A stretch of DNA of 64,000 nucleotides from Haloarchaeobius sp. HME9146 (GCF_025399835.1 NZ_JAODVR010000001.1:2108001-2172000), one strand, 5' to 3'; positions 1-64,000 are shown, counted from the stretch's first letter. Made by a program: numbers and translations. Notes: generated by a model not told the origin, from the sequence alone.

Positions 1-1084
1 ACTCGAGTTTGAACGGCCCACGCTCCGCACCCCCGTCGTCGTAGAACTGGTGGCTCTCGGTCGTGATGAACCCGACGTGGTTCTGGCGGGTCTCCTGGTC
101 GATGGTTCCGCCGACACGGGCCGCGACGTGGTCCATGAAGTACTTCCCCACCAGTCCGGAGGAGTTCGCGAGACCGTCGGGGTACTGCTCGGACTTCGAG
201 AGCAGGAGGAGCCGGGGAATCTCGATGCCACCTGCCGCGAGCACGAACTGTCTGGCCTCCTGACGATGTTCCTCGCCGTCGGGGGTCGCGTACACCGCCG
301 CCTCGATGGTGTCGCCGCTGCTGTCGTGCTCCAGTCGCTGGACCGGTGCGCGGTCGATGACCCGGGCCCCCGCTTCTTCGGCTCGCGCGACGTGGACCGT
401 CGCGTCGTACTTCGCGCCCGATGGGCAGACGGGTTTGCAGGTGCCGTAGCCCTGGCACGGTACCCGCCCGTCGTAGGCTTCGGAGTTACGGGCGTTCGGG
501 GACGAGTGGGTCGTGATTCCGAGTTCCTCGCACGCCCTGGCGAAGATAGAGTCGGAGTACGAGGGTTTGAACGCCGGCATCGGGTACGGCTCCTCGCGCG
601 GGGGCGCGAATGGGTTATCGTCCGCGCCTGCCACGCCGAGTTCCGACTCGGCTTCGGCGTAATAGGTCTGGAGGTCGTCGTAGCCGATGGGCCAGTCGTC
701 GGTCACGCCGTCGCGACTCTGGCGCTCGAAGTCGGCCTCGTGCAGCCGGTACACCATCCCCTGCCAGTGCAAGGTCGTCCCGCCGACGCCCTTCACCCGC
801 GCCGCGTTGAGGGGGTAGTACATGTCGCCCTCGCTGGTGAAGGCGTCGCGCTCGCCGCCCATGTCCCAGACCGACAGCGGCCCGTGGGCAGGGCGAATCC
901 GGCGCTCCATGCGTTCCATCCGGTCGGCGGGGTCGAACCTGGGCCCGGCGTCGAGCACGACGACATCGTGCCCTGCAGTGGCGAGTTCGGACGCGACGAG
1001 CGCGCCCGCCGGCCCTGCCCCGACGATACACACATCTGCCCGCGGCGAGGGGGTGCGGTCCGGGTCGGACTCCTGCCGGCTCAT
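1..1084 (-). CDS. GMC-family FAD oxidoreductase (gluconate 2-dehydrogenase-like catalytic subunit), C-terminus cut by window
   Basis: About 361 N-terminal residues are visible and the gene runs off the left edge. A Rossmann FAD-binding motif, VCIVGAGPAGA, sits near residues 18-28, and a typical GMC stretch GVGGTTLHWQGM follows near residue 100. A cysteine-rich segment, CQGYGTCKPVCPSGAKYD, is typical of the gluconate/fructose dehydrogenase branch of the GMC family. These enzymes oxidise sugars or sugar acids with FAD and pass electrons to a membrane carrier. The ATG overlaps the stop of the upstream small-subunit gene in an ATGA junction, so the two are translationally coupled and probably form one complex. 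The true substrate cannot be read from the sequence. The C-terminal catalytic His/Asn region lies outside the window. Confidence 0.85.
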   Translation of the reverse strand, partial: MSRQESDPDRTPSPRADVCIVGAGPAGALVASELATAGHDVVVLDAGPRFDPADRMERMERRIRPAHGPLSVWDMGGERDAFTSEGDMYYPLNAARVKGVGGTTLHWQGMVYRLHEADFERQSRDGVTDDWPIGYDDLQTYYAEAESELGVAGADDNPFAPPREEPYPMPAFKPSYSDSIFARACEELGITTHSSPNARNSEAYDGRVPCQGYGTCKPVCPSGAKYDATVHVARAEEAGARVIDRAPVQRLEHDSSGDTIEAAVYATPDGEEHRQEARQFVLAAGGIEIPRLLLLSKSEQYPDGLANSSGLVGKYFMDHVAARVGGTIDQETRQNHVGFITTESHQFYDDGGAERGPFKLE

Positions 1085-1614
1085 TCCGGCCCCCGCTGGT
1101 AGCTCTCGGTCCCACCGGGGTGACCGATGGGGTTCTCTGTGCCGGCCAGTTCGCCACCCGTCGGTGAGGTGTAGAAGGCGTAGAGCAGTTCGTTCACGAC
1201 GAAGTAGCGGACCTGTGCCGCGGTCGACCCACCCGGGTCCGGGTCGATGGCGTCGACGCCCATCTCGCGGAGGAGACTGTCCCGAGTCTCCTGGTCGAGG
1301 GTCGAGTACGGGCCGTCGTACCAGCTTCTGGCCAGCTCGTCGATGGCCGACAGTGCCTCGGCGACCCCGGTTCGGTAGTCGGGACGGCCGGTCGTCCGGC
1401 CCGCGACGTAGGTCCGCACGAACGACTCGACGTTCTCGGCCTCGCTCGGATAGACGACCTCTGCGACGGCGACGAGCGTGTCCACGTCGACCTCGGTATC
1501 CACCGTCTCCTCGGCCGCCCGGAGATCGTCCTGCGAGAGTGCGGCAGCACCAGAGCCCACGACGATGCCACCGGATGCGAGCGCAGCGAGCGCGTCGCGC
1601 CGTGTCAGTTCCAT
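1081..1614 (-). CDS. Gluconate 2-dehydrogenase subunit 3-family protein
   Basis: 177 aa. The N-terminus MELTRRDALAALASGG is a twin-arginine-like export signal, as in subunit 3 proteins of membrane-bound gluconate dehydrogenases. In that family the small subunit carries the Tat signal and escorts the folded FAD subunit across the membrane. The rest matches the family in length and in its helical, acidic composition. It overlaps the downstream GMC gene by 4 nt, which supports a two-subunit dehydrogenase. A DtxR-like palindrome lies 11-24 nt before the start, so expression may respond to iron or manganese. No cytochrome subunit is visible; it could lie beyond the left edge. Confidence 0.8.
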   Translation of the reverse strand: MELTRRDALAALASGGIVVGSGAAALSQDDLRAAEETVDTEVDVDTLVAVAEVVYPSEAENVESFVRTYVAGRTTGRPDYRTGVAEALSAIDELARSWYDGPYSTLDQETRDSLLREMGVDAIDPDPGGSTAAQVRYFVVNELLYAFYTSPTGGELAGTENPIGHPGGTESYQRGPE

Positions 1615-1624
1615 TCGGGGCAGA

Positions 1625-1638
1625 TTAGGCCAACCTAA
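1625..1638. promoter_or_regulatory. DtxR/IdeR-like palindrome (candidate iron box)
   Basis: TTAGGCCAACCTAA has perfect 5-nt arms, TTAGG and CCTAA, around a 4-nt centre. It differs at one position from the inner 14 nt of the classical DtxR/IdeR consensus. It fills the short gap between the stop of the FAH-family gene and the start of the dehydrogenase small subunit. That is where an operator would overlap the transcription start of a leaderless archaeal mRNA. Haloarchaea use DtxR-family regulators for iron control. Binding is inferred. Confidence 0.5.
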
Positions 1639-1641
1639 ACC

Positions 1642-2379
1642 TTAAGCGCTGGGAATCTCCACCGTGTGCTCGAGGTGGCCGACACCCTCGATCTCGACGA
1701 CGACCTCGTCGCCGTCTTCGAGCTTCCCGACGCCTTCCGGCGTTCCGGTCGCGATGACGTCGCCGGGTTCGAGCGTCATGTACCGCGTTATCTCCGCGAT
1801 GAGCTCCGGGACCGAGAATATCATCTGGTCACGGGTGCCGTCCTGGCGTCGCTCACCGTTGCAGTACGACCGGACGGAAGCGTCCTCGGGCACGTCCTCG
1901 GCGGGCGCGATAACCGGGCCGACCGGGGCGGCACCATCGAACGCCTTCCCGCGGACCCAGTTGGTCTCCTCGCGCTGGTCGTCGCGGTTCGAGAGGTCGT
2001 TCACGCAGGTGAACCCGCGGACCACGTCCATCGCGTCCGCCTCGTCGACGTGCCGGCACTGCTCGTCGATGACGACGCCGAGTTCGGCCTCGAAGTCTAA
2101 CCGGTCCTTCCCCGCAGGTAGGGTGACCGTAGAACCGTGCGACGAGACCGCGTTCGGTGGTTTCAGGAACAGGAGCGGTCGGTCCGGTACGTCGTTGTCC
2201 ATCTCGGCCGCGTGGTCGGCGTAGTTTCGCCCGATGCAGACTATCTTGGTCGGCTCGCAGGGCGGGAGAATCTCCACGTCGTCCTGTGCGTACTCGCGGC
2301 TGCCGAATCGGACGGTCCCGTCGTCCCACTCGCCGGTCCTGACTGCGCCTGCCGGGTCGCGAAAGCGAACCTGCTTCAT
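1642..2379 (-). CDS. Fumarylacetoacetate hydrolase (FAH) family protein
   Basis: 245 aa from the ATG at 2379. A longer upstream reading frame exists but its first 60 residues do not resemble the family. The FAH core is clear: CIGRNYADHAAE, FLKPPNAV, the metal-binding pair of glutamates in DFEAELGVV, NDLSNRDDQ, and the C-terminal LEPGDVIATGTPEGVG. Members are divalent-metal C-C hydrolases, isomerases or oxaloacetate decarboxylases (fumarylpyruvate and 5-carboxymethyl-2-hydroxymuconate type). The exact substrate is not determinable here. It is upstream of, and co-directional with, the GMC dehydrogenase pair, but the iron-box gap suggests those genes have their own promoter. Confidence 0.88.
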   Translation of the reverse strand: MKQVRFRDPAGAVRTGEWDDGTVRFGSREYAQDDVEILPPCEPTKIVCIGRNYADHAAEMDNDVPDRPLLFLKPPNAVSSHGSTVTLPAGKDRLDFEAELGVVIDEQCRHVDEADAMDVVRGFTCVNDLSNRDDQREETNWVRGKAFDGAAPVGPVIAPAEDVPEDASVRSYCNGERRQDGTRDQMIFSVPELIAEITRYMTLEPGDVIATGTPEGVGKLEDGDEVVVEIEGVGHLEHTVEIPSA

Positions 2380-2504
2380 GTTCGGGGCTGTCACGCCGGT
2401 CCGGGTTAAAGTTTGCAGTGGTGCCAATCCAGACCAGCAACCGGCGAAAAAGGCGCTCCCCGGCCCTGGGCTTTTCCACCCCAGGCCCCTCTCTCTACGT
2501 AGGG

Positions 2505-2966
2505 ATGATAGAGGTCCTACTCGGGTTCCCGTTCGCGCTGGTCGGTCTCTGGCTCGCATATGCCGGTATCCAGGACTACCGTTCCCAGCGTGCGATGCTG
2601 GCCGGCCGCCGACGTGTCACGGCACAGATTACGGACACGGGCGTCGAGGAGCGTCAGCACGACGGCGGCGGCACCTACTTCGTCCCCGTCGTCAGCTACC
2701 GCTACGAACTCGACGGCGAGACCTACGAATCCGACCGTGTGCTGCCGCCCGAGGCCCGGACGGGGTACCCGTACTCGGACCCCGCTTGGGACGTCGTGAG
2801 CAGATACGAGGACGAGACGACCGTCGCAGCCTACGTCGACCCGGCCGCCCCGTCCGTGGCGTTCCTCGAACCCGACGGGATGCGACGGCCGCTCCTGTTC
2901 GCGGGATTCGGGGTCGCGCTCACCGTTCTGACCGGGTTGTACGCGATTGCGCTCGCGCTCGCATGA
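2505..2966 (+). CDS. DUF3592 membrane protein
   Basis: 153 aa starting at the ATG at 2505 (MIEVLLGFPF); the in-frame extension upstream is not protein-like. Two transmembrane helices (roughly residues 2-20 and 130-150) flank a soluble beta-rich domain. The pattern VVSYRYELDGETYESDRV followed by YVDPAAPSVAFLEP is the DUF3592 signature. In other haloarchaea such proteins are stand-alone membrane proteins of unknown role. It is divergent from the FAH gene with a short promoter region between. Confidence 0.7.
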   Translation: MIEVLLGFPFALVGLWLAYAGIQDYRSQRAMLAGRRRVTAQITDTGVEERQHDGGGTYFVPVVSYRYELDGETYESDRVLPPEARTGYPYSDPAWDVVSRYEDETTVAAYVDPAAPSVAFLEPDGMRRPLLFAGFGVALTVLTGLYAIALALA

Positions 2967-3004
2967 GAGAGATTCACCCACCAGCGCCGGAACAAAAGGA
3001 CGGA

Positions 3005-3010
3005 TTTATA
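3005..3010 (+). promoter_or_regulatory. TATA-like box of tRNA-Glu
   Basis: TTTATA lies 34 nt before the mature tRNA 5' end. That spacing fits an archaeal TATA box plus a short 5' leader removed by RNase P. Confidence 0.5.
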
Positions 3011-3043
3011 CTTACCCACCCCATCGTCTCGGATGCGGAGCAC

Positions 3044-3118
3044 GCTCGGTTGGTGTAGTCCGGCCAATCATTTCGGCCTTTCGAGCCGATGACCGGGGTT
3101 CAAATCCCCGACCGAGCA
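3044..3118 (+). tRNA. tRNA-Glu (anticodon UUC)
   Basis: 75 nt without encoded CCA. The acceptor stem GCTCGGT pairs with ACCGAGC at 3111-3117 and the discriminator is A. The anticodon stem TCGGC/GCCGA holds the 7-nt loop CTTTCGA, giving anticodon UUC. The T arm CCGGG-GTTCAAA-TCCCCG is regular. Its 3' end is repeated 130 nt downstream, so this locus has served as an integration site. Confidence 0.95.
3098..3118 (+). repeat. att-like direct repeat, copy 1 (inside tRNA-Glu 3' end)
   Basis: The last 21 nt of tRNA-Glu (T loop, T stem and acceptor 3' strand) recur exactly at 3228-3248. Exact repetition of a tRNA 3' end is the usual mark left by tRNA-targeting integrases. Confidence 0.7.
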
Positions 3119-3139
3119 CTTTTGCGACGAACTACCCTC

Positions 3140-3171
3140 GGAGTACCGCGTAGCGTGTACTCCGTATCGTG
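3140..3171 (+). repeat. Downstream arm repeat, copy 1, with 7-bp hairpin
   Basis: This 32-nt block starts 22 nt after the tRNA and matches 3272-3303 at 27 of 32 positions. It contains perfect arms GGAGTAC and GTACTCC around a 10-nt loop. It may be a recombinase arm site, a terminator or a relic. Confidence 0.5.
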
Positions 3172-3227
3172 AGTCGTGAAAATCTTCTGAGTGGGATTTG
3201 AGCAACGAGCAGCTCCGCTGCGAGTGA

Positions 3228-3248
3228 GTTCAAATCCCCGACCGAGCA
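3228..3248 (+). repeat. att-like direct repeat, copy 2 (orphan tRNA-Glu 3' end)
   Basis: This is an exact second copy of the 21-nt tRNA-Glu 3' end, without a tRNA body before it. Only about 110 nt separate it from the real tRNA, so whatever lay between has been lost or was very small. Confidence 0.7.
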
Positions 3249-3271
3249 TACTTCTGTCGCGAACCGACAAT

Positions 3272-3303
3272 GGAGCTCCGCGTAACGTGTACCCCGCATC
3301 GTG
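3272..3303 (+). repeat. Downstream arm repeat, copy 2
   Basis: This is the diverged partner of 3140-3171 (27 of 32 identical). Here the hairpin arms have decayed. The rest of 2967-3399 shows no believable gene; short reading frames across it are read-through of the tRNA repeats. Confidence 0.45.
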
Positions 3304-3399
3304 GTGCGAGGAGGGCGGTCCGAGAGGAGGGCCCATTCGTACTGGGATGAATCAGCAGAATTATCCTGACCGATATGGAGTCTCGCACGAGGGCCAACC

Positions 3400-4968
3400 A
3401 TGACAAGTCAGGGCGCAGACGACGCTGCAACCGCCGAGGCCGATGGCGGGAGCAGTTTCGTCGAATACGGAATCGAGGACGAACCGCCGCTGTCCACGTC
3501 GGTACTGCTGGGGGTCCAGCACTACCTGACGATGGTCGGCGCGAACATCGCGGTCCCGCTGATTCTCGCAGGGGCGATGGGGATGCCTGCGGAGGTGACG
3601 GCGAAGTTCGTGGGCACCTTCTTCGTGGTCTCGGGTATCGCGACGCTGGCGCAGACGACGTTCGGGAACCGGTACCCCATCGTGCAGGGGGCACCGTTCT
3701 CGATGCTCGCGCCGGCGCTGGCCATCGTGGCGACGGCACCTGCCTTACCGGGCAGCGCGCCGTGGGAGAGCAAGCTGCTGTTCCTGCAGGGCGCGATCAT
3801 CGCGGCGGCAGTGACCGAGGTGTTCATCGGGTACCTCGGCATCGTGGGACGGCTTCGCCGGCTGCTGTCGCCTGTGGTCGTCGCGCCGACCATCGCGCTC
3901 ATCGGGCTGTCGCTGTTCAACGTCCCGCAGATCACGTCGGCGACCCAGAACTGGTGGCTGCTCGGGCTGACCGTTGGGCTGGTCGTCCTGTTCTCGCAGT
4001 ATCTCGGTGACGGGCACCGGGTTTTCCAGCTGTTCCCGGTGCTGCTCGCCATCGTCATCGCGTGGGTCGTCGCGGCCGTCCTGAGCGTCACCGGCGTCTA
4101 CGTCGACGGGACGCCGGGCTACGTCGACCTCGCGGCGGTGACCGACGTGTCGCTCGTCTTCGCCATCTACCCGCTCCAGTGGGGGATGCCGCAGTTCGAG
4201 GCCGCGTTCGCCATCGGGATGTTCGCGGGTGTGTTGGCCTCCATCATCGAGAGCTTCGGTGACTACCACGCGGTCGCCCGGCTGACCGGGACCGGTGCTC
4301 CGAGCGAGTCCCGCATCAACCACGGCATCGGGATGGAGGGTCTGATGAACGTCTTCGCCGGCATCATGGGCGCTGGCGGGTCGACCTCCTACTCCGAGAA
4401 CATCGGGGCCATCGGCCTCACCGGCGTGGCCTCCCGGCGCGTCGTGCAGGCCGGGGCCGCCGTGATGCTCGTCGTCGGGTTCTTCGGGCCGTTCGGCCAG
4501 CTCGTCGCGACCATCCCGAACCCCATCGTGGGTGGCCTGTTCGTCGCGATGTTCGGGCAGATCGTCGCGGTCGGCCTCTCGAACCTGAAGTACGTCGACC
4601 TCGACTCCTCGCGTAACGTGTTCGTCATCGGCATCGCCCTGTTCACCGGACTGTCGATTCCGCGCTACATGACCAACGTCGGCGGCGTCGAGGCGTTCGC
4701 CGAGGGGCTCGCGAGCGTGCCGGTCCTCGGGGGTGCTCTCACGGCCCTCACCGACGTGCCAGTGCTCGGGCTCGTGCTTGGAATCGACACGGTCGCGAAC
4801 ACGCTGTTCGTCATCGGCGGTACCGGGATGGCCGTCGGTGGGCTCATCGCGCTCGTGCTGGACAACACGATTCCTGGCACGGACGAGGAACGCGGCGTCG
4901 AGGCCTGGGAAGACATCACCGAGGACGAGAGCGACTTCTCGCCGGTCTGGTCGAGCGCGGACGACTGA
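3400..4968 (+). CDS. NCS2-family nucleobase permease (uracil/xanthine:cation symporter)
   Basis: 522 aa with about 14 hydrophobic segments. The QH motif occurs in the first helix (GVQHYLTMVGANIAVPLIL), and the family signature region TSYSENIGAIGLTGVASR holds the substrate-binding NxGxxxxT pattern. These place it in the nucleobase-ascorbate transporter (NCS2/SLC23) family, which imports uracil, xanthine, uric acid or guanine with H+ or Na+. The acidic cytoplasmic N- and C-terminal tails are typical haloarchaeal additions. It starts just after the tRNA repeat region and is convergent with the ABC permease at 4977. No purine or pyrimidine enzyme is adjacent, so the substrate is open. Confidence 0.9.
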   Translation: MTSQGADDAATAEADGGSSFVEYGIEDEPPLSTSVLLGVQHYLTMVGANIAVPLILAGAMGMPAEVTAKFVGTFFVVSGIATLAQTTFGNRYPIVQGAPFSMLAPALAIVATAPALPGSAPWESKLLFLQGAIIAAAVTEVFIGYLGIVGRLRRLLSPVVVAPTIALIGLSLFNVPQITSATQNWWLLGLTVGLVVLFSQYLGDGHRVFQLFPVLLAIVIAWVVAAVLSVTGVYVDGTPGYVDLAAVTDVSLVFAIYPLQWGMPQFEAAFAIGMFAGVLASIIESFGDYHAVARLTGTGAPSESRINHGIGMEGLMNVFAGIMGAGGSTSYSENIGAIGLTGVASRRVVQAGAAVMLVVGFFGPFGQLVATIPNPIVGGLFVAMFGQIVAVGLSNLKYVDLDSSRNVFVIGIALFTGLSIPRYMTNVGGVEAFAEGLASVPVLGGALTALTDVPVLGLVLGIDTVANTLFVIGGTGMAVGGLIALVLDNTIPGTDEERGVEAWEDITEDESDFSPVWSSADD

Positions 4969-4976
4969 CCACCGGG

Positions 4977-6197
4977 TCAGCCGCTGTTTTTCGGGTCGAG
5001 GCCGTCACGAACCGCGTCGCCGAGTATCGACGCCGCGACCACCGTCAGGGCCAGGGCGACGACCGGCCAGAGCGTGACCCAGTACACGTAGGGGAACTGG
5101 CCGCTGAAGGTGTTGATACCCTGGGCGGCGATCTCGCCCCACGAGAGTATCATGATGTCGTTCATGTCCATGTAGGAGATGGCGGCCTCGATGAGGATGA
5201 TGGTCGGAATCAGCCGGGTGAGCCCGACGACGGCGGCGTTCGCCACGTTCGGGATGACGTGTTTCGCGAGGATGGTGAGGTCCGAGGTGCCGGCGCTCCT
5301 GGCGGCGAGGACGTAGGCGTCTTCGCGGCACTGGATGGCCTCCGAGCGAACCAGCCTGGCGAGTCCGCCCCACGAGAGCAGTCCGAACACCGCGACGAAC
5401 AGGAACAGGGAGCGCCCCCAGTACGAGAGCACGAGGTAGGCGACGAACGCCGGGATGGTCTGCTGGACGTCGACGTAGCTCATCAGCAGGGTGTCGACCC
5501 GCCCGCCGAAGTAGCCAGCGACGGCACCGACCACGGTCGCGACGGGGACGATGATGGTGCCGGTGATGAGCGCGACCTTGACCGCGACGTGGGCACCGGA
5601 GAACAGCAGCGGAATCATGTTCTTCCCGTACGGGCTGGTCCCGAGCGGGTAGCGCAAGGTGCCGTAACAGCGGTCGGCCGTCTCGACGCCGAGACAGGGG
5701 TCCGCCAGGCGAGCCGGGCCCCAGAGGAACGCCGGCGGCTGGAACTGGTGGGGCAGGTTGATGCTCGCCTGCCAGAACAGGGGGCCGACGAAGCCGGCGA
5801 CGACGACGAGCGAGAGGTACACGAGACTCGCAAGCGCGAGGGGGCGATGCCTGATGATGCGCCAGTAGCGGTTGCGGACCTGTGCCGACCGGGCGAGGGG
5901 CAGGCCCGCGAACAGCAGCACGACCCAGAGCGACAGCACGAAGAGCCAGTCGGTCTGGACGAAGTCCCAGGTGAACGGCGTCACGAGGAAGAACCCGAGG
6001 TCGACGCGCGAGCCGACGGCGTGGATCGTCGGCTTGCTCGCCGGGAGGACGAAGTAGTCGTAGAGGAACGCGGCTCCGACGAGCGCGGCCCCGGCGAGGA
6101 AGGCCAGAAGTCGGGGCGACAGGAGCGAGACGCTGCCGTCGAGCGTGTCCCAGTCGATGGTCTCGAACGTCTCGGTCTCCGTCTCCGCCTCGGTCAT
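4977..6197 (-). CDS. ABC transporter permease, DppC/OppC type
   Basis: 406 aa. The N-terminal 160 residues carry extra hydrophobic segments. A peptide/nickel-type permease domain follows with PLGTSPYGKNMIPLL and the EAA loop RSAGTSDLTILAKHVIPN, which contacts the ATPase. This family forms the second membrane subunit of oligopeptide, dipeptide, nickel or opine importers. It is longer than typical DppC (about 300 aa). The partner DppB-type gene lies head-to-head at 6387 rather than in the usual operon order. No solute-binding protein or ATP-binding gene lies near, so they must be encoded elsewhere. Confidence 0.87.
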   Translation of the reverse strand: MTEAETETETFETIDWDTLDGSVSLLSPRLLAFLAGAALVGAAFLYDYFVLPASKPTIHAVGSRVDLGFFLVTPFTWDFVQTDWLFVLSLWVVLLFAGLPLARSAQVRNRYWRIIRHRPLALASLVYLSLVVVAGFVGPLFWQASINLPHQFQPPAFLWGPARLADPCLGVETADRCYGTLRYPLGTSPYGKNMIPLLFSGAHVAVKVALITGTIIVPVATVVGAVAGYFGGRVDTLLMSYVDVQQTIPAFVAYLVLSYWGRSLFLFVAVFGLLSWGGLARLVRSEAIQCREDAYVLAARSAGTSDLTILAKHVIPNVANAAVVGLTRLIPTIILIEAAISYMDMNDIMILSWGEIAAQGINTFSGQFPYVYWVTLWPVVALALTVVAASILGDAVRDGLDPKNSG

Positions 6198-6270
6198 CGT
6201 ACCGAACCTCGGTTCGAAGGCGTGGTCGGTCCCCCGGGCCGGAACATACGCTGATTCGACGCGGATGGAA

Positions 6271-6281
6271 CCTAAATATCC
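6271..6281. promoter_or_regulatory. AT-rich promoter element between divergent permeases
   Basis: CCTAAATATCC is the clearest TATA-like site in the 189-nt gap. It is nearly symmetric, so it could serve either direction; a second AT-rich run lies near 6295-6305. Direction is not resolved. Confidence 0.35.
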
Positions 6282-6386
6282 ATCAGAATATCAAACAGGT
6301 ATTTTCGTTATCGTACAGTTTTCGGTGGTTCCCCGTGTTGGGACCTGCATGGAACCGCTGGCGTGCGCAAGGGACGAGGTGGGACC

Positions 6387-7355
6387 ATGAGCAGGCTCGC
6401 CTTCATCGGCCGCCGACTCGGTTTCTCGATACTTGCCGCGTACGCGGTGATGACCGTCTCGTTCTTCGTCGTCGCGGTCATGCCGGACCCGAACGTCGGG
6501 CTCGCGGCGTGGACCGCGAAGGGGGACCCGGACGAAGCCGCGAACGCCGTCGTCGAGGCCAAGAACCTGAACGACCCGCTCCTCGACCGGTACCTCCAGT
6601 GGGTCGTCGACCTGACGACGTTCGACTGGGGACGCTCCATCGGGGGGTTCGGTCGCCCCGGTGAACCAGTGATAGAACTGCTTCAGTCCGTGATTCCGGT
6701 CACGCTCGCGTATCTCGTGCCGGCACTGCTCATCTCGACCACGCTGGCGCTCGCGCTCGGGTCGTACGTCGCGCTCAACCCCGAATCGCGGGTCGCCACG
6801 AGCATCTCGTCGGTCGGCTATCTCGGACTGGGCGTCCCCAGTTTCTTCGTGGCGGAACTGCTGTTGTTCGCCGCGAACGAGCAGTTCGACTGGCTGACGG
6901 TCGCGTTCCCCCGCCGAATCGACCTCGTGGACCCGGTCTCGCTGTGGCCGTACCTGATTCCGGCGACGGTGCTCGCCACCGGACTCGCGGCCGGCCAGCT
7001 GCGCTACGTCCGGGCGGAATCGAGCGAACTGCTCGGGCGTGATTTCGTCAAGCTCGTCGAGTCGAAAGGCGCTGGCGACCTCCGGGTCATCAGGCACGTG
7101 CTCGCGAACGCCGCCCTCCCGCTCCTGTCGCTGTTCTTTGCGGACATGGTCTCGACCATGGTCGTCCAGGTGTTCGTCATCGAGTTCGTCTTCGGGCTTC
7201 AGGGCATCGGGACCCTCACCCTCCAGGCCGTCAGCGACCGGAACATGCCGGTCATCATCGGCACCACGATGGCCATCGCGTACGCCGGTATCGGGGCGAA
7301 CTTCCTCCAGGACGTCGCCTACGCCTGGTTCGACCCGCGTGCCGACTTCGAATGA
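6387..7355 (+). CDS. ABC transporter permease, DppB/OppB type
   Basis: 322 aa from the ATG at 6387; an in-frame GTG at 6363 is possible. The start [19 protein letters not shown] matches the N-terminal helix of DppB-type permeases. The EAA loop [19 protein letters not shown] is present, with six predicted membrane helices. In the family it pairs with DppC to form the channel of a peptide or nickel importer. It is divergent from that partner (4977-6197), an unusual order. It ends 43 nt before the uL16 gene, which has its own TATA-like box. Confidence 0.87.
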
Positions 7356-7360
7356 ACAGG

Positions 7361-7366
7361 TTTATT
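7361..7366 (+). promoter_or_regulatory. TATA-like box of uL16 gene
   Basis: TTTATT lies 33-38 nt before the uL16 ATG at 7399, giving a very short 5' leader. Confidence 0.45.
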
Positions 7367-7398
7367 CGCGCCGTGACAGTCAGTTTTCCGTACTGACC

Positions 7399-7929
7399 AT
7401 GTCGGACAAACCTGCCTCGATGTACCGGGAGATTTCCAAGCCCGCGTACACCCGACGCGAGTACATCACGGGAATCCCTGGCTCGAAGATCGCACAGCAC
7501 AAGATGGGCGACACCGCCTCTGATCCCGACGACTGGCCGGTCCAGATCAGCCTCGTCCTCGAGGAGGAGTGCCAGATCCGCCACGGCTCGATGGAGGCGT
7601 CCCGTCTGTCCGCGAACCGTCACCTCATCAAGGAGCTCGGTGAGGGCAACTACTACATGATTCTGCGGAAGTTCCCGCACCACGTCCTGCGCGAGAACAA
7701 GCAGGCAACTGGTGCTGGTGCAGACCGTGTTTCTGACGGGATGCGCCAGGCGTTCGGGAAGGTCGTCGGTACGGCCGCCCGCATCCAGCGAGGCGAGCGT
7801 CTCTTCACCTGCTGGTGTACGGTCGAGCAGGCTCCCGTCGTCAAGGACGCGTTCCGCCGTGCCTACAACAAGATCTCGCCGCCGTGCCGTGTCGTCGTCG
7901 AACGCGGCGAAGAGAAGCTCATCGCGTAA
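7399..7929 (+). CDS. rpl10e: Large subunit ribosomal protein uL16 (L10e)
   Basis: 176 aa, full length for archaeal L10e/uL16. Recognisable segments are [36 protein letters not shown], the central [18 protein letters not shown], and a C-terminal [13 protein letters not shown]. The protein sits at the base of the central protuberance of the 50S subunit and helps place the tRNA acceptor end at the peptidyl-transferase centre. The central loop that approaches the active site is intact. It is monocistronic here. Its 3' end overlaps the convergent DUF7344 gene by 11 nt. Confidence 0.97.
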
Positions 7930-8563
7930 GTTCGTCGTTGTCGCTGACGAACGGCCGCCGTTCACGGGCGTCGAGACGCTTTTTGCGCGACGACCACAGG
8001 TGGATGACCGCCGTGCTCGCAAGGACGAGCGTGAACAGCCCAGCGTACGCCAGGCCAGGCAGGCTGGCGAACGGAGCGATACCGGCCCACGCGAGGCCGG
8101 CCAGGAAGCCGAACACTGTAGCGAGTCCGAGGTAGAACTCGCTCCAGTGGAGTTCGTCCTCCGGGACGACCTCCAGGTAGACGTCGAACGCGGAGAGGTC
8201 GGCCGAGGGCTCGACCGTGCCGCGTGATTTGTCGTACGAGACGATCTCGTGTTTCTGCATCATCGGCAGGTGTGTCTGGACCAGCGACGTGTACACCCGT
8301 TTTCGCTGTTTGTAGTCCAGTTCGGACTCGTCGATACCGCATTCCTTGGCAGCGACGTAGCTGGTGAGTTCACGGACCGTGAGTTGCTCGCGTTCGTCGA
8401 GCGCCTGGAGGACCAGCCGGCGACGCTGATTGCTCAGCGTGTGGAACACGGTGTCCTGGGTGAGCTGGACACCGGTGTTCCCGTCATCTCCGGACTGCGC
8501 CACCGCTGTAGATGGACCCCCGTCCCCCGGCTCCGCGACGACCAGTTCCGTCGATGGAGACAT
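7919..8563 (-). CDS. DUF7344-type winged-helix regulator with two membrane helices
   Basis: 214 aa from the ATG at 8563; an in-frame GTG at 8572 is less likely. A disordered N-terminus (1-35) is followed by a winged helix: [29 protein letters not shown], and the family hallmark [15 protein letters not shown]. Two hydrophobic segments near residues 150-190 ([15 protein letters not shown] and [18 protein letters not shown]) suggest a membrane-attached DNA-binding protein. It belongs to the large haloarchaeal DUF7344 group; targets are unknown. It resembles the second copy at 10410. It is divergent from the zinc-ribbon gene at 8810. Confidence 0.75.
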
Positions 8564-8651
8564 GTGTTTCACTAGTAGTTAACAACGCCGTGAGTAGTCT
8601 TAATCTTTCGCTTGAGGGACTCTGGTGCCGAGAATCAGATAGTTCGCTCTC

Positions 8652-8667
8652 GTTCGGTTTTCCGAAC
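8652..8667. repeat. Perfect 6-bp inverted repeat in divergent promoter region
   Basis: GTTCGG-TTTT-CCGAAC lies between the divergent DUF7344 and zinc-ribbon genes. It could be an operator or a hairpin; nothing else decides. Confidence 0.4.
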
Positions 8668-8700
8668 TAAGTGTATCTAAACTGGTTAAAACACGGACTG

Positions 8701-8763
8701 CACTCCAACGAGGTGGGGCCGTGAGTGCGGGTAATGGTGTCATACCTATACTCTGTTGGAGTG
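8701..8763. repeat. 9-bp inverted repeat flanking the 8810 gene promoter
   Basis: CACTCCAAC (8701-8709) is the exact reverse complement of GTTGGAGTG (8755-8763), with 45 nt between them. The downstream arm is followed by an AT-rich stretch and the ATG at 8810. The arms may be a paired operator. Confidence 0.4.
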
Positions 8764-8809
8764 TAATTATCGTGTGAGTGGTCCGTTTCGTGGCCACCGG
8801 GGAGACAGC

Positions 8810-9652
8810 ATGCAACAATCAGGCGCATCTACAGCTGGGGGGACGATACTGAACAGTCTACGGAAGCCGGAGTACACCGGGGAGAACCGCTGCATTCCGT
8901 GTACCGCGACCAATCTGGCGATAGCGGCGGTACTGACTGCCGGGGCGTTCGTGCTCTGGGCACCGGCCGCCCTCGGCGTCGCGGCCGTCTCACTCGCGAT
9001 GATCTACTTCCGTGGGTACCTGGTACCCGGGACGCCGGAGTTCACCAAACGCTACTTCCCGGACTGGCTGCTCCGGCTGTTCGACAAGGAGGCGAAGCCG
9101 CAGTTCGACGGTGGCGCGTTCGACATCGAATCGTCGCTCATGGAGGCTGGCGTCCTCGTCGAGACGCCCGACGGTGTCGACGTCGAGTTGACGCCCACGT
9201 TCGCCGCCGCGTGGGGCGAACGGATGTCCCTGGTCGCCGCCCGCGACGCCGACATCCACGAGTTAGCGGCCCTGCTCGGCGTCGAGGAGGACCGCCTCGC
9301 CATCACCGAACACGGCAAAGACTCCTTCATCGCCTGGGTCGACGGCAACTGGCTTGCACAGTGGGAGTCCCGTGCCGCGTTCGTCGCCGACATGGCCGCC
9401 GCCAAGGAACTGGAGGCGCGATACGAGAGCTGGCACGACATGCCGATGATGTTCCGCTCGGAACTCCTCGGTGGCCTCCGGCTGTTCGTCGAAGAGTGCC
9501 CGACGTGCGGTGGGCCCGTCGACTTCGGCCAGCAGGTCGTCCAGTCGTGTTGCCGGTCCTACGACGTCATCGCCGCATCCTGCCAGGAGTGCGGGGCCCG
9601 CCTGTTCGAGACCGAGTTCGACGCTGACGCGCTCGAACCGGAGCAGGCGTAG
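8810..9652 (+). CDS. Membrane-anchored zinc-ribbon protein of unknown function
   Basis: 280 aa starting at the ATG at 8810. It begins with a short tail carrying CIPC (C28, C31), then hydrophobic helices at about 35-67. An acidic soluble domain follows, and a C-terminal treble of cysteines: C230-x2-C233, CC at 247-248 and C258-x2-C261, which can bind one zinc. I do not recognise the family. The layout (Cys pair, membrane helices, long cytoplasmic domain, zinc ribbon) suggests a membrane-tethered adaptor or nucleic-acid-binding protein. It is divergent from the DUF7344 regulator at 7919-8563 and shares its promoter region, so it may be that regulator's target. Confidence 0.65.
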   Translation: MQQSGASTAGGTILNSLRKPEYTGENRCIPCTATNLAIAAVLTAGAFVLWAPAALGVAAVSLAMIYFRGYLVPGTPEFTKRYFPDWLLRLFDKEAKPQFDGGAFDIESSLMEAGVLVETPDGVDVELTPTFAAAWGERMSLVAARDADIHELAALLGVEEDRLAITEHGKDSFIAWVDGNWLAQWESRAAFVADMAAAKELEARYESWHDMPMMFRSELLGGLRLFVEECPTCGGPVDFGQQVVQSCCRSYDVIAASCQECGARLFETEFDADALEPEQA

Positions 9653-10409
9653 GCGAGGACCATCCAGCCGACTGTCCGCCCTCCTTCTTTTCTGTTCGTT
9701 CCATAACTGACGTGACGACAGCCCACCGAGCGATGCGAGGGGTTGGGTCGGCCCAGCTCACTGAACCGGAACCGCAATCCGGCCATCTGGGCGACGGTGG
9801 GAGGCTTGCTGTGTCTGGACTCCCGACACGATGGTGTGTTGGCGTCGACTGCTCCCTCGGAAAGCGGTAGCCAGTAGTCTGGAGCCGGGTTCCGACACTA
9901 CGAGAGCAGTCCGCTGCCAGGGCTCGTCGAGGGGATTTGCTTCTGGAGTCGGTACCGGGCCAGCTGTCGCTCTCCGGCGAGAGGCTCGTGTTGCCCGCAA
10001 TGGCACGGGGTGGGCGCAGGGTCGCCTGCGAGGTTCTCCTTGTCTCACCCATCAGTGGAGAGTTGACAGGCCCCGCCGCGCTGGCGCGACCGAACCAACC
10101 TGAGCAGGCCACTGCGAAGAGTATCTGTGCAGGGAGTGGCCACTGCGAAGAGTATCTGTGCAGGGAGTGACCACTGCCGAGAGCACCTACGCAGGGAATG
10201 GCTACTCTCGAGACTACCTGCGAAGGAACATTCGAACGGCCATCGGACGAGCATCGGTCGGACCGACGTGAACCAGAACCAGCGGCCCACATCTTTGGGA
10301 GCTTGAGCCCGCCGAACGGGGCGTTCGAGGGTGGTATGTTCGGTGAACCGCTGCGCTCGGGAGGGCTCGAATCGACGTGATAGAAGCAGAACGCGCTGTT
10401 ACAGGGCGG
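9653..10409. other. Long convergent intergenic region, no supported gene
   Basis: 757 nt between two convergent genes. Reading frames here lack haloarchaeal codon bias and acidic composition, and none resembles a known family. The only clear structure is the 31-bp tandem repeat at 10109-10232. The rest may be decayed DNA. Confidence 0.5.
10109..10232. repeat. 31-bp tandem repeat (minisatellite), about four units
   Basis: Units are 10109-10139, 10140-10170, 10171-10201 and a decayed 10202-10232. Units 1 and 2 differ only at the last base; unit 3 is diverged. Each of the first units starts CCACT and ends AGTGG or AGTGA, so the unit 1/2 junction is the 10-bp palindrome AGTGGCCACT (10135-10144). 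The period is not a multiple of three, so it is not a coding repeat. There are no spacers, so it is not a CRISPR array. Confidence 0.8.
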
Positions 10410-10946
10410 TCAGCCGAAGAACTGTCGCCGGAGCGAACCCCGGAACTTCCACAGCTGGACCGCGGTCGAGGCCGCGAACATCGCGAGGAACCCGCTGGCG
10501 ACCAGGCTCGGGTGGATCTGTTCGACGACGGGAACACCACTCAGCGAGGCGACGACGGCACAGAGGCCGGCGACCCCGAGGCCACGGTAGTACTCCCCCC
10601 AGGTGATGCCGTGGCCGGTCGTCACGTCCATGTACTGGGCGACTTCGCGCGCACCCTCGTCGAGCGTGATGAGCTTGCGGTTGCAGTCGTATTCGAGGAC
10701 GCCGAGCTCGTCGAGTTTCGGCAGGTGCGTCTGATGGAGCGAGATGTAGACCGTCTCGCGGATGTTCCGTGGTGCGGGCGTCTCACCCGATTCGATAGCG
10801 GCGATGAGCTCTGAGAGGTCTCGTAACGTGATAGAGCCCGTCGAGCGGTTCAGAACCCGGAGCGTCTCGCGCCGGCGCGAGTTGCTGAGGATCTGGTGGA
10901 TATCGCACTCCTGTAGTCGATTGCGTCGTGTCGTAACTGGAAACAT
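10410..10946 (-). CDS. DUF7344-type winged-helix regulator with two membrane helices (second copy)
   Basis: 178 aa. A winged helix (ILSNSRRRETLRVLNRS, ITLRDLSELIAAIES) is followed by the DUF7344 hallmark TVYISLHQTHLPKLDELGV. Two hydrophobic segments follow near 120-165 (YRGLGVAGLCAVVASLSG and PSLVASGFLAMFAASTAVQ). The same layout is seen in the gene at 7919. It is divergent from the SipW-type cluster beginning at 11299, and their shared upstream region is AT-rich, so it is a candidate regulator of that cluster. No experimental role is known to me. Confidence 0.75.
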   Translation of the reverse strand: MFPVTTRRNRLQECDIHQILSNSRRRETLRVLNRSTGSITLRDLSELIAAIESGETPAPRNIRETVYISLHQTHLPKLDELGVLEYDCNRKLITLDEGAREVAQYMDVTTGHGITWGEYYRGLGVAGLCAVVASLSGVPVVEQIHPSLVASGFLAMFAASTAVQLWKFRGSLRRQFFG

Positions 10947-11298
10947 ACTTCCCCCACTGAGCGCTCCCGGGCCCCATGGTCCCGGCTAGCAAGTGCGCTA
11001 TCTGAGTATACTATCTCTTATATACTTAGATATGGATTTGATACCGTAAATTCCTGTTAAATTGGTGATTTTGCGGCCAAAATCGAGCGACTCCGTCGAC
11101 TGTAGGTTCGGGCTACGAGCTTCTAACCGGTGATATCCTCGAGGTAACCCAGTGTTCGGGAATCCGATTGGTAGCTTCGATGACCACGAAGCGAATCATA
11201 AGTAAGTTGGTACCATCCCAAGATTAGCTCGACCCGTTCCGACCGGTCCTCCGGGGGGAGGCGGGCACACGCAACAGCGATACCAACAACCAACAACC
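10947..11298. promoter_or_regulatory. AT-rich divergent promoter region upstream of the SipW-type cluster
   Basis: The 352-nt gap has markedly lower GC than the surroundings around 11000-11075. It includes TATATAC-like sites usable by the DUF7344 gene (minus strand) and weaker AT-rich boxes near 11195-11210 for the plus-strand gene at 11299. I see no gene in it. Confidence 0.4.
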
Positions 11299-13638
11299 AT
11301 GACAGAAAAACAATCGATGAAACTGTCCCGGCGCCAAGTTCTCGCCGGGCTCGGAACGATCGGGGTCGCGTCCGCGGGCGCAGGCCTCGGCACCACTGCA
11401 TTCTACAGTGACCGCGAAGCGCTGGAAGGGTGGCTGGAGGCCGGTCGCGTGGACCTGCGTCTCGACTACCGTACAGTGTACAAGCCCTGGGACCGCTTCG
11501 AGCTGACCCGGGCCACCGGCCGCGAGGACAAGGTTCTCGAGAACGGTGCGTTCCTCGTCCCCGAAAGCGACCAGTGTTACGTCGTCGGGCAGGCGCCCGA
11601 CTGGCGTCAGGACACCGAGGGCTACCCTGTCCTCGTCGGTGAGGAGTGGGCCCGCGTCACCCGAGAGTTCGACGCCTGCGCGCTCACGTACGAACAAGCA
11701 CAGGACCTCCGTGGCATGGAGCCCCAGGGACTGAAGATCCCCGAGGAGCTCTCCGGCCCGACCTTCCTGCCGGGCTACGTCGACGGCCCGACCGGCATGT
11801 TCCAGCACATCGACGACATCAAGCCGCTGGACGAGTGGGAGACCACCTTCTCCGTCCACCTCTGTGGCAACCCGTCGAAGATACGGATGCGCACCGAGCT
11901 GACGGCGCCGAAGAACGATAACGGCTCCACGGCGGAGGTAAACGGCCCGTACGGCAACACCGAGAACGGCCGCTTCGAGCCCGAGCGCTCGGCCGGCGAC
12001 ACCACCGACGACGTCGGTGAACTCGGCGACTACATCTACTGTGAGCTGTGGTACGACCCGAACTGCAACAACGTCAAGGACGAGGTACAGCAGGTCTGCA
12101 TCGAACTCGCTATCGACAACTCCGACTCGATGGCGGAGACGTTCGACAACAACATGGAGAACAAGGACGACGGCATCCGCGAGGGCGCTCTCGCTCTCAT
12201 CGAGGAGCTGGCCGAGTTCGACGACTCCGACGACACCGACCTCGCGCCGTTCGAGATGAGTGTGACCCTGTTCGGTTCGGCACCCGACGACATGGGTGTC
12301 GCAACCCCGATCATCGACGTTCGCAGCGTCTCGCGCACGACCGACCGCGCCACGCTCGAGAACGTCTTCGTCGAGGACGGTGACGAATCGTTCGACACCT
12401 CGCTCGGTGACACCGAGGGCACCGTCGCACTCGGCGTCCAGTCCGCAGCAGCGGACCTGGAAGACTGCGAGGGCGCGAAGTTCCTCGTTCTCATCACGAA
12501 CGGTATCGAGAACCTCGACGGCGCAGAAGAAGCAATCGAGGACGCTGTGATGGACGGCATCACGGTCAAGGCCATCCTGCTCGACCCCGAAGTCCTCGCC
12601 GTCGCCGACATCGGTGGCGCAGGCGCAGAAGTGTTCGAATCGGCCAGCACTCAGGATACGCTCGACGCGTTCACCGACCCGATGAGCGACCCGGTCGGCA
12701 TCATCCCGCAGGTCATCACTGCAGTCGATTCCGACGGTGCAAGCGTCGCCGAGACCTGCATCTACAAGGGTCCGCTCAGCGGTCTCGTCGAGGGTGTCGC
12801 CAACGACGGTGGCGTCTACCTCTCGGACGACAACATGCTGTGTGACCCCGGCATCGCGACCTGCTGGGAGGGCGACGCAGTCCACTGTTTCGCACTCCGC
12901 TGTGAGCTGCCGTGCAAGCACGAGGAGTTCGAGGCGCTCGACACCTGCATGACGAACGAGGATGGCTCGACGATGAACATGTACGAGTTCCTCAAGCAGA
13001 AGTACGATATCGTCGACGTCAACGCGACGCAGACCGACGCGTACCACTACAAGATCGAGTTCGAGGCCGAACAGTGCCGCCACCAGATGGTCCCCGAGAC
13101 CGTCGCAGGTGAGGGCTTCGGTAGCCTCCAGTTCAGCAACGCCGGTGAGGTCGGGTACTTCGCCCGCATCCGCAACGGTGACGTGAACACCTGGGAGCAG
13201 GGTTCCGCCGACAACGCGCCGAACGATGGCGCTGACGTCCAGGACGAGCAGCCGTGGAACGATTCCGACGCATCGGGTTCGTTCCGGCTCTACCACGACG
13301 GTGCCGGGAACTTCCAATGGCGTGTCAAGCGTGACGGCGCTATCGAGGAGACCGTCCAGAACGTGGCCGTCGCACCCAACAGCCTGGGTGACCAGCTGAC
13401 CCTCGACGTCCGCAACGGTGCTGGTGGCGACACCACTGTCAGCAACGTGCGCTACAACAACATGGCGCTCGCCGTCGACACCCAGACTTCGGACTCCTCC
13501 GACGTCAACCACATCCTGTTCAACGGTGTGCACCTGTCGAGCGAGTTCGTGATCTCCGGTGACTTCGAGTGGACCGTCACTGGTGCAGGCGCCGACGAGC
13601 TGCCCTCGATCACCTTCGAGGCAGAAGCGGCCCCGTGA
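11299..13638 (+). CDS. Secreted SipW-type protein with inserted von Willebrand A domain
   Basis: 779 aa. The N-terminus combines a twin-arginine motif (LSRRQVLAGLG, 9-19) with a SipW-type cleavage region (GLGTTAFYSDRE, 29-40) and the usual following WLEAGRVDLRLDY. A cysteine-bearing beta-rich core is interrupted at about 265-465 by a vWA domain. Its MIDAS motif is D273-N-S275-D-S277, and the third MIDAS loop reads FLVLITNG with Asn401 where Asp is usual. The core resumes and ends in FEAEQCRHQM near 590, a motif shared with the next two genes. A further C-terminal beta domain of about 180 aa begins at GFGSLQFSNAGEVGYF. It is probably a matrix, pilus or S-layer-associated protein cleaved by the signal peptidase at 17061. 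The start is the ATG at 11299; Met7 is an alternative. Confidence 0.78.
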   Translation: MTEKQSMKLSRRQVLAGLGTIGVASAGAGLGTTAFYSDREALEGWLEAGRVDLRLDYRTVYKPWDRFELTRATGREDKVLENGAFLVPESDQCYVVGQAPDWRQDTEGYPVLVGEEWARVTREFDACALTYEQAQDLRGMEPQGLKIPEELSGPTFLPGYVDGPTGMFQHIDDIKPLDEWETTFSVHLCGNPSKIRMRTELTAPKNDNGSTAEVNGPYGNTENGRFEPERSAGDTTDDVGELGDYIYCELWYDPNCNNVKDEVQQVCIELAIDNSDSMAETFDNNMENKDDGIREGALALIEELAEFDDSDDTDLAPFEMSVTLFGSAPDDMGVATPIIDVRSVSRTTDRATLENVFVEDGDESFDTSLGDTEGTVALGVQSAAADLEDCEGAKFLVLITNGIENLDGAEEAIEDAVMDGITVKAILLDPEVLAVADIGGAGAEVFESASTQDTLDAFTDPMSDPVGIIPQVITAVDSDGASVAETCIYKGPLSGLVEGVANDGGVYLSDDNMLCDPGIATCWEGDAVHCFALRCELPCKHEEFEALDTCMTNEDGSTMNMYEFLKQKYDIVDVNATQTDAYHYKIEFEAEQCRHQMVPETVAGEGFGSLQFSNAGEVGYFARIRNGDVNTWEQGSADNAPNDGADVQDEQPWNDSDASGSFRLYHDGAGNFQWRVKRDGAIEETVQNVAVAPNSLGDQLTLDVRNGAGGDTTVSNVRYNNMALAVDTQTSDSSDVNHILFNGVHLSSEFVISGDFEWTVTGAGADELPSITFEAEAAP

Positions 13639-13798
13639 TAGCATAGCCTCCAGACTACCATCGACCCATCGTGGTCTGACGGTATCGCCGGACACGGTGT
13701 CCTGGTGACCCGTCCGCGGACCTCGTTTTGCGGTTCGTGACGGCGGTTCGACTCCGCCAATGGGTCCTGCCTCGGGGAGAGGCAACTCCATACATATC

Positions 13799-15106
13799 AT
13801 GCAATCAAGACGCTCACAACTCACACGCCGAAAGGTCCTGGCGGGGCTCGGGACTATCGGCGTGGCGGGTGCAGGAGCAGGGCTCGGCACGACTGCGTTC
13901 TATAGCGACAGAGAGGTCCTCGAGGGCTGGCTGGAGGCCGGCCGTGTCGACAACATCCTCGACTTCCGGTCGACCTACGAGCCCTGGGACCGCTACGAAC
14001 TCCACGACGTAGCGCCCGAAGACAGACCGCCGCTCGTCCCGACGGACGACGAGCGCGAGGTGTACCTGCTCGCGGAAGGCCCCGCCTTCCTCGACGCGGA
14101 AGGGAACCCGCTCTCGGACGAGTTCTTCGCGAGCGACGTCCGGACGCTGGACGCGTGCTCGCTCGCCGATTCGACCGACCTCAGCATCGGGCTCGCGTCG
14201 GAGGACTTCGAGATTCTCAACGCCTTCGGCGTCGACACCGTCCCGGACGACCTGTTCTTACCGGGCTTCGTCGACGGCGAGACGGGTATCTTCCTCGAAC
14301 TCGACGACGTGAAGCCGAAGGACCTGGGGGCACTCCAGTTCGACATCCACGTGTGTGGGAACCCGTCGCTGGCGTTCCTCTCGGTGGCCATCGACGAGTT
14401 CACCAACGAGGCCATCGCCGACAGTCAGGAGAACCAGATCATCGAAGCCGAACAGGAAGCCGGCGAGGTGTTCGGGGCGAACTTCGTGAACGCGGGCTTC
14501 GAGATAGACGGCGTCACCGAGAAGCCGGGCGAGCTCCGGGACTTCCTGTACCTGGTCCTGTTGAAGAACGCGACTGGCGTGCTCAAGCCCTTCGACGAGG
14601 TGAAAGCGAAGGTGTTCGACGCCGTCAACGGCCTCAACAACGAGGAAGACGTCCTGTTCGCGGGTTCCGCATCCGGGCTGGTCGAGACGCTCATCAACGC
14701 AGCCGATGGCCGCATCCAGCTCGAACCGTCGGGCCTCAGCGCCGACGTGGACGCCAAGGGGCTCTGCTTCGACGTGGACGTCCACGGCTACCAGCTCAGC
14801 TGGTTCCTCGCCTGTGGCGAGACCGACCCGGCAGCCGAGGGCTTCAGAGATCTGCTCCTGTTCAACTCGTTCACCGAGAACGTGTTCCAGGCCGACGTGC
14901 TGGGTGACGGGAACCTGGTCGACGTCCAGGACAACGACATGGACGGCCAGATGACGCTGAACGACGAGCTTCGCGAGCGCGGGTACTACCTCGGCATCAG
15001 TGCCCAGACGGCCGACGAGGTCACGGTCGACGTGAACGTGACCCAGACCGACGACCTGCGGCTGGGCTTCAACTTCGACCTCGAGCAGTGCCGCGCCAAC
15101 AGCTGA
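13799..15106 (+). CDS. Secreted SipW-type protein (paralogue of the 11299 product)
   Basis: 435 aa from the ATG at 13799. Its first 55 residues are nearly the same as those of the preceding protein: LTRRKVLAGLGTIGV, GLGTTAFYSDREVLEG, WLEAGRVD. The shared C-terminal signature VNVTQTDDLRLG and LEQCRANS closes the SipW-type core. In place of the vWA domain it has a different acidic insert (about 205-330). It is a likely partner or alternative subunit of the same surface structure. It lies 160 nt after the first gene, enough for its own promoter. Only sequence-level paralogy is seen; function is inferred from the cluster. Confidence 0.75.
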   Translation: MQSRRSQLTRRKVLAGLGTIGVAGAGAGLGTTAFYSDREVLEGWLEAGRVDNILDFRSTYEPWDRYELHDVAPEDRPPLVPTDDEREVYLLAEGPAFLDAEGNPLSDEFFASDVRTLDACSLADSTDLSIGLASEDFEILNAFGVDTVPDDLFLPGFVDGETGIFLELDDVKPKDLGALQFDIHVCGNPSLAFLSVAIDEFTNEAIADSQENQIIEAEQEAGEVFGANFVNAGFEIDGVTEKPGELRDFLYLVLLKNATGVLKPFDEVKAKVFDAVNGLNNEEDVLFAGSASGLVETLINAADGRIQLEPSGLSADVDAKGLCFDVDVHGYQLSWFLACGETDPAAEGFRDLLLFNSFTENVFQADVLGDGNLVDVQDNDMDGQMTLNDELRERGYYLGISAQTADEVTVDVNVTQTDDLRLGFNFDLEQCRANS

Positions 15107-15706
15107 ACAGGCACACTGCCATCACGCTTTCTCGCCGGTACGGGGTTGTCAGTCTCTCTTGTGGCTGGTCTCTCGATCTCGCGCCTTCTCGGGAGCGACG
15201 AAACAGCAGCCGATAGCAATCAACCCTCTGACAATAGCTGCGCTCGGTGAGTGCCGAATCCGATATCGTCGGGAGCACGCTCGTGATCGGGGGCGCTGGT
15301 CGGTGACGAACTGTTCAGCGAGAAACCGGGTTACTGCGGCGTATCTAACCGGGGGTTCGGGGGTGAACCGTCCAGACCTATCGAACGTTCACCTGATGGG
15401 CTGGATGGGTTACCGCGCAGTAGCTTCAGCATACCTAATGTATCAACGAACATATGAACGAGTGTCAGGGGGAGTCGTGTGTCTTTCCGGCGAGACGCCG
15501 GACACCGACCGATGGCACATCGCCACACCACTGGGGAAAACAGACATGACTCGAATAGGGGACGTACGCACTCGCACGACAACCGCAGACGTCTGTGTGT
15601 CCGTCGGTCCGTCCAACGGGACGACCGGGCGCACACGCGACGACGCGACTAGCGAACTGCGTTCGACACAGAACGGTGGACGGGACGAGAATCGAGAGGT
15701 GACCGC
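15107..15706. other. 600-nt gap between SipW-type genes, no supported gene
   Basis: A 183-codon open frame crosses this gap but has no haloarchaeal composition (many Arg, Cys, Trp; not acidic) and resembles nothing. AT-rich runs around 15425-15460 may be the promoter of the next gene. The gap separates two cluster genes that otherwise look like parts of one system. Confidence 0.45.
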
Positions 15707-16936
15707 GTGAAAGACAAACGGTCGGTCAGTCGCCGCCAGCTGCTGTACACGCTGGGTGGCGTCAGTGCCATCACTGCCGCGGTCGGGGCGACCGGGACGA
15801 CTGCGCGTCTCCTCGATGCAGAGCGACTGGGCGGCGCGTTCACCACGGGTGGGCTCGACCTCGACATCTGCTGGCAGGACGGCCAGCTCCACGCCGAGAA
15901 CACCGAGGCCGAAAGCGAAACCGAAGAGGACGCGAAGACGACCGAAGTCATCGAACCGGGGTTCTGTCCGGAGTTCGTGAACGGGTCGATCATCGAGGTC
16001 CAGCTGCCGAAGATCGACGCGGAGAACCGCACCGGTTCGGGCAGTGCTCGCGTACGCTTGCCCGACGACGGGCACAACAACGTGGCGTGGCTGTGGTTCC
16101 GCACCAGCTGTCCGGAGAGCCCGTGCACGCAGGTGGGGGACTACTCACTGGCCAACCTGTATCGGGCACTCGACCTTCGGGTGTTCTACGACGTCGACTG
16201 CGACGGTGAACCCGAGGAAGGCGAAACCGTCACCATCGCGGAGGGAACCCTCTGTGAGGTCCTCTCCGAACTCCACAGCGGGGTTCGCCTCGACAGTGAC
16301 CTGAGCTCGGCCGACGAGATCGATTCGTTCACGCCCGGCCAGGAGGTCTGCATCGGCTTCGAATGGGAGCTGACGGCGGACATCTGCATCGAGGGCGGCT
16401 CCGAGGCCAGCTTCAGCCTGGAGTTCTACGCCGAACAGGCGCGCCACAACATGGCGATGGAATCGCCGTGGGACGACGAGTGCACCGTCCGCTGCGACGA
16501 GGTGTGCCAGGACTGCGTCCAGGGGAAGGGTATCAGCTTCGTCGCCTTCTGCGTGGAAGACGGCGAGCCCCTCCAGGACGGCGACGTCTGCTTCGGCGTC
16601 ACCGGGACGAACAGCGAGGGTGAGCCGACCAGACTCGCCTGGTATCTCACCCAGGCGGCGCAGGACCGCGGGGTCGACGGTGTCGACTACACCGTCCTGA
16701 AGACCGGGAACGGGCCGATGCCCACCGACTTCGCCATCGAGAACTTCTACTCGAACAGCGGCGTCGAGGGCTACGTCACCATCCACGAGGGGACGCCCGG
16801 AACCGGCGACCAGCTCCCGCAGAGCCCCTGCAAGGACGGACACACCGGCATCAAGTACGACTACGAACCGGGGTTCGACAGTCCGAACGACCCCTGCGTG
16901 CCGGACGACTGGGAGTTCTCGGAGACCCGGGACTGA
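15707..16936 (+). CDS. Secreted SipW-type protein, third copy
   Basis: 409 aa with a GTG start at 15707. The signal has a twin-arginine motif (VSRRQLLYTLG, 7-17), then TGTTARLLDAERLGGAF and the SipW-type TTGGLDLDICW. The core holds the YDVDCDGEP and VCIGFEWELTADIC strands and ends in LEFYAEQARHNM, matching the FEAEQCRH motif of the first copy. A C-terminal domain of about 160 aa starts at GKGISFVAFCVEDGEPL and contains a cluster of cysteines (CTVRCDEVCQDC) just before it. It lies 124 nt upstream of the signal peptidase gene and is its most direct candidate substrate. Role in a fibre or matrix is inference. Confidence 0.75.
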   Translation: MKDKRSVSRRQLLYTLGGVSAITAAVGATGTTARLLDAERLGGAFTTGGLDLDICWQDGQLHAENTEAESETEEDAKTTEVIEPGFCPEFVNGSIIEVQLPKIDAENRTGSGSARVRLPDDGHNNVAWLWFRTSCPESPCTQVGDYSLANLYRALDLRVFYDVDCDGEPEEGETVTIAEGTLCEVLSELHSGVRLDSDLSSADEIDSFTPGQEVCIGFEWELTADICIEGGSEASFSLEFYAEQARHNMAMESPWDDECTVRCDEVCQDCVQGKGISFVAFCVEDGEPLQDGDVCFGVTGTNSEGEPTRLAWYLTQAAQDRGVDGVDYTVLKTGNGPMPTDFAIENFYSNSGVEGYVTIHEGTPGTGDQLPQSPCKDGHTGIKYDYEPGFDSPNDPCVPDDWEFSETRD

Positions 16937-17060
16937 ACAGCAGACAGACGGCCAACCCGCGTGGTACGAGGCCACCAGGGCGGTTCGAGACCGCCCGCGG
17001 GCGTCCCTTCGGGGAGAGTATTCCGGGGCGTCACCCGACGCTTCAGGGAAGGGAGTTCAC

Positions 17061-18092
17061 ATGACACGAAAGGATTCAAACGACCGGCGATGGCTGATTG
17101 GGGGGTCGCTACGGACGGCGATAAACGTCGTCGCACTGCTGCTACTCCTGGTAGTAGTCATCCCCTTCATCATCTATGCGGTTCCGCAGGTCGCCGGCGG
17201 CGACCAGAGTTACGTGGTACTGACGGGGAGCATGGAGCCAGCGATCAGCCCCGGTGACGTCGTCATCGTCACGCACGTCGACCCGACCACCATCGAGGTC
17301 GGCGACGTCATCATCTACGAGCGGGCGAACATGAACGTCCCGACGACCCACCGGGTCGTCGAACGGACCACGACAGAGACTGGAGACATCGCGTTCGTCA
17401 CCAAGGGTGACGCCAACGAGGACACCGACAGCGGGCTCGTGACGACGGGTGCCGTCATCGGTGAGATCTCGCTGACGCTCCCCAAGGTCGGCTACGTCAT
17501 CCAGTTCGTCAACTCCGAGACGGGGTTCCTGGCGCTCGTGCTGGTTCCGTTCGGCCTGCTCATCCTGACCGAGATCTGGTCGCTCATCGGCACCGGACTC
17601 CTCGGCCGGAAGGAACAGGACGGTGACGCAGAAGCGAACGAACCGGTAGTGACCGCTGCCGAGGAGAACACGTCCGGTGGTGGCTCAGCCGGCGACGTCG
17701 CGACCGCCACTGCAGGTGGTGCGACCGCAGCAGCAGCCATCGAGGACGAGGAAGAGGCCCTCACGTTCACCCGGGACGAACTGCGCATCGGGCTCGGCGT
17801 CACGGGCTTACTCGTGCTCTACTCGGGCGTCATGCTCTGGCTGGTCTACAGCCGGATGCTGGGCTTCCAGCAGTTCCTCACGGTCAGCATGATGGGCTTC
17901 GTCGCCTCCATCGGCCTGCTCGTGCTGCTCGGGAGCTTCTGGCGACAGTGGCCCGAGGCGACGGAGGAAGCACGCTCGGTCACCGACGGCGGTGTGACGA
18001 TGGCGGACGAGGACGAGCGACGGGCTGTCATGACCGCACCGGTCAAGTCGCCCGAGGACTCCTCCTCCGTCGGCGGAGACAGCGATGACTGA
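17061..18092 (+). CDS. Signal peptidase I, archaeal ER-type (SipW-like)
   Basis: 343 aa. Helix 1 at 20-42 precedes the catalytic domain. The nucleophile is Ser57 in LTGSMEPAI, and the general base position is His97 in PTTHRVVERTT rather than Lys, as in ER/SipW-type (S26B) peptidases. KGDAN at 115-119 is the conserved third box. After the catalytic domain there is one helix (155-175), an Ala/Glu/Gly-rich linker and two further helices (about 247-300), longer than minimal Sec11-type enzymes. It removes signal peptides on the outer membrane face. Its position among four SipW-type substrates strongly suggests a dedicated processing peptidase. The next gene starts inside its last codons (overlap 8 nt). 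Confidence 0.88.
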   Translation: MTRKDSNDRRWLIGGSLRTAINVVALLLLLVVVIPFIIYAVPQVAGGDQSYVVLTGSMEPAISPGDVVIVTHVDPTTIEVGDVIIYERANMNVPTTHRVVERTTTETGDIAFVTKGDANEDTDSGLVTTGAVIGEISLTLPKVGYVIQFVNSETGFLALVLVPFGLLILTEIWSLIGTGLLGRKEQDGDAEANEPVVTAAEENTSGGGSAGDVATATAGGATAAAAIEDEEEALTFTRDELRIGLGVTGLLVLYSGVMLWLVYSRMLGFQQFLTVSMMGFVASIGLLVLLGSFWRQWPEATEEARSVTDGGVTMADEDERRAVMTAPVKSPEDSSSVGGDSDD

Positions 18093-19119
18093 TCTGAAGC
18101 GGACGTTGGTCGTCCTGGTCGCCCTCGGTCTGCTCGGTGCGACCATCGGTGGGAGCGGCGGCGCTGCCGCGTTCTACAGCGATACCGAAGGGGCGAACCT
18201 GTCGATATTCGGTTCACAGACCGTCTCGGACGTCGAGGCGACCACGGTCGAGGTAACCGGCTTCCAGGCCGAGACCCTGCGCGGCCACGTGTACGCCGCC
18301 GACTACGAGAGCGACGTCATCTACGTCGAGATCGTCCGCGCCGCCGACGGGACCGTGACGATGACGTTCACCCGCGAGAAGTCCGACCCGGCTCGCATAT
18401 ACATCGAGGCCTCGCGTCTCGCCGAGGTCCTCGGCGTCTCGGTCTCCACGCTCACCGATGCCGACGTGACCCTCGACGGGGCACGTATCGAGAGCACCGT
18501 CTACGAGGCGAAGACCACCGGGCAGGCCAAGAAGTCGGGCGACAGCGGCGAGTACCTCACGTTCGTCATCGATTCGTTCTCGACCAGAACGGTCGAGATA
18601 ACCGCCACGGAGCCCGAACCGGAGACCGGCGACAATGTGACCGCTGGTGACAACACCACTGTCGGTGACAACGTGACCGCCGGCGACAACGGCACTGTCG
18701 AGGATAACTCGACCGTCGGCGACAACAGCACCGTCGGCGACAACACCACTGTCGGCGACAACAGCACCGTCGATGACAACACCACTGTCGAGGATAACTC
18801 GACCGTCGGCGACAACACCACTGTCGGTGACAACAGCTCCACCGAGGACAACAGCACCGTGGTCGACGACGGCACCGGCGACAACTCGACCGCGGACAAC
18901 ACGACGGTCGAGGTCTCCAGCAGCGACGACAACACCACCACCAACGAAACGACCGGTACGAGTGCCGGAGACGGGTCGGTGGACGACACGGAGTCGTCCG
19001 ACAGCACTGGAACCGACACGACAGCGTCGGTGAACACAGATAGCGCGATAGCCGAGGTGTCGTCAGGAACGAAGAGCGTCCTGAGTGAGGAGCCGACGAG
19101 CGATGGAGCGCCCGCCTGA
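18085..19119 (+). CDS. Secreted SipW-type protein with an N-glycosylation-sequon repeat stalk
   Basis: 344 aa. The signal MTDLKRTLVVLVALGLLGA lacks twin arginines, so it is Sec-type, but GGAAAFYSDTEGANLSIF is a SipW-type cleavage region. A beta-rich domain (about 45-175) follows. Residues 184-256 are 13 hexapeptides of the type (G/D/E)DN(S/T)TV, each with an N-x-S/T sequon exactly six residues apart; four more sequons follow to residue 287. The C-terminus is Ser/Thr/Asp-rich with no PGF-CTERM or other anchor. The sequon array suggests a stiff, heavily N-glycosylated stalk. Translation is coupled to the signal peptidase gene by an 8-nt overlap. Confidence 0.78.
   Translation: MTDLKRTLVVLVALGLLGATIGGSGGAAAFYSDTEGANLSIFGSQTVSDVEATTVEVTGFQAETLRGHVYAADYESDVIYVEIVRAADGTVTMTFTREKSDPARIYIEASRLAEVLGVSVSTLTDADVTLDGARIESTVYEAKTTGQAKKSGDSGEYLTFVIDSFSTRTVEITATEPEPETGDNVTAGDNTTVGDNVTAGDNGTVEDNSTVGDNSTVGDNTTVGDNSTVDDNTTVEDNSTVGDNTTVGDNSSTEDNSTVVDDGTGDNSTADNTTVEVSSSDDNTTTNETTGTSAGDGSVDDTESSDSTGTDTTASVNTDSAIAEVSSGTKSVLSEEPTSDGAPA
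18631..18864 (+). repeat. 18-bp coding repeat encoding N-glycosylation sequons
   Basis: About 13 units of 18 nt inside the preceding gene, such as GGCGACAACACCACTGTC. They vary at synonymous and S/T positions but never lose the Asn or the hydroxyl residue of the sequon. Confidence 0.8.
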
Positions 19120-19351
19120 ACGTCGCGATCCCGGTGACCCTCGTCGCCGTCGGTCGTGGACGCCAGCAATACTCTCCCTGCTGCTGGCGGTGCCGGGTTC
19201 GATGTCGAGAGGCGGGACCGGAGCCTCGCGGCGGCGTCTCCGGAGACTCCTCGGGCTCAGAGCGAACGCCCCGAAGCGAAACGCGCTGCTCTTGCTGGTC
19301 TACCTGGTGGTCGGCCTGTACCTCGTCGGCCTGCTCGTCAGTCTCCTGTAA
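19103..19351 (+). CDS. Small basic membrane protein at the end of the SipW-type cluster
   Basis: 82 aa from the ATG at 19103, overlapping the stalk-protein gene by 17 nt; an in-frame start at 19085 is possible. The first 55 residues are unusually Arg/Pro-rich for a haloarchaeon (ERPPERRDPGDPRRRRSW). The C-terminus is one strong helix (NALLLLVYLVVGLYLVGLLV). Overlap and order suggest co-transcription with the signal peptidase. Its 3' end overlaps the convergent kinase gene by 14 nt. Function unknown; it could be spurious, but the C-terminal helix is convincing. Confidence 0.5.
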   Translation: MERPPERRDPGDPRRRRSWTPAILSLLLAVPGSMSRGGTGASRRRLRRLLGLRANAPKRNALLLLVYLVVGLYLVGLLVSLL

Positions 19352-21452
19352 GAATTTCGAACCGGGCTCCCGAAGGGCGCGGTTCGACATCGACGACATC
19401 TCCGTCGATGCCACCGTCGGTACTCTCGGGTCGTGCGTTACTCCCGTTCGCTGCATCCGCGAGACGGATCTCCCAGTCGTGGGCCTCGACGATGCGCTCG
19501 ACGATGGCCAGGCCGAGGCCGGTCCCGGACTGTGACCCCGTCACGCCCGGCTCGAACAGCTCGTCTCGGACCGCAGCGTCGATTCCGGGGCCGTCGTCGG
19601 CGACGGCGAAGCCGGCCTCGTCGGGAAGGTCCTCCACCACGACTGTCAGGTCCCCCTCGTCACTGTGTTCGATAGAATTGCGGAACAGGTTCTCGAAGAC
19701 TCGCACCAGCAGACTCCGGTCTGCGGGAACGGTGCTGTCGGTCCGGGTCACCAGCGACGCCTGCGCCGTGTCGACGTTGCTCCAGGCGTCGCGAGCGACG
19801 TGCGTTAGTTCGACCGGGTGGCGCTCGGCGATCTCGGTTCCGTCGCGGGCCAGCGCGAGCACGTCGTCGATGATGCGCTCCATCCGGTCGTGGCTCTCCG
19901 CCACCTCGTCGACGTACTGGTCGGCCTCACCGTCGACGAGTTCGTCGAGCAGTTCGACGTAGCCCTGGGCGACGTTGAGCGGGTTGCGAAGGTCGTGGCT
20001 CACGACCGAGGCGAACTGGTCGAGTCGTTCGTTCGTCTCCGCGAGTTCCCGTTCCCGGCGCTTTCGCTCCGTGATGTCCCGGGAGTTGATGACGACGCCC
20101 TCGACCGCGGGGTCGTCCAGCAGGTTCCGGCTGAGGGCCTCGTAGGTGCGCCACTCGCCGTCGGTGTGGCGCACCCGGTACTCGGTTCTGGCGGTGTACT
20201 CGTCCTCGTTGAGGCCCGCCTCGAAGACGGCCGCGAGTTCCTCGCGGTCCGCCGGATGGACGTAGGTCAGTGCGTTCGCGCCCGTCATCGCTTCGGGGTC
20301 GTAACCGAGGAGCTGTTCAGTCGACGGGCTCTGGTACTCGATGACCCCGTCTTCGTTCACCACGGTCACGAGGTCCGAGGAGTTCTCGATGAGGGTCTTG
20401 AACCGTCGCTCGGTACTTCGACGGTCGGTGATATCGCGCAGGACCACCAGCGAACTCCCGGTCTCCGTCCCGAGTGGCGAGACCGACATGTCGACGTATC
20501 GGCGGTCGTGGTCGTCGCCGATGACGAGTTCGGTCCTGTCGTCGGCGTCGTCGGTGTCGCCGTCGCGGAGAGCCGCGAGGAGCCCCGCCGCCGCCGGGAG
20601 GACCGAGTCGATTCGGTCACCGACCAGGGACGAATCGCGCAGTAGTCGGGTCGCCGCGGGGTTCGTATCGACGATGCGGCCCTGGTCGTCGATGACGAGG
20701 TAGCCGTCGCGCATGTTCTCGATGACGGACTCGCGGGCGACCGGGACGACGTCGAGCAGCCGGTAGCGGGCGATGGCCGTCCAGAACGCGAGCCCGGAGA
20801 ACACGAACAGCGGTGCCGTGAGGTTCACGTTTGCCGGACCGAACCCGACCAGGAACGCAACGTTGAACACGGTCGGGACCGCCGACCCGGTGATGAGCAA
20901 CGCTGCCTGGCCCCGGTAGACCCCCTGCTTCCGACGGGCCCACTGGACGAGCACCGCTGTCCCGAACAGGATGAGGAGGTAGGAGTACATCGCGTGTACC
21001 TGAAACAACGGGCCGAGTTCGCGGGTGAGGAGGGGAAACGGCTCCTCGACGACGCCCGTGTTGTACCAGAAGAGATCGGACTGGCCGAGCGCCAGCACAC
21101 CCACGACGACGAGCGGTTCGATTACCAGCAACAGGGTCGTCCACGGGCGGAGCCACCGATCCTTCCCGACGTACGAGAGCGCGAACAGCAACCACGCCCC
21201 CGGAACGATGACCGCCCCGACGTTCGAGAGCGAGAGCCAGAAGAGCTTCGTGCTTTCGTCGGTCGCGGCGAGCTGGAGCGAGTACGTCCCGGACCAGAAC
21301 GCCGAACCGAACATGAAGAGCCCGAACAGGAGCAACGTCCGCCGGTGGTCCGGTCGGCCGCGGGCTGTGCGGAGCGCGTGACTCCCCAGCGCCGCTAACA
21401 CGACCATTGAGAACACGAGCAAACCCACGTATGCGAGTTGCTCGAACGGCAT
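19338..21452 (-). CDS. Membrane histidine kinase: 7TM sensor, two PAS domains, HisKA and HATPase
   Basis: 704 aa from the ATG at 21452 (MPFEQLAYVGLL); a longer start at 21542 is open. About seven hydrophobic helices fill residues 1-215 (histidine-kinase 7TM type). A PAS domain (NMRDGYLVIDDQGRIVDTN) and a second PAS/PAC (LIENSSDLVTVVNEDG to VVINSRDITERKRR) follow. The phosphoacceptor is in ASVVSHDLRNPLNVAQGY. The ATP-binding boxes are ENLFRNSIEHS (N), DDGPGID (G1) and GTGLGLAIVERIV (G2). No response regulator is adjacent, as is usual in haloarchaea. It is convergent with the SipW-type cluster; a regulatory link is possible but unproven. Confidence 0.9.
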   Translation of the reverse strand: MPFEQLAYVGLLVFSMVVLAALGSHALRTARGRPDHRRTLLLFGLFMFGSAFWSGTYSLQLAATDESTKLFWLSLSNVGAVIVPGAWLLFALSYVGKDRWLRPWTTLLLVIEPLVVVGVLALGQSDLFWYNTGVVEEPFPLLTRELGPLFQVHAMYSYLLILFGTAVLVQWARRKQGVYRGQAALLITGSAVPTVFNVAFLVGFGPANVNLTAPLFVFSGLAFWTAIARYRLLDVVPVARESVIENMRDGYLVIDDQGRIVDTNPAATRLLRDSSLVGDRIDSVLPAAAGLLAALRDGDTDDADDRTELVIGDDHDRRYVDMSVSPLGTETGSSLVVLRDITDRRSTERRFKTLIENSSDLVTVVNEDGVIEYQSPSTEQLLGYDPEAMTGANALTYVHPADREELAAVFEAGLNEDEYTARTEYRVRHTDGEWRTYEALSRNLLDDPAVEGVVINSRDITERKRRERELAETNERLDQFASVVSHDLRNPLNVAQGYVELLDELVDGEADQYVDEVAESHDRMERIIDDVLALARDGTEIAERHPVELTHVARDAWSNVDTAQASLVTRTDSTVPADRSLLVRVFENLFRNSIEHSDEGDLTVVVEDLPDEAGFAVADDGPGIDAAVRDELFEPGVTGSQSGTGLGLAIVERIVEAHDWEIRLADAANGSNARPESTDGGIDGDVVDVEPRPSGARFEILTGD

Positions 21453-21585
21453 CGATGTCAGAGCGTTCGGGATAGTCTCACCGGACAGCGTCTCTGTCGT
21501 CAGAACACTAGCAAGGCCCCGTCTTAATTCCGCCGGCCGCATCGCTTGCCCCGAACACCGGCAAGTGAACGACCGAATCGGCGGG

Positions 21586-21591
21586 ATTTAA
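21586..21591 (+). promoter_or_regulatory. TATA-like box of sucCD
   Basis: ATTTAA lies 27 nt before the sucC ATG, the spacing of a leaderless archaeal transcript. Confidence 0.5.
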
Positions 21592-21618
21592 GCGGCCGCA
21601 GGGCGGGGTTCCGAACGC

Positions 21619-22770
21619 ATGAAACTTCACGAGTACCAGGCGAAGCAGGTCTTCGCCGACGCCGGTATTCCGACGCCGGATTCGACGCTCGCAGACAGCG
21701 TCGAGGACGTCGTCGCGGCGGCCGAGGAGATCGGCTATCCGGTCGCTGTCAAGGCGCAGGTACAGGTGGGAGGTCGAGGTAAGGCGGGCGGCATCAAGCT
21801 CGCCGAGGACGAAGACGAAGCACGCGAAGCCGCGGAGTCCATCCTCGGGATGGACCTCAAGGGCTTCCACGTCGACAGCGTCCTGGTCGAGGAGGCCGTC
21901 GACTTCGTCAACGAACTCTACGTCGGTGTCACGATGGACCGCGGCGAGGGCAAGCCGGTCGCCATGGTCTCGACGAAAGGTGGCGTCGACATCGAGCAGG
22001 TGGCCGAGGAGGACCCCGACGCCATCGTTCGCGAACACGTCGACCCCTCCTTCGGGATGCACCCGTACCAGGCCCGCAAGGCCGTCTACGACGCGGGTGT
22101 CGAACGCGACGTCGCCATGGACGTGGCGTCCGTGCTCCGCACACTGTACACGCTCTGGGACGACAAGGACGGCGCTGACGCCGAGATCAACCCGCTCATG
22201 ATCACGTCCGACCGCGAGGTCATCGCGGCCGACGCCGTCATGAACATCGACGAGGACGCGCTGTTCCGCCAGCCCGAACTCTCCGAGATGGAAGAGGAGG
22301 CCGCCGCGGGCGGCGACGAACTCGAGCGCAAGGCCGACGAGTACGGCTTCGACTACGTCCGTCTCGACGGGAACGTCGGCATCATCGGGAACGGTGCCGG
22401 TCTCGTCATGACGACGCTCGACCTCGTCGACTACTACGGTGGCTCGCCCGCCAACTTCCTGGACATCGGTGGTGGCGCGAAGGCCGAGCGCGTGACGAAC
22501 GCACTCGACATGGTGTTCTCCGACGAGAACGTCGACGCCGTCGTGTTCAACATCTTCGGTGGCATCACCCGTGGTGACGAGGTCGCCAAGGGTATCAACG
22601 AGGCGCTGGAGCAGTTCGACGAGATTCCGAAGCCGGTCGTCGTCCGCCTGGCGGGTACGAACGCCGAGGAAGGTATGGAGATTCTGAACAAGGAACTCGT
22701 GACCGTCGAAGCGACGCTGGAGGACGCGGTCCAGCGTACGGTCGAGTTCGCAGACGAGGTGAGCGAATAA
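21619..22770 (+). CDS. sucC: Succinate-CoA ligase (ADP-forming), beta subunit
   Basis: 383 aa, usual length. It begins [20 protein letters not shown], the SucC start. The ATP-grasp domain shows [19 protein letters not shown], and the C-terminal CoA-ligase domain shows [30 protein letters not shown] and [13 protein letters not shown]. With SucD it interconverts succinyl-CoA + ADP + Pi and succinate + CoA + ATP in the TCA cycle. It overlaps sucD by one base (TAATG), so the subunits are co-translated. Confidence 0.97.
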
Positions 22771-23639
22771 TGAGTGTACTCGTCGACGACGACAGCAGGG
22801 TTATCGTACAGGGCATCACCGGTGGGGAAGGCAAGTTCCACACCGAGCAGATGATGGAATACGGGACGAACATCGTCGCCGGTGCCGTCCCCGGCAAGGG
22901 TGGCGAAGAGGTCAACGGCGTCCCCGTCTACGACACCGTCCAGAAGGCAGCCGAGGAGCACGACGCCGACACGTCCGTCATCTTCGTGCCGCCGGCGTTC
23001 GCCGCGGACGCCATCTTCGAGGCGCTCGACGCCCCCATCGACCTTGCGGTCGCCATCACGGAAGGCATCCCGACCCAGGACATGGCGAAGGTCAACAAGC
23101 GCCTCTCCGAGGTCGACACGCGACTCGTCGGCCCGAACTGTCCCGGCCTCATCACGCCGGGCGAGGCCAAGCTGGGCATCCTGCCAGGTAACATCTTCTC
23201 GTCGGGTAACGTCGGGCTCGTCTCCCGCTCCGGCACCCTCACCTACCAGGTCGTCTCCAACCTCACCGACCGCGGCATCGGCCAGACCACCGCCATCGGT
23301 ATCGGCGGCGACCCCATCATCGGGACGGACTTCGTCGACGCCCTCGAGCTGTTCGAGAACGACCCCGACACCGAGGCCATCGTCATGTGCGGTGAGATCG
23401 GTGGCGAGGACGAGGAGGAGGCCGCGGCCTACATCGACGAGCACGTCGACACACCGGTCGCCGGCTTCATCGCGGGCCGCACCGCCCCGCCGGGCAAGCG
23501 CATGGGCCACGCTGGTGCCATCGTCTCCGGCTCTGGTACCGGCACGGCGCAGTCCAAGATCGACGCTCTCAACGACGCGGGCGTCCCGGTCGGCGACACC
23601 CCCGAGGAGGTTGCGGACCACATCGAGAGCTTCCTGTAA
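22770..23639 (+). CDS. sucD: Succinate-CoA ligase (ADP-forming), alpha subunit
   Basis: 289 aa, full length. The CoA-binding Rossmann domain starts [18 protein letters not shown]. The SucD signature includes [18 protein letters not shown] and [10 protein letters not shown]. The active-site histidine that is transiently phosphorylated is His247 in [14 protein letters not shown]. It partners with sucC immediately upstream. Confidence 0.97.
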
Positions 23640-23694
23640 GCTCGCCGCTCTCGCCGTTCATTTCTTCGCGTCGCAGAACTCGAGGAGCCGTGGC

Positions 23695-25389
23695 TCAGAA
23701 CAGCCCGCGGAGCCACGCCGAGAACCGGCCGAGGAGACCCGGGCTCGACTCGTTCGTCCCCTCGTCGCCGGGTTCCGCATCGGCCGGGGCAGAGGGCGTG
23801 TCGCCCGACCCTGTGCCCTCGTCTTCAATCGCTGGTCCGCCGAGGCTCCCCGCGAGGGGGCCGTCGGTGTTGGTCTCCTCGCTGAGGTCCGGTTCCTCGA
23901 AGTCGCCGATGTCGAGGTCCACGTCCGAGATGGACGGGCTGTCCGCCGGTTCGGAATCCGGGTCGGGAGCGTCCTCGGGGTCGCCCGGCGTATCGGTGAC
24001 ATCATCGACGCCAGCAGACTCGGGTGGGTTCGCAGCCGGTGCACTGGCGGGAGCGTCGGTGCTGTCACTGGAGTCGGGAGCGTCGTTGGAGGCAAGACCG
24101 TCGCTGGACTCGGTCGCCTTTGCCCCTTCAGACAGCTCGGCCGCTTCGCCAGCCTCGGCCGCCTCGCTCGACTCGGCCGCTCCGGCCGCCTCGACCACTT
24201 CGGGTTCCGCTGGTTCGTCCTCGGCGACGTCCGCCGCCGCAACCTCGTCAGTCTCGTCAGCATCGTCGTCCTCGTCCGGTTGCTTCGTCGGGCCGACCGA
24301 GGCCGCGGCCGCGGCCAGGTCGGCGACGCGTTTCTCCGCGTCCGGGTCCGGGCCCGTCTTGCTCGCTGATTCCTCGGCCGCGGGCGAGTCGTCGTCTGTC
24401 GGAGTGGCCGACGCGCCGTCGATTTCGGCGTCCGGTTCTTCCTCCGCTTCCTCGTCGAACACCTCGTCGACGCTGCCGGATACCACGGTCGTCCGGGGGT
24501 TCCCACCGACGAGCCGGTCGCCCGAACCGTCCATGCCGCCCGTGCTGCCGGCCTCGCTCCCGTCGTCCGTACTGACGGTGTGGGAGGACGGCTCTGCCGT
24601 CCCATCGTCTTCGATGGTCTCGAACACGTCGTCGACGCTCTCGCCGACGACGGTGGTCGGCTCAGCTGTCGTCTCCGACTCCTCGTTCAGCGGCCGCGAG
24701 GAACGGTGGACGCGGGGGCCAGTGCCGAACGATTCCGCGAAGGCGTCGCCCGCGAGGCCGGCGAGTTCGCCCTCGCGGTCCCCCTCGGCCACCGGTTCCG
24801 CGAAGTCCGCGGGCTGGTCAGCGGCGAGGAGCGGCCGGCGGAACACCCGGATTCGGTCGCCGTAGCGCTCGCGCAGGCTCGCCAGGTCGTCGTCCGGCAG
24901 GAGCACGAACCGCCAACGGCCGTCCTTCTCGGTCAACAGCACGAACGACAGGCCATCGAGCAGTGCCTCGACCGCATCGACCAGCGCCGGGTAGTTCCGC
25001 GGCCCGAGCGGATGGTCGGGGTAGCTGAACGTGGTGGACCGCGAGTCGCCCTCGGGGTCGGTCACCGTGAGTTCGAGCGGGTCCCCGTCCTCGACGGAGA
25101 GGCCCCAGTCGGCGCGCTCCAGCACCGCCGTGAGCGAGGTGCGGTGGTCGTCTGCCTCCCGGTCGGCGTCGATTCCCCGGTGAGACGCGGCGAGCGCGTC
25201 GTGGGTGTGGTCGTACAGGGCCTGTTCTGACGCGTCGTCCAGGGTCTCGTCGAGGCGGTCGGTGAGCTCCTCGGCCGCGGTGTCGCCGTCGAGCCCGTGA
25301 CGTGTGCAGATGTCGGCGTCATCGAGGCCGAATCCACGGAGTACGTCGACGTACTCACGCAGTCGGTCACTCCGGTCGCGGTCGGTCAT
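23695..25389 (-). CDS. Acidic, mostly disordered protein A (paralogue of 25731 product)
   Basis: 564 aa from the ATG at 25389 (a GTG at 25407 is also open; a TATA-like run at about 25418-25428 fits the ATG). The ordered N-terminal domain of about 200 aa contains LYDHTHDALAASHRGIDADR, TTFSYPDHPLGPRNYPALVD and GRWRFVLLPDDDLASL. The following 330 residues are Glu/Asp/Ala/Ser-rich and low-complexity. The C-terminus ends in an amphipathic helix, GLLGRFSAWLRGLF. The N-domain and tail match the gene at 25731. I do not recognise a function; the design resembles an adaptor with a long acidic tether and a membrane- or partner-binding tip. Confidence 0.7.
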   Translation of the reverse strand: MTDRDRSDRLREYVDVLRGFGLDDADICTRHGLDGDTAAEELTDRLDETLDDASEQALYDHTHDALAASHRGIDADREADDHRTSLTAVLERADWGLSVEDGDPLELTVTDPEGDSRSTTFSYPDHPLGPRNYPALVDAVEALLDGLSFVLLTEKDGRWRFVLLPDDDLASLRERYGDRIRVFRRPLLAADQPADFAEPVAEGDREGELAGLAGDAFAESFGTGPRVHRSSRPLNEESETTAEPTTVVGESVDDVFETIEDDGTAEPSSHTVSTDDGSEAGSTGGMDGSGDRLVGGNPRTTVVSGSVDEVFDEEAEEEPDAEIDGASATPTDDDSPAAEESASKTGPDPDAEKRVADLAAAAASVGPTKQPDEDDDADETDEVAAADVAEDEPAEPEVVEAAGAAESSEAAEAGEAAELSEGAKATESSDGLASNDAPDSSDSTDAPASAPAANPPESAGVDDVTDTPGDPEDAPDPDSEPADSPSISDVDLDIGDFEEPDLSEETNTDGPLAGSLGGPAIEDEGTGSGDTPSAPADAEPGDEGTNESSPGLLGRFSAWLRGLF

Positions 25390-25497
25390 CGATTGGTTAG
25401 CTATCACGGGGGGTGGATATTAACTGTTGGCAGGCGGAAAGCCAGCGACGGCACCGCCGGGACAACGACTATCACGCTCGGCGGCGGCCGTGGTGGT

Positions 25498-25734
25498 ATG
25501 AGCCGCGAAGTGACCCACACCGAGGACCGCCCGTACAAGCTCACGCCGGAGGACATCCACGACGAGAAAGGCGACGTGGCCATCTGTCAGTGCGGGCTCT
25601 CCGCGACTCGGCCGTTCTGCGACGGCTCGCACAGGGCGACCCACGACGAGGAGGACGGCGTTCGCTACAAGTACGAGAACGACGACGACGGGGGCGAGCG
25701 TCGAGCGATAGAAGAGATCGTCTTTCGCGACTAG
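25498..25734 (+). CDS. CDGSH-type iron-sulfur domain protein
   Basis: 78 aa from the ATG at 25498. The [2Fe-2S] motif is complete: C30-x-C32-(x8)-C41-D-G-S-H45 in CQCGLSATRPFCDGSH, giving the 3-Cys/1-His ligation of the mitoNEET/CISD family. Small archaeal CDGSH proteins are soluble electron- or cluster-transfer proteins. It lies between two minus-strand paralogues of unknown function and overlaps the 3' end of the next one by 4 nt (convergent). The TATA-like run at 25418-25428 is about 70 nt upstream, so its own promoter is unclear. Confidence 0.88.
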   Translation: MSREVTHTEDRPYKLTPEDIHDEKGDVAICQCGLSATRPFCDGSHRATHDEEDGVRYKYENDDDGGERRAIEEIVFRD

Positions 25735-27614
25735 AACAGGCCCTTGAGCGCGCCGACGAGCCTGCCGATGATGCCGGGCGACTCGGCCGACTCCTTCGAA
25801 GCCGGTTGCTCGGTGGGCTCGTCGTCGGCCTTCGGGCCGTCGGCGCTGTCTCCACCGAAGGTAACGGGTTCGGGACCCTGCGACGATTTCGAGCTTGGCC
25901 GGGGTGCCGGTTCTGGCTCCGGTTCGGGCTCTGGTTCCGGCTCCGTGGCCGGTTCGGATTCTTCGGCAGGCTCGGATTCCTGGACCGACTCGGGTTCAGC
26001 TGCCTGCATCGGCTCGGGTTCCGGTGCCGAAGCCGCCTCGTCCGCCGGTACTGCGTCAGGCTCGGGTTCCTGGGTCAGTTCGGATGCTCGAGTGGCAGCG
26101 GGCTCCGGTTCCGGTTCCGGTTCGGGGTCCCTCGCGGCCTCGTCGGCCGTCTCCGGCTCCGAATCCGTGACGGGCTCCACAGGGGTTGGGGCCGCTGCGG
26201 GCTCCGGCTCGTCGTCGACCGTCGGCTGGCTCGACGCTTCCTGCGCCGGTTCGCCGGGGTCGGGCGAGTTCGGCGTCAGGTCCGGGTCGTCCTCGACGGG
26301 CTCGGGGTCGGCCATCACGAAGCCACCGTCGTCCCTGTCCCCCGTGGGTTCGGAATCGACCGCAGTGGGCTGCCGTTCGGCCTCGGTGGCCTCCGCTTCC
26401 GCCGGGGCCTCGGCGGCCGCGACTGGTTCGCTCTCGTCCGACATCTCGATAGGCTCTGGCTCTTGCGCCGGTTCGGTCTCGGCTGCTGGTGTCTCCGAGG
26501 ACACCGGCTCTGGTTCTGGTTCCGGTTCCGGCTCTGGGTCCGGTTCGGACTCGGGTACCGGCGGCTTCTCGCTGGGCGATGCCGGTTCTTCGACCTCCTC
26601 GGGCGTCGACTCGCTCCCCCCGTCGTCCGAGTCGGTGAAGAGGTCCCGAACGCTCTTCCCGGTCGACTGGACCTCGACCCCGGTCTCGCCGCTGGGGTCG
26701 GCCGCGGCCTCCATCTCGGAGAAGATTGAATCGAGCGCCGAATCGTCCGCCGTCTCCGGCTCTGCTGTCTCCTCGGTGGGCTCGTCGTCTTCGCTTTCGA
26801 GGTCGACCTCGCTCAGGTCGGCCATCCCGTCGCCGAGCCAGCCCTCCGTCGACTCGTCGACGCCGATGTCGCCGTCGCCCGAGCCCGTCGTCCCCGAACC
26901 GCTCGTGCTCGTCGAGGCGGCCTGTTTGTCCGCACTGGTGGCGGCCGACGCGGCCTGGGTGGCGAGTTCGGAGACGAATTGGGCGGGTCGCTGGTCGTGC
27001 AGGAGCGGTTCGCCGAACGCTTCGATACCGTCGCCGTAGTGTGATTCGAGGGCATCGAGGCGCTTTCCTTCGAACAGGACGAACCGCCAGCGGTCGTCGG
27101 CCCAGTTCGACAGCATCGCGAACGTGAGTGGCACGCCATCGAGCAGCCCTTCCTCGACGGCGGCGATGAGTGCCGGGTAGTTGTGCTCTCCGAGCGAGGT
27201 GTCCGGGTACGAGAACGAGGTCGCGCGACGGTTCCCGTTCGGGTCTTCGAGCGCGATTCTGAAGGGCTGTGTCGGCTCGACGCCGGTGTCTATCGGGTTG
27301 CCCTCATCGTCGAGGAAGTGGATGTGGAAGCCGTAGGCGCTGAACACCGTCTCGAGTTGCTGTGGGACGACGCGATTCGGGTACTGGCGCGGGGCGTCGA
27401 TACCCCTGCTCGAGGCCGCCAGGACACGGTGCGTCTGGTCGTACAGGTTGCGCGGTGTGAACTCGTCGTCGTACCCTTTCTCGACGACAGCTTCGACGGA
27501 GATGTCATCGGGTGGGTCGCTGAGCCCGTAGACCTCACAGATCTCCGCGTCGGAGAGACCGCACCGTTTCAGGACCGTGATGTGGTGGGAGATGAGATCC
27601 TGGGAAGTAACCAT
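25731..27614 (-). CDS. Acidic, mostly disordered protein B (paralogue of 23695 product)
   Basis: 627 aa from the ATG at 27614. The N-terminal domain matches protein A: LYDQTHRVLAASSRGIDAPR, TSFSYPDTSLGEHNYPALIA and DRWRFVLFEGKRLDAL. About 400 residues of acidic low-complexity sequence follow, with long Glu-Pro runs. The end is again a short amphipathic helix (GIIGRLVGALKGLF). Conservation is concentrated at the two ends, so the middle acts as a spacer. Function unknown. It is convergent with the CDGSH gene (4-nt overlap) and co-directional with proteins A and C. Confidence 0.7.
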   Translation of the reverse strand: MVTSQDLISHHITVLKRCGLSDAEICEVYGLSDPPDDISVEAVVEKGYDDEFTPRNLYDQTHRVLAASSRGIDAPRQYPNRVVPQQLETVFSAYGFHIHFLDDEGNPIDTGVEPTQPFRIALEDPNGNRRATSFSYPDTSLGEHNYPALIAAVEEGLLDGVPLTFAMLSNWADDRWRFVLFEGKRLDALESHYGDGIEAFGEPLLHDQRPAQFVSELATQAASAATSADKQAASTSTSGSGTTGSGDGDIGVDESTEGWLGDGMADLSEVDLESEDDEPTEETAEPETADDSALDSIFSEMEAAADPSGETGVEVQSTGKSVRDLFTDSDDGGSESTPEEVEEPASPSEKPPVPESEPDPEPEPEPEPEPVSSETPAAETEPAQEPEPIEMSDESEPVAAAEAPAEAEATEAERQPTAVDSEPTGDRDDGGFVMADPEPVEDDPDLTPNSPDPGEPAQEASSQPTVDDEPEPAAAPTPVEPVTDSEPETADEAARDPEPEPEPEPAATRASELTQEPEPDAVPADEAASAPEPEPMQAAEPESVQESEPAEESEPATEPEPEPEPEPEPAPRPSSKSSQGPEPVTFGGDSADGPKADDEPTEQPASKESAESPGIIGRLVGALKGLF

Positions 27615-27735
27615 ACGCAATTTCACCAGTCTCCTACCCTTAGGCGTATCGGCCGTTTCGACCGCTGTCTATGCCATCGACCAGACAGGGTGCAAAATAG
27701 TGATACTCGACCAACAGGTTGTGGGCGACCCGGCC

Positions 27736-28506
27736 TCAGGAAGAGAGGATGGAGCGAATCTTGCTGGCGAGACCGCCCGAGTCGTCATCATCGTCCTCGT
27801 CGTCACCTGTTGCCCCGGCTTCGTCGGCGCCTGCTGCTCCGGCTTCGTCGGCGGTCGCGTCGTCGGTTTCGCCGTCATCGTCCACGGGGTCGGCGGCGAC
27901 ATCCGGTGCGTTACCGTCTTCGAACGTGGCATCGAGCGAGGGACCGTCGTCGAGCGTCGGGGCGGAAACGGCCTCGTCCACGTCGGCTGTCGGCTCTGGT
28001 TCTGATTCGGGTTCGGGCGCTGATTCGGGTTCGAGCTCAGATTCGGCCTCGTCCTCGGTGACTTGCTCGGCGTCCACCTGGTCGGTGTCGTCGTCCGACT
28101 CGTCGATGTCCTCGTCGGCGTCCGTCTCGACCCAGAGGAACCCGTCGGCTTTCGTTCGACCCGAGAGCAACAGGTCGTCGAGGAGGTCGTCGTCGGCAGC
28201 GATGGCCTCGTCGACCTCGTCCATCGGCTCCACCGCTTCGTCGGCACTGGCGATTATCTCCTCGGGAGATTCGTCGGACAGCTCGGCGTAGCCGTCGGGC
28301 GATTCGACGGTGGGGGCGTGGTCGGTGCTGAGCTGCTGGAACAGCTCACCTGCGGTCACGTCCTCTATGTCCTCTGTCTCGTCCTGTTCCGGTGCGTTCC
28401 GGGGGTCGGCCCGTGGTTCGCTCTCGTCTGCTGGTTCGGCGTCGGTGTCGGCGAAGAGCTCGTCAATATCGAGCGACGAACCGGTTTCCAGCGTACTGTT
28501 GGTCAT
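27736..28506 (-). CDS. Acidic, mostly disordered protein C
   Basis: 256 aa from the ATG at 28506, just after an AT-rich promoter run at about 28540-28560. It lacks the folded N-domain of proteins A and B. Instead it has short motifs: LDIDELFADTD at the start and LDDLLLSGRTKADGFLWVETD in the middle (about 105-125). An acidic low-complexity stretch and a short helix (GGLASKIRSILSS) end it. It is the first gene of the three-gene minus-strand set. The central motif looks like a conserved docking peptide. Function unknown. Confidence 0.65.
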   Translation of the reverse strand: MTNSTLETGSSLDIDELFADTDAEPADESEPRADPRNAPEQDETEDIEDVTAGELFQQLSTDHAPTVESPDGYAELSDESPEEIIASADEAVEPMDEVDEAIAADDDLLDDLLLSGRTKADGFLWVETDADEDIDESDDDTDQVDAEQVTEDEAESELEPESAPEPESEPEPTADVDEAVSAPTLDDGPSLDATFEDGNAPDVAADPVDDDGETDDATADEAGAAGADEAGATGDDEDDDDDSGGLASKIRSILSS

Positions 28507-28637
28507 CGAGGGAGTTGTACGTAAACTCGTACCACACCCAGTTAAATTTTTACTATTTTTCGACCTAATTTGTTGGTCTCTAGCAACCAAGTGCGACTGG
28601 CATTGGAACTTTAGGCATCGGGTGTGAGCGAGGTAGC

Positions 28638-29612
28638 ATGCGATTCGGTATCCTCTCGACGGCGAACATCGGACTGAAAGCGGTCGTTCCCGCCATACAG
28701 GCCTCCGAACACGAGGTCGCGGCTATCGCGTCTCGCGACGCTGACCGTGCCGCTGCAGTCGCCCAGTCTCACGACATCCCGGCGTCGTACGGGTCCTACC
28801 AGGACCTGCTCGACGAGGCGGCAATCGATGCAGTGTACATCCCGGTCCCGAACTCGCTCCACGCGGAGTGGGTCCGGAAGGCGGCCGACGCCGGGCTGGA
28901 CGTGCTCTGTGAGAAGCCGCTGGCGGTCGACGCCACAGAGGCACGCGAGCTCGGCGAGTACTGCGAGGACGCCGGTGTGACACTGATGTCCGCTTTCATG
29001 TACCGGTACCACCCGCGGACCGAACGCGCCGCCGAGATCGTCGCCGAGGAACTCGACCAGGTCCGCGGCGCGTTCGCCACGTTCCAGTTCCCGCTCCGGG
29101 ACCGCCCGGACGACATCCGGCTGAACCCGGAGCTCGCCGGTGGGAGCCTGATGGACGTGGGCTGTTACTCGGTGAGCGTCCTCAGGACCCTGCTGGGAGA
29201 ACCGGATTCGGTCTCGGCCCGTCGCCTCGACACCCGCGACTGCGGGGTCGACACCCACCTCACCGGGCGGTTCGACTATCCGGATGCGACCGCCCAGCTG
29301 TCGTGTAGCTTCGATACGCAGCTGGTCCAGCGCTACCGCATCGAGGCCGAGAACGGCTGGCTCGAGGTCGAGGACGCGTTCAACCCGTCGAACCCCGACG
29401 AGGTCACACTCGAGTACGCGGTCGACGGTCGCGAGGTGACGGAGTCGTTCGATGCAACCGACCAGTACCGCCTGCAGGTCGAGCACTTCGCCGACTGCGT
29501 CGAGTCGGGGGAACAGCCCCGCACCGACGCCGCCGAGGCAACCGCGAACATGCAGGTCATCGACGCGCTGTACGAGAGCGCGGACACCGGCGAGACGGTC
29601 CGGCTGGACTGA
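28638..29612 (+). CDS. Gfo/Idh/MocA-family NAD(P)-dependent oxidoreductase
   Basis: 324 aa. The N-terminal Rossmann fold starts MRFGILSTANIGLKAVVPAI, and the family signature EKPL is at residues 92-95 (Lys93 catalytic). The C-terminal alpha/beta domain includes GGSLMDVGCYSVSVLRTLLG, with the conserved Asp and Cys-Tyr pair. Members oxidise or reduce sugars or inositols; the GILSTANIG start is seen in haloarchaeal D-xylose dehydrogenases and relatives. The exact substrate is not settled. It is followed after 32 nt by a HAD phosphatase and may share its transcript. Confidence 0.87.
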   Translation: MRFGILSTANIGLKAVVPAIQASEHEVAAIASRDADRAAAVAQSHDIPASYGSYQDLLDEAAIDAVYIPVPNSLHAEWVRKAADAGLDVLCEKPLAVDATEARELGEYCEDAGVTLMSAFMYRYHPRTERAAEIVAEELDQVRGAFATFQFPLRDRPDDIRLNPELAGGSLMDVGCYSVSVLRTLLGEPDSVSARRLDTRDCGVDTHLTGRFDYPDATAQLSCSFDTQLVQRYRIEAENGWLEVEDAFNPSNPDEVTLEYAVDGREVTESFDATDQYRLQVEHFADCVESGEQPRTDAAEATANMQVIDALYESADTGETVRLD

Positions 29613-29644
29613 ACTCATTACCGTCCAGCGCCCACTCTCTGACA

Positions 29645-30427
29645 ATGGACCAGTTCGACGGCGCGATCCTCGACGTGGATGGGACGGTGTTGCGAGGCCC
29701 GGGTGCGCTCCCGGGCGCGGTCGATGGCGTGCAGGCGCTTCGCGACGCCGGGCTCTCGCTGGTCTTCTTCTCGAACAACCCGACGAAGTTCCCGGCAGCG
29801 TATGCGAGGCGGCTCACCGACGCGGGCGTCGAGGCGACCACCGAGGAGGTGCTGACCGCAGGGACCGTCACCGCGGAGTACCTCTCGCGCCACCACCCCC
29901 ACGAGACGTTCTTCGTCATCGGCGAGGCGGGGTTGCGCGACCAGTTGCGTGACCTCGACCTGGAACTCACCGAGGACTACACGGCTGCCGATACCGTCGT
30001 CGCCTCTATCGACCGGGAGTTCACCTATGACGACCTGACGGTCGCGCTGTGGGCGCTCTCGGACGACTCGGTCGGGTTCGTCGGCACCGACCCCGACCGG
30101 GTGGTGCCCGCGGCGGACCACCTCGTTCCCGGCTCCGGAGCCATCATCAACGCGGTCGCAGACGTGGCTGGCCGCGAGCCCGAAGCGGTCCTCGGCAAGC
30201 CCCACGCCGAAGCACGGGAGGCGGCGCTTGCTCGGCTCGGTGTCGCCCCCGAGCGCTGTCTCGTCGTCGGCGACCGGCTGGACACCGACATCGCGCTGGG
30301 GGACGACGCGGGGATGACGACCGTGCTGGTGCTCTCGGGCGTGACCAGCCGCGAGCAGGTCGCGGAGAGCGAGTACACCCCGGACTTCGTCGTCGACTCG
30401 GTAGCCGACGTTGCCGGGCTCTTCTGA
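29645..30427 (+). CDS. HAD-IIA family phosphatase (NagD/phosphoglycolate phosphatase-like)
   Basis: 260 aa. Motif I is D10-V-D12-G-T, motif II is FFSNNPTK, and the cap-following LGKPHA and motif III VGDRLDTDIALG are all intact, so it should be an active Mg-dependent phosphatase. The HAD-IIA group includes 4-nitrophenylphosphatase, NagD and eukaryal phosphoglycolate phosphatase. It lies 107 nt upstream of form III RuBisCO, whose oxygenase side reaction makes 2-phosphoglycolate; that makes phosphoglycolate an attractive but unproven substrate. It could also act on nucleotides or glycerol phosphate. Confidence 0.85.
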   Translation: MDQFDGAILDVDGTVLRGPGALPGAVDGVQALRDAGLSLVFFSNNPTKFPAAYARRLTDAGVEATTEEVLTAGTVTAEYLSRHHPHETFFVIGEAGLRDQLRDLDLELTEDYTAADTVVASIDREFTYDDLTVALWALSDDSVGFVGTDPDRVVPAADHLVPGSGAIINAVADVAGREPEAVLGKPHAEAREAALARLGVAPERCLVVGDRLDTDIALGDDAGMTTVLVLSGVTSREQVAESEYTPDFVVDSVADVAGLF

Positions 30428-30534
30428 GGGGTTATCTGCTAGCTGATAGGCGTGAGCCTGGACTGTGCAGGGAACCGAAATCGCCAGCCGGGGCAACGGC
30501 CAAGTAGCTTGCAGGCAAATATTACGAATCTACA

Positions 30535-31794
30535 ATGACCGGAATCGAATACGACGACTTCCTCGACCTGGACTACACCCCGACCGACACCGACCTCCTG
30601 TGCGAGTTCACCATCGCCCCCGCCGAGGGGATGTCGTGGGAGGCCGCGGCCTCCCGCGTCGCCAGCGAGTCCTCGAACGGGACGTGGGCCGCCCTCCACG
30701 TCGACGAGGCGGAACTGACCGACCTCTCCGCGGTCGCCTACGACATCGCGGAGGACGAGGGGACCATCATGGTCGCCTACCCCGCCGACCTGTTCGAACA
30801 GGGGTCGATGCCCCAGATTCTCTCGTGCATCGCGGGCAACATCATGGGGATGAAGGCGGTCGATTCCATCCGCCTCGACGACTGTGAGTGGCCCGAACAG
30901 ACCGTCTCGGGCTTCCCCGGCCCGCAGTACGGGAGTTCGGTTGCCACCGAGAAACTCGACGCCGGCGACCGGCCGGTCCTCGCCACCGTCCCGAAGCCGA
31001 AGGTGGGCCTCTCCACGAAGGCCCACGTCGACATCGCCGAGCAGGCCTGGCGCGGTGGCGTCGACCTCCTCAAGGACGACGAGAACCTCACGGACCAGGC
31101 GTTCAATCCGTTCGAGGAGCGGGTCGAGAAGAGCCTTGCGAAGGCCCGCGAGCTGACGGAGGAGACCGGCGAAAAGAAGGACTACCTGGTCAACATCACC
31201 GCCGAGACCGACGAGATGATCCGGCGCGCCGAGTTCGTCGAGCAGCAGGGTGGCGGCTTCGTGATGGTCGACGTCATCACCGCGGGCTGGGCAGCGGTCC
31301 AGACGGTGCGAGAACACTGTGAGGACCTCGACCTCGCCATCCACGCGCACCGCGCCATGCACGCCGCCTTCGACCGTATGGAGCACCACGGCGTCTCGAT
31401 GCGCGTCATCGCCCAGGTCGCCCGTCTCTGCGGTGTCGACCACATCCACACCGGCACCGCGGGCCTCGGCAAGCTCGCCAACGAGGACACGCCCGGCATC
31501 AACGCCTGGCTCAAATCTGACCTGTACGGCATGAACGACGTGCTGCCGGTCGCCTCGGGTGGTCTGCACCCCGGTGTCATCGACGCCCTCATCGACGCGC
31601 TCGGCACCGACATCTGTATCCAGGCGGGTGGCGGTATCCACGGCCACCCCGACGGGACCGAAGCCGGGGCTCGGGCGCTCCGGCAGTCCGTGGAGGCAAC
31701 CATGCAGGGTGTGAGTCTCGAAGACTATGCGGCCGACGGCCACGCCGAACTGCAGACCGCCCTGGAGAAGTGGGGAAGCGAGACGCCCCGGTAG
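30535..31794 (+). CDS. rbcL: Ribulose-bisphosphate carboxylase, form III (archaeal)
   Basis: 419 aa, typical of form III. Catalytic residues are all present: Lys154 in TVPKPKVGLS, the carbamylated Lys180 with D181/E183 in LLKDDENL, His272/Arg273 in HAHRAMH, loop-6 Lys313 in AGLGKLAN, and SGG at 341-343. In archaea this enzyme works in AMP/nucleoside salvage: phosphorylated ribose from AMP is isomerised to ribulose 1,5-bisphosphate and then carboxylated to two 3-phosphoglycerates. AMP phosphorylase and R15P isomerase genes are not in the window. An AAATATT box 12-18 nt upstream suggests its own promoter. Confidence 0.96.
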   Translation: MTGIEYDDFLDLDYTPTDTDLLCEFTIAPAEGMSWEAAASRVASESSNGTWAALHVDEAELTDLSAVAYDIAEDEGTIMVAYPADLFEQGSMPQILSCIAGNIMGMKAVDSIRLDDCEWPEQTVSGFPGPQYGSSVATEKLDAGDRPVLATVPKPKVGLSTKAHVDIAEQAWRGGVDLLKDDENLTDQAFNPFEERVEKSLAKARELTEETGEKKDYLVNITAETDEMIRRAEFVEQQGGGFVMVDVITAGWAAVQTVREHCEDLDLAIHAHRAMHAAFDRMEHHGVSMRVIAQVARLCGVDHIHTGTAGLGKLANEDTPGINAWLKSDLYGMNDVLPVASGGLHPGVIDALIDALGTDICIQAGGGIHGHPDGTEAGARALRQSVEATMQGVSLEDYAADGHAELQTALEKWGSETPR

Positions 31795-32523
31795 TCAGCG
31801 ACGGACGAACAGTGCGACCGACAGGAGGGCGAGGGCGACGTCACCGGCGGTGAACCCGGGTGTCGACCCAGAAGAATTGGCAGCTGTGCCCTCGCCGTCA
31901 CTGCCATCGTCGGCATCGCTAGATTCACCGTCACCGCCATCATCGCCACCGGTCGCGTCGGCGGTCGTCGCTTCACTGTCCCCGGAACCGCTCGTGGTCG
32001 CTTCGCCACCACGAAGCTGTTCCGCGATGCGCTCGGCCTCCTCCTTCGACTGTGCAGCGAGGATGAACCGCGGGTCTTCCTCGAAGTCGCCCGACTCCAT
32101 CGAGGAGGCGAGCCCCGGTGCCAGCGACGCCGCGAACGTCACCTCGCCGTCGACGACGGTAAGCAGGCAGTAGCCGGCGTCGTCCCGGTTTCTCTCCCAG
32201 CGACAACTCGAGACACCCTCGCCGGTGAATCCGCGCTCGACGAGTGCCGAGGCGAACGACGCACCGGCCTCCTCGGTGAGCGTGACCGGGATTCGATACA
32301 TCCCGTTTTGCTCCTCGACGGTGCCGACAGCTGCGACGTCCGTCTTGGTGACCAGCGTCTCGTTCTGGTAGCCGTCGTCGGTCGGATAGTGCGCGACGAC
32401 GGTGACGTTCGGGTTCTCACCCGGTGTCGTCTCCGCGCCCACTGGAGCGCCGACGAGGGCCATGGTACAGACCAGGACGGCCAGAGACGATGCAAGCAGC
32501 AGGGACCGGTCGCGTTTGACCAT
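31795..32523 (-). CDS. Secreted PGF-CTERM protein with a SecD head-like domain
   Basis: 242 aa from the ATG at 32523. It has a Sec signal (SLLLASSLAVLVCTMALVG, then APVGA). A soluble domain (about 38-165) has the order and spacing of the SecD periplasmic P1 head: IPVTLTEEAGASFASALVE, VVDGEVTFAASLAPGL and SKEEAERIAEQLRGG. A Gly/Ser/Asp/Thr linker follows, then TPGFTAGDVALALLSVALFVRR-type tripartite C-terminus recognised by archaeosortase A. So the mature protein is expected to be lipid-anchored on the outer face. It has no channel helices, so it is not SecD itself. TATA-like box at about 32541-32552. Confidence 0.75.
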   Translation of the reverse strand: MVKRDRSLLLASSLAVLVCTMALVGAPVGAETTPGENPNVTVVAHYPTDDGYQNETLVTKTDVAAVGTVEEQNGMYRIPVTLTEEAGASFASALVERGFTGEGVSSCRWERNRDDAGYCLLTVVDGEVTFAASLAPGLASSMESGDFEEDPRFILAAQSKEEAERIAEQLRGGEATTSGSGDSEATTADATGGDDGGDGESSDADDGSDGEGTAANSSGSTPGFTAGDVALALLSVALFVRR

Positions 32524-32649
32524 GGCGGAACAACCGAGATGAGTTATAAATATTTTCCGACACCTCGGGTCGTCGCGGGCGGCCCACCACGTGCGAACCG
32601 GTCGCACGACCGGGGTGTGTCTATTACCCCCGCGCGTCTCCTGTCGGAT

Positions 32650-32823
32650 ATGCGAATCGAGACCGACCCACTGGTGTGCGAGAACTGTGGCGAGGTACGC
32701 CACGACGACATCGAGACCATCACCGACGTGCCCCAACTCGACCCGGAGACGTACGCGGTCGGTCCCGGGACGACCGACGTGTACGTCTGTGCCGGCTGCA
32801 AGAACGTCCTCGGGGTCAAGTGA
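32650..32823 (+). CDS. Small zinc-finger protein (two CxxC pairs)
   Basis: 57 aa from the ATG at 32650. C10-x2-C13 (CENC) and C47-x2-C50 (CAGC) can bind one zinc ion. The rest is acidic and lacks other motifs. It belongs to the many haloarchaeal micro-proteins with paired CxxC knuckles, some of which affect biofilm, swarming or stress. A specific role is unknown. It is convergent with the methyltransferase at 32833. Confidence 0.75.
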   Translation: MRIETDPLVCENCGEVRHDDIETITDVPQLDPETYAVGPGTTDVYVCAGCKNVLGVK

Positions 32824-32832
32824 CCGCTGTCC

Positions 32833-33450
32833 TCAGACCGCGTTCCCGCGTTCGCACAGCGCCACGTGGACCGTCTCGCCCAGCCCATCCACCACGTCCC
32901 GGGCCCAGACCATCTCGAAGCCAGCGTCGTCGAGTTCGGCCATGGTCGCTTCCCGTCCTGGCGTACTCCAGAACATCTCGACGTCGGGCCGGAGCCAGCC
33001 CCGACGGGTGCCCTCGTGGGCCGACCGCGAGACGGTCAGGATGAGTCGCCCACCCGGCCGGCAGACCCGCGCGAACTCGTCGTACACGGTCTGGTGCTGG
33101 GTCCGCGGAACGTGGAAGACGGAGTAGTAGGCGACGATGCCGTCGACGCTCGCGTCGGCGAGTGGAAGCCGGGTCATGTCGGCCTGCACCGGCCTCGCAG
33201 CCGGGACAGACTCGCGGAGACCGTCGAGTTGTCCCCGCGAGAAGTCGAGGCCGAGGACCTCGAACTCGTCGGGGAGGTGGGCCGCGGTCCGGCGGCCGTC
33301 GCCACAGCCCACGTCGAGGATGCGACTCCCCAGGTCGAGTGGCTCCGCGAACTCGGTGAACAGGTCCGTCTCTGGGCCGTCCGCGTTCCTGAACTCGCCG
33401 TAGGCGTCGCCGACCCGGTCCCAGGCGCGGCGGACCGCGTTTCGTTCCAT
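32833..33450 (-). CDS. Class I SAM-dependent methyltransferase
   Basis: 205 aa from the ATG at 33450. The SAM-binding motif I is ILDVGCGDGRRTAAHL, with motif II acidic residue region LGLDFS and post-I MTRLPLADASVDGIV. The layout matches UbiE/COQ5-like and tRNA-modifying (Trm9-like) small methyltransferases. The N-terminus (ERNAVRRAWDRVGDAYGEF) is that of the Trm9/AlkB-homologue-like group, so a tRNA wobble substrate is possible, not shown. It lies 116 nt downstream of the acyl-CoA dehydrogenase, in the same direction. Confidence 0.82.
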   Translation of the reverse strand: MERNAVRRAWDRVGDAYGEFRNADGPETDLFTEFAEPLDLGSRILDVGCGDGRRTAAHLPDEFEVLGLDFSRGQLDGLRESVPAARPVQADMTRLPLADASVDGIVAYYSVFHVPRTQHQTVYDEFARVCRPGGRLILTVSRSAHEGTRRGWLRPDVEMFWSTPGREATMAELDDAGFEMVWARDVVDGLGETVHVALCERGNAV

Positions 33451-33566
33451 ACCGAACCTGGGAGCGCGAGCAGTATCACGGTGCTGCCGACCCAGCTCAG
33501 AGGCGTTCACTTCCAGTCCGAGTTCCGAACTCGACCTGGTTCTCGCGGTCAATCTGGTTCTCGTGG

Positions 33567-35324
33567 TCAGTCGTCGGCCGGTGCCGACTCCAACAGCGTC
33601 TCTGGGTCGACCGATTCGTACCGGACCACCGCGTCGAAGTGCTCCAGTGCGAACCGGTCCCCGCTCGTGATGCCCCGCGAGTCGTGCTCGCGCAGGTGGC
33701 GGTCGACGAACCGCTCGGCGACCAGGGCGAGCCTCGCGTCGTCCGCCTCGTCGATTTGGCTCTGTGCCTCCGCGAGCAGGAGCGACCCCGTGAACACGTC
33801 GAAGATGTAGTCCGCGAGCTCCTTTGCCTGGAGCTGGGCGTACTCACCGTCCTCGGTCGCGAGCGTCGCCAGCGCGGCCCCGAGGTCGGCGGAGGCGGCC
33901 TGTATCGACTCCTTCGTGTCTGCCAGAACGGGATGCTCGGCCGCATCGAGGTTCGACTGGATGGCTTCGAGCAGGGGCTCGTGGGCGTCCTCGCGGTCGA
34001 GCGCCCGGAGCACGTCCAGCGCGAGGATGTTCGAGGTGCCCTCCCAGATGGGCAGCACCTGCGCGTCCCGGAGCAGCCGGTGGGTCACGAAGTCCTTGAC
34101 GTAGCCGTTCCCACCCAGAATCTCCATGGCGTAGCTGGCCGTGTCGACGCTCATCCGCGCGGTCCGTGACTTCGCGATCGGGACGAGCACGCGCATGAGC
34201 CGGTAGGCGTCCTCGTCGCCGTCACGCTCGCGCCGACTCAGCACGCGGCCGGCCTCGAAGGTGTATGCGACCGCTGCCTCGTGGTCGACTGCCATGTCCA
34301 CGAGGTCGCGCTTCATCAGCGGGTACTCCTGGATGGGTGAACCGAACGCCTCGCGGTTCGCGGCGTGTATCTTCGCCTCCAGCAAACAGCGGCCCATGAT
34401 GGCGACCGAGGCGCTCGCGTTCGAGAGTCGTTCGAGGTTCAGCATGTCGGTCATGTACTTGAACCCACGCTGCTCCTCGCCGACGAGGTAGCCCGTCGCG
34501 CCCTGGAGTTCGACCTCGCCGGTCGGGACCGAGATGGTCCCGAGCTTGTCCTTCAGGCGTCGGTAGAGCTGGCTGTTCAACTCGCCGTCGACGGTGTGCG
34601 GGACCAGAAAGAGCGAGAGCCCTTTCGTGCCTTCGGGGGCGTCGGGCGTCCGGGCGAGTGCGAGGGTCCCCTCCGCATCGATGTTCGAACAGAACCATTT
34701 CTCGCCCGTGAGTTCGTAGCGGTCGCCCTCGACGTGTTCTGCGATGGTCTCGTTCGCGCCCACGTCGCTGCCGCCCTGCTTCTCGGTGAGGAACATCGCG
34801 CCCTCGATGTTCTCCTCGCCGTCCCTGGCGACGAGTCGCTCGTAGTACTCCTGGAGAACCTCGCCCTCGCCGTACTTGTCGAGGACGAGGGCGGTTCCCG
34901 CCGTCATCGACACCGGACAGGTGAACCCGGGGTCGGCGTAGGAGAGCAGGTACTCCATCGCGAGGTGGTGGGTCAGGGGAAGCGGGTCGTCCCGGCCGGG
35001 TGGGGCCTCGAACGAGTCGCTGACGATGCCCGCCCCGTAGGCGAGACGCTCGTTCTCGAACTGTTTCGGGTGGTACTCCACGAAGTTTCGTACCTCCCCG
35101 TCCCTGTCGTAGGTGTGGAGGATTGGGCCGTGCTCGTCGATGAGGTCCGCGTTGTCCGCGATGGTGTCCCCGACGACCTGCCCGAACGACCGCAACTGCT
35201 CGTCGGCCCAGTCGTAGTCGGTTCGCGGTGTGACGCGAGCGACCTCCCGGCGGATGGTGTAGTCCAGGTCGTAGTAGTTGACGTGTCGGCCGTCCTCGAA
35301 CCGGCCGTAGTCGATGGGGTCCAT
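33567..35324 (-). CDS. Acyl-CoA dehydrogenase family protein (AidB-like)
   Basis: 585 aa, longer than short/medium-chain dehydrogenases (about 380 aa) and in the AidB/VLCAD-like range. FAD-binding segments are MFLTEKQGGSDVGANET and YELTGEKWFCSNIDAE. The C-terminal flavin part has ILGGNGYVKDF and LPIWEGTSNILALDVLRAL. AidB-type proteins are flavoproteins linked to alkylation damage or to acyl-CoA oxidation; both remain open. No beta-oxidation genes are adjacent. Confidence 0.87.
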   Translation of the reverse strand: MDPIDYGRFEDGRHVNYYDLDYTIRREVARVTPRTDYDWADEQLRSFGQVVGDTIADNADLIDEHGPILHTYDRDGEVRNFVEYHPKQFENERLAYGAGIVSDSFEAPPGRDDPLPLTHHLAMEYLLSYADPGFTCPVSMTAGTALVLDKYGEGEVLQEYYERLVARDGEENIEGAMFLTEKQGGSDVGANETIAEHVEGDRYELTGEKWFCSNIDAEGTLALARTPDAPEGTKGLSLFLVPHTVDGELNSQLYRRLKDKLGTISVPTGEVELQGATGYLVGEEQRGFKYMTDMLNLERLSNASASVAIMGRCLLEAKIHAANREAFGSPIQEYPLMKRDLVDMAVDHEAAVAYTFEAGRVLSRRERDGDEDAYRLMRVLVPIAKSRTARMSVDTASYAMEILGGNGYVKDFVTHRLLRDAQVLPIWEGTSNILALDVLRALDREDAHEPLLEAIQSNLDAAEHPVLADTKESIQAASADLGAALATLATEDGEYAQLQAKELADYIFDVFTGSLLLAEAQSQIDEADDARLALVAERFVDRHLREHDSRGITSGDRFALEHFDAVVRYESVDPETLLESAPADD

Positions 35325-35412
35325 ACCGTCTCCGTGTCGCCGAGAGGATGAAAAACCATGTTATACATGAACTGACCTGAACTCGCGAGGAGGGTTCCCG
35401 CGGTTCGAAGGG

Positions 35413-35901
35413 TCAGGCGACCCGTGCGACCAGGACCGCGGTCACGATGGTCACGAACACGCCGAGGCCGAGCAACGCCCAGTTCGCAACCGTGTTGTCC
35501 GCCCGGGTGACGTAGAACGAGTACGTCCGCGACGAGAGCGGCCAGAACAGCGGGACGCCCGCCGGGGTGAGTACGTCGCCAAGCAGGTGCGCCACGATGC
35601 CGTAGGTCCCCATCGCGAGCCCGAACGCACCGAGTTGCTGGGGGTCGAGGCCGAGGCTCGGCGCGCCGTAGAAGCCGACTGCACCCACGACGGCACCGAC
35701 GAGCAACGCGAACACCAGGGTATGGGTGGGCCCGCGGTGCTGGATGAAGGGAACCTGATGGTCGTAGTCGGGGACGCGTGCGAGGCCGAGCACGATCGCG
35801 CCGCCGACGAGCGCGAACGCCGGGCGGCCGGCGAGCAGCATGGCTGCGCCCACGGGCGCATAGGCGAGGAGCGAGACACCGTAGTGGCCGGTGCGGTACA
35901 T
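35413..35901 (-). CDS. DUF457/YdjM-type membrane metal-dependent hydrolase
   Basis: 162 aa from the ATG at 35901. Several membrane helices carry the family motifs: PDYDHQ near residue 44, HRGPTHT at about 57-63 and HLLGDVLTPAG at about 105-115, with conserved His and Asp that bind metal. Family members are membrane-bound, metal-dependent hydrolases, some DNA-damage inducible; the substrate is unknown. It is divergent from the MscS gene with about 100 nt between. Confidence 0.8.
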   Translation of the reverse strand: MYRTGHYGVSLLAYAPVGAAMLLAGRPAFALVGGAIVLGLARVPDYDHQVPFIQHRGPTHTLVFALLVGAVVGAVGFYGAPSLGLDPQQLGAFGLAMGTYGIVAHLLGDVLTPAGVPLFWPLSSRTYSFYVTRADNTVANWALLGLGVFVTIVTAVLVARVA

Positions 35902-36002
35902 CACACGAGAGGAGGGAAGCCGCCGAAATGAAACCCCGGCCTTTGCGATGGGGGCTCCGAGACACGAGGAGACGCACCGATACTTAAGCAAACGCGGGGT
36001 GT

Positions 36003-37172
36003 ATGGGTACCATGTTCGCCGAACTCACCGAGTTCCTCGCGCGGTTCTCGTCCGTAGAACGGACGGCGCTGGTGCTCGGACTCTCTCTGCTGGCGGCCGT
36101 CGTACTGGAGGTCGGTTTCCTTCGGCTGGCGAAGCGACTCGTCAAACGGACCGAGACGGCAATGGACAACATCGTGCTGGAGGAACTCCGGTGGCCACTG
36201 GTCATCTCCGCGGCGCTCGCGGGGGTCTGGGTCCTGACGACCGGTGATTACGGCGATACCTCGGTCGTGTTCGACGAGGCCCAGCTGGAGTTCTTCTTCG
36301 CCCAGCCGGCGCTGGCCATCATCGTCCTCGTCTGGGCGCGCGCCCTGAACAACATCGTCAATCGAGCCGTCGACGAGGTCAAAGACCACGGCGGCCGGTA
36401 CGACTTCGCGCCGGTGTTCTCGAACGTCTGGACGCTCGTCATGCTGGTCGGGGCGGCCGGAGCCATCCTCGCCATCTTCCGGATCGACATCACTCCCCTG
36501 TTGGGGGCTGCCGGTATCGCCGGCATCGCGGTCGGTTTCGCCGCGAAGGACACCGTCGCGAACTTCTTCGGCGGCCTCGCGCTCTACTTCGACGATACGT
36601 ACAAGATCGGCGACTACATCGTCCTCGACACCGGCGATGCGGGAACCGTCGTCCGGGTCGGCATCCGGTCGACCACGCTCTTGACCCGCGACGAGGTGAT
36701 GGTGACGGTGCCGAACTCGGTCCTCAACTCCGCCCGCATCATCAACGAGTCCGCGCCCCAGCGCCGAAAGCGCATCCGCATCCCCATCGGGGTCGCCTAC
36801 GGGACGGACCTCGACGCCTTCGAGGAACTCGCCGTCGAGATCGCCCAGGACGAGAAGATGACGCTCGACTCACCCAAGCCACGCATGCGCTTTCGCCGGT
36901 TCGGTGACTCCGCGCTGGAGTACGAGCTCCTGTGTTGGGTCGCCAGCCCGAACCGCGAGCAGCGCACCCGCCACCACCTCAACCGGGAACTCTACGCGGC
37001 GATGAACGAGGCCGGTATCGAGATTCCGTTCCCGAAGCGGGACGTGACGGTCACGGTCGCAAAATCCCAGGACGAGAGCGGGTCGCTGGGGGAAGTCGCC
37101 GAGGCGGTCGAACAGGAGGTCGAGGTGAGCGAGTTCACGCCGGTCGCGGCAGACGACGGCGGCGACGAATAG
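36003..37172 (+). CDS. MscS-family mechanosensitive ion channel
   Basis: 389 aa from the ATG at 36003; Met4 at 36012 is also possible. Four hydrophobic helices end in the pore helix region LLGAAGIAGIAVGFAAKDTVANFFGG-type MscS signature (about 165-190). The beta domain follows (YKIGDYIVL, VRVGIRSTTLLTRDE, VPNSVL). MscS channels open on membrane tension to release osmolytes during hypo-osmotic shock, of clear use to a halophile. The C-terminus adds an acidic tail of about 40 aa. TATA-like ACTTAAG near 35983. Confidence 0.92.
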   Translation: MGTMFAELTEFLARFSSVERTALVLGLSLLAAVVLEVGFLRLAKRLVKRTETAMDNIVLEELRWPLVISAALAGVWVLTTGDYGDTSVVFDEAQLEFFFAQPALAIIVLVWARALNNIVNRAVDEVKDHGGRYDFAPVFSNVWTLVMLVGAAGAILAIFRIDITPLLGAAGIAGIAVGFAAKDTVANFFGGLALYFDDTYKIGDYIVLDTGDAGTVVRVGIRSTTLLTRDEVMVTVPNSVLNSARIINESAPQRRKRIRIPIGVAYGTDLDAFEELAVEIAQDEKMTLDSPKPRMRFRRFGDSALEYELLCWVASPNREQRTRHHLNRELYAAMNEAGIEIPFPKRDVTVTVAKSQDESGSLGEVAEAVEQEVEVSEFTPVAADDGGDE

Positions 37173-37203
37173 ACCGAAGTAGCACCACTACGACGGACGA
37201 GGT

Positions 37204-37326
37204 ATGCTCTCGGTACTCGGTGACGTCTACGAGGTGTTCGGGCCGTTTCTCATCCCGGCCACCCTGTTCGCGCTGGGGGTCCTCTTCTACGCGATCATGG
37301 TGTACCTGAACCAGATTCGACTCTGA
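37204..37326 (+). CDS. 40-aa single-pass membrane micro-protein
   Basis: MLSVLGDVYEVFGPFLIPAT begins the protein, and a single strong helix (FLIPATLFALGVLFYAIMVY) forms most of it, ending NQIRL and TGA. It lies 31 nt after the MscS stop in the same direction and abuts the convergent halocyanin gene (stop at 37326, next stop at 37327). Codons are GC3-rich. It may be an accessory micro-protein or simply an independent small membrane protein. Confidence 0.6.
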   Translation: MLSVLGDVYEVFGPFLIPATLFALGVLFYAIMVYLNQIRL

Positions 37327-37740
37327 CTACTCCTCGACGACGACGGTGCCGACCATCCCCACGTTCCGGTGGGGGGAGCAGTAGTACTCGTACGTGCCGG
37401 GCACCTCGAACGTGTACTCGTAGGTGTAGCCGTCGTCGTACACCTTCGTCTCGCCGCCCTCGGTGCCGGGCCAGTCGGCTTCGTCGGGCTGGCTCTCGAC
37501 GACGATGTTGTGGTTGTCCGAGCCCCACTCCCAGGTGATGGTGTCGCCGGTCGAGACCGTGATCTCCTCGGGGACGAAGACGAAGTTCCCGTCAGGGCCG
37601 ACGGCGACGGTGCCGGGTTCCATGGTCGCGGTTCCGCCGCCACCGTCGTCCCCGCCACCGAGACACCCGGCGAGCGCAATCGGGAGGGAAGCGACACCAG
37701 CACGGAGCAGCCCACGGCGAGAGGCGTGCATGCCTGTCAT
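37327..37740 (-). CDS. Halocyanin-like blue copper lipoprotein
   Basis: 137 aa from the ATG at 37740; Met4 (37731) is an alternative. The Tat/lipoprotein signal SRRGLLRAG...IALAGC puts the lipid on Cys26, and a Gly/Asp linker follows. The type I copper site is complete: His77 (DNHNI), Cys121, His124 and Met129 in YYCSPHRNVGM. Halocyanins are membrane-attached electron carriers, the haloarchaeal counterpart of plastocyanin. A second copy is at 39435, with a related SQP.ADW loop. Confidence 0.92.
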   Translation of the reverse strand: MTGMHASRRGLLRAGVASLPIALAGCLGGGDDGGGGTATMEPGTVAVGPDGNFVFVPEEITVSTGDTITWEWGSDNHNIVVESQPDEADWPGTEGGETKVYDDGYTYEYTFEVPGTYEYYCSPHRNVGMVGTVVVEE

Positions 37741-37810
37741 CACGCGGAACTAGCTGCGCGACCAACAAATAGGCGTCTATCGCGTCAGCCGGTGGGCTGC
37801 CGGGCGACGG

Positions 37811-38014
37811 TTACTCGACTGTCTCGGCCTCGTACCCTGCCATCGCTACCTTCTCGAGGACCTCGTCCGGGGAGACGTCGCCTTCGACGGTGGCGACCTG
37901 CTCCTCGCTGTCGATATCGACGGAATCGACCCCGTCAGCCATCTCGATGGCCGTCTGGACGATCTCCTCGTGCGTGTGGTAGGTCATATCGCTGACGCGG
38001 ATGCGCGTCGTCAT
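37811..38014 (-). CDS. HMA-fold protein lacking the CxxC metal site
   Basis: 67 aa from the ATG at 38014. It has the whole heavy-metal-associated fold pattern: RIRVSDMTYHTHEEIVQTAI, GVDSVDIDSEEQVATVEG and DEVLEKVAMAGYEAETVE. At the metal loop the usual MTCxxC is replaced by MTYHTH, so both cysteines are gone (Tyr and His). Copper(I) handling in the normal way is therefore not expected; the two histidines could bind another metal. It lies between a halocyanin and an Lrp-type regulator on the same strand. Confidence 0.82.
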   Translation of the reverse strand: MTTRIRVSDMTYHTHEEIVQTAIEMADGVDSVDIDSEEQVATVEGDVSPDEVLEKVAMAGYEAETVE

Positions 38015-38066
38015 GGCTGTCACTGCGTACCGTACCTATAGAACAGTTTTGGTCGGACCGGTCAGC

Positions 38067-38552
38067 TCACCTGACGATCTGCTGCTCGGTCCCCTCGGGG
38101 ACGTCGGCGTTGGCGTCGGTGACCTGTGGCTCCCAGCGGTCGGCCGAGAGGAGGCTCACCTCGTAGTTCTCGACACGGTCGAGGTCGACAGCACCGGCGA
38201 GCAGTTCGCGGACCTCGCCACGGGCGACGTTCGCCTTGAGGACGACGCGGGAGTCCGCCGTCAGGTAGGCGTGGTCGACGGCGGGGAGGTCGGCGAAGCG
38301 GTCGAGCACGTCGTCGTCGATGGTGGGGCAGAGGTCGACCTCGGCGAGGACGGCGACGCCGTCACTGAGCTTGTCCATGTCGATGTCGATGGTGAACCGA
38401 CGGATGATACCCATCGAGCGGAGGCGGTCGATGCGGTCGGACACGGTCGGCGGGGACACGCCGACGACGTCCGCGATATCGCTGTACGTCCTGCTGGCGT
38501 CTTCGAGGAGGAGGCGGAGGATGTTCAGGTCGGTGTCGTCCAGGTCTCGCAT
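38067..38552 (-). CDS. Lrp/AsnC-family transcriptional regulator
   Basis: 161 aa from the ATG at 38552 (GTG at 38573 is a less likely start). The HTH (LLEDASRTYSDIADVVGVS, PPTVSDRIDRLRSMGI) is followed by a RAM-like ligand domain. Some haloarchaeal Lrp proteins next to HMA or copper ATPase genes carry a C-terminal TRASH metal-sensing module (Cys-rich). Here the C-terminus has no cysteines of that type. Just downstream, 52 nt away, is the HMA-fold gene, a likely co-transcribed target. Confidence 0.9.
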   Translation of the reverse strand: MRDLDDTDLNILRLLLEDASRTYSDIADVVGVSPPTVSDRIDRLRSMGIIRRFTIDIDMDKLSDGVAVLAEVDLCPTIDDDVLDRFADLPAVDHAYLTADSRVVLKANVARGEVRELLAGAVDLDRVENYEVSLLSADRWEPQVTDANADVPEGTEQQIVR

Positions 38553-38774
38553 GTCAGACGTTGGTATATTCACGGCTATACATTTTTCGACATTGTTTGA
38601 AAGAGAAAAAGGCCTGATTTAACCGAGTTTACTGTTGTCGGTTGGTGCAGGCTCTCGGTTTTCCCTTCAGGGACAACCAGCCGGTACCACCAGATGGTCT
38701 CCGGCCTGCACAGCCCCAGCAGCGTTCGAATCACGTCGGGGAACATTCAGCCCCGGTAACTGGTCGGCGGCTGG

Positions 38775-39347
38775 CTACCGTCCCATCGTGTGGAACTCGG
38801 CGTTGGGCCGCATGTCAGCGAGGTGGGCCATGCGGTTCGAGAGATTGAAGAACGAGGCGACGCTCCCGATGTCCCAGATAGCACGCCGAGAGAACCCGTG
38901 AGCTTCGAGCGTCTCGAAGTCGTCCTCGTCGACCTCGCCGGGGGACTCGGTGAGCTTCACCGCGAAGTCGAGCATCGCGAGGTGGGCGTCGTTCAGGTCG
39001 GCCGTGCGGTGGTTGGCGACCAGCTGGTCGGCCAGCAGCGGGTCGTCAGCGTAGATGCGCACCAGTGCGCCGTGGGCCACGTTACAGTAGTAGCAGTCGT
39101 TCACACCGCTGACGGCGACGATTATCATCTCGATCTCCTCGCGTTCGAGTTCCGTGTTCTCGACCAGCGCGTCGTAGTACTGGAAGAACGCCCGGAAGTG
39201 CGAGGGGCGGTAGGCGTATGCGAGGAAGACGTTCGGGATGAAGCCCGCTCGCTCTGCCTCCTCGTCGATGCGCGCCTGGAGATCCTCCGGAAGGTCGTCC
39301 ACGTCCGGCACGGGGAATCGGGTCATGGCTGGCACGTCGTTGCTCAT
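38775..39347 (-). CDS. Peroxidase-related AhpD-like (carboxymuconolactone decarboxylase family) protein
   Basis: 190 aa from the ATG at 39347 (39326 is also possible). The AhpD-type helix carries the redox pair in GVNDCYYCNVAHGALV, with the conserved downstream His. The start FIPNVFLAYAYRPSHFRAFFQYYDAL matches the peroxidase-related (AhpD-like) subgroup. It probably takes part in peroxide or disulfide metabolism. It is divergent from the second halocyanin gene with an 87-nt gap. Confidence 0.87.
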   Translation of the reverse strand: MSNDVPAMTRFPVPDVDDLPEDLQARIDEEAERAGFIPNVFLAYAYRPSHFRAFFQYYDALVENTELEREEIEMIIVAVSGVNDCYYCNVAHGALVRIYADDPLLADQLVANHRTADLNDAHLAMLDFAVKLTESPGEVDEDDFETLEAHGFSRRAIWDIGSVASFFNLSNRMAHLADMRPNAEFHTMGR

Positions 39348-39434
39348 ATCGTCGACGACGGCCGCCCGAAGTATGAATCGTATGGGGTCGAAATTGGGCG
39401 AACGCTTAGGGTGGCACTCGCGCCAGCGATTGGT

Positions 39435-39971
39435 ATGACCCGACCCACGCGACGTGACTTGCTCACGACGACGACCAGTTCCGTGCTCACGCTGGGCCTC
39501 GCCGGCTGTCTCGGCGGAGCGGAGACCTCCGGAGGCGACGAGACGACGACCGCGACGGCGACCGCCGAACCGACGACACAGCCCCCGGACACCACCCAGC
39601 CCCCGGACACCACCCAGCCCCCGGACACCACCCAGCCCCCGGACACCACCCAGGACCCGACCACCACCACGACCGGCTCGACGGCGTCGGGAGCGACCGA
39701 GGTCGTCGCCGTCGGCCCCGCCGGCGAGTTCGTGTTCACACCGGAACGCCTGACAGTCTCGCCCGGAACCACGGTCCGGTTCGAGTGGGACTCCGCGGGG
39801 CACACCGTCAGTCCGACCAGCCAGCCCGAACGCGCCGACTGGGCAGGGGTGGACGACACGAAGGACGCCGGCTACGTCCACGAGCACACCTTCGAGGTGG
39901 CCGGGACCTACGAGTACCTCTGCAAGCCACACCAGAGCCTCGGGATGACGGGGGCAATCGTTGTCGACTAG
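39435..39971 (+). CDS. Halocyanin-like blue copper lipoprotein with a PPDTTQ linker
   Basis: 178 aa. The twin-arginine lipoprotein signal (PTRRDLLTTTTSSVLTLG, then LAGC) gives a lipidated Cys25. A Thr/Pro linker holds four PPDTTQ repeats (50-73). The copper domain has His123 (AGHTV), Cys163, His166 and Met171 (YLCKPHQSLGM). It is like the halocyanin at 37327 but with a longer, repeat-built stalk, which would hold the domain away from the membrane. A probable electron carrier; partners are unknown. Confidence 0.92.
   Translation: MTRPTRRDLLTTTTSSVLTLGLAGCLGGAETSGGDETTTATATAEPTTQPPDTTQPPDTTQPPDTTQPPDTTQDPTTTTTGSTASGATEVVAVGPAGEFVFTPERLTVSPGTTVRFEWDSAGHTVSPTSQPERADWAGVDDTKDAGYVHEHTFEVAGTYEYLCKPHQSLGMTGAIVVD
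39583..39655 (+). repeat. 18-bp coding tandem repeat (PPDTTQ)
   Basis: About four nearly identical units of CCCCCGGACACCACCCAG within the halocyanin linker. Their near-identity suggests recent slippage. Confidence 0.8.
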
Positions 39972-40008
39972 CGAGAACGTTAAACACCGACCTGTCGATA
40001 CTACTCCC

Positions 40009-40653
40009 GTGGAGAACGTTACCGACAGGGTTTCGAACCCGTTCGACTTCAAGCCGCCAGCCCGCTTCCTGCTCGCGGACGGCGGCCCGGAGTCGGTCCC
40101 GGGGTACGGCGACGCGAACGCGGATTTCCACGTCATCGGCGACCACGCGGGCGTCCACGGCGGACAGTCCACGGGTGTCCCGTTCACGACGTCGCTCGCG
40201 GGCCAACGCCTCCAGCGAGTCCTGCACGATGCAGGCTTCCTGAAGGACGAGTACGCGGACGCGCCGGTCCCGGACAACCTCTACCTGAACTACCTGTTCT
40301 TCCCGCGGCTTCCCGAGGGGGAGACGCCGACCGAGGAGGATTACTGGGAACTGGAGCGCTACTTCGACTCGGAGCTCCGGGCCATCAACGCCCACATCCT
40401 GCTCCCCGTCGGCGAAACCGCCATCGACCACGTCGTCCGCGAGTACACCACCCTTCGACACCGGTTCCCCGACTCGCTCGACGTGGCGGCGATGCACGCC
40501 ATGGAACTCCGCGGTCGCGGCTTCATGGTCGTCCCCGTCAGGGACCCCGCGGAGTGGGAAGACGAGGAGGAGGCAGCGCTCCGGGAGCGACTGCTGGCCA
40601 TCCTGGATTCGGATTACCGGCAGACGAAAGGCGTCGCGACCCTCGTCGGGTGA
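40009..40653 (+). CDS. Uracil-DNA glycosylase superfamily protein
   Basis: 214 aa from a GTG at 40009; the frame opens further upstream but overlaps the halocyanin stop. The fold pattern includes ADFHVIGDHAGVHGGQSTGVPF (a motif-1-like region), NLYLNYLFFPRLPEG and LLPVGETAIDHVV. These match haloarchaeal UDG-superfamily proteins of uncertain substrate. The classic UDG catalytic pairs are not obvious, so the exact activity is open. It may start leaderlessly after a TTAAAC box near 39980. Confidence 0.75.
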   Translation: MENVTDRVSNPFDFKPPARFLLADGGPESVPGYGDANADFHVIGDHAGVHGGQSTGVPFTTSLAGQRLQRVLHDAGFLKDEYADAPVPDNLYLNYLFFPRLPEGETPTEEDYWELERYFDSELRAINAHILLPVGETAIDHVVREYTTLRHRFPDSLDVAAMHAMELRGRGFMVVPVRDPAEWEDEEEAALRERLLAILDSDYRQTKGVATLVG

Positions 40654-40654
40654 C

Positions 40655-42043
40655 TCAGAACAGCGCTTTCACGCGCGGTCTGACGAACGCCGACAGCAGC
40701 AACACGAGGACCGACAAGACCGGGAACACCAGCGTGAGCAGGTCGACGTACAGGGCTGGGGCGGTGCCGGCGTAGTCCAGCGCCAGCCCGACCAGCGGCG
40801 TCGAGACGCCCAGAACGTAGAGGTACGATGGGCGGAAGTTCTTGGCCTTGTGCGTGTGCTTGATGATGACCAGGAACACGAACGGCATCACCAGCACGCC
40901 GGCCAGCAACACGCCGCCGACGGCGGCCGCCGCGATGGTCACCGCGAGCGAGATGCCGACGAGTTCGTTGATGCTGACCCACTTGTAGGGGCGCGTGGCT
41001 CGCCAGGCGCGGTTGATGCCGAACGCGATGATCGGAACCACGACCAGCGCGGCCAGTGCGCCGTACCACTGCTGGGTCGGGAGCGGTGGCTCCGGGACCA
41101 GTGCCGCATCGCCGAGGATGAACGCGACGGGCTGGGCGATGTCGTATCTGGTCGTGGCGACTGCGGCCCGGAGCGCCTCGGGGTCGGTCCCGGCCGCGGC
41201 GAGGCGGCCGGACAACCGCTGCATGCCGCCGGCGTAGGCCAGCCCGAACTGGGCGAGCCCACCGACGTACAGCAGCGTCGAGAGGAGCATCAACGGCCAG
41301 CCGAGGCTGAGGTTGTTCCACCAGTTGAACAGCGCGTTGTCCGTCCAGGACCCGGAGCCTGTGCCGGACGCCGTACCGATGTCGCTGTCGGTGGCGCTGC
41401 TCGTGCGGGAAGAGTTGCTCGACCGGGACGACCCGCTGCGCCGACTCCGGCTGGAGCCCGTGCTGGACGAACTCGACCGGTTGCGTGTCCGCGACGTCGT
41501 CGAGGAGCTCGCCGACGACCCCGACGAGGTGGAGGTGGCAGAGCTCGACGACCGCCGACTCGAACTCGACCGACTGCTGCTGGAGCGCGACCCCGTGGAG
41601 CCGCTGCTGCTCCGCGAGCGCGATCGGCTGGAGCTGGAACTCGACCGACTGCTGCTCGAGCTCGACCGGCTGGAAGACGACCGCGAACTCGTGGAGGAAC
41701 CCGACCCACTTCGGGTGGATTGGGAGGAACGCGACGACCCGGAGCGCCCGCTGCTACGACTGCTCTTGCCTCGGTTCCAGATGTCGGCGGAGGGGAAGCT
41801 GACCTTGCGCTTTGCGACGTAGTCCTTGTGTCCGAGTCGGTCGTACGCGTTTCGCTCGGAGGAGTCGTTCAGCGTCTCGTAGGCCTTCTTCAGGGCGTTG
41901 AACTGCGCGGGGGCGTTCGGGTCGTCGTTGAGGTCCGGATGGTACTCGCGCACCTTCGTCCGGAACGCTTTCTTGACCTCCTCCTGGGACGCGTCCTCGT
42001 CCAGTTCGAGGAGGTCGTAGAAGTCCATCTCGTCGTCAGGCAT
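40655..42043 (-). CDS. J-domain membrane protein with an SR-rich linker
   Basis: 462 aa. An N-terminal J domain (1-75) has its HPD at 35-37 in REYHPDLNDD, so it can stimulate DnaK. Residues about 91-218 are almost only Ser and Arg (such as RSSSSRSSSSSSRSSS), a strongly basic disordered linker, very unusual in a haloarchaeal protein. Seven or so membrane helices follow to the C-terminus. The protein is neither DnaJ (no zinc domain) nor a short J-protein. It probably recruits the DnaK system to the membrane. TATA-like box near 42088. Confidence 0.82.
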   Translation of the reverse strand: MPDDEMDFYDLLELDEDASQEEVKKAFRTKVREYHPDLNDDPNAPAQFNALKKAYETLNDSSERNAYDRLGHKDYVAKRKVSFPSADIWNRGKSSRSSGRSGSSRSSQSTRSGSGSSTSSRSSSSRSSSSSSRSSSSSSRSRSRSSSGSTGSRSSSSRSSSSRRSSSSATSTSSGSSASSSTTSRTRNRSSSSSTGSSRSRRSGSSRSSNSSRTSSATDSDIGTASGTGSGSWTDNALFNWWNNLSLGWPLMLLSTLLYVGGLAQFGLAYAGGMQRLSGRLAAAGTDPEALRAAVATTRYDIAQPVAFILGDAALVPEPPLPTQQWYGALAALVVVPIIAFGINRAWRATRPYKWVSINELVGISLAVTIAAAAVGGVLLAGVLVMPFVFLVIIKHTHKAKNFRPSYLYVLGVSTPLVGLALDYAGTAPALYVDLLTLVFPVLSVLVLLLSAFVRPRVKALF

Positions 42044-42116
42044 GAGTTAGGGGACTCTCGTCAGTCACCGAAAACGAGGCGGGGGGTTATAGTTGCAATG
42101 GCATCAGTCCATCCGC

Positions 42117-43448
42117 CTAGAAGTCGGAGAGGGAGGTCTGACCGCGGGGGCAGTCGACGGTTTCCTCAGTGGCCCGTTCGTGGCTGCTCGCGTCGGCGGT
42201 GTTCCCTGGCTCGTCGTCGGCCTGCGCTGCCGGCCCGTCGGCGCTACCGGACGCCTCGCCCCGTTCGGCCCTGCTTCCGCCGCCGGGCCAGGAGTCGAGA
42301 CTCGCCTGCTGGCGCTCCGTGAATTCGAGATTCGAGACGCGAACCCCGACCTTCCGGACCTCGACGTCTTCGAACTCGGTGAGCAGGTCGAGCGCGGTGT
42401 CGACCAGCAACGACTCGTCCTCGACTGGCCCCGGCAGCGACCACTCGCGCGTGTTCACCTCGAACGGTGGTTCGACCGCCTTGATGCCGATGGTCCGGTA
42501 GAGCGCGCCCTCGCGGCGGGCCCGGTCGGCCACCGCCTCCGCCAGGGTTCGGACCTGCTCGCGCTTTCGCTCCGGGTCGGTCACCGGGCTGCCGAACGCG
42601 GACTCCCGCGAGAAACTCTTGGGCAGGCCGCGGGGCGTCACCGGCCGGTCGTCGATGCCCCGCGCCCGGTCGTGGAGTTCCCGCCCGCGCTCGCCGAACC
42701 GGTCGCCCAGTTCGGCCCGGTCGGCCGCGGCGAGGTCGCCCGCCGTCTCGATACCGCTGTTCCTGAGTTTGCGGGCCGTCACCGGGCCGATGCCGTGGAT
42801 CTCCTCGACGGGGAGTGGATCGAGGAACCCGCGGAGGTCGTCCGGTTCGACGACCACCAGCCCATCGGGCTTGTCGTGGTCGCTGGCGACCTTCGCCGCG
42901 GACATGTTGGGTGCGACCCCGACGCTCGCCACGACGCCGACCTCGCGCTCGATTCGCTGCTTGACGTGGCGGGCGAACCCCTCTGCCACCGGCCAGGCGG
43001 TGCGCTCTGTCACGTCCAGGTAGGCCTCGTCGATGCTCACCTCGCGGACCACGTCGGCGCAGTCGTGGAGGATGTCCTTCACCTCGCTCGCGACCTCCGA
43101 GTAGAAGTCCAGGTCGACTGGGCGGTAGTAGCCGGTGTCCGCGGGGTCGTCCGCGGTGGCCCGGCGAGGGAGGCGTTCGAGGGCCGTGGTGATGGCCTGG
43201 GCGCTCTCGACGCCGTACTCGCGGGCCTCGTAGCTCGCAGTGGCGACCGCCCCGCCGTCGTCACCCGCTTCGTAGCCCATCCCGACCACGACCGGTTCGC
43301 CGCGGAGTTCGGGCTCGCGCAGACGCTCGCAGGCCGCGTAGAAGCAGTCCATGTCGACGTGGAGGACGATGCGGTCCGCGTCCTCCGGTTCCGGGGCGAC
43401 GCCGGGCAGGCGTTCGCCGGTCGGTGTCGGATCGTCCGGGTCGGCCAT
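42117..43448 (-). CDS. dinB: DNA polymerase IV (Y family, DinB)
   Basis: 443 aa. Catalytic acids are D32 and D34 in HVDMDCFYAACE and D140-E141 in SIDEAYLDV. The little-finger region follows, with the helix-hairpin-helix-like IHGIGPVTARKLRNSGI. The extreme C-terminus GQTSLSDF is a PCNA-interacting (PIP) motif, QxxLxxF, which should tether it to the sliding clamp. Translesion synthesis polymerase. A disordered acidic segment (about 385-430) links the little finger to the PIP box. Confidence 0.95.
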   Translation of the reverse strand: MADPDDPTPTGERLPGVAPEPEDADRIVLHVDMDCFYAACERLREPELRGEPVVVGMGYEAGDDGGAVATASYEAREYGVESAQAITTALERLPRRATADDPADTGYYRPVDLDFYSEVASEVKDILHDCADVVREVSIDEAYLDVTERTAWPVAEGFARHVKQRIEREVGVVASVGVAPNMSAAKVASDHDKPDGLVVVEPDDLRGFLDPLPVEEIHGIGPVTARKLRNSGIETAGDLAAADRAELGDRFGERGRELHDRARGIDDRPVTPRGLPKSFSRESAFGSPVTDPERKREQVRTLAEAVADRARREGALYRTIGIKAVEPPFEVNTREWSLPGPVEDESLLVDTALDLLTEFEDVEVRKVGVRVSNLEFTERQQASLDSWPGGGSRAERGEASGSADGPAAQADDEPGNTADASSHERATEETVDCPRGQTSLSDF

Positions 43449-43585
43449 CGCGTGTTCGCTTCAGGGTAGGAACAGGAGGTGGTTGAGTGTTCCGTCCGGC
43501 GTGTTGTGCGGTCACTGCTTGCTGGTCGGTATCGTCGTGGCGTTCAGGCCGACGATTTTTGCCATCTCTCCGCCATTGTATCAGC

Positions 43586-44014
43586 ATGGACTCCGTGCCG
43601 CAAACGCTCACCACGGCCCTCTTCGGACAGAATCGAGACGAGAGTGGGCGTGTGGTCGTCCTCGCGGTAGCACTCGCGATAGCGACCGTGCTGGTCGATG
43701 CGTTCCTGTTCGCAATCGACTTCTCGATGGCTCCCGTCTCGTACCTGTTTTTCGGCGGCTGCTTGCTCCTGGCCGCCACGGTCGGTTTCAGGCGAGACGG
43801 GTTTCTCGTCGGCGTCTTCGTCGTGTGGGTATTGGCTGCGGCAGCGGTCACAAGCGGGAGTTTCGCCGGCTTCCACGGTTCCCCGACGGTCTGGGAACAG
43901 TACGTCGTTACGGCGGTAGTTGGCGGAATCGGATTCGGCGTTCCCGTCGGTGTTACGGGCTATCTCCTCGGGAGGACGGTCGGACTGCTCGTCGAAAGAA
44001 CGAGTACGGCCTGA
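43586..44014 (+). CDS. Hypothetical membrane protein
   Basis: 142 aa from the ATG at 43586. Four hydrophobic segments (VVVLAVALAIATVLVDAF, SYLFFGGCLLLAATVGF, GFLVGVFVVWVLAAAAV, and YVVTAVVGGIGFGVPVGV) suggest a small integral membrane protein. No recognised domain. It is convergent with the aldo-keto reductase, whose stop is one base away. Confidence 0.6.
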   Translation: MDSVPQTLTTALFGQNRDESGRVVVLAVALAIATVLVDAFLFAIDFSMAPVSYLFFGGCLLLAATVGFRRDGFLVGVFVVWVLAAAAVTSGSFAGFHGSPTVWEQYVVTAVVGGIGFGVPVGVTGYLLGRTVGLLVERTSTA

Positions 44015-44015
44015 T

Positions 44016-44834
44016 TCAGATACCCAGCGTCGCCTTCGCGAACGCCAGCCCGTTCTTCACGGGGTCGGGCCGGGCGATGCGGTCCAGCTCGTCGCGGGTG
44101 AGCTTGAAGTCGAAGATATCGATGTTCTGCTCGATGTGTTCGCGGCTGGTCGCCTTCGGGATGGCGGCGACGTTCTTGTGCTGGGTGGCCCACCGGAGTG
44201 CGACCTGGGCGGGCGTCTTGTCGTACTGCTGGCCGATGACGCGGAGCACGTCGTCGTCGAGGATACCGCCGGTTCCCAGGGGCGAGTACGCGGTGAGCAG
44301 GATGTCCGAGTCCTGGCAGTACCGGAGCAGTTCGCGCTGGGGCTTGTACGGGTGGAACTTCACCTGGTTGGTGAAGATGGGCTCGGGCGAGACGCGCTGG
44401 GCCTTCATCAGGCGCTTCTTCGAGAAGTTCGAGACGCCGACGTGGCGCACCGACCCCTCCTCGACGAGGTCGGCCATGGCCTGCATGGTGTCGCGGAGGT
44501 CGACGATTGGGTTGGGCCAGTGGAGCAAGAGCAGGTCGACGTAGTCGGTGTCGAGCTTGCGGAGGCTGTCGTCCACCGACTGCGTGAGCTTCTCCGGGGC
44601 GAAGCGGTCCGGGCGGACCTTGGTGGTGAGGAACACGTCCTCGCGGTCGACGTCGGCGTCGTGGAGCGCGTTGCCGACGTACTGCTCGTTGTCGTACGCC
44701 TGCGCTGTGTCGATGTGCCGGTAGCCGACGGAGAGGGCCGTCTTCACCGCGCCGTAGCAGTCCTGGCCGGAGAGTTGCCACGTGCCGAGGCCGAGTCGGG
44801 GGACCCGTTCACCCTGGACGGTCGTGAATTCCAT
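44016..44834 (-). CDS. Aldo/keto reductase
   Basis: 272 aa from the ATG at 44834. The family pattern is full: RLGLGTWQLSG, the catalytic Asp and Tyr in HIDTAQAYDNEQYVG, Lys in LTTKVRPD and His in DLLLLHWPNP, then VGVSNFSKKRL and AIPKATSREHIEQN for NADP binding. It is an NADP-dependent oxidoreductase of the AKR5-like (2,5-diketo-gluconate reductase-like) type. The substrate is unknown. Confidence 0.93.
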   Translation of the reverse strand: MEFTTVQGERVPRLGLGTWQLSGQDCYGAVKTALSVGYRHIDTAQAYDNEQYVGNALHDADVDREDVFLTTKVRPDRFAPEKLTQSVDDSLRKLDTDYVDLLLLHWPNPIVDLRDTMQAMADLVEEGSVRHVGVSNFSKKRLMKAQRVSPEPIFTNQVKFHPYKPQRELLRYCQDSDILLTAYSPLGTGGILDDDVLRVIGQQYDKTPAQVALRWATQHKNVAAIPKATSREHIEQNIDIFDFKLTRDELDRIARPDPVKNGLAFAKATLGI

Positions 44835-45003
44835 AGCAGGCAGTACGGCCCGAGAAGGGATATGTATTGACACCTCGGATGGTTGGGTGGTCTTCCGCAG
44901 GGGACCAATCGGTCTCGCAAACGGGCGAGACGAGCCGCCCCAGAATGATATATAAGGTCATTAATATGCTATTGATACTTATAATGATTGGCGAGAAAGG
45001 CTT
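44835..45003. promoter_or_regulatory. AT-rich promoter region
   Basis: AT content rises here. TGATATATAAGG (44946-44957) and ACTTATAATG (44977-44986) are TATA-like. The second lies 18-27 nt before the ATG at 45004, matching a leaderless start. Confidence 0.45.
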
Positions 45004-45141
45004 ATGTCGGTGAGCCATGCTATGAAACATCACATGAAAGCCGACAAGCGTACCATGAAAGATGTCAGCCACACGCCACCGAACGGCGAGAGCGTCACCA
45101 ACGTCTGGGAGCGAGGAAACGAGCGAGCAGAGCAAGAATAG
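45004..45141 (+). CDS. Small hydrophilic protein, 45 aa, uncertain
   Basis: ATG at 45004 to TAG at 45139-45141, with an alternative ATG at 45022. The peptide begins MSVSHAMKHHMKADKRTMKD and ends RGNERAEQE. A TATA-like box sits at leaderless spacing. It is less acidic than its neighbours and lies in AT-rich DNA, so it may be an acquired or young gene. It resembles nothing I know and is too short to be sure. Confidence 0.35.
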   Translation: MSVSHAMKHHMKADKRTMKDVSHTPPNGESVTNVWERGNERAEQE

Positions 45142-45198
45142 ACCGACAGCAGTGGGGCGATTCTGACTGACCTGACCATTCAGGTCTGGCTATATATG

Positions 45199-45217
45199 TT
45201 GTCGACTAAATAGACAA
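45199..45217. repeat. Interrupted palindrome before the 45278 gene
   Basis: TTGTC (45199-45203) and GACAA (45213-45217) are inverted around 9 nt. A TATA-like TGCTATAATT follows at 45221-45230. This is an operator-like arrangement upstream of the next gene. Confidence 0.35.
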
Positions 45218-45277
45218 TAGTGCTATAATTTACCAACCACAGGAACGTTTTAGGTAGTTCACGTTGCATCTAGGGGC

Positions 45278-45784
45278 GTGGCTCCAACAGATTCGCACCC
45301 GACCGAAACACGCACTGCCGAACTGTGGGTCCGGTCCCATTCGCCGTTCGGTGCCGCACCAGAACGCGCGACGGTGCTCGACTCCCTCGAAACCCTAGAG
45401 GAAGCCGGCTACTTCGAGGACGTGACCGCACGCCTGTGGGGAAAGCGCGTCGGTCTGTCGACGATGGCTGCACGCACCGAAGAGGGGACCGAGATTCTCG
45501 ACCGCGTCACCGACTTCCGGACGTGGGCCGAACGAAACGACGCGACGGTCGAGCAGTTCTTCCCGGAGCGGATGATGGACTCGCACCTGGTGGACGAGTC
45601 CTACCTGGTCCAGGAGCTGCCGACGCTCGCGCTCGCAGAGTACGAAGATGGAGAGGTCGTCCACGTGACGCCCTGCATCGTCGACGGAAGTCTCCAGACG
45701 GTCGAAGACCGGGTTTCGACCATCGAGGCCGAGGCGGAGGGCGAGATCGCCCAGCGCGAACTGTCACCTGCAGGTGTCCAGTAG
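45278..45784 (+). CDS. Haloarchaeal HTH-domain-like protein
   Basis: 168 aa with a GTG start at 45278. Typical stretches are TRTAELWVRSHSPFGAAPER, FEDVTARLWGKRVGLSTMAA and LPTLALAEYEDGEVVHVTPC. These are shared with a widespread haloarchaeal family annotated as HTH-domain proteins, though a helix-turn-helix is not obvious by eye. It may be a sensor or regulator. It is followed by the 45787 gene after two bases. Confidence 0.65.
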   Translation: MAPTDSHPTETRTAELWVRSHSPFGAAPERATVLDSLETLEEAGYFEDVTARLWGKRVGLSTMAARTEEGTEILDRVTDFRTWAERNDATVEQFFPERMMDSHLVDESYLVQELPTLALAEYEDGEVVHVTPCIVDGSLQTVEDRVSTIEAEAEGEIAQRELSPAGVQ

Positions 45785-45786
45785 CG

Positions 45787-45993
45787 ATGGCGGTCTACGT
45801 AGCGTCGAACGGTCGCTACTACACCGCCTCCGAGGTCGTCGAGTACATCGAGAACGGCCGGTGGACGCCCTGCCTGTGGGAGGAAGACACCGGTCGGGAA
45901 CTGATAGAGACCCGCCGGGGCGACCTGCTCCTGCTGGTCCCGACCGACACCGCCGACTTCGAATCGACGTTCGAGACCGAACCGGCCCACTGA
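45787..45993 (+). CDS. Small conserved-looking acidic protein
   Basis: 68 aa from the ATG at 45787, two bases after the previous stop, so co-transcribed with it. It begins MAVYVASNGRYYTASEVVEY and holds WTPCLWEEDTGRELIE and LLLLVPTDTADFESTF. No recognised domain. Its length and acidic make-up fit the haloarchaeal coding style. Function unknown. Confidence 0.6.
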   Translation: MAVYVASNGRYYTASEVVEYIENGRWTPCLWEEDTGRELIETRRGDLLLLVPTDTADFESTFETEPAH

Positions 45994-46115
45994 CTGACGG
46001 GTGACCCGAGTGGTGACGGGTGTTCTCACGGGGTCTTTTTACACACTCGCCGAGCGATAGCCACGCTTTTCCGGGAGACGAAGCCCCTAAGGCCTCCAGT
46101 TCCTCAGGGTCGGGT

Positions 46116-46991
46116 ATGCAAGCGCTGGTCATCGTGGCACACGGGTCACACCTGAACCCCGAGTCCAGCACGCCCACGTACGCACACGCCGACACCATCC
46201 GCGAGGCGGGTGGCTTCGACGAGGTGCGCGAGGCGTTCTGGAAGGAGGAACCGAGCTTCCGCGAAGCGTTGCGGACCGTCGAATCGGACGAGGTGTTCGT
46301 GGTCCCGATGTTCATCTCGGAAGGCTACTTCACCGAGCAGGTCATCCCCCGCGAGCTCCGGCTCGACGACTGGGACCCCGCGAAGTGGGACTCCGACGGG
46401 ACGAGCGCGTCCCAGGCGACGCTCCACGCCGAAGACGTCGACAAGACCATCCACTACTGCGGCCCGGTCGGGACGCACGACGCCATGTCCGACGTCATCG
46501 TCAAGCGCGCCGAGACGGTCACCGGCGACACGGCGGTCGGCGACGGGTTCGGCCTCGCCGTGGTGGGCCACGGGACCGAACGCAACGAGAACTCCGCGAA
46601 GGCCATCGAGTACCACGCCGACCGGATCCGCGACATGGGCCGGTTCGACGAGGTGCAGGCGCTCTACATGGACGAGGAGCCCGAGGTCGACGACGTGACC
46701 GACTACTTCGAGTCCGAGGACATCGTCGTCGTGCCGCTGTTCATCGCCGACGGCTACCACACCCAGGAGGACATCCCCGAGGACATGGGCCTGACCGACG
46801 ACTACCGCACGGGCTGGGACACCCCCGCCGAGGTCGACGGGCATCGCATCTGGTACGCCGGCGCGGTCGGTACCGAGGCGCTGATGGCCGACGTGGTGCT
46901 CGAACGGGCCCAGGAGGCCGGTGCCGACGTGGAGGCCGCACTCGAGAAGGTGCGCGAAGCGACCGGGGGCGTCCCGGCGATGGGTGACTGA
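46116..46991 (+). CDS. cbiX: CbiX-type sirohydrochlorin (cobalt/ferro) chelatase, two-domain
   Basis: 291 aa with two related halves, each carrying the chelatase His motif: IVAHGSHLNPES near residues 6-17 and VVGHGTERNENS near 150. Each half continues to the family strand FVVPMFISEGYFT or VVVPLFIADGYHT. The enzyme inserts Co2+ (cobalamin) or Fe2+ (siroheme) into sirohydrochlorin. It lies 3 nt before the DR2241-family gene, a pair seen in haloarchaeal cobalamin clusters. No other cobalamin gene is in the window. Confidence 0.9.
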   Translation: MQALVIVAHGSHLNPESSTPTYAHADTIREAGGFDEVREAFWKEEPSFREALRTVESDEVFVVPMFISEGYFTEQVIPRELRLDDWDPAKWDSDGTSASQATLHAEDVDKTIHYCGPVGTHDAMSDVIVKRAETVTGDTAVGDGFGLAVVGHGTERNENSAKAIEYHADRIRDMGRFDEVQALYMDEEPEVDDVTDYFESEDIVVVPLFIADGYHTQEDIPEDMGLTDDYRTGWDTPAEVDGHRIWYAGAVGTEALMADVVLERAQEAGADVEAALEKVREATGGVPAMGD

Positions 46992-46993
46992 CG

Positions 46994-48145
46994 ATGGCCG
47001 CAACAGAGCGGGAGACGGTCGAGACCGACCAGTTCGACGCGCTCCTCGACGCGGTCCGCGAGGGTCCCATCGACTTCGACGGCCTGCAGGTCCGCTACGA
47101 GGACGACGGCTACGTGTTCGAGGTCCCCGACCTCACCCGCAAGCACCTCTCGGAGGGCGAACTCGACCAGGTCTGTGCGGCCAACGCCGAGTGGGTGACC
47201 AACTGGCACTTCTGGGAGACGGTCGTCGGCGGTCACGGCACGGCCCGCCGCGCCTTCCTTCGGAAACTGGAGGCTGCCGAGGCACACAGCGTTCCGGAGC
47301 GGTACGACGTCATGCACGGCGACGGGGAGGCTGAGTCCGACGCTGACACCGGCGACGACACCGAGCTGGTCACCGAGTGGGGCCAGGTCCACATCACGGT
47401 CGACCTCGGCGAGGTCGGGTACCGGCGCTACGAGGTCCGCCACGCGGACGACGCCGGGATGGCCCGCGAGGAACTGGACGTCCACGACGAGCCGCGAGCT
47501 GCCCGCGAACTCGCGAAGTTCGATTCGAAGGGCCGCTACCGCCCCCTGAAGACCGCCCCATCGCTCCCCGGCGGGTTCGTCTTCCCCGACCTGACGAGCA
47601 CGGAACTCATGACGGTCATCGACGCGCTCTACCCCGCGACCGTCGCCAACTGGCACCGCGAACAGCAGGGCAACCTCGACGTGAGCCACTGGCACGAGAC
47701 CACCGAGCGCCAGACCGGTATCTACGGCATCGTCTCGGAACTCCCCCGGGAGGCCGTCGACTGGGTCGCCGAGTCCTGCTGTGACGACTCGCAGTGTCTC
47801 AAGCGCCGGGAGTGGCAGTACGACGAAGACGACCAGCTCGACGTGCCCGGCGGCGACGGCCAGTTCCCCTGCCGCGAGCCGTGTTCGCTGGTCGTCGCGG
47901 CCTCGCGCAAGTGGACGAAGCTCGAGGACGAACACGAACACACCTATGAGTTCGACCTGACCCCGAGCGAGAAGGAGCAGGTCGAGGACATCATCGAAGC
48001 CGTCGCCGAGGGACGCGTCGACGAGATTCGCGAGGCCGACGTCTACAAGGGCGCGAACCGCTACCGGGCGCGCTACCTCCAGGCGAAACGCTTCGACGAC
48101 CACGGGAACCTCTGTGGTGTCGAGACCGACGAGCAAGCAGAGTAG
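46994..48145 (+). CDS. DR2241-family protein (CbiX-associated)
   Basis: 383 aa. The family, named for the Deinococcus protein, lies next to CbiX in cobalamin clusters of several prokaryotes. The region about 255-300 holds a cysteine cluster, CCDDSQCLKRR then FPCREPCSLVV, which could bind an Fe-S cluster. The C-terminal 80 residues are charged and basic/acidic mixed. It is co-transcribed with cbiX (3-nt gap), so it probably assists chelation or handles the metal or substrate. Its exact reaction is unknown. Confidence 0.78.
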   Translation: MAATERETVETDQFDALLDAVREGPIDFDGLQVRYEDDGYVFEVPDLTRKHLSEGELDQVCAANAEWVTNWHFWETVVGGHGTARRAFLRKLEAAEAHSVPERYDVMHGDGEAESDADTGDDTELVTEWGQVHITVDLGEVGYRRYEVRHADDAGMAREELDVHDEPRAARELAKFDSKGRYRPLKTAPSLPGGFVFPDLTSTELMTVIDALYPATVANWHREQQGNLDVSHWHETTERQTGIYGIVSELPREAVDWVAESCCDDSQCLKRREWQYDEDDQLDVPGGDGQFPCREPCSLVVAASRKWTKLEDEHEHTYEFDLTPSEKEQVEDIIEAVAEGRVDEIREADVYKGANRYRARYLQAKRFDDHGNLCGVETDEQAE

Positions 48146-48175
48146 CTGGCACCGACACCGGTTCCGTTTTCGGCC

Positions 48176-48730
48176 CTACGCGAACAGTATCCAGAGTGCG
48201 ACGGCCACGCCGACCACCACGACGCCGACGCCGAACAGGACTTCGAGGCTGCCGAGCGTCGCCGCCGCGCCGAGTGCGATGGCGAGGGCGATTCCCGCGA
48301 GCACCAGCACCGGGAGCGACCCGTCGAGCGGGAGCGAGTCGAGGGACGACTCCTCGCTGTCGGACTCCCCGGCGGTCTTCCGCTCCGAGGGCGGCCCGAC
48401 CGGTTTCGGCTCCGTGATGGTGACCGGGATGTACTGCTCTTCGGCCCCGTAGCCCGTCACGATCTTCAGTCGGCCCGACACCGGTCGCTGGCCGGTCTGG
48501 ACGTCGACCGGGAAGGTGAGCTCCGAGTCCGTCTCGACGAAGTGGTTCGTCTCCGGGAGACTCGCGACCCGGGCGAGGTCGTCGTCGAGGTTGCAGTGGA
48601 CGTGGACCGCGCGCCCGTGGTTCCGGAGCGAGACGGTGAACGGCCCCGTGCTCTCGAACGAGTCGACGGCCGAGTCGATACTGTGCAGGCCGTCTTTGCT
48701 GATGTCGATTGGGAGCGGGTCACGTGCCAT
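48176..48730 (-). CDS. Hypothetical protein with a beta domain and two C-terminal membrane helices
   Basis: 184 aa from the ATG at 48730. The first about 110 residues form a beta-rich domain (FTVSLRNHGRAVHVHCNL, PVSGRLKIVTGYGAEEQYI) like the small haloarchaeal surface-associated Ig-like proteins. An acidic linker and two helices (LPVLVLAGIALAIALGAA and VLFGVGVVVVGVAVALWI) end it. Function unknown. It lies just downstream of the Trm112 gene on the same strand. Confidence 0.65.
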   Translation of the reverse strand: MARDPLPIDISKDGLHSIDSAVDSFESTGPFTVSLRNHGRAVHVHCNLDDDLARVASLPETNHFVETDSELTFPVDVQTGQRPVSGRLKIVTGYGAEEQYIPVTITEPKPVGPPSERKTAGESDSEESSLDSLPLDGSLPVLVLAGIALAIALGAAATLGSLEVLFGVGVVVVGVAVALWILFA

Positions 48731-48767
48731 ACGAGGAAAGAGAGTGTGTACGGGAGAGTTTCGTGTC

Positions 48768-48962
48768 TCAGGCCGGGACGTCGTCGCGCATGTCCGGCGG
48801 GAGGAGGTTCGGGATGCCGTCCTCGATGGGGTAGGACTCCCCGCAGTCGGCACAGACGAGTTTCCCTGCGAGAATCTCGTCGTCGTTCTGCTCGTCGATC
48901 TCCAGCTCGAGTTCGCCCTTGTCCATCGGACAGCAGAGGATGTCCATCAGGGATTCCTTCAT
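48768..48962 (-). CDS. Trm112-family methyltransferase activator
   Basis: 64 aa from the ATG at 48962. Zinc ligands are C10/C11 (LCCPMDK) and C37-x2-C40 (CADC), followed by the GESYPIEDGIPNLLPPDM tail typical of Trm112. It stabilises and activates several class I methyltransferases acting on tRNA and release factors. In archaea it partners with Trm11, Mtq2 and others by a small beta interface. Confidence 0.88.
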   Translation of the reverse strand: MKESLMDILCCPMDKGELELEIDEQNDDEILAGKLVCADCGESYPIEDGIPNLLPPDMRDDVPA

Positions 48963-49355
48963 ACCGGGGCAGTTGGTGACGGAGAGCAAAAGGTTTCGGG
49001 AAGTCGACGGCCAGACGGGTGCGGGTCGGTTGGTGGTGGCAGGGTCGTTTCAGTCGGTGTCCGGGCAGGCGCGTCGTAATTCACGGGTGAGAGTGACGAC
49101 ACGGATGACTGTGACGACGAGCAGGTCACTCGCGCTGGTGGCAGTGGAGACCGCACCCGCCACCGCACAGCACCGCACCACACCCTCCCCAGCCGATTCC
49201 CTTCACTTCGCTCCGTTCCGGTCATCCCTCGCGCGCTTTCAACTCGCGGCCTCGTTTCACTCGACACACTCGCCAGCGCGCGCCACAGCAAGGGCTGGTC
49301 GACGGTGACGGTCGGAAAAACCGCAGATACCGAAACGCGGTCGTTCGGAGCCGGT
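48963..49355. other. 393-nt gap, no gene seen
   Basis: Reading frames here are short and not acidic, and none is family-like. The CACCGCACAGCACCGCACCA-type run near 49155-49185 is low-complexity. Nothing further is seen. Confidence 0.5.
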
Positions 49356-50714
49356 TCAGTACGGACTGTCGAGGACGAGCGTGTCCTCGCGGTCCGGCCC
49401 CATCCCGACGCAGTAGATGTCCGCGCCGAGTTCGTCAGAGATGTACTCGAGGTAGGTCCGGCAGTTCTCGGGGAGGTCCTCCCACGACTCGACCGCGCTC
49501 CAGTCGACGGGGTCCCAGCCGTCGAAGGTGCGGAAGTTGGCCTCGCACTCGCCCCACTTCTCCGTCGTCGCCGGCATCGTCAGAAGCTCCTCACCGTCGA
49601 GCGTGTAGGAGTGGCCGACGGTGACCTCGTCGAGGCCAGCCAGCACGTCGACGTGGTTGACGGCCAGGCCGGTGAAGCCGTTCACGCGGGCGGCGTGGCG
49701 GAGCATCGGGATGTCGAGCCAGCCGACGCGTCGCGGGCGGCCGGTGACGGTGCCGTACTCGCCACCTTCGTCGCGGATGTACGTCGCCATCTGCTCCTCG
49801 TCGCTGTCGGGGTCGCCACCGGTGTAGCCGGCGGTCTGGCCCTCGACGCCGCCGAGTTCGGTCGGCATCGGGCCCGTGCCCACGCGGGAGAGGTACGCCT
49901 TCACGATACCGATGACCTCGCCCTGGCCGACCGCGGTCGGCGGGAGACCGGTCCCCGTGCAGGCACCGCCGGTCGTCGGGTTCGAAGACGTCACGTAGGG
50001 GTAGCTGCCGTGGTCGATGTCGAGGCTGGTCCCCTGTGCCCCCTCCATCATTATCTCGTCGCCGTCGTCGATGCGGTCGGCGAGGAACGAGCCACCGTTG
50101 ACGGCCATGTCCTCTTCCTCGATGCGGCGGCCGTACTCGCGGTACTGCTCGTACAGCGCGTCGATGTCGAACTCCTCGCCCGTTTCGATGCCGAAGACGT
50201 CCTCTGCGAGCGCGCGCTTCTGGGGAACGACGTACTCGAGGCGGGCACGCAGGACCTCCGGGTCGAGCAGGTCGCCGATGCGGACGCCGCGGCGGCCGGC
50301 CTTGTCCTCGTAGGTCGGGCCGATGCCGCGCCCGGTCGTCCCTGCCGAGAGGTCGTCCTCCTCTTTCGCGTCCTCCTCGATACCGTCGAGAACGCGGTGG
50401 TACGGGAGGATGACGTGTGCGCGCTCGGAGACGCGAACGTCGGGGTCGAGGCCCCGCTCTTTCAGTTCGTCTATCTCGTCGAACAGCGTTGCCGGGTTCA
50501 CGACGCAGCCGTTACCGAGGACGCCGATCTTACCGCGGATGACGCCGCTCGGGATAAGCGAGAGCTTGTACTCCGTGCCGCCTTCGACGACGGTGTGGCC
50601 CGCGTTGTCGCCGCCCTGGTAGCGGACGATAACGTCGGCACCGTCACCGTACAGGTCGACGACGCGACCTTTGCCCTCGTCGCCCAGCTGCGACCCGACT
50701 ATGGTTACGGTCAT
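49356..50714 (-). CDS. purA: Adenylosuccinate synthetase
   Basis: 452 aa, usual size. The GTP P-loop GSQLGDEGKG begins the protein, with the catalytic Asp13-like D in GDEGKGRVVDL and His in NAGHTVVEGG. Other signature blocks are GTTGRGIGPTYEDK, MEGAQGTSLDIDHGSYPYVT and GRPRRVGWLDIPMLRHA. It joins IMP and aspartate using GTP to make adenylosuccinate, the first step from IMP to AMP. It is divergent from the small winged-helix gene at 50924. Confidence 0.97.
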   Translation of the reverse strand: MTVTIVGSQLGDEGKGRVVDLYGDGADVIVRYQGGDNAGHTVVEGGTEYKLSLIPSGVIRGKIGVLGNGCVVNPATLFDEIDELKERGLDPDVRVSERAHVILPYHRVLDGIEEDAKEEDDLSAGTTGRGIGPTYEDKAGRRGVRIGDLLDPEVLRARLEYVVPQKRALAEDVFGIETGEEFDIDALYEQYREYGRRIEEEDMAVNGGSFLADRIDDGDEIMMEGAQGTSLDIDHGSYPYVTSSNPTTGGACTGTGLPPTAVGQGEVIGIVKAYLSRVGTGPMPTELGGVEGQTAGYTGGDPDSDEEQMATYIRDEGGEYGTVTGRPRRVGWLDIPMLRHAARVNGFTGLAVNHVDVLAGLDEVTVGHSYTLDGEELLTMPATTEKWGECEANFRTFDGWDPVDWSAVESWEDLPENCRTYLEYISDELGADIYCVGMGPDREDTLVLDSPY

Positions 50715-50887
50715 TTACAGACACGGATTCCGAGGCTCCCGGTAAACCGATTTCGGTCCGGCGAGCGTTGTGAAGTATTGCCGGAGTTCTACATGGTCGA
50801 TGTGAGACGTTCCCAGTGAACAAAAGACCTATATTCACCTTACGCTAACCATCCGATTCCCCCTTCTCGTATGCCATTGCGACAGCA

Positions 50888-50900
50888 AGGTTTAAAACCT
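50888..50900 (+). promoter_or_regulatory. Palindromic TATA element before the 50924 gene
   Basis: AGGTTTAAAACCT has perfect 6-nt arms around one base and contains a TATA-like TTTAAA. It ends 23 nt before the ATG, so the operator and the TATA box coincide; autoregulation is plausible. Confidence 0.45.
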
Positions 50901-50923
50901 CCAAAGACAAGTTAACAAATGCC

Positions 50924-51229
50924 ATGATAGACCGACTGGAGAAGGAAGTCGATATGCTGGAACGCCATCTGCAGGTTCTGAAGATGGTCATCGAGAACGA
51001 ACCTATCGGCATCGTGAAGATGTCCAACGAGACGGGGTACCCCCACCACAAGGTCCGGTACTCCCTGCGCGTCCTCGAGGAGGAGAACCTCATCGAGCCC
51101 TCCAGCCAGGGTGCCATCACGACCGAGCGTACCTCCGAGTTCGTCGACGAGCTCGACGGCAAGATCGACGAGATCGTCGAGAAGATGGACGGAATGAAGA
51201 TAGAAGGCGCAGCAGAAGTCGAGAGCTAG
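50924..51229 (+). CDS. Small winged-helix regulator with N-terminal coiled coil
   Basis: 101 aa. Residues 1-20 (MIDRLEKEVDMLERHLQVLK) suit a short coiled-coil dimer. Winged-helix residues 20-70 follow (NEPIGIVKMSNETGYPHHK, VRYSLRVLEEENLIEPS). The C-terminal helix DELDGKIDEIVEKMDGMK completes a dimer-like design. It is likely a transcriptional regulator. A palindromic TATA element precedes it. Its stop overlaps the convergent 51226 gene by 4 nt. Confidence 0.78.
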   Translation: MIDRLEKEVDMLERHLQVLKMVIENEPIGIVKMSNETGYPHHKVRYSLRVLEEENLIEPSSQGAITTERTSEFVDELDGKIDEIVEKMDGMKIEGAAEVES

Positions 51230-53553
51230 AGCTCCGGGACGTTGATGTGGAACTCTCCGCCGCGAGTCTCCACCAAACAGAGATGATAGCCGGATTTTCG
51301 TGACAGCTTCACGAAACTCTTCTTCGAATCCCGGCTGAGGAAACTCCCGCTGGTCGCCTCTGCGGCCGTTTCTAGCGCGCCAGGGTCGAAGAAACTCGCA
51401 GTGACGAGGAACGCACCGGAGAGCTGTTCGCTCGTCTGTTTCACGCGCGAGGCGCGCTGTTCGAGGTCGACCATCATGTCCTCGGTCGCCGGGTCACGCG
51501 AGTCGTTCAGGTTCGCCACGACGAGCGGGTTGCCCATCCGGTCCCGAACGACCACGTCGAACGTCGTCTGTTCGCGGTGTTCCTCGCCGTTCTCTTCGTA
51601 CCGGAGCGACACGGAGCCGTTGAGCTCGGCACGGTCGGCCTCCGGAATCGCGTCGTAGAGGTCCGACATCGCGCTGGCGTTACCCGTGTCGCGGATCTCG
51701 TACAGCAGGTCGAAGACGAACCACTCGACGAACTGGTACTCGATGCTGTCGACGAGGAAGTCCTCGTACGCCTGCCCATCGACCGCGGCGTCGCCGGCCT
51801 CGAACTGCGTGTGGTGTTCGAGGCGGAGGTTACCGTGGACCTCCTCCGGGGATGCGCTCCCCCCGTGGGCAGTCTCCAGCGTGGCGTCGCCCTTGGAGTT
51901 GTAGCGGACGAACAGGTTGGTGCCTTCGAGTGCCTCCCGTGGGGTCAACTGGACGCTCGCGGTCGCCGCCGCGCCGCGGGTGTTGGCCAGTTCGGACTCG
52001 AGGTCGGCGATCTCCGCCTCGAGGTCGGCGACCTCGTTCTCCAGCCGGTCGACCGTCTGCTGGAGTTCGTCGTTCTCGGCGGCGAGCTCGTCGCGCTCGG
52101 ATTGGAGCGCCGCGTGAGCCTCCTCGGCGTTCGAGAGCCGTTGCTGGAGCCGGTCTATCTTGTCCTCGCGCTCAAGCATCTCGCGCTCGAGCGGTTCGTC
52201 GGTCCCCGACCGAGAGGGAGACGGACTGGCGGACCCGGTCGCTGCCCTGTCGCTGGCGGGGGCACTGCTCCGGTCGTTCGCCTCGCTCGTCGTTCCGGTC
52301 GAACCGGTGCGCTTCGTGTCACTGCCGCCCATCTCGCGGGGTGGCTGTGTCTTCGAGGTGTTGCGACGCTGCGTGCGAGACTGCCGCGATTCGGGCTGTG
52401 GCGAACCGGCCGTTCCCGTTTTGGCCTCGGACTCGGTCGACTTCTCCGGGTTGATGGAGGGAATCGACCGCGTCTCGCGCCACTGTGCCTCCTCCTGGAA
52501 CACGGGGTCGGTGTCCTCCTCGCTCTCGGCCTCGACCGCCTCGAGGACCTCGTCGGGGAGTTCGACGGGGTCGGCGTCGACCTCGTCGGAGACCTCCTCC
52601 CAGCGTTCGTCGTCCTCCGTCCGTTGGTCCGGCGTCGGTTCGGGCGTCGCCGCGGAATCAGCTTGCGCGGCGTCGCCCCCCGTGGTCGTGTCGACGGCCG
52701 ACCCGGTGCCCCGGGTCCGGTCCGTCACTGCCTCGTCCGGCTCGGGGTCCGGTTCGGCCTCGGCGACCGGTTCCGCGCTCGTCGCTGGTTCCGGCTCCGG
52801 CTCCTGATGAGTCGGTTCGGCCTCCGCGACGGGCTCTGCCTCTTCGGTCGCCCCGGCGCTCGGCATCGGTTCCGCGTCCTCGACCGGCTCCCGGCGGCCC
52901 GATGCGGGGTCTGCCGTGGCAGCCGAATCGGCCGTCGTGGTCCCGCCGTTGGGGGCGGTCCCCGTGGCCGGGTCGTCGGCCGGTTCGGGCTCCGGTTCCG
53001 GCTCCGGCTCGGTGCCGCCGGGGATGTCGACGACGTCGATGTCGACGTCCCAGACGGTGTAGATACCGACCTCGTCGTCGGCGCGGTCGAACGCGTCGTC
53101 GCCCGTGACGAGCCGTTCCTGGTTCCCGATGAAGGCACAGCTCATCGAGCGCCCGCCGTAGTAGACGACGTAGTAGTCGCCGCTCAGAACGTTCTCGGAG
53201 AGTTCGATGTATCCCGTGAACTTCCCCGAGGTGAGTGTCGAGTCGGCCTCAGAGATGGGCGTGTCGTTGGTGTAGTAGTTCGCACGCTCTTCGCCACCGT
53301 GCTCCCGCATGGCGAACAGGAGTGGTAGCGACGGGTGCGGGGCCTCGTAGGCCGTCCCCGATGCATCGTCGTAATCGTCGATAGTCCCGTCGAAGACGCC
53401 GACGACGCGGCCGTTCAGCATGAACAGCCACGTCGTCCCGGCCGTGACGGCTCCACTGAACTCCGCGTCCGCGAGACCACGAAGTTCGTCGAAACCGCCG
53501 GCGTACGGCCGAGAGTCCCAGCCCTCGACGCGCTCTACCGTGCGCGAGTCCAT
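51226..53553 (-). CDS. Large coiled-coil protein, haloarchaeal DUF7527-like
   Basis: 775 aa. The N-terminal domain (about 1-180) begins MDSRTVERVEGWDSRPYAGG and contains GTTWLFMLNGRVVGVFDG. Residues about 180-450 are acidic low-complexity (EPEPEPEPADDP and similar). A coiled coil runs about 450-525 (EDKIDRLQQRLSNAEEA through LEAEIADLESELANTRG). The C-terminal about 240 residues are globular, ending SGYHLCLVETRGGEFHINVP. The family label comes from memory of haloarchaeal annotations and the function is unknown. UPF0058 is upstream on the same strand. Confidence 0.7.
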   Translation of the reverse strand: MDSRTVERVEGWDSRPYAGGFDELRGLADAEFSGAVTAGTTWLFMLNGRVVGVFDGTIDDYDDASGTAYEAPHPSLPLLFAMREHGGEERANYYTNDTPISEADSTLTSGKFTGYIELSENVLSGDYYVVYYGGRSMSCAFIGNQERLVTGDDAFDRADDEVGIYTVWDVDIDVVDIPGGTEPEPEPEPEPADDPATGTAPNGGTTTADSAATADPASGRREPVEDAEPMPSAGATEEAEPVAEAEPTHQEPEPEPATSAEPVAEAEPDPEPDEAVTDRTRGTGSAVDTTTGGDAAQADSAATPEPTPDQRTEDDERWEEVSDEVDADPVELPDEVLEAVEAESEEDTDPVFQEEAQWRETRSIPSINPEKSTESEAKTGTAGSPQPESRQSRTQRRNTSKTQPPREMGGSDTKRTGSTGTTSEANDRSSAPASDRAATGSASPSPSRSGTDEPLEREMLEREDKIDRLQQRLSNAEEAHAALQSERDELAAENDELQQTVDRLENEVADLEAEIADLESELANTRGAAATASVQLTPREALEGTNLFVRYNSKGDATLETAHGGSASPEEVHGNLRLEHHTQFEAGDAAVDGQAYEDFLVDSIEYQFVEWFVFDLLYEIRDTGNASAMSDLYDAIPEADRAELNGSVSLRYEENGEEHREQTTFDVVVRDRMGNPLVVANLNDSRDPATEDMMVDLEQRASRVKQTSEQLSGAFLVTASFFDPGALETAAEATSGSFLSRDSKKSFVKLSRKSGYHLCLVETRGGEFHINVPEL

Positions 53554-53630
53554 ATACTGGCTAAAACCGTATGCGGAACAAATAGTTTCCGGGGATTTCT
53601 GCGGTTCAGCCAGCCAGTCGTGTTAGAAAT

Positions 53631-53909
53631 TTAAATCTTCGACTCGGCGTCATCCGCGAGTTCTTCCATCCGCTTCTGGATGCGACCCGCACTGGAGAAC
53701 TCGTCCTCGCTCATCGCGCTGGCCAGCGCGTTCCCGAGCACGAACACGGCGTGTTTGTGCTCGCTCTTGGACTTGTGGACGTCGGAGGGGTCGACGTCGA
53801 GGCCGTGGTACTGCTCGAAGATCTCGTCGGGAATGTCGTTCTGTTCCTCGAAATACTCCATGATGAGCACCATCTGCTCGTGGAGTTCGAGAAGCTCGTC
53901 CTTGTGCAT
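53631..53909 (-). CDS. UPF0058 family protein
   Basis: 92 aa. It begins MHKDELLELHEQMVLIMEYF, the family start, and holds the KSKSEHKHAVFVLGNALA segment with conserved His. UPF0058 proteins are small helical archaeal proteins, suspected of metal binding; their role is unknown. A CTTAAAT TATA-like element lies 22-28 nt before the ATG (53931-53937). Confidence 0.88.
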   Translation of the reverse strand: MHKDELLELHEQMVLIMEYFEEQNDIPDEIFEQYHGLDVDPSDVHKSKSEHKHAVFVLGNALASAMSEDEFSSAGRIQKRMEELADDAESKI

Positions 53910-54057
53910 GCATGGTCTTTGGACAGTTCCAGATTTAAGCGTTGTTGTGGGTCCCCGGCGTTAGGCGCCGTCGTGGAACTGAGCGCCCGTCTCAGGAGTC
54001 CCGTCAGACGCCTGGCGTACAATCATTTTTGTAATCCTCGTTCCTACTCGGTCATGA

Positions 54058-54945
54058 ATGCCGACCCTCCGCCTCGACGTTCCCGAGGAAACAGTCCGCA
54101 AACTCGATATGGAGACAGACCTGCTCGGATTCGACGACGTGCAGGAGTATCTGTCGTGGATAATCGGGAACCGGGCAGCCATCGAACAGGGGACCGAACG
54201 CGACCAGTTGCTCACCGAGTACGCGGCCCGCGTCGAGGAGCTGGAAGCACAGATAGACACGTCGCACTCGCCTGAGGCGACGCAGGGCGGCGACGACGCG
54301 GCCGAAGCCGACGGGGGACGCGTGCAGCGGGGCACCGGCGAGATGATCGTCTCGGGGACGAGCGCGGGCGACACCGACCACCGCCAGCTCGGCGGGAACT
54401 TCCGGCCGGAACGGGTCGAGCGCTTCACCGACGAGGACCTCGACGCACACGCCGGGGTCCTCAGCGGTGTCGAGGGTGAGCGTCTCGACGAGTTCGCTCG
54501 GCGGGCCGTCGCACAGACCAGGGAGCGACTCGGGCGGGACCCGACGACGGGACTCAGTTACAGCTCGAACACCACCATCAGCACCACCACGAGCGACGTG
54601 TCCCTCGGGGCGGACATCGCGGACCTCGGCGACATCGAGGTGCCCGGACGCTCCACCGAGAAGACCGAGCCACGGCGCGAGGCGGTCGGTGCGGCCCTCG
54701 CGTACCTCAAGGACGTGGGGTCTGCTCGGCGCTCGGACTTCGTGGACGAACTGTACGAGGAGTTCCCGGCCGGCTACGGCTCCGAGGCCGGCTGGTGGGA
54801 GTGCATCAAGACCGGCCTGAAGCAGGTCGACGTGGTCGAGGGCGGCGACGGCCGGCGCGTCTGGCGGTTCCGCCGCACCGAGATATCCAACGAGTCGGGG
54901 ACGCTGAAGGGCCGGGGGCCGAAGCGCATCGTCGACTCGGGCTGA
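54058..54945 (+). CDS. Haloarchaeal protein with ribbon-helix-helix-like start and C-terminal helical domain
   Basis: 295 aa from the ATG at 54058 (another ATG at 54054 is out of frame). The N-terminus MPTLRLDVPEETVRKLDMET looks like a ribbon-helix-helix or CopG-like strand-helix start. A coiled helix and a low-complexity middle rich in Thr/Ser (SYSSNTTISTTTSDVSLG) follow. A C-terminal about 90-residue domain resembles a winged helix: ALAYLKDVGSARRSDFVDE, AGWWECIKTGLKQVDVVEG. It is likely DNA-binding. The family is not recognised. Confidence 0.65.
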   Translation: MPTLRLDVPEETVRKLDMETDLLGFDDVQEYLSWIIGNRAAIEQGTERDQLLTEYAARVEELEAQIDTSHSPEATQGGDDAAEADGGRVQRGTGEMIVSGTSAGDTDHRQLGGNFRPERVERFTDEDLDAHAGVLSGVEGERLDEFARRAVAQTRERLGRDPTTGLSYSSNTTISTTTSDVSLGADIADLGDIEVPGRSTEKTEPRREAVGAALAYLKDVGSARRSDFVDELYEEFPAGYGSEAGWWECIKTGLKQVDVVEGGDGRRVWRFRRTEISNESGTLKGRGPKRIVDSG

Positions 54946-55025
54946 GTGGGGTGACCCCGATACCCGGGAGGTTCGCCCTGACCGAATTCTTCTTACGCAC
55001 CACCTTCCTTTGCTCGGACAACTAG

Positions 55026-56699
55026 ATGGACGACCAGCGCCGCCGACTCCTGTTGTTCCTGCTCACACTCGGGGCTATCATCCTCGTCTACACCGTCGTG
55101 TATATGGTCGTGATGGGCCAGTTCGAGGGGAGCCCGCGGACGTTCTGGGAGGCGCTCAACGTGGTCGTGGAGTCGATGACCCTGTCCGGCTTCGGTGAGG
55201 ACTCCAGTATCTGGTCGCATCCGGTGACCATCCTCTTCGTCATCGTCATGCAGTTCACGGGGGTCCTGGCGGTGTTCGCAGCGCTCCCGCTGTTCGTCGT
55301 GCCACTGTTCGAGGCGCGGCTGACCCAGCAGGCCCCGACGAGCATCGAGGAACTCACAGAGCACGTGGTGCTCGCGGGCTACACCGAACACGGCGCGACC
55401 CTCATCGAGGAGCTCGAACAACGCGACGTGGACTACGTCATCATCGAGAAGAACGAGGAGCTCGCGACCGACCTCTACGCCGACGGGCGGTCCGTGCTCC
55501 ACGGCGACCCCGAGCGGACCGAGACGCTGGCGGCTGCCCACGCGGCCAGTGCCCGCGCCATCGTCGCCGACCAGACCGACGAGGAGAACGCGAGCATCAT
55601 CCTCTCCGCACGCGAGTGCGCCGGCGACGTCCCGGTCGTGAGCCTGCTGGAGCGACCGGAGAACGAGCAGTACCACCGCTACGCCGGGGCCGACCGGGTC
55701 ATCTCGCCGGAGCATATCCTCGGGCGAAGCCTCGCCGACAAGGTGACCCAGCGGGTGACCGCGGAGTTCGGCGACGACTCGGTCCAGTCGGCACTGCCCT
55801 CGGACCGTGACTTCGAGATCGCCGAACTGTCCGTCCAGCGCAACAGCGAGGTGTGTAACCGACCGCTCGCCGAGAGCCGCATCCGTGAGCAGACCGGTGC
55901 GAACCTCATCGGTGTCTGGGACCGGGGCGAGTTCACGTCGCCGCCCTCACCCGACACCACGCTGGACGAGGGGACCGTCCTGCTCGCGGCGGGCACCGAA
56001 GCACAGCTGATGAAGCTGGCCGAGATGACCCGGTCGTCGAAGCGCCACCACAGCCACGGCGAGGTCGTGGTCGTCGGGGCTGGCGAGGTCGGCTCGACCG
56101 TGACCGACGTGTTGACCACTCGTGACATCCCGACGACCCTCGTCGACATCGACGACAAACCCGGCGTGGACGTGGTCGGGGACGCGCTCGACGAGTGGAC
56201 GCTCCAGTCGGCCGGGCTGGAGTCCGCCCGGACCGCCATCGTCACGCTCCCGGACGACACCACGGCCGTGTTCGCGTTGCTGGTCATCAGAGAGCTCAAC
56301 CCCGAGATCGAACTCGTCGTGCGGGCGTCGACGACCGACAGCATCCCGAAGATGTACCGCGCTGGCGCGGACTACGTCCTCGCGCTGACGACCGTCTCCG
56401 GTCGGATGCTGGCCTCCATCGTCCTCGGCGAGGACGTCATCTCGCTGGACACGCAGATCGGCCTGGTCCGAACCCCGGTGCCCGCGCTCGCCGGGCGGAC
56501 GCTGGCAGAACTGGACGTCCGGGCGAAGACGGGCGTCACGGTCGTGGCTATCGAACGCGGTGACGAGGTACTGACCGACATCGAACCGGACTTCGAGATA
56601 CGGCAGGGCGACATGGCCATCGTCGCCGGAACCGACGAGGACATCAACGAGTTCCAGGCGTGGGCCGACCCGACGGCGAGTGCGGCAGAAGCGGATTGA
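55026..56699 (+). CDS. Potassium channel-like protein with two TrkA (RCK) modules
   Basis: 557 aa. Two N-terminal helices flank a pore loop at about 45-60 (VVVESMTLSGFGEDSS). The filter reads T-L-S-G-F-G-E in place of the canonical T-T-V-G-Y-G-D. Two TrkA-N/TrkA-C (RCK) units follow: HVVLAGYTEHGATLIEEL starts the first and VVVVGAGEVGSTVTDVL the second, with the NAD-binding GxGxxG only in the second. RCK domains gate K+ channels in response to nucleotides or cations. The altered filter leaves selectivity open. Confidence 0.85.
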   Translation: MDDQRRRLLLFLLTLGAIILVYTVVYMVVMGQFEGSPRTFWEALNVVVESMTLSGFGEDSSIWSHPVTILFVIVMQFTGVLAVFAALPLFVVPLFEARLTQQAPTSIEELTEHVVLAGYTEHGATLIEELEQRDVDYVIIEKNEELATDLYADGRSVLHGDPERTETLAAAHAASARAIVADQTDEENASIILSARECAGDVPVVSLLERPENEQYHRYAGADRVISPEHILGRSLADKVTQRVTAEFGDDSVQSALPSDRDFEIAELSVQRNSEVCNRPLAESRIREQTGANLIGVWDRGEFTSPPSPDTTLDEGTVLLAAGTEAQLMKLAEMTRSSKRHHSHGEVVVVGAGEVGSTVTDVLTTRDIPTTLVDIDDKPGVDVVGDALDEWTLQSAGLESARTAIVTLPDDTTAVFALLVIRELNPEIELVVRASTTDSIPKMYRAGADYVLALTTVSGRMLASIVLGEDVISLDTQIGLVRTPVPALAGRTLAELDVRAKTGVTVVAIERGDEVLTDIEPDFEIRQGDMAIVAGTDEDINEFQAWADPTASAAEAD

Positions 56700-56704
56700 G
56701 CGGC

Positions 56705-57397
56705 TCAGGCGGTCTGTTCGGTGTCCGTTTCGGCTGCGGTGGCCGTCGTCTCTTCGTGCAGATTTCGCCGCGCCGTGACGAACACGAACGCGCCGAAGAC
56801 GAACGCACCGACCGCTTCGGGGACCGCGAAGTAGGTCCAGGTGTCGCCGTCGGTCGTGAACGCCATCGTCTCGAGGACGACCCAGAACACCCAGACCAGC
56901 AGGTGCCCGACACCGGCCCAGAGGATGGCCAGACCGCGGCGACTCTCTCCGGCGAGGACGGAGCCGGTGCCGTAGGCAAGCAGAGCGAACGTCCCGAACA
57001 GGAAGAACGAGACCGCGGCGAGGAAGTGCAGGCCGGCGAAGGGCCCATCCAGATAGGCGATACCGACACCACCCATGGCGACCAGTGCGACCACGAGGAA
57101 GCCGACGCCGACCTTCTCGGCCGCGTTCCTCGACCGTTGCCAGAGGCGAACACTGAACGGGAGCCCGAGCACCGCGCCCAGCAACAGCCCGCTGTTGAAC
57201 AGGAGGAACGCGAGCTGGTCGGGGGTGCCGAGGGCGAACAGGGAGTGCGGGGTCGCCTCGCCCATGCTGGACAGCGACCGGGAGGCCCAGTCGAACTTCG
57301 GGTCGACAATGGTTGCGAGAAAGAGCGTCCCGAGTGCCAGCGTGGGGGCAGCGAGACCGAGGTAGTCGAGTGTGCGACGAGTGTCCGGCATTTTCAT
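56705..57397 (-). CDS. DUF998 family membrane protein
   Basis: 230 aa from the ATG at 57397 (Met3 at 57391 also possible). About six membrane helices with the family pattern: FDWASRSLSSMGEATPHSLF, LAFLLFNSGLLLGAVLGLPF and FAGLHFLAAVSFFLFGTFA. The C-terminus is Thr/Glu-rich. DUF998 proteins are integral membrane proteins of unknown function. A TTATTTGG element lies about 20 nt upstream. Confidence 0.82.
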   Translation of the reverse strand: MKMPDTRRTLDYLGLAAPTLALGTLFLATIVDPKFDWASRSLSSMGEATPHSLFALGTPDQLAFLLFNSGLLLGAVLGLPFSVRLWQRSRNAAEKVGVGFLVVALVAMGGVGIAYLDGPFAGLHFLAAVSFFLFGTFALLAYGTGSVLAGESRRGLAILWAGVGHLLVWVFWVVLETMAFTTDGDTWTYFAVPEAVGAFVFGAFVFVTARRNLHEETTATAAETDTEQTA

Positions 57398-57481
57398 TCA
57401 GTACGTGTCGATGACCCAAATAACTATCTGCCACCCGGGAACGGGCGAATCGTTTTCTTGCCCGCCGACGCAGGCACCCAC

Positions 57482-57832
57482 ATGTCGGGAATCGTCTTCT
57501 TCCGGAGCACAGACTACGAAGCTATCGCGGAGTTCTACCGCGACGAGGTGGGGGCGACGGTGTGGCTGGAGCAGTCGGCCTGCACCATCTGCAAGTACGA
57601 CAACCTGCTGTTCGGGTTCTGCGACGCCGACGAGACCGAGACCGAGGGCGTGCTCACGTTCGTCACCGAGGACCGCGCCGGGGTCGACGAGTTCTACGAG
57701 CGCTTCGCCGACCGAGCGCGCGACGAACCGTCGGTCAACGAGGCGTTCGACATCTACAACTTCTTCGCCGAGGACCCCGAGGGCCGGACGATGGAGTTCC
57801 AGACGTTCCTGCACGAGACCGACCCGGTCTGA
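57482..57832 (+). CDS. VOC-family protein (glyoxalase/bleomycin-resistance fold)
   Basis: 116 aa. One beta-alpha-beta-beta-beta pair repeated: GIVFFRSTDYEAIAEFYRDE, LEQSACTICKYDNLLFGF, and the second half FVTEDRAGVDEFYERF to NFFAEDPEGRTMEFQTFL, with Glu in ME..F as a metal-ligand candidate. VOC proteins are small dioxygenases, isomerases or binding proteins. The reaction is not determinable. It is convergent with the kinase at 57842. Confidence 0.85.
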   Translation: MSGIVFFRSTDYEAIAEFYRDEVGATVWLEQSACTICKYDNLLFGFCDADETETEGVLTFVTEDRAGVDEFYERFADRARDEPSVNEAFDIYNFFAEDPEGRTMEFQTFLHETDPV

Positions 57833-57841
57833 GTCGGCCAC

Positions 57842-59299
57842 TCAGAGCGTGTGGATGCCGGCGAACTCGAACCGGGAACCGCCCGCCTCGCTGTCGGTGA
57901 GGGTCACCTTCCAGCCGTGGGCGGTCGCTATCTGTTTGACGATGGCCAGCCCGAACCCGGAGCCGTCCTCGCTCGTCGTGAAACTCGTCTCGAAGACGTG
58001 CTCTTTCGTCTCGTCGGAGATGCCATCGCCGTCGTCTTCGACGTAGAACCCGGCGTCCATGGGGCCGATCCGAACCGTCACGTCCGGTTGGCAGTGCTTG
58101 ACCGCGTTACGGAACATGTTCTCGAACAGCTGGCGGAGGCGTGCCTCGTCTGCAGCCAACACGAGGTCGCCGTCGACCTCCAGCGTCGCGTCGGGGGCGT
58201 CCGTGGTCTCCCAGGCGGCGGTGGCGACCTCGCGGAGGTCGACCGGTTCCGGCTTCCGGATGTGTTCACCCTTGCGAGCGAGTTCGAGCAGGTCGTCGAT
58301 GAGCTGGCGGGTCCGGTCGAGCGCGGTGTCGACGGTCTCGAGGCTCTCCGTGTCGCCGGTCGCCATGCAGAGGTGGAGGTTCGCCTGGGCGACCATCAGC
58401 GGGTTCAACAGGTCGTGTGCGAGGGTTCCGGCGAACTCCTGGAGGAACTCGTTCTGGCGGACCAGTTCCTCCTTCTTGATCTGGTCGGTCATGTCCCGAG
58501 TGACCTTCGCGAAGCCGACCAGTTCGCCGTCCTCCTCCAGCGCCGTCAGAACGACGTCCGCCCAGAACTCGCTCCCGTCCTTCCGGACGCGCCACCCCTC
58601 GGTGTCGAGTCGTCCGTTCGCTCGTGCTTTCTCGAGGTTCCTGGCGGGAACGCCGGCTTCGATATCGGCGCTCGTGTAGAGCAGTGAGAAGTGCTCCCCG
58701 ATGACCTCGGCCGCCGAGTAGCCCTTGATATGTGTCGCACCCCGGTTCCACGTCTGGATGAATCCATGTTTGTCGAGGAGGAAGATGGCGTAGTCCTCGA
58801 CACTGTCGACGAGCAACTGGAACTGCGTCTCGGTCCGGCCGGTCACTCGCTCCAGTTCGACCATAGCCCGGTACTGGGCGACCACGTTGCGGATCCGGTT
58901 CGCGAGGATATCGTACTGGACGAGACCATCGTGTTTGTGGACGTACTCCGTCACACCTGCAGAGATAGCGTCCAGGATGAGCTCTTCGCGCGCGTTCTTG
59001 CTGAACAGCACGAACGGGACGGTCGGCGACCAGGACTGGACCTCGTGTAGCAGGTCCTGCCAGTCCCCGTCGGGCAGTTCGCTTTCGCTGACGACGCAAT
59101 CGAAGTGCTCGTGCGCATCCAGCTGGGCCGTGGCTTCCTCGATGGAGGTGGCCGTCTCGACCGTGAAATCGGGGTACTCGGTATCGAATCGCTCGCGGAG
59201 CGAGGTCGAGAGCCCCGTATCCGGCTCGACGTGGAGGACGTGTATCGTCCCCTGGGGTACGCGACCGGTTTTCCGCAGCCCGAGGTCGATGTCAGGCAT
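57842..59299 (-). CDS. Histidine kinase with atypical receiver, PAS and HATPase domains
   Basis: 485 aa. The N-terminal receiver-like domain (about 18-135) has acidic-pocket HVEPDTG and the strand FDCVVSESELPDGDW, where the phosphorylatable Asp of the usual VVSDYxLP pattern is Glu72. A PAS/PAC domain follows (SVEDYAIFLLDKHGFIQTWN, to VTRDMTDQIKKEE). Then HisKA (AGTLAHDLLNPLMVAQ) with the phosphoacceptor His, and HATPase boxes NMFRNAVKHC, EDDGDGISD and GSGFGLAIVKQI. It is cytosolic and probably senses redox or light-linked signals. No response regulator is adjacent. Confidence 0.9.
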   Translation of the reverse strand: MPDIDLGLRKTGRVPQGTIHVLHVEPDTGLSTSLRERFDTEYPDFTVETATSIEEATAQLDAHEHFDCVVSESELPDGDWQDLLHEVQSWSPTVPFVLFSKNAREELILDAISAGVTEYVHKHDGLVQYDILANRIRNVVAQYRAMVELERVTGRTETQFQLLVDSVEDYAIFLLDKHGFIQTWNRGATHIKGYSAAEVIGEHFSLLYTSADIEAGVPARNLEKARANGRLDTEGWRVRKDGSEFWADVVLTALEEDGELVGFAKVTRDMTDQIKKEELVRQNEFLQEFAGTLAHDLLNPLMVAQANLHLCMATGDTESLETVDTALDRTRQLIDDLLELARKGEHIRKPEPVDLREVATAAWETTDAPDATLEVDGDLVLAADEARLRQLFENMFRNAVKHCQPDVTVRIGPMDAGFYVEDDGDGISDETKEHVFETSFTTSEDGSGFGLAIVKQIATAHGWKVTLTDSEAGGSRFEFAGIHTL

Positions 59300-59563
59300 C
59301 GATGCTCACCCGTCCGATGCGCTCTGAAGACGAGGGAGTGTTGGCCGCCCGATGGTCGCCGTCTGGTCTTCGGTCACCATGTGACCCGCCAGATAGCCCT
59401 TCAGTATCCCTGACGGAGTGACCCTTCATACGAGACGTACGGACGCCACGAGATTTACTCCTTCGTACGATTCTCATCCGAACGGAACGTTAGGCTGGGG
59501 TTTCGCGGTGAAAACGAGACTTTTTGGTAAGCCTAAAGTACCCGCATCGGAGAGGGAGAACCA

Positions 59564-60280
59564 ATGAGCAAGGAGTCGACGGAGACCGAGGAACAGCTCA
59601 CGTTCGACGACCTCGCGGTCGTCATGGGTACCTACAACGAGGCGGAGGCCATCGAACACGTCCTCACGGACATCGAGGAGGTCACCGACGGGCGAGCCGA
59701 GATCGTCTGCGTGGACGGGTCGGACGACGAGACGCCCGAGGTCGCCCGCGAACACGGGGCGACCGTCATCGAACAGGAACCACAGGGCTACGGTGTGGCG
59801 GTCCGCGAGGCCATCCTCACGCCCGACCGAGAGGTCATCGTCACGACCGACTGCGACGACACCTACCCGATGGAGGCGCTCCCTCGCTTCCTCGAACTCG
59901 TCAACGAGGGGTACGACGTGGTCTCCGGCGACCGACTCCACTACGGCGCTGAGGCGATGCCCGCGTTCAACCGCTTCGGGAACCACATGTTCGCCCTGCT
60001 GGCCTCCAGCCTGATGGGCGAGCGCGTCCACGACACGACGACCGGGATGCGGGCGTACCGCCGCGACGTCGTCCAGGACATCACGTGGACCGAGAACACC
60101 GGCCTGTCTGCGGAACTCCTCATCCGCCCCGCGATGCGTGGCTACCGCGTCATCGAGACGCCCATCCGGTACGCGGAACGAAAGGGCGAGACGAAACTCG
60201 ACCCGCTCGAGGGTGGGGCGGCCATCGGGAAGTCCATCGTCAAGGTCTGCCTCGAAGAACGGGTCAAGCGGCTCTTCTAG
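59564..60280 (+). CDS. Family 2 glycosyltransferase (dolichol-phosphate hexose synthase-like)
   Basis: 238 aa. The GT-A fold starts AVVMGTYNEAEAIEHVL and holds the EIVCVDGSDDETPEVA and VTTDCDDTYPMEALPRFL acidic motifs; DTTTGMRAYRRDVV and ETPIRYAERKGETKL follow. The protein has no C-terminal helices, like DPM1-type and AglJ/AglD-like enzymes, which load hexose onto dolichol phosphate for archaeal N-glycosylation. The precise sugar cannot be read. The DUF7846/GT-C gene lies convergent downstream. Confidence 0.88.
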   Translation: MSKESTETEEQLTFDDLAVVMGTYNEAEAIEHVLTDIEEVTDGRAEIVCVDGSDDETPEVAREHGATVIEQEPQGYGVAVREAILTPDREVIVTTDCDDTYPMEALPRFLELVNEGYDVVSGDRLHYGAEAMPAFNRFGNHMFALLASSLMGERVHDTTTGMRAYRRDVVQDITWTENTGLSAELLIRPAMRGYRVIETPIRYAERKGETKLDPLEGGAAIGKSIVKVCLEERVKRLF

Positions 60281-60429
60281 CGACGACGGGCGTACCCGTC
60301 AGTTCCCTTCGATGACGGTGCCACCGGCACCGACCGCGATTTTCGGTTCGCCGCAGGCGAATGCCGTGAGGTTCGACCCTGTCGGGGTCTCCGCGACCGT
60401 CCCGTCCGCGTCGGCCCCCGGCGTCAGGA

Positions 60430-62577
60430 CTAGCGAGACGGGGCGGTCAGCGTCCCGTTGACCCACACCCCATCGAGGTGCTGGTCGGGGTGGTCCGGCA
60501 GGTAGGTCCCCCGCGTGCCGCAGTCGATGGTCAGCGAGCAGACCGAGGTCTCGGCAGGCCAGACCACCTGCACGCGACCGTCCCGGACCCGGGTGTCGAA
60601 CTCCTGGCGGTAGGTCAGCGTCGACCCGCCGTCGTAGTTCAGGATGACCGCGACGGCGAGCTCCTGGCTGCCGTTCACCGCGAGTGCCCCGCTCTCGCCG
60701 AGCGGGCGGGCGTCGTCGTCGGTGACCCGGAGCCCGTCTGGGCCGACCGACCAGTTCACCGAGACCTGCTCGCCGACCGCCTGGTCGATGTAGAGCTCCC
60801 GGACGTCGCTGCCGTTCTCGATTCTGATGATGGCGCTCTGGGCCCCCGAGGGGACGCCGACGCGGGTGGTGCCATCCAGGCGTTCGCCCTCGCGGACGGT
60901 GAGAGGAACCAGCTTGCCGATGACGTTCTCGTCCGGTGCCGGGGTCCACTCGCCGTGGTAGGTCCAGCGGTACAGCTCCCGGTCGGGATACGCGTCGAGG
61001 ACCTCGAACGTGCTCGGGGCGTCCTGGTGCTGGGCGTACACCACGTCACCGTCGAAACCGGGGTCGTTCCGGAGCGACTGGAACGGGTGGTTCGACCAGT
61101 GGCCGTACGGGGTCGGCACCATGACGAGTGCGTTCTCGAAGTCGGTCGACTCGAGCGGTTCGTAGGCCGACTCGTACTTGGCGGTGTAGTCCGCGCTGTC
61201 CTCGACCGGGCCCGACAGCGCCGCCTGTTCTGCCACGCCGATGGCCGGGACCGTGAGCGCGAGCGCGGCGACCAGCACGACCCGGGCAGTTCGGGCGGAG
61301 TACCGGCGCGCGACGACCTCACGGAGGCGGTCGCCCACACCGACGACGCCGACGGCCCCGAACACGGAGAGCGGGACGAGCATGTCGAAGTGGTAGATGG
61401 GGCCGTGAATCGCCAGCAGGCCGTCGTTCGGGTCCTCCAGCCCGCCCTGGACGTTGTAGGTCCCCCAGAAGTACAGGTTCCCGACGATCACACTGACGAA
61501 GATGCCGAGGAGCAGGAGTCGCAGGGTGTCGTCCGAGAGGTGCGGCCGGTCGATGCTGGGCGTGCTCTCACGCGCCCGCAGGTGACCGGCCCAGGCGAGC
61601 AGTCCCACGGCGAAGACGACGGTGCCGACCCACCCGGCGGCGGTCCACGACTGTGCGAACAGCACCAGCAGGGTGGTCGTGGCCCGGACCGAGAGCGCGG
61701 GCGTCCAGACGAGGTCGTGGTCGACGATGCGACGCTTCCCGAACCCGAGGCCGTCCAGCGGCGCGAACGCCTCGAACGGGAACAGCAGGGGGTCACCGGT
61801 CAACAGCCAGTTGTACCCCAGGGCGGCGATTACACCCGTGATTCCGAGCACCGCGATGACGAGGTTCCGGGTGAGCTGTGGGCGCAGTCGCGCGGCATCG
61901 TGGCGGTAGCCCGTCCAGAGCGTCCAGCAGGCGTGTCCGATGAACGGGAGTGCGAACAGGACCGCGGTGTAGGGTCGCCCGAAGAACGAGAGCGCGATGG
62001 CGACGCCGGCGAGGGCGGCCCAGCGACGGCTCGCAGTGGCTTCGTCTGCCCGGACCGCCCGGACGTAGCCGAGCGCGAACAGCAGGTTCAGGAACGTCGT
62101 CGGGGCGTACGGGAGGAAGAGACTGGACGCGAGCAGGAACATCGGCGAGAGCACGAGCAGGATGCCCGCGAGGACGCCGACCCGGCGGTCGAACGCCTCG
62201 GTCCCGAGGGCGACCACCAGCGCGACGTTCCCGGCCGCGACGGCGGCGAGGGCGAGTCTCGGCACGCCGACGGCCAGCCCGAGCGCGAACATCCCGGCCG
62301 GGACAGGTGCGTACTTCGGGTACATCGCGCCCTCGTCGACGACGAAGAACCACGGGCGGAACTCGTCGGCGAGTCCCGCCGGTGGGTAGTGCTGGAACTG
62401 GCCGTCGAGCAGGAGCGCGGCCTGCTGGAGGTAGACCCCCTCGTCGTGGTTCAGGGAGTGGTACGGAAAGAGCTCGCTCGCGACGAGGAAGACGACGGCC
62501 CCGGCCAGGAGGGAGAGCAGGAGGGTCGGGACGTACCGGGTCGCGAGAACGGTCCGGAGCCTGTCGACCCGTGCCAT
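60430..62577 (-). CDS. GT-C membrane glycosyltransferase-like protein (ArnT/PMT type)
   Basis: 715 aa. About 12 membrane helices fill the first 460 residues, with the GT-C first-loop acidic motif in YHSLNHDEGVYLQQAALLLD. A large beta-rich extracellular domain follows (about 470-715) ending WVNGTLTAPSR. Enzymes of this type take a lipid-linked sugar and transfer it to a protein or lipid; haloarchaeal relatives are annotated DUF7846. It probably works in surface glycosylation alongside the GT2 at 59564. A second frame continues past the stop (see findings). Confidence 0.82.
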   Translation of the reverse strand: MARVDRLRTVLATRYVPTLLLSLLAGAVVFLVASELFPYHSLNHDEGVYLQQAALLLDGQFQHYPPAGLADEFRPWFFVVDEGAMYPKYAPVPAGMFALGLAVGVPRLALAAVAAGNVALVVALGTEAFDRRVGVLAGILLVLSPMFLLASSLFLPYAPTTFLNLLFALGYVRAVRADEATASRRWAALAGVAIALSFFGRPYTAVLFALPFIGHACWTLWTGYRHDAARLRPQLTRNLVIAVLGITGVIAALGYNWLLTGDPLLFPFEAFAPLDGLGFGKRRIVDHDLVWTPALSVRATTTLLVLFAQSWTAAGWVGTVVFAVGLLAWAGHLRARESTPSIDRPHLSDDTLRLLLLGIFVSVIVGNLYFWGTYNVQGGLEDPNDGLLAIHGPIYHFDMLVPLSVFGAVGVVGVGDRLREVVARRYSARTARVVLVAALALTVPAIGVAEQAALSGPVEDSADYTAKYESAYEPLESTDFENALVMVPTPYGHWSNHPFQSLRNDPGFDGDVVYAQHQDAPSTFEVLDAYPDRELYRWTYHGEWTPAPDENVIGKLVPLTVREGERLDGTTRVGVPSGAQSAIIRIENGSDVRELYIDQAVGEQVSVNWSVGPDGLRVTDDDARPLGESGALAVNGSQELAVAVILNYDGGSTLTYRQEFDTRVRDGRVQVVWPAETSVCSLTIDCGTRGTYLPDHPDQHLDGVWVNGTLTAPSR

Positions 62578-62581
62578 CGAT

Positions 62582-63742
62582 TCAGTCGTCCGCTTCGGCG
62601 TAGTTCCCGGACTCGTCCACCTTCGGGAACCACGCGAGTTCGTGGTCGGCGGTCAGGTCGACCCGGACCCGCTGGTCGAGGTCGACCTGGTCGGTGTGAT
62701 TGTGCATGCACTCGAGCACGTCGCCATTGTCGAGTTCGACCCGGTAGAGGATGGTCGGGCCGAGGTAGCGCCGGTAGATGACGCGCCCGTTCGATTCGGC
62801 CCCGTCACAGGGGGCCGCACTGATGTCGTCCGGCCGGACGAGCACGTCGAGCGTCGTCCCATCGTACTCCTGGGCGAGACCGTGCATGATCTCGCGGTCG
62901 ACGGTGCCGATGCCGGTCTCGACGGCCTCGCCGCGGAGGAAGCCCGAGAGGAAGGAGGCGTGACCCAGGAAGCCCGCGACGAAGCGGGACTCGGGGTGCT
63001 GGAACACCTGTTCGGGGCGACCGACCTGTTCGAGGTCGCCGTCGTTCATCACGGCCACGCGGTCGGAGATGCTCATCGCCTCCTCCTGGTCGTGGGTGAC
63101 CGAGATGGCGGTGACGCCGGCCTCCTTGAGGATGCGGCGCACCTCCTCGCGCATCTCGACGCGGAGGTCCACGTCGAGGTTCGAGAACGGTTCGTCGAGC
63201 AGCAGGATGCGCGGTTCCGGGGCGAGCGAGCGCGCCAGCGCGATGCGCTGTTGCTGGCCGCCCGAGAGCTCGTCGGGGTAGGCGTCGGCATGGGAGTGCA
63301 GGCCGACGAGGTCGAGCATCTCGTCGACCCGTTCCTGCTTCTGTGCCTCGTCCATGTCCTTCAGCCCGAAGCCGACGTTCTCACGAGCGGTCATGTGCGG
63401 GAACAGCGCGAACTCCTGGAAGACGACGCCGACGCCGCGCTTCTCGGGACTGACGAACGAGCCGTTGCCCGAGACGGCCGACCCGTTCAGGTTCACGGTG
63501 CCGCCGTCGGGGCGTTCGAGGCCCGCGACGAGCCGGAGCGTCGTGGTCTTGCCACAGCCCGACGGCCCGAGCATGGTGAGAATCTCGCCCTCGCGGACCG
63601 ACAGCGAGAGGTCGGTGATGACGTCCTCGGAGCCGTAGGATTTGGAGACGCCGTCCAGTTCCAGGACGGTCTCCGAATCCTCTACCGAGGGGCGGTCGTA
63701 CACGGTCTCGACGTCTGCAGTGATGGTCGCGTTACTTGACAT
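62582..63742 (-). CDS. ABC transporter ATP-binding protein (iron/spermidine/thiamine type)
   Basis: 386 aa. Walker A GPSGCGKTT, Q-loop FQEFALFPHM, signature LSGGQQQRIAL, Walker B RILLLDEPFSNLD and the H-loop SVTHDQEEA are intact. The C-terminal TOBE domain (about 290-375) is typical of Fe3+ (FbpC), sulfate, spermidine/putrescine and thiamine importers. It overlaps the permease gene at 63732 by 11 nt, so both are in one operon. The binding protein lies beyond the right edge if present. Confidence 0.93.
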   Translation of the reverse strand: MSSNATITADVETVYDRPSVEDSETVLELDGVSKSYGSEDVITDLSLSVREGEILTMLGPSGCGKTTTLRLVAGLERPDGGTVNLNGSAVSGNGSFVSPEKRGVGVVFQEFALFPHMTARENVGFGLKDMDEAQKQERVDEMLDLVGLHSHADAYPDELSGGQQQRIALARSLAPEPRILLLDEPFSNLDVDLRVEMREEVRRILKEAGVTAISVTHDQEEAMSISDRVAVMNDGDLEQVGRPEQVFQHPESRFVAGFLGHASFLSGFLRGEAVETGIGTVDREIMHGLAQEYDGTTLDVLVRPDDISAAPCDGAESNGRVIYRRYLGPTILYRVELDNGDVLECMHNHTDQVDLDQRVRVDLTADHELAWFPKVDESGNYAEADD

Positions 63743-64000
63743 CGTATCCCTCCTGGGAGAGTATCACGAAGATGGAGACGGCGGACACGCCGAGCAGGAT
63801 GAGCGCGGGCACCGCGGCGTCGTAGAACGCCTGGTTGCGGTGGGCCTGCCAGATGTGCGTGACCACGGTCTCGTAGCCGGTCGGCCGGAGCATCAGCGTC
63901 GCAGGGAGTTCCTTCATCGTCGTCAGGAACACCAGCGCCGCGCCCCCGAGCAGCCCCGGGGCCGCGAGCGGGAGCGTGATGGACCGGAACGCGCCGACCG
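63732..64000 (-). CDS. ABC transporter permease (iron/thiamine-type), cut by window
   Basis: Only the C-terminal about 89 residues are visible. LPLAAPGLLGGAALVFLTTM and KELPATLMLRPTGYETVV are the EAA-loop and KELP segment of FbpB/ThiP-type permeases. The last helix ends ILSQEGYDVK. It pairs with the ATPase just downstream (11-nt overlap). Confidence 0.88.
   Translation of the reverse strand, partial: VGAFRSITLPLAAPGLLGGAALVFLTTMKELPATLMLRPTGYETVVTHIWQAHRNQAFYDAAVPALILLGVSAVSIFVILSQEGYDVK

Follow-up and report, generated by a model that had tools for sequence, protein, structure and literature searches.

The stretch of DNA analysed here, referred to as the window, comprises 64,000 nt of Haloarchaeobius sp. 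HME9146 (NZ_JAODVR010000001.1:2108001-2172000). ORF calls in this window placed six co-directed genes, A to F, between positions 11299 and 19351. The earlier note had delimited a SipW-type secretion and fibre or matrix locus to this interval; its six genes are real, but the conserved unit extends upstream to position 7919, taking in a zinc-ribbon gene and two genes for DUF7344 proteins. The outermost of these, Ra (7919-8572, minus strand), encodes a DUF7344 protein, a putative winged-helix regulator (Pfam PF24035, E = 2e-26). The second DUF7344 gene, Rb (10410-10946, minus strand; PF24035, E = 2.5e-27), is divergent to the operon and likely encodes its regulator, and a gene for a zinc-ribbon membrane protein, ZR298 (8756-9652, plus strand), is located between both.

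Genes A, B and C, all on the plus strand, encode TasA-like proteins with predicted Tat export. Protein A (11299-13638; 779 aa; family alignment A1, own-genome profile match E = 5e-109) displays a twin-arginine motif, SRRQVL (11326-11343), followed by the SipW-type cleavage region AFYSDRE at residues 34-40 (11398-11418), where its sequence suggests that cleavage probably occurs after Ala34; it further carries a degenerate vWA insert and an additional C-terminal part. The longest ORF of B covers 13760-15106, but the better start is at 13799, yielding a protein of 435 aa (13799-15106) with the twin-arginine motif TRRKVL (13823-13840) and AFYSDRE at residues 33-39. Protein C (15707-16936; 409 aa), encoded next to and upstream of the peptidase gene, has the twin-arginine motif SRRQLL (15728-15745) and an extra C-terminal tail, with TTARLLDAE replacing AFYSD and TGGLDL replacing AGxxDL. 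It had been claimed that all the secreted proteins share an AFYSDRE or AFYSDTE region followed by AG-DL. The region is indeed present in A, B and E, but C lacks AFYSD and the word "all" is thus too strong; moreover, the AG-DL stretch takes another form in C and is missing from E. The earlier note also overlooked the Tat motifs of A, B and C, which stand in place of plain Sec signals.

Gene D (17061-18092, plus strand) encodes an ER-type signal peptidase I (343 aa) that bears a membrane extension at its C-terminus, and the catalytic pair reported previously, Ser57 (GSMEP) and His97 (THRVV), is exact. The protein scores 99 bits with the NCBIfam archaeal signal peptidase I model TIGR02228 (cut-off 51.85; E = 2e-28) and 89.5 bits with the Bacillus SipW model NF046067, below the cut-off of 190, and should thus be regarded as SipW-like and not as SipW. 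Only two clear TIGR02228 genes were found in the genome, both in loci of the kind described here. The C-terminal membrane extension makes the peptidases of these loci long, with a median ORF of 370 aa. In a tree with long, unsure branches they cluster, without forming a strict clade, apart from the peptidases of Tat-fimbriae (Taf) loci. D is probably a dedicated peptidase, which would cut the subunits encoded next to it.

In the window, gene E (18085-19119, plus strand; 344 aa) shares its first 8 bases with the end of D. A gene coupled to the peptidase gene in this way follows it in nearly all loci, its start lying within or beside the end of that gene, in most cases with a short overlap, and E is translationally coupled to D. 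Protein E carries no RR in its signal; AFYSDTE (residues 29-35) is followed by 18 N-glycosylation sequons. The glycan stalk formerly listed as an extra module turned out to be one lineage's version of this conserved gene, the tail of which is variable. Residues 184-272 (18634-18900) form a hexapeptide repeat with a sequon every ~6 residues that matches left-handed beta-helix models; this Hexapep match was set aside as that of a low-complexity repeat absent from the ortholog in locus L032. Gene F (19085-19351, plus strand; start uncertain, perhaps 19199) encodes a small protein whose C-terminal membrane helix (APKRNALLLLVYL...) is conserved; the motif of this helix was detected downstream of 13 of 70 peptidases and of 0/70 on the reverse strand.

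The vWA-like insert of A maps to 12097-12582 (plus strand) and is degenerate: of the MIDAS motifs, DNSDS (pattern DxSxS) is present (DNSDSM at 12115-12132), whereas TNG is found in place of the usual TDG. With an independent vWA profile it scores 17.9 bits, as compared to 8.5 for the best shuffled sequence and 36 bits for the ortholog in L032. Pfam detects no vWA domain in the window's A itself, while relatives match Pfam VWA with E-values down to 1e-23. In vWA-bearing members, two separate matches of the family profile flank the insert, which places the vWA domain inside the TasA-like domain. Rather than an extra foreign to known systems, as it had been presented, such an insert occurs in 43 of 59 untruncated loci. 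One vWA member (L048 10136-12331) also displays a C-terminal "choice-of-anchor W" domain, above the cut-off.

A, B and C belong to the TasA/camelysin family, whose members share the motifs DvKPGD, NP, GNExQ and EQxRHN; most are 400-800 aa long and one-domain members of ~240 aa also occur. For B and C this kinship was established by a two-step chain of profile comparisons, leading from profiles A4/A3 to A5 (Sec-type archaeal camelysins) and from there to TasA. The B family matched the Sec-type archaeal camelysins over the whole domain (99.7%, E = 1.2e-25) and the C family did so at 99.2%; the Sec-type archaeal camelysins in turn matched B. subtilis TasA over the full length (95.7%, E = 1e-8), and Pfam identifies one of their sequences as a camelysin over its full length (E = 3e-15). 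When profiles were compared directly with TasA, only the C-terminal motif was aligned. Direct sequence searches with B and C among solved structures found no relative, and plasmids searched with a TasA query gave no match. The cut-off of Pfam Peptidase_M73 and of the NCBIfam TasA model was not reached by the window's proteins (A, 11.7 bits vs 22.5; B and C, no match), and several relatives exceed it, but via the first strand only; the missed cut-off reflects the reach of these models and not kinship. TIGR04088, an NCBI model that already marks SipW-type signals in relatives, matched 21 of the 23 A1 members at E-values up to 1, the window's proteins not being among the matches listed.

Comparison of the predicted folds of B and C with TasA and AbpA, a check suggested in the earlier note, pointed in the same direction. 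The mature proteins were modelled from family alignments, with a core pLDDT mostly >90 for C and low confidence for B (pLDDT 55). Foldseek ranked TasA (8aur_A) first for the C model (E = 1.6e-3, prob 0.95). By VIA-align, three TasA entries reached Z scores of 7.2, 7.1 and 7.0 with C, as compared to 5.8 for AbpA (7ueg), and TasA entries reached 7.5, 7.3 and 7.3 with B, the next chain scoring 5.0; a Z of ~7 is middling, 7-8 being common as the best score of unmatched models. Such values are not decisive alone, and the fold assignment thus leans on the profile chain and on the top rank of TasA with both models. AbpA (7ueg) was absent among the matches listed for the weak B model. For profile A3 the best sequence match in the PDB was AbpX, albeit a weak one (E = 0.018). 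The match of A1 to the PDB "Pilin" 9p0a (E = 0.01) was rejected as a sign of a shared fold, as it spans the Tat signal alone, and sialoadhesin matches were rejected as covering a short motif.

Gene order was then compared among haloarchaea, as had also been suggested, and found to recur in many genera. The recurrent order, observed in dozens of loci, reads DUF7344 gene, zinc-ribbon gene, DUF7344 gene, several secreted proteins, often including one with a vWA insert, peptidase and E; a recurrence of this extent cannot be ascribed to chance. The named scan returned 68 loci from many genera. With the addition of whole-genome loci, 89 had at least one member and 59 of these were untruncated; the counts given here refer to those 59, which are kin and not independent samples, a few being one locus counted twice. 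A peptidase gene lies within 2.5 kb of the members in 51/59, and in 45 of these 51 the strand is shared. Rb was found in 53 of these loci, Ra in 45 and the zinc-ribbon gene, with its position kept, in 32. Members were present in at least 21 of 197 genomes in the phylum search, a lower bound of their prevalence. In several genomes of one genus sucCD adjoins the locus, yet protein divergence is large (window compared with genome G069, 41% for A and 63% for B). The genome of strain HME9146 contains a further locus of this kind, L031 7599-16278 (C1:2934599-2943278), which has a peptidase of its own and includes a vWA member. The orphan members of L056 and L057 and some further loci have no peptidase nearby; three of these orphans belong to the same genome (L056 10052-14608; L057 7810-9912), one of them bearing a Laminin_B domain (L056 10052-12427). 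An alternative arrangement was observed in L040, L045, L079, L080, L087 and L114, where the genes of one or two members converge on those of a short peptidase (183-283 aa) and of a DUF7344 protein.

A first count of twin-arginine motifs gave 247/248 with a profile that itself contained the RR; this being circular, the count was redone with the mature domain alone. RR was then found upstream in 484/484 usable haloarchaeal matches, a total in which a protein caught by both profiles may count twice, and in 0/6 Sec-type sequences from non-haloarchaeal genomes. The E proteins of other loci mostly have a plain hydrophobic signal without RR, followed by a SipW-like region. E would thus take another export route than the subunits, and we infer that one peptidase plausibly serves substrates of two routes. 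TasA-like subunits with Tat signals and a signal peptidase of their own appear to be a new combination, which we could not find described; the literature searched, a partial survey that is no proof of novelty, contained no description of haloarchaeal SipW/TasA loci. We know of no TasA relative for which Tat export of a folded donor-strand subunit has been established.

Taken together, we consider it probable that these loci encode a haloarchaeal system for surface filaments or a matrix that belongs to the TasA/camelysin family, is provided with its own peptidase and has moved from Sec to Tat export, the formation of fibres or matrix by A, B and C being suggested by kinship and gene order. The same TasA fold could also be carried by surface proteins that do not polymerise but remain tethered to the cell as single adhesins or as an outer layer, displaying vWA and other variable domains. 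The length of most members, their vWA, Laminin_B and "choice-of-anchor W" modules, and the adhesin-like divergence of the proteins occupying the same genomic place in one genus would all suit such a role. However, short members with one domain exist, and adjacent members sharing one dedicated peptidase follow the plan of a fibre operon, so that we hold this alternative to be unlikely, although a serious one.

It seems considerably less probable still that D is a general Sec11-type enzyme that merely neighbours these genes while a house-keeping peptidase cuts the substrates: D does fit the general archaeal signal peptidase I profile and orphan substrates are encoded far from any peptidase, but the two clear TIGR02228 genes of the genome are both within such loci, the peptidase adjoins its presumed substrates in most of them and gene E overlaps D. 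Least of all do we expect the locus to encode Tat-fimbriae of the Haloarcula kind. In Taf loci, too, Tat-signal subunits occur together with an ER-type signal peptidase and a DUF7344-like gene, but the family models contradict this very improbable assignment: the match of A and B to TafA is confined to the signal peptide, with 14-16 bits against a cut-off of 190 (15.6 bits for B with NF052520), no protein of the genome exceeds the cut-off of that model, and the Taf peptidases are on a 100/100 branch distant from those of the loci described here.

TasA-type fibres form a biofilm scaffold in Bacillus and pili in hot-spring archaea, and it is assumed that their subunits pass through the membrane in an unfolded state. 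For the TasA-like system favoured here, the following mechanism can be proposed. The subunits, acidic and adapted to high salt, would fold in the cytoplasm and exit via Tat; the uncut signal peptide would tether each subunit and restrain its N-terminal donor strand (from FYSDRE to AGxxDL). Cleavage by D ahead of two aromatic residues would release this strand, and the freed subunits would polymerise outside by donor-strand exchange, as TasA does. SipW cleaves TasA, the fibres of which assemble by donor-strand exchange (PMC9674648, PMC10151520); aromatic P2' residues hinder E. coli LepB yet are cut by SipW (PMC10269814). Members bearing a vWA domain would probably be adhesive or tip subunits. 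E, a presumed Sec substrate that D probably cuts as well, might be a minor component for anchoring or initiation, corresponding in position to TapA of Bacillus, and the DUF7344 proteins would control the operon. We put forward only tentatively, at somewhat less than even chances, the full proposal of a folded, Tat-exported TasA-family filament for which the peptidase, by freeing the donor strand, is the switch, acting on Tat substrates and on a Sec substrate (E), with a lineage-wide change of route early in haloarchaea. If folded export is true, the donor strand must be restrained by the uncut signal, and the signal peptidase would then be the switch for assembly; as the locus is widespread, this idea is testable in several culturable haloarchaea. 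A likely role would also be provided for hundreds of proteins annotated only as "SipW-dependent-type signal peptide-containing protein", as well as for the DUF7344 genes, which are found beside two kinds of Tat-exported surface loci.

Among known systems, tapA-sipW-tasA of B. subtilis likewise comprises TasA-family subunits, a dedicated ER-type (Ser/His) signal peptidase and an extra protein encoded beside the peptidase; its cleavage region before an aromatic pair and its AGtLDL strand have probable counterparts in A and B. The haloarchaeal loci differ from it in carrying Tat instead of Sec signals, in usually having several paralogous subunits, and in possessing a vWA domain inside the subunit domain, DUF7344 regulators and a long disordered, often sequon-rich E. 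The archaeal bundling pili (AbpA of Pyrobaculum; AbpX) are also built from archaeal TasA-like subunits, but in another phylum, and to our knowledge no Tat signal, vWA or DUF7344 genes are known for them. The Sec-type camelysin loci L160-L163 of non-haloarchaeal Halobacteriota encode several paralogous camelysin-type subunits each, with a peptidase gene by the subunit genes in three of the four (L161-L163); unlike the loci described here, they have no twin-arginine motif, no vWA and a shorter peptidase. Tat-fimbriae of haloarchaea consist of Tat-exported fimbrial subunits, according to the mention of Galeva et al. 2025 in PMC12687288. In their loci (L070 8506-12835, L072, L073) a DUF7344-like gene is accompanied by an ER-type signal peptidase that belongs to another branch; they resemble the loci described here in this gene content and in their Tat subunits, whereas the subunit family differs beyond the signal and a SipW-type cleavage region is absent from Tat-fimbriae.
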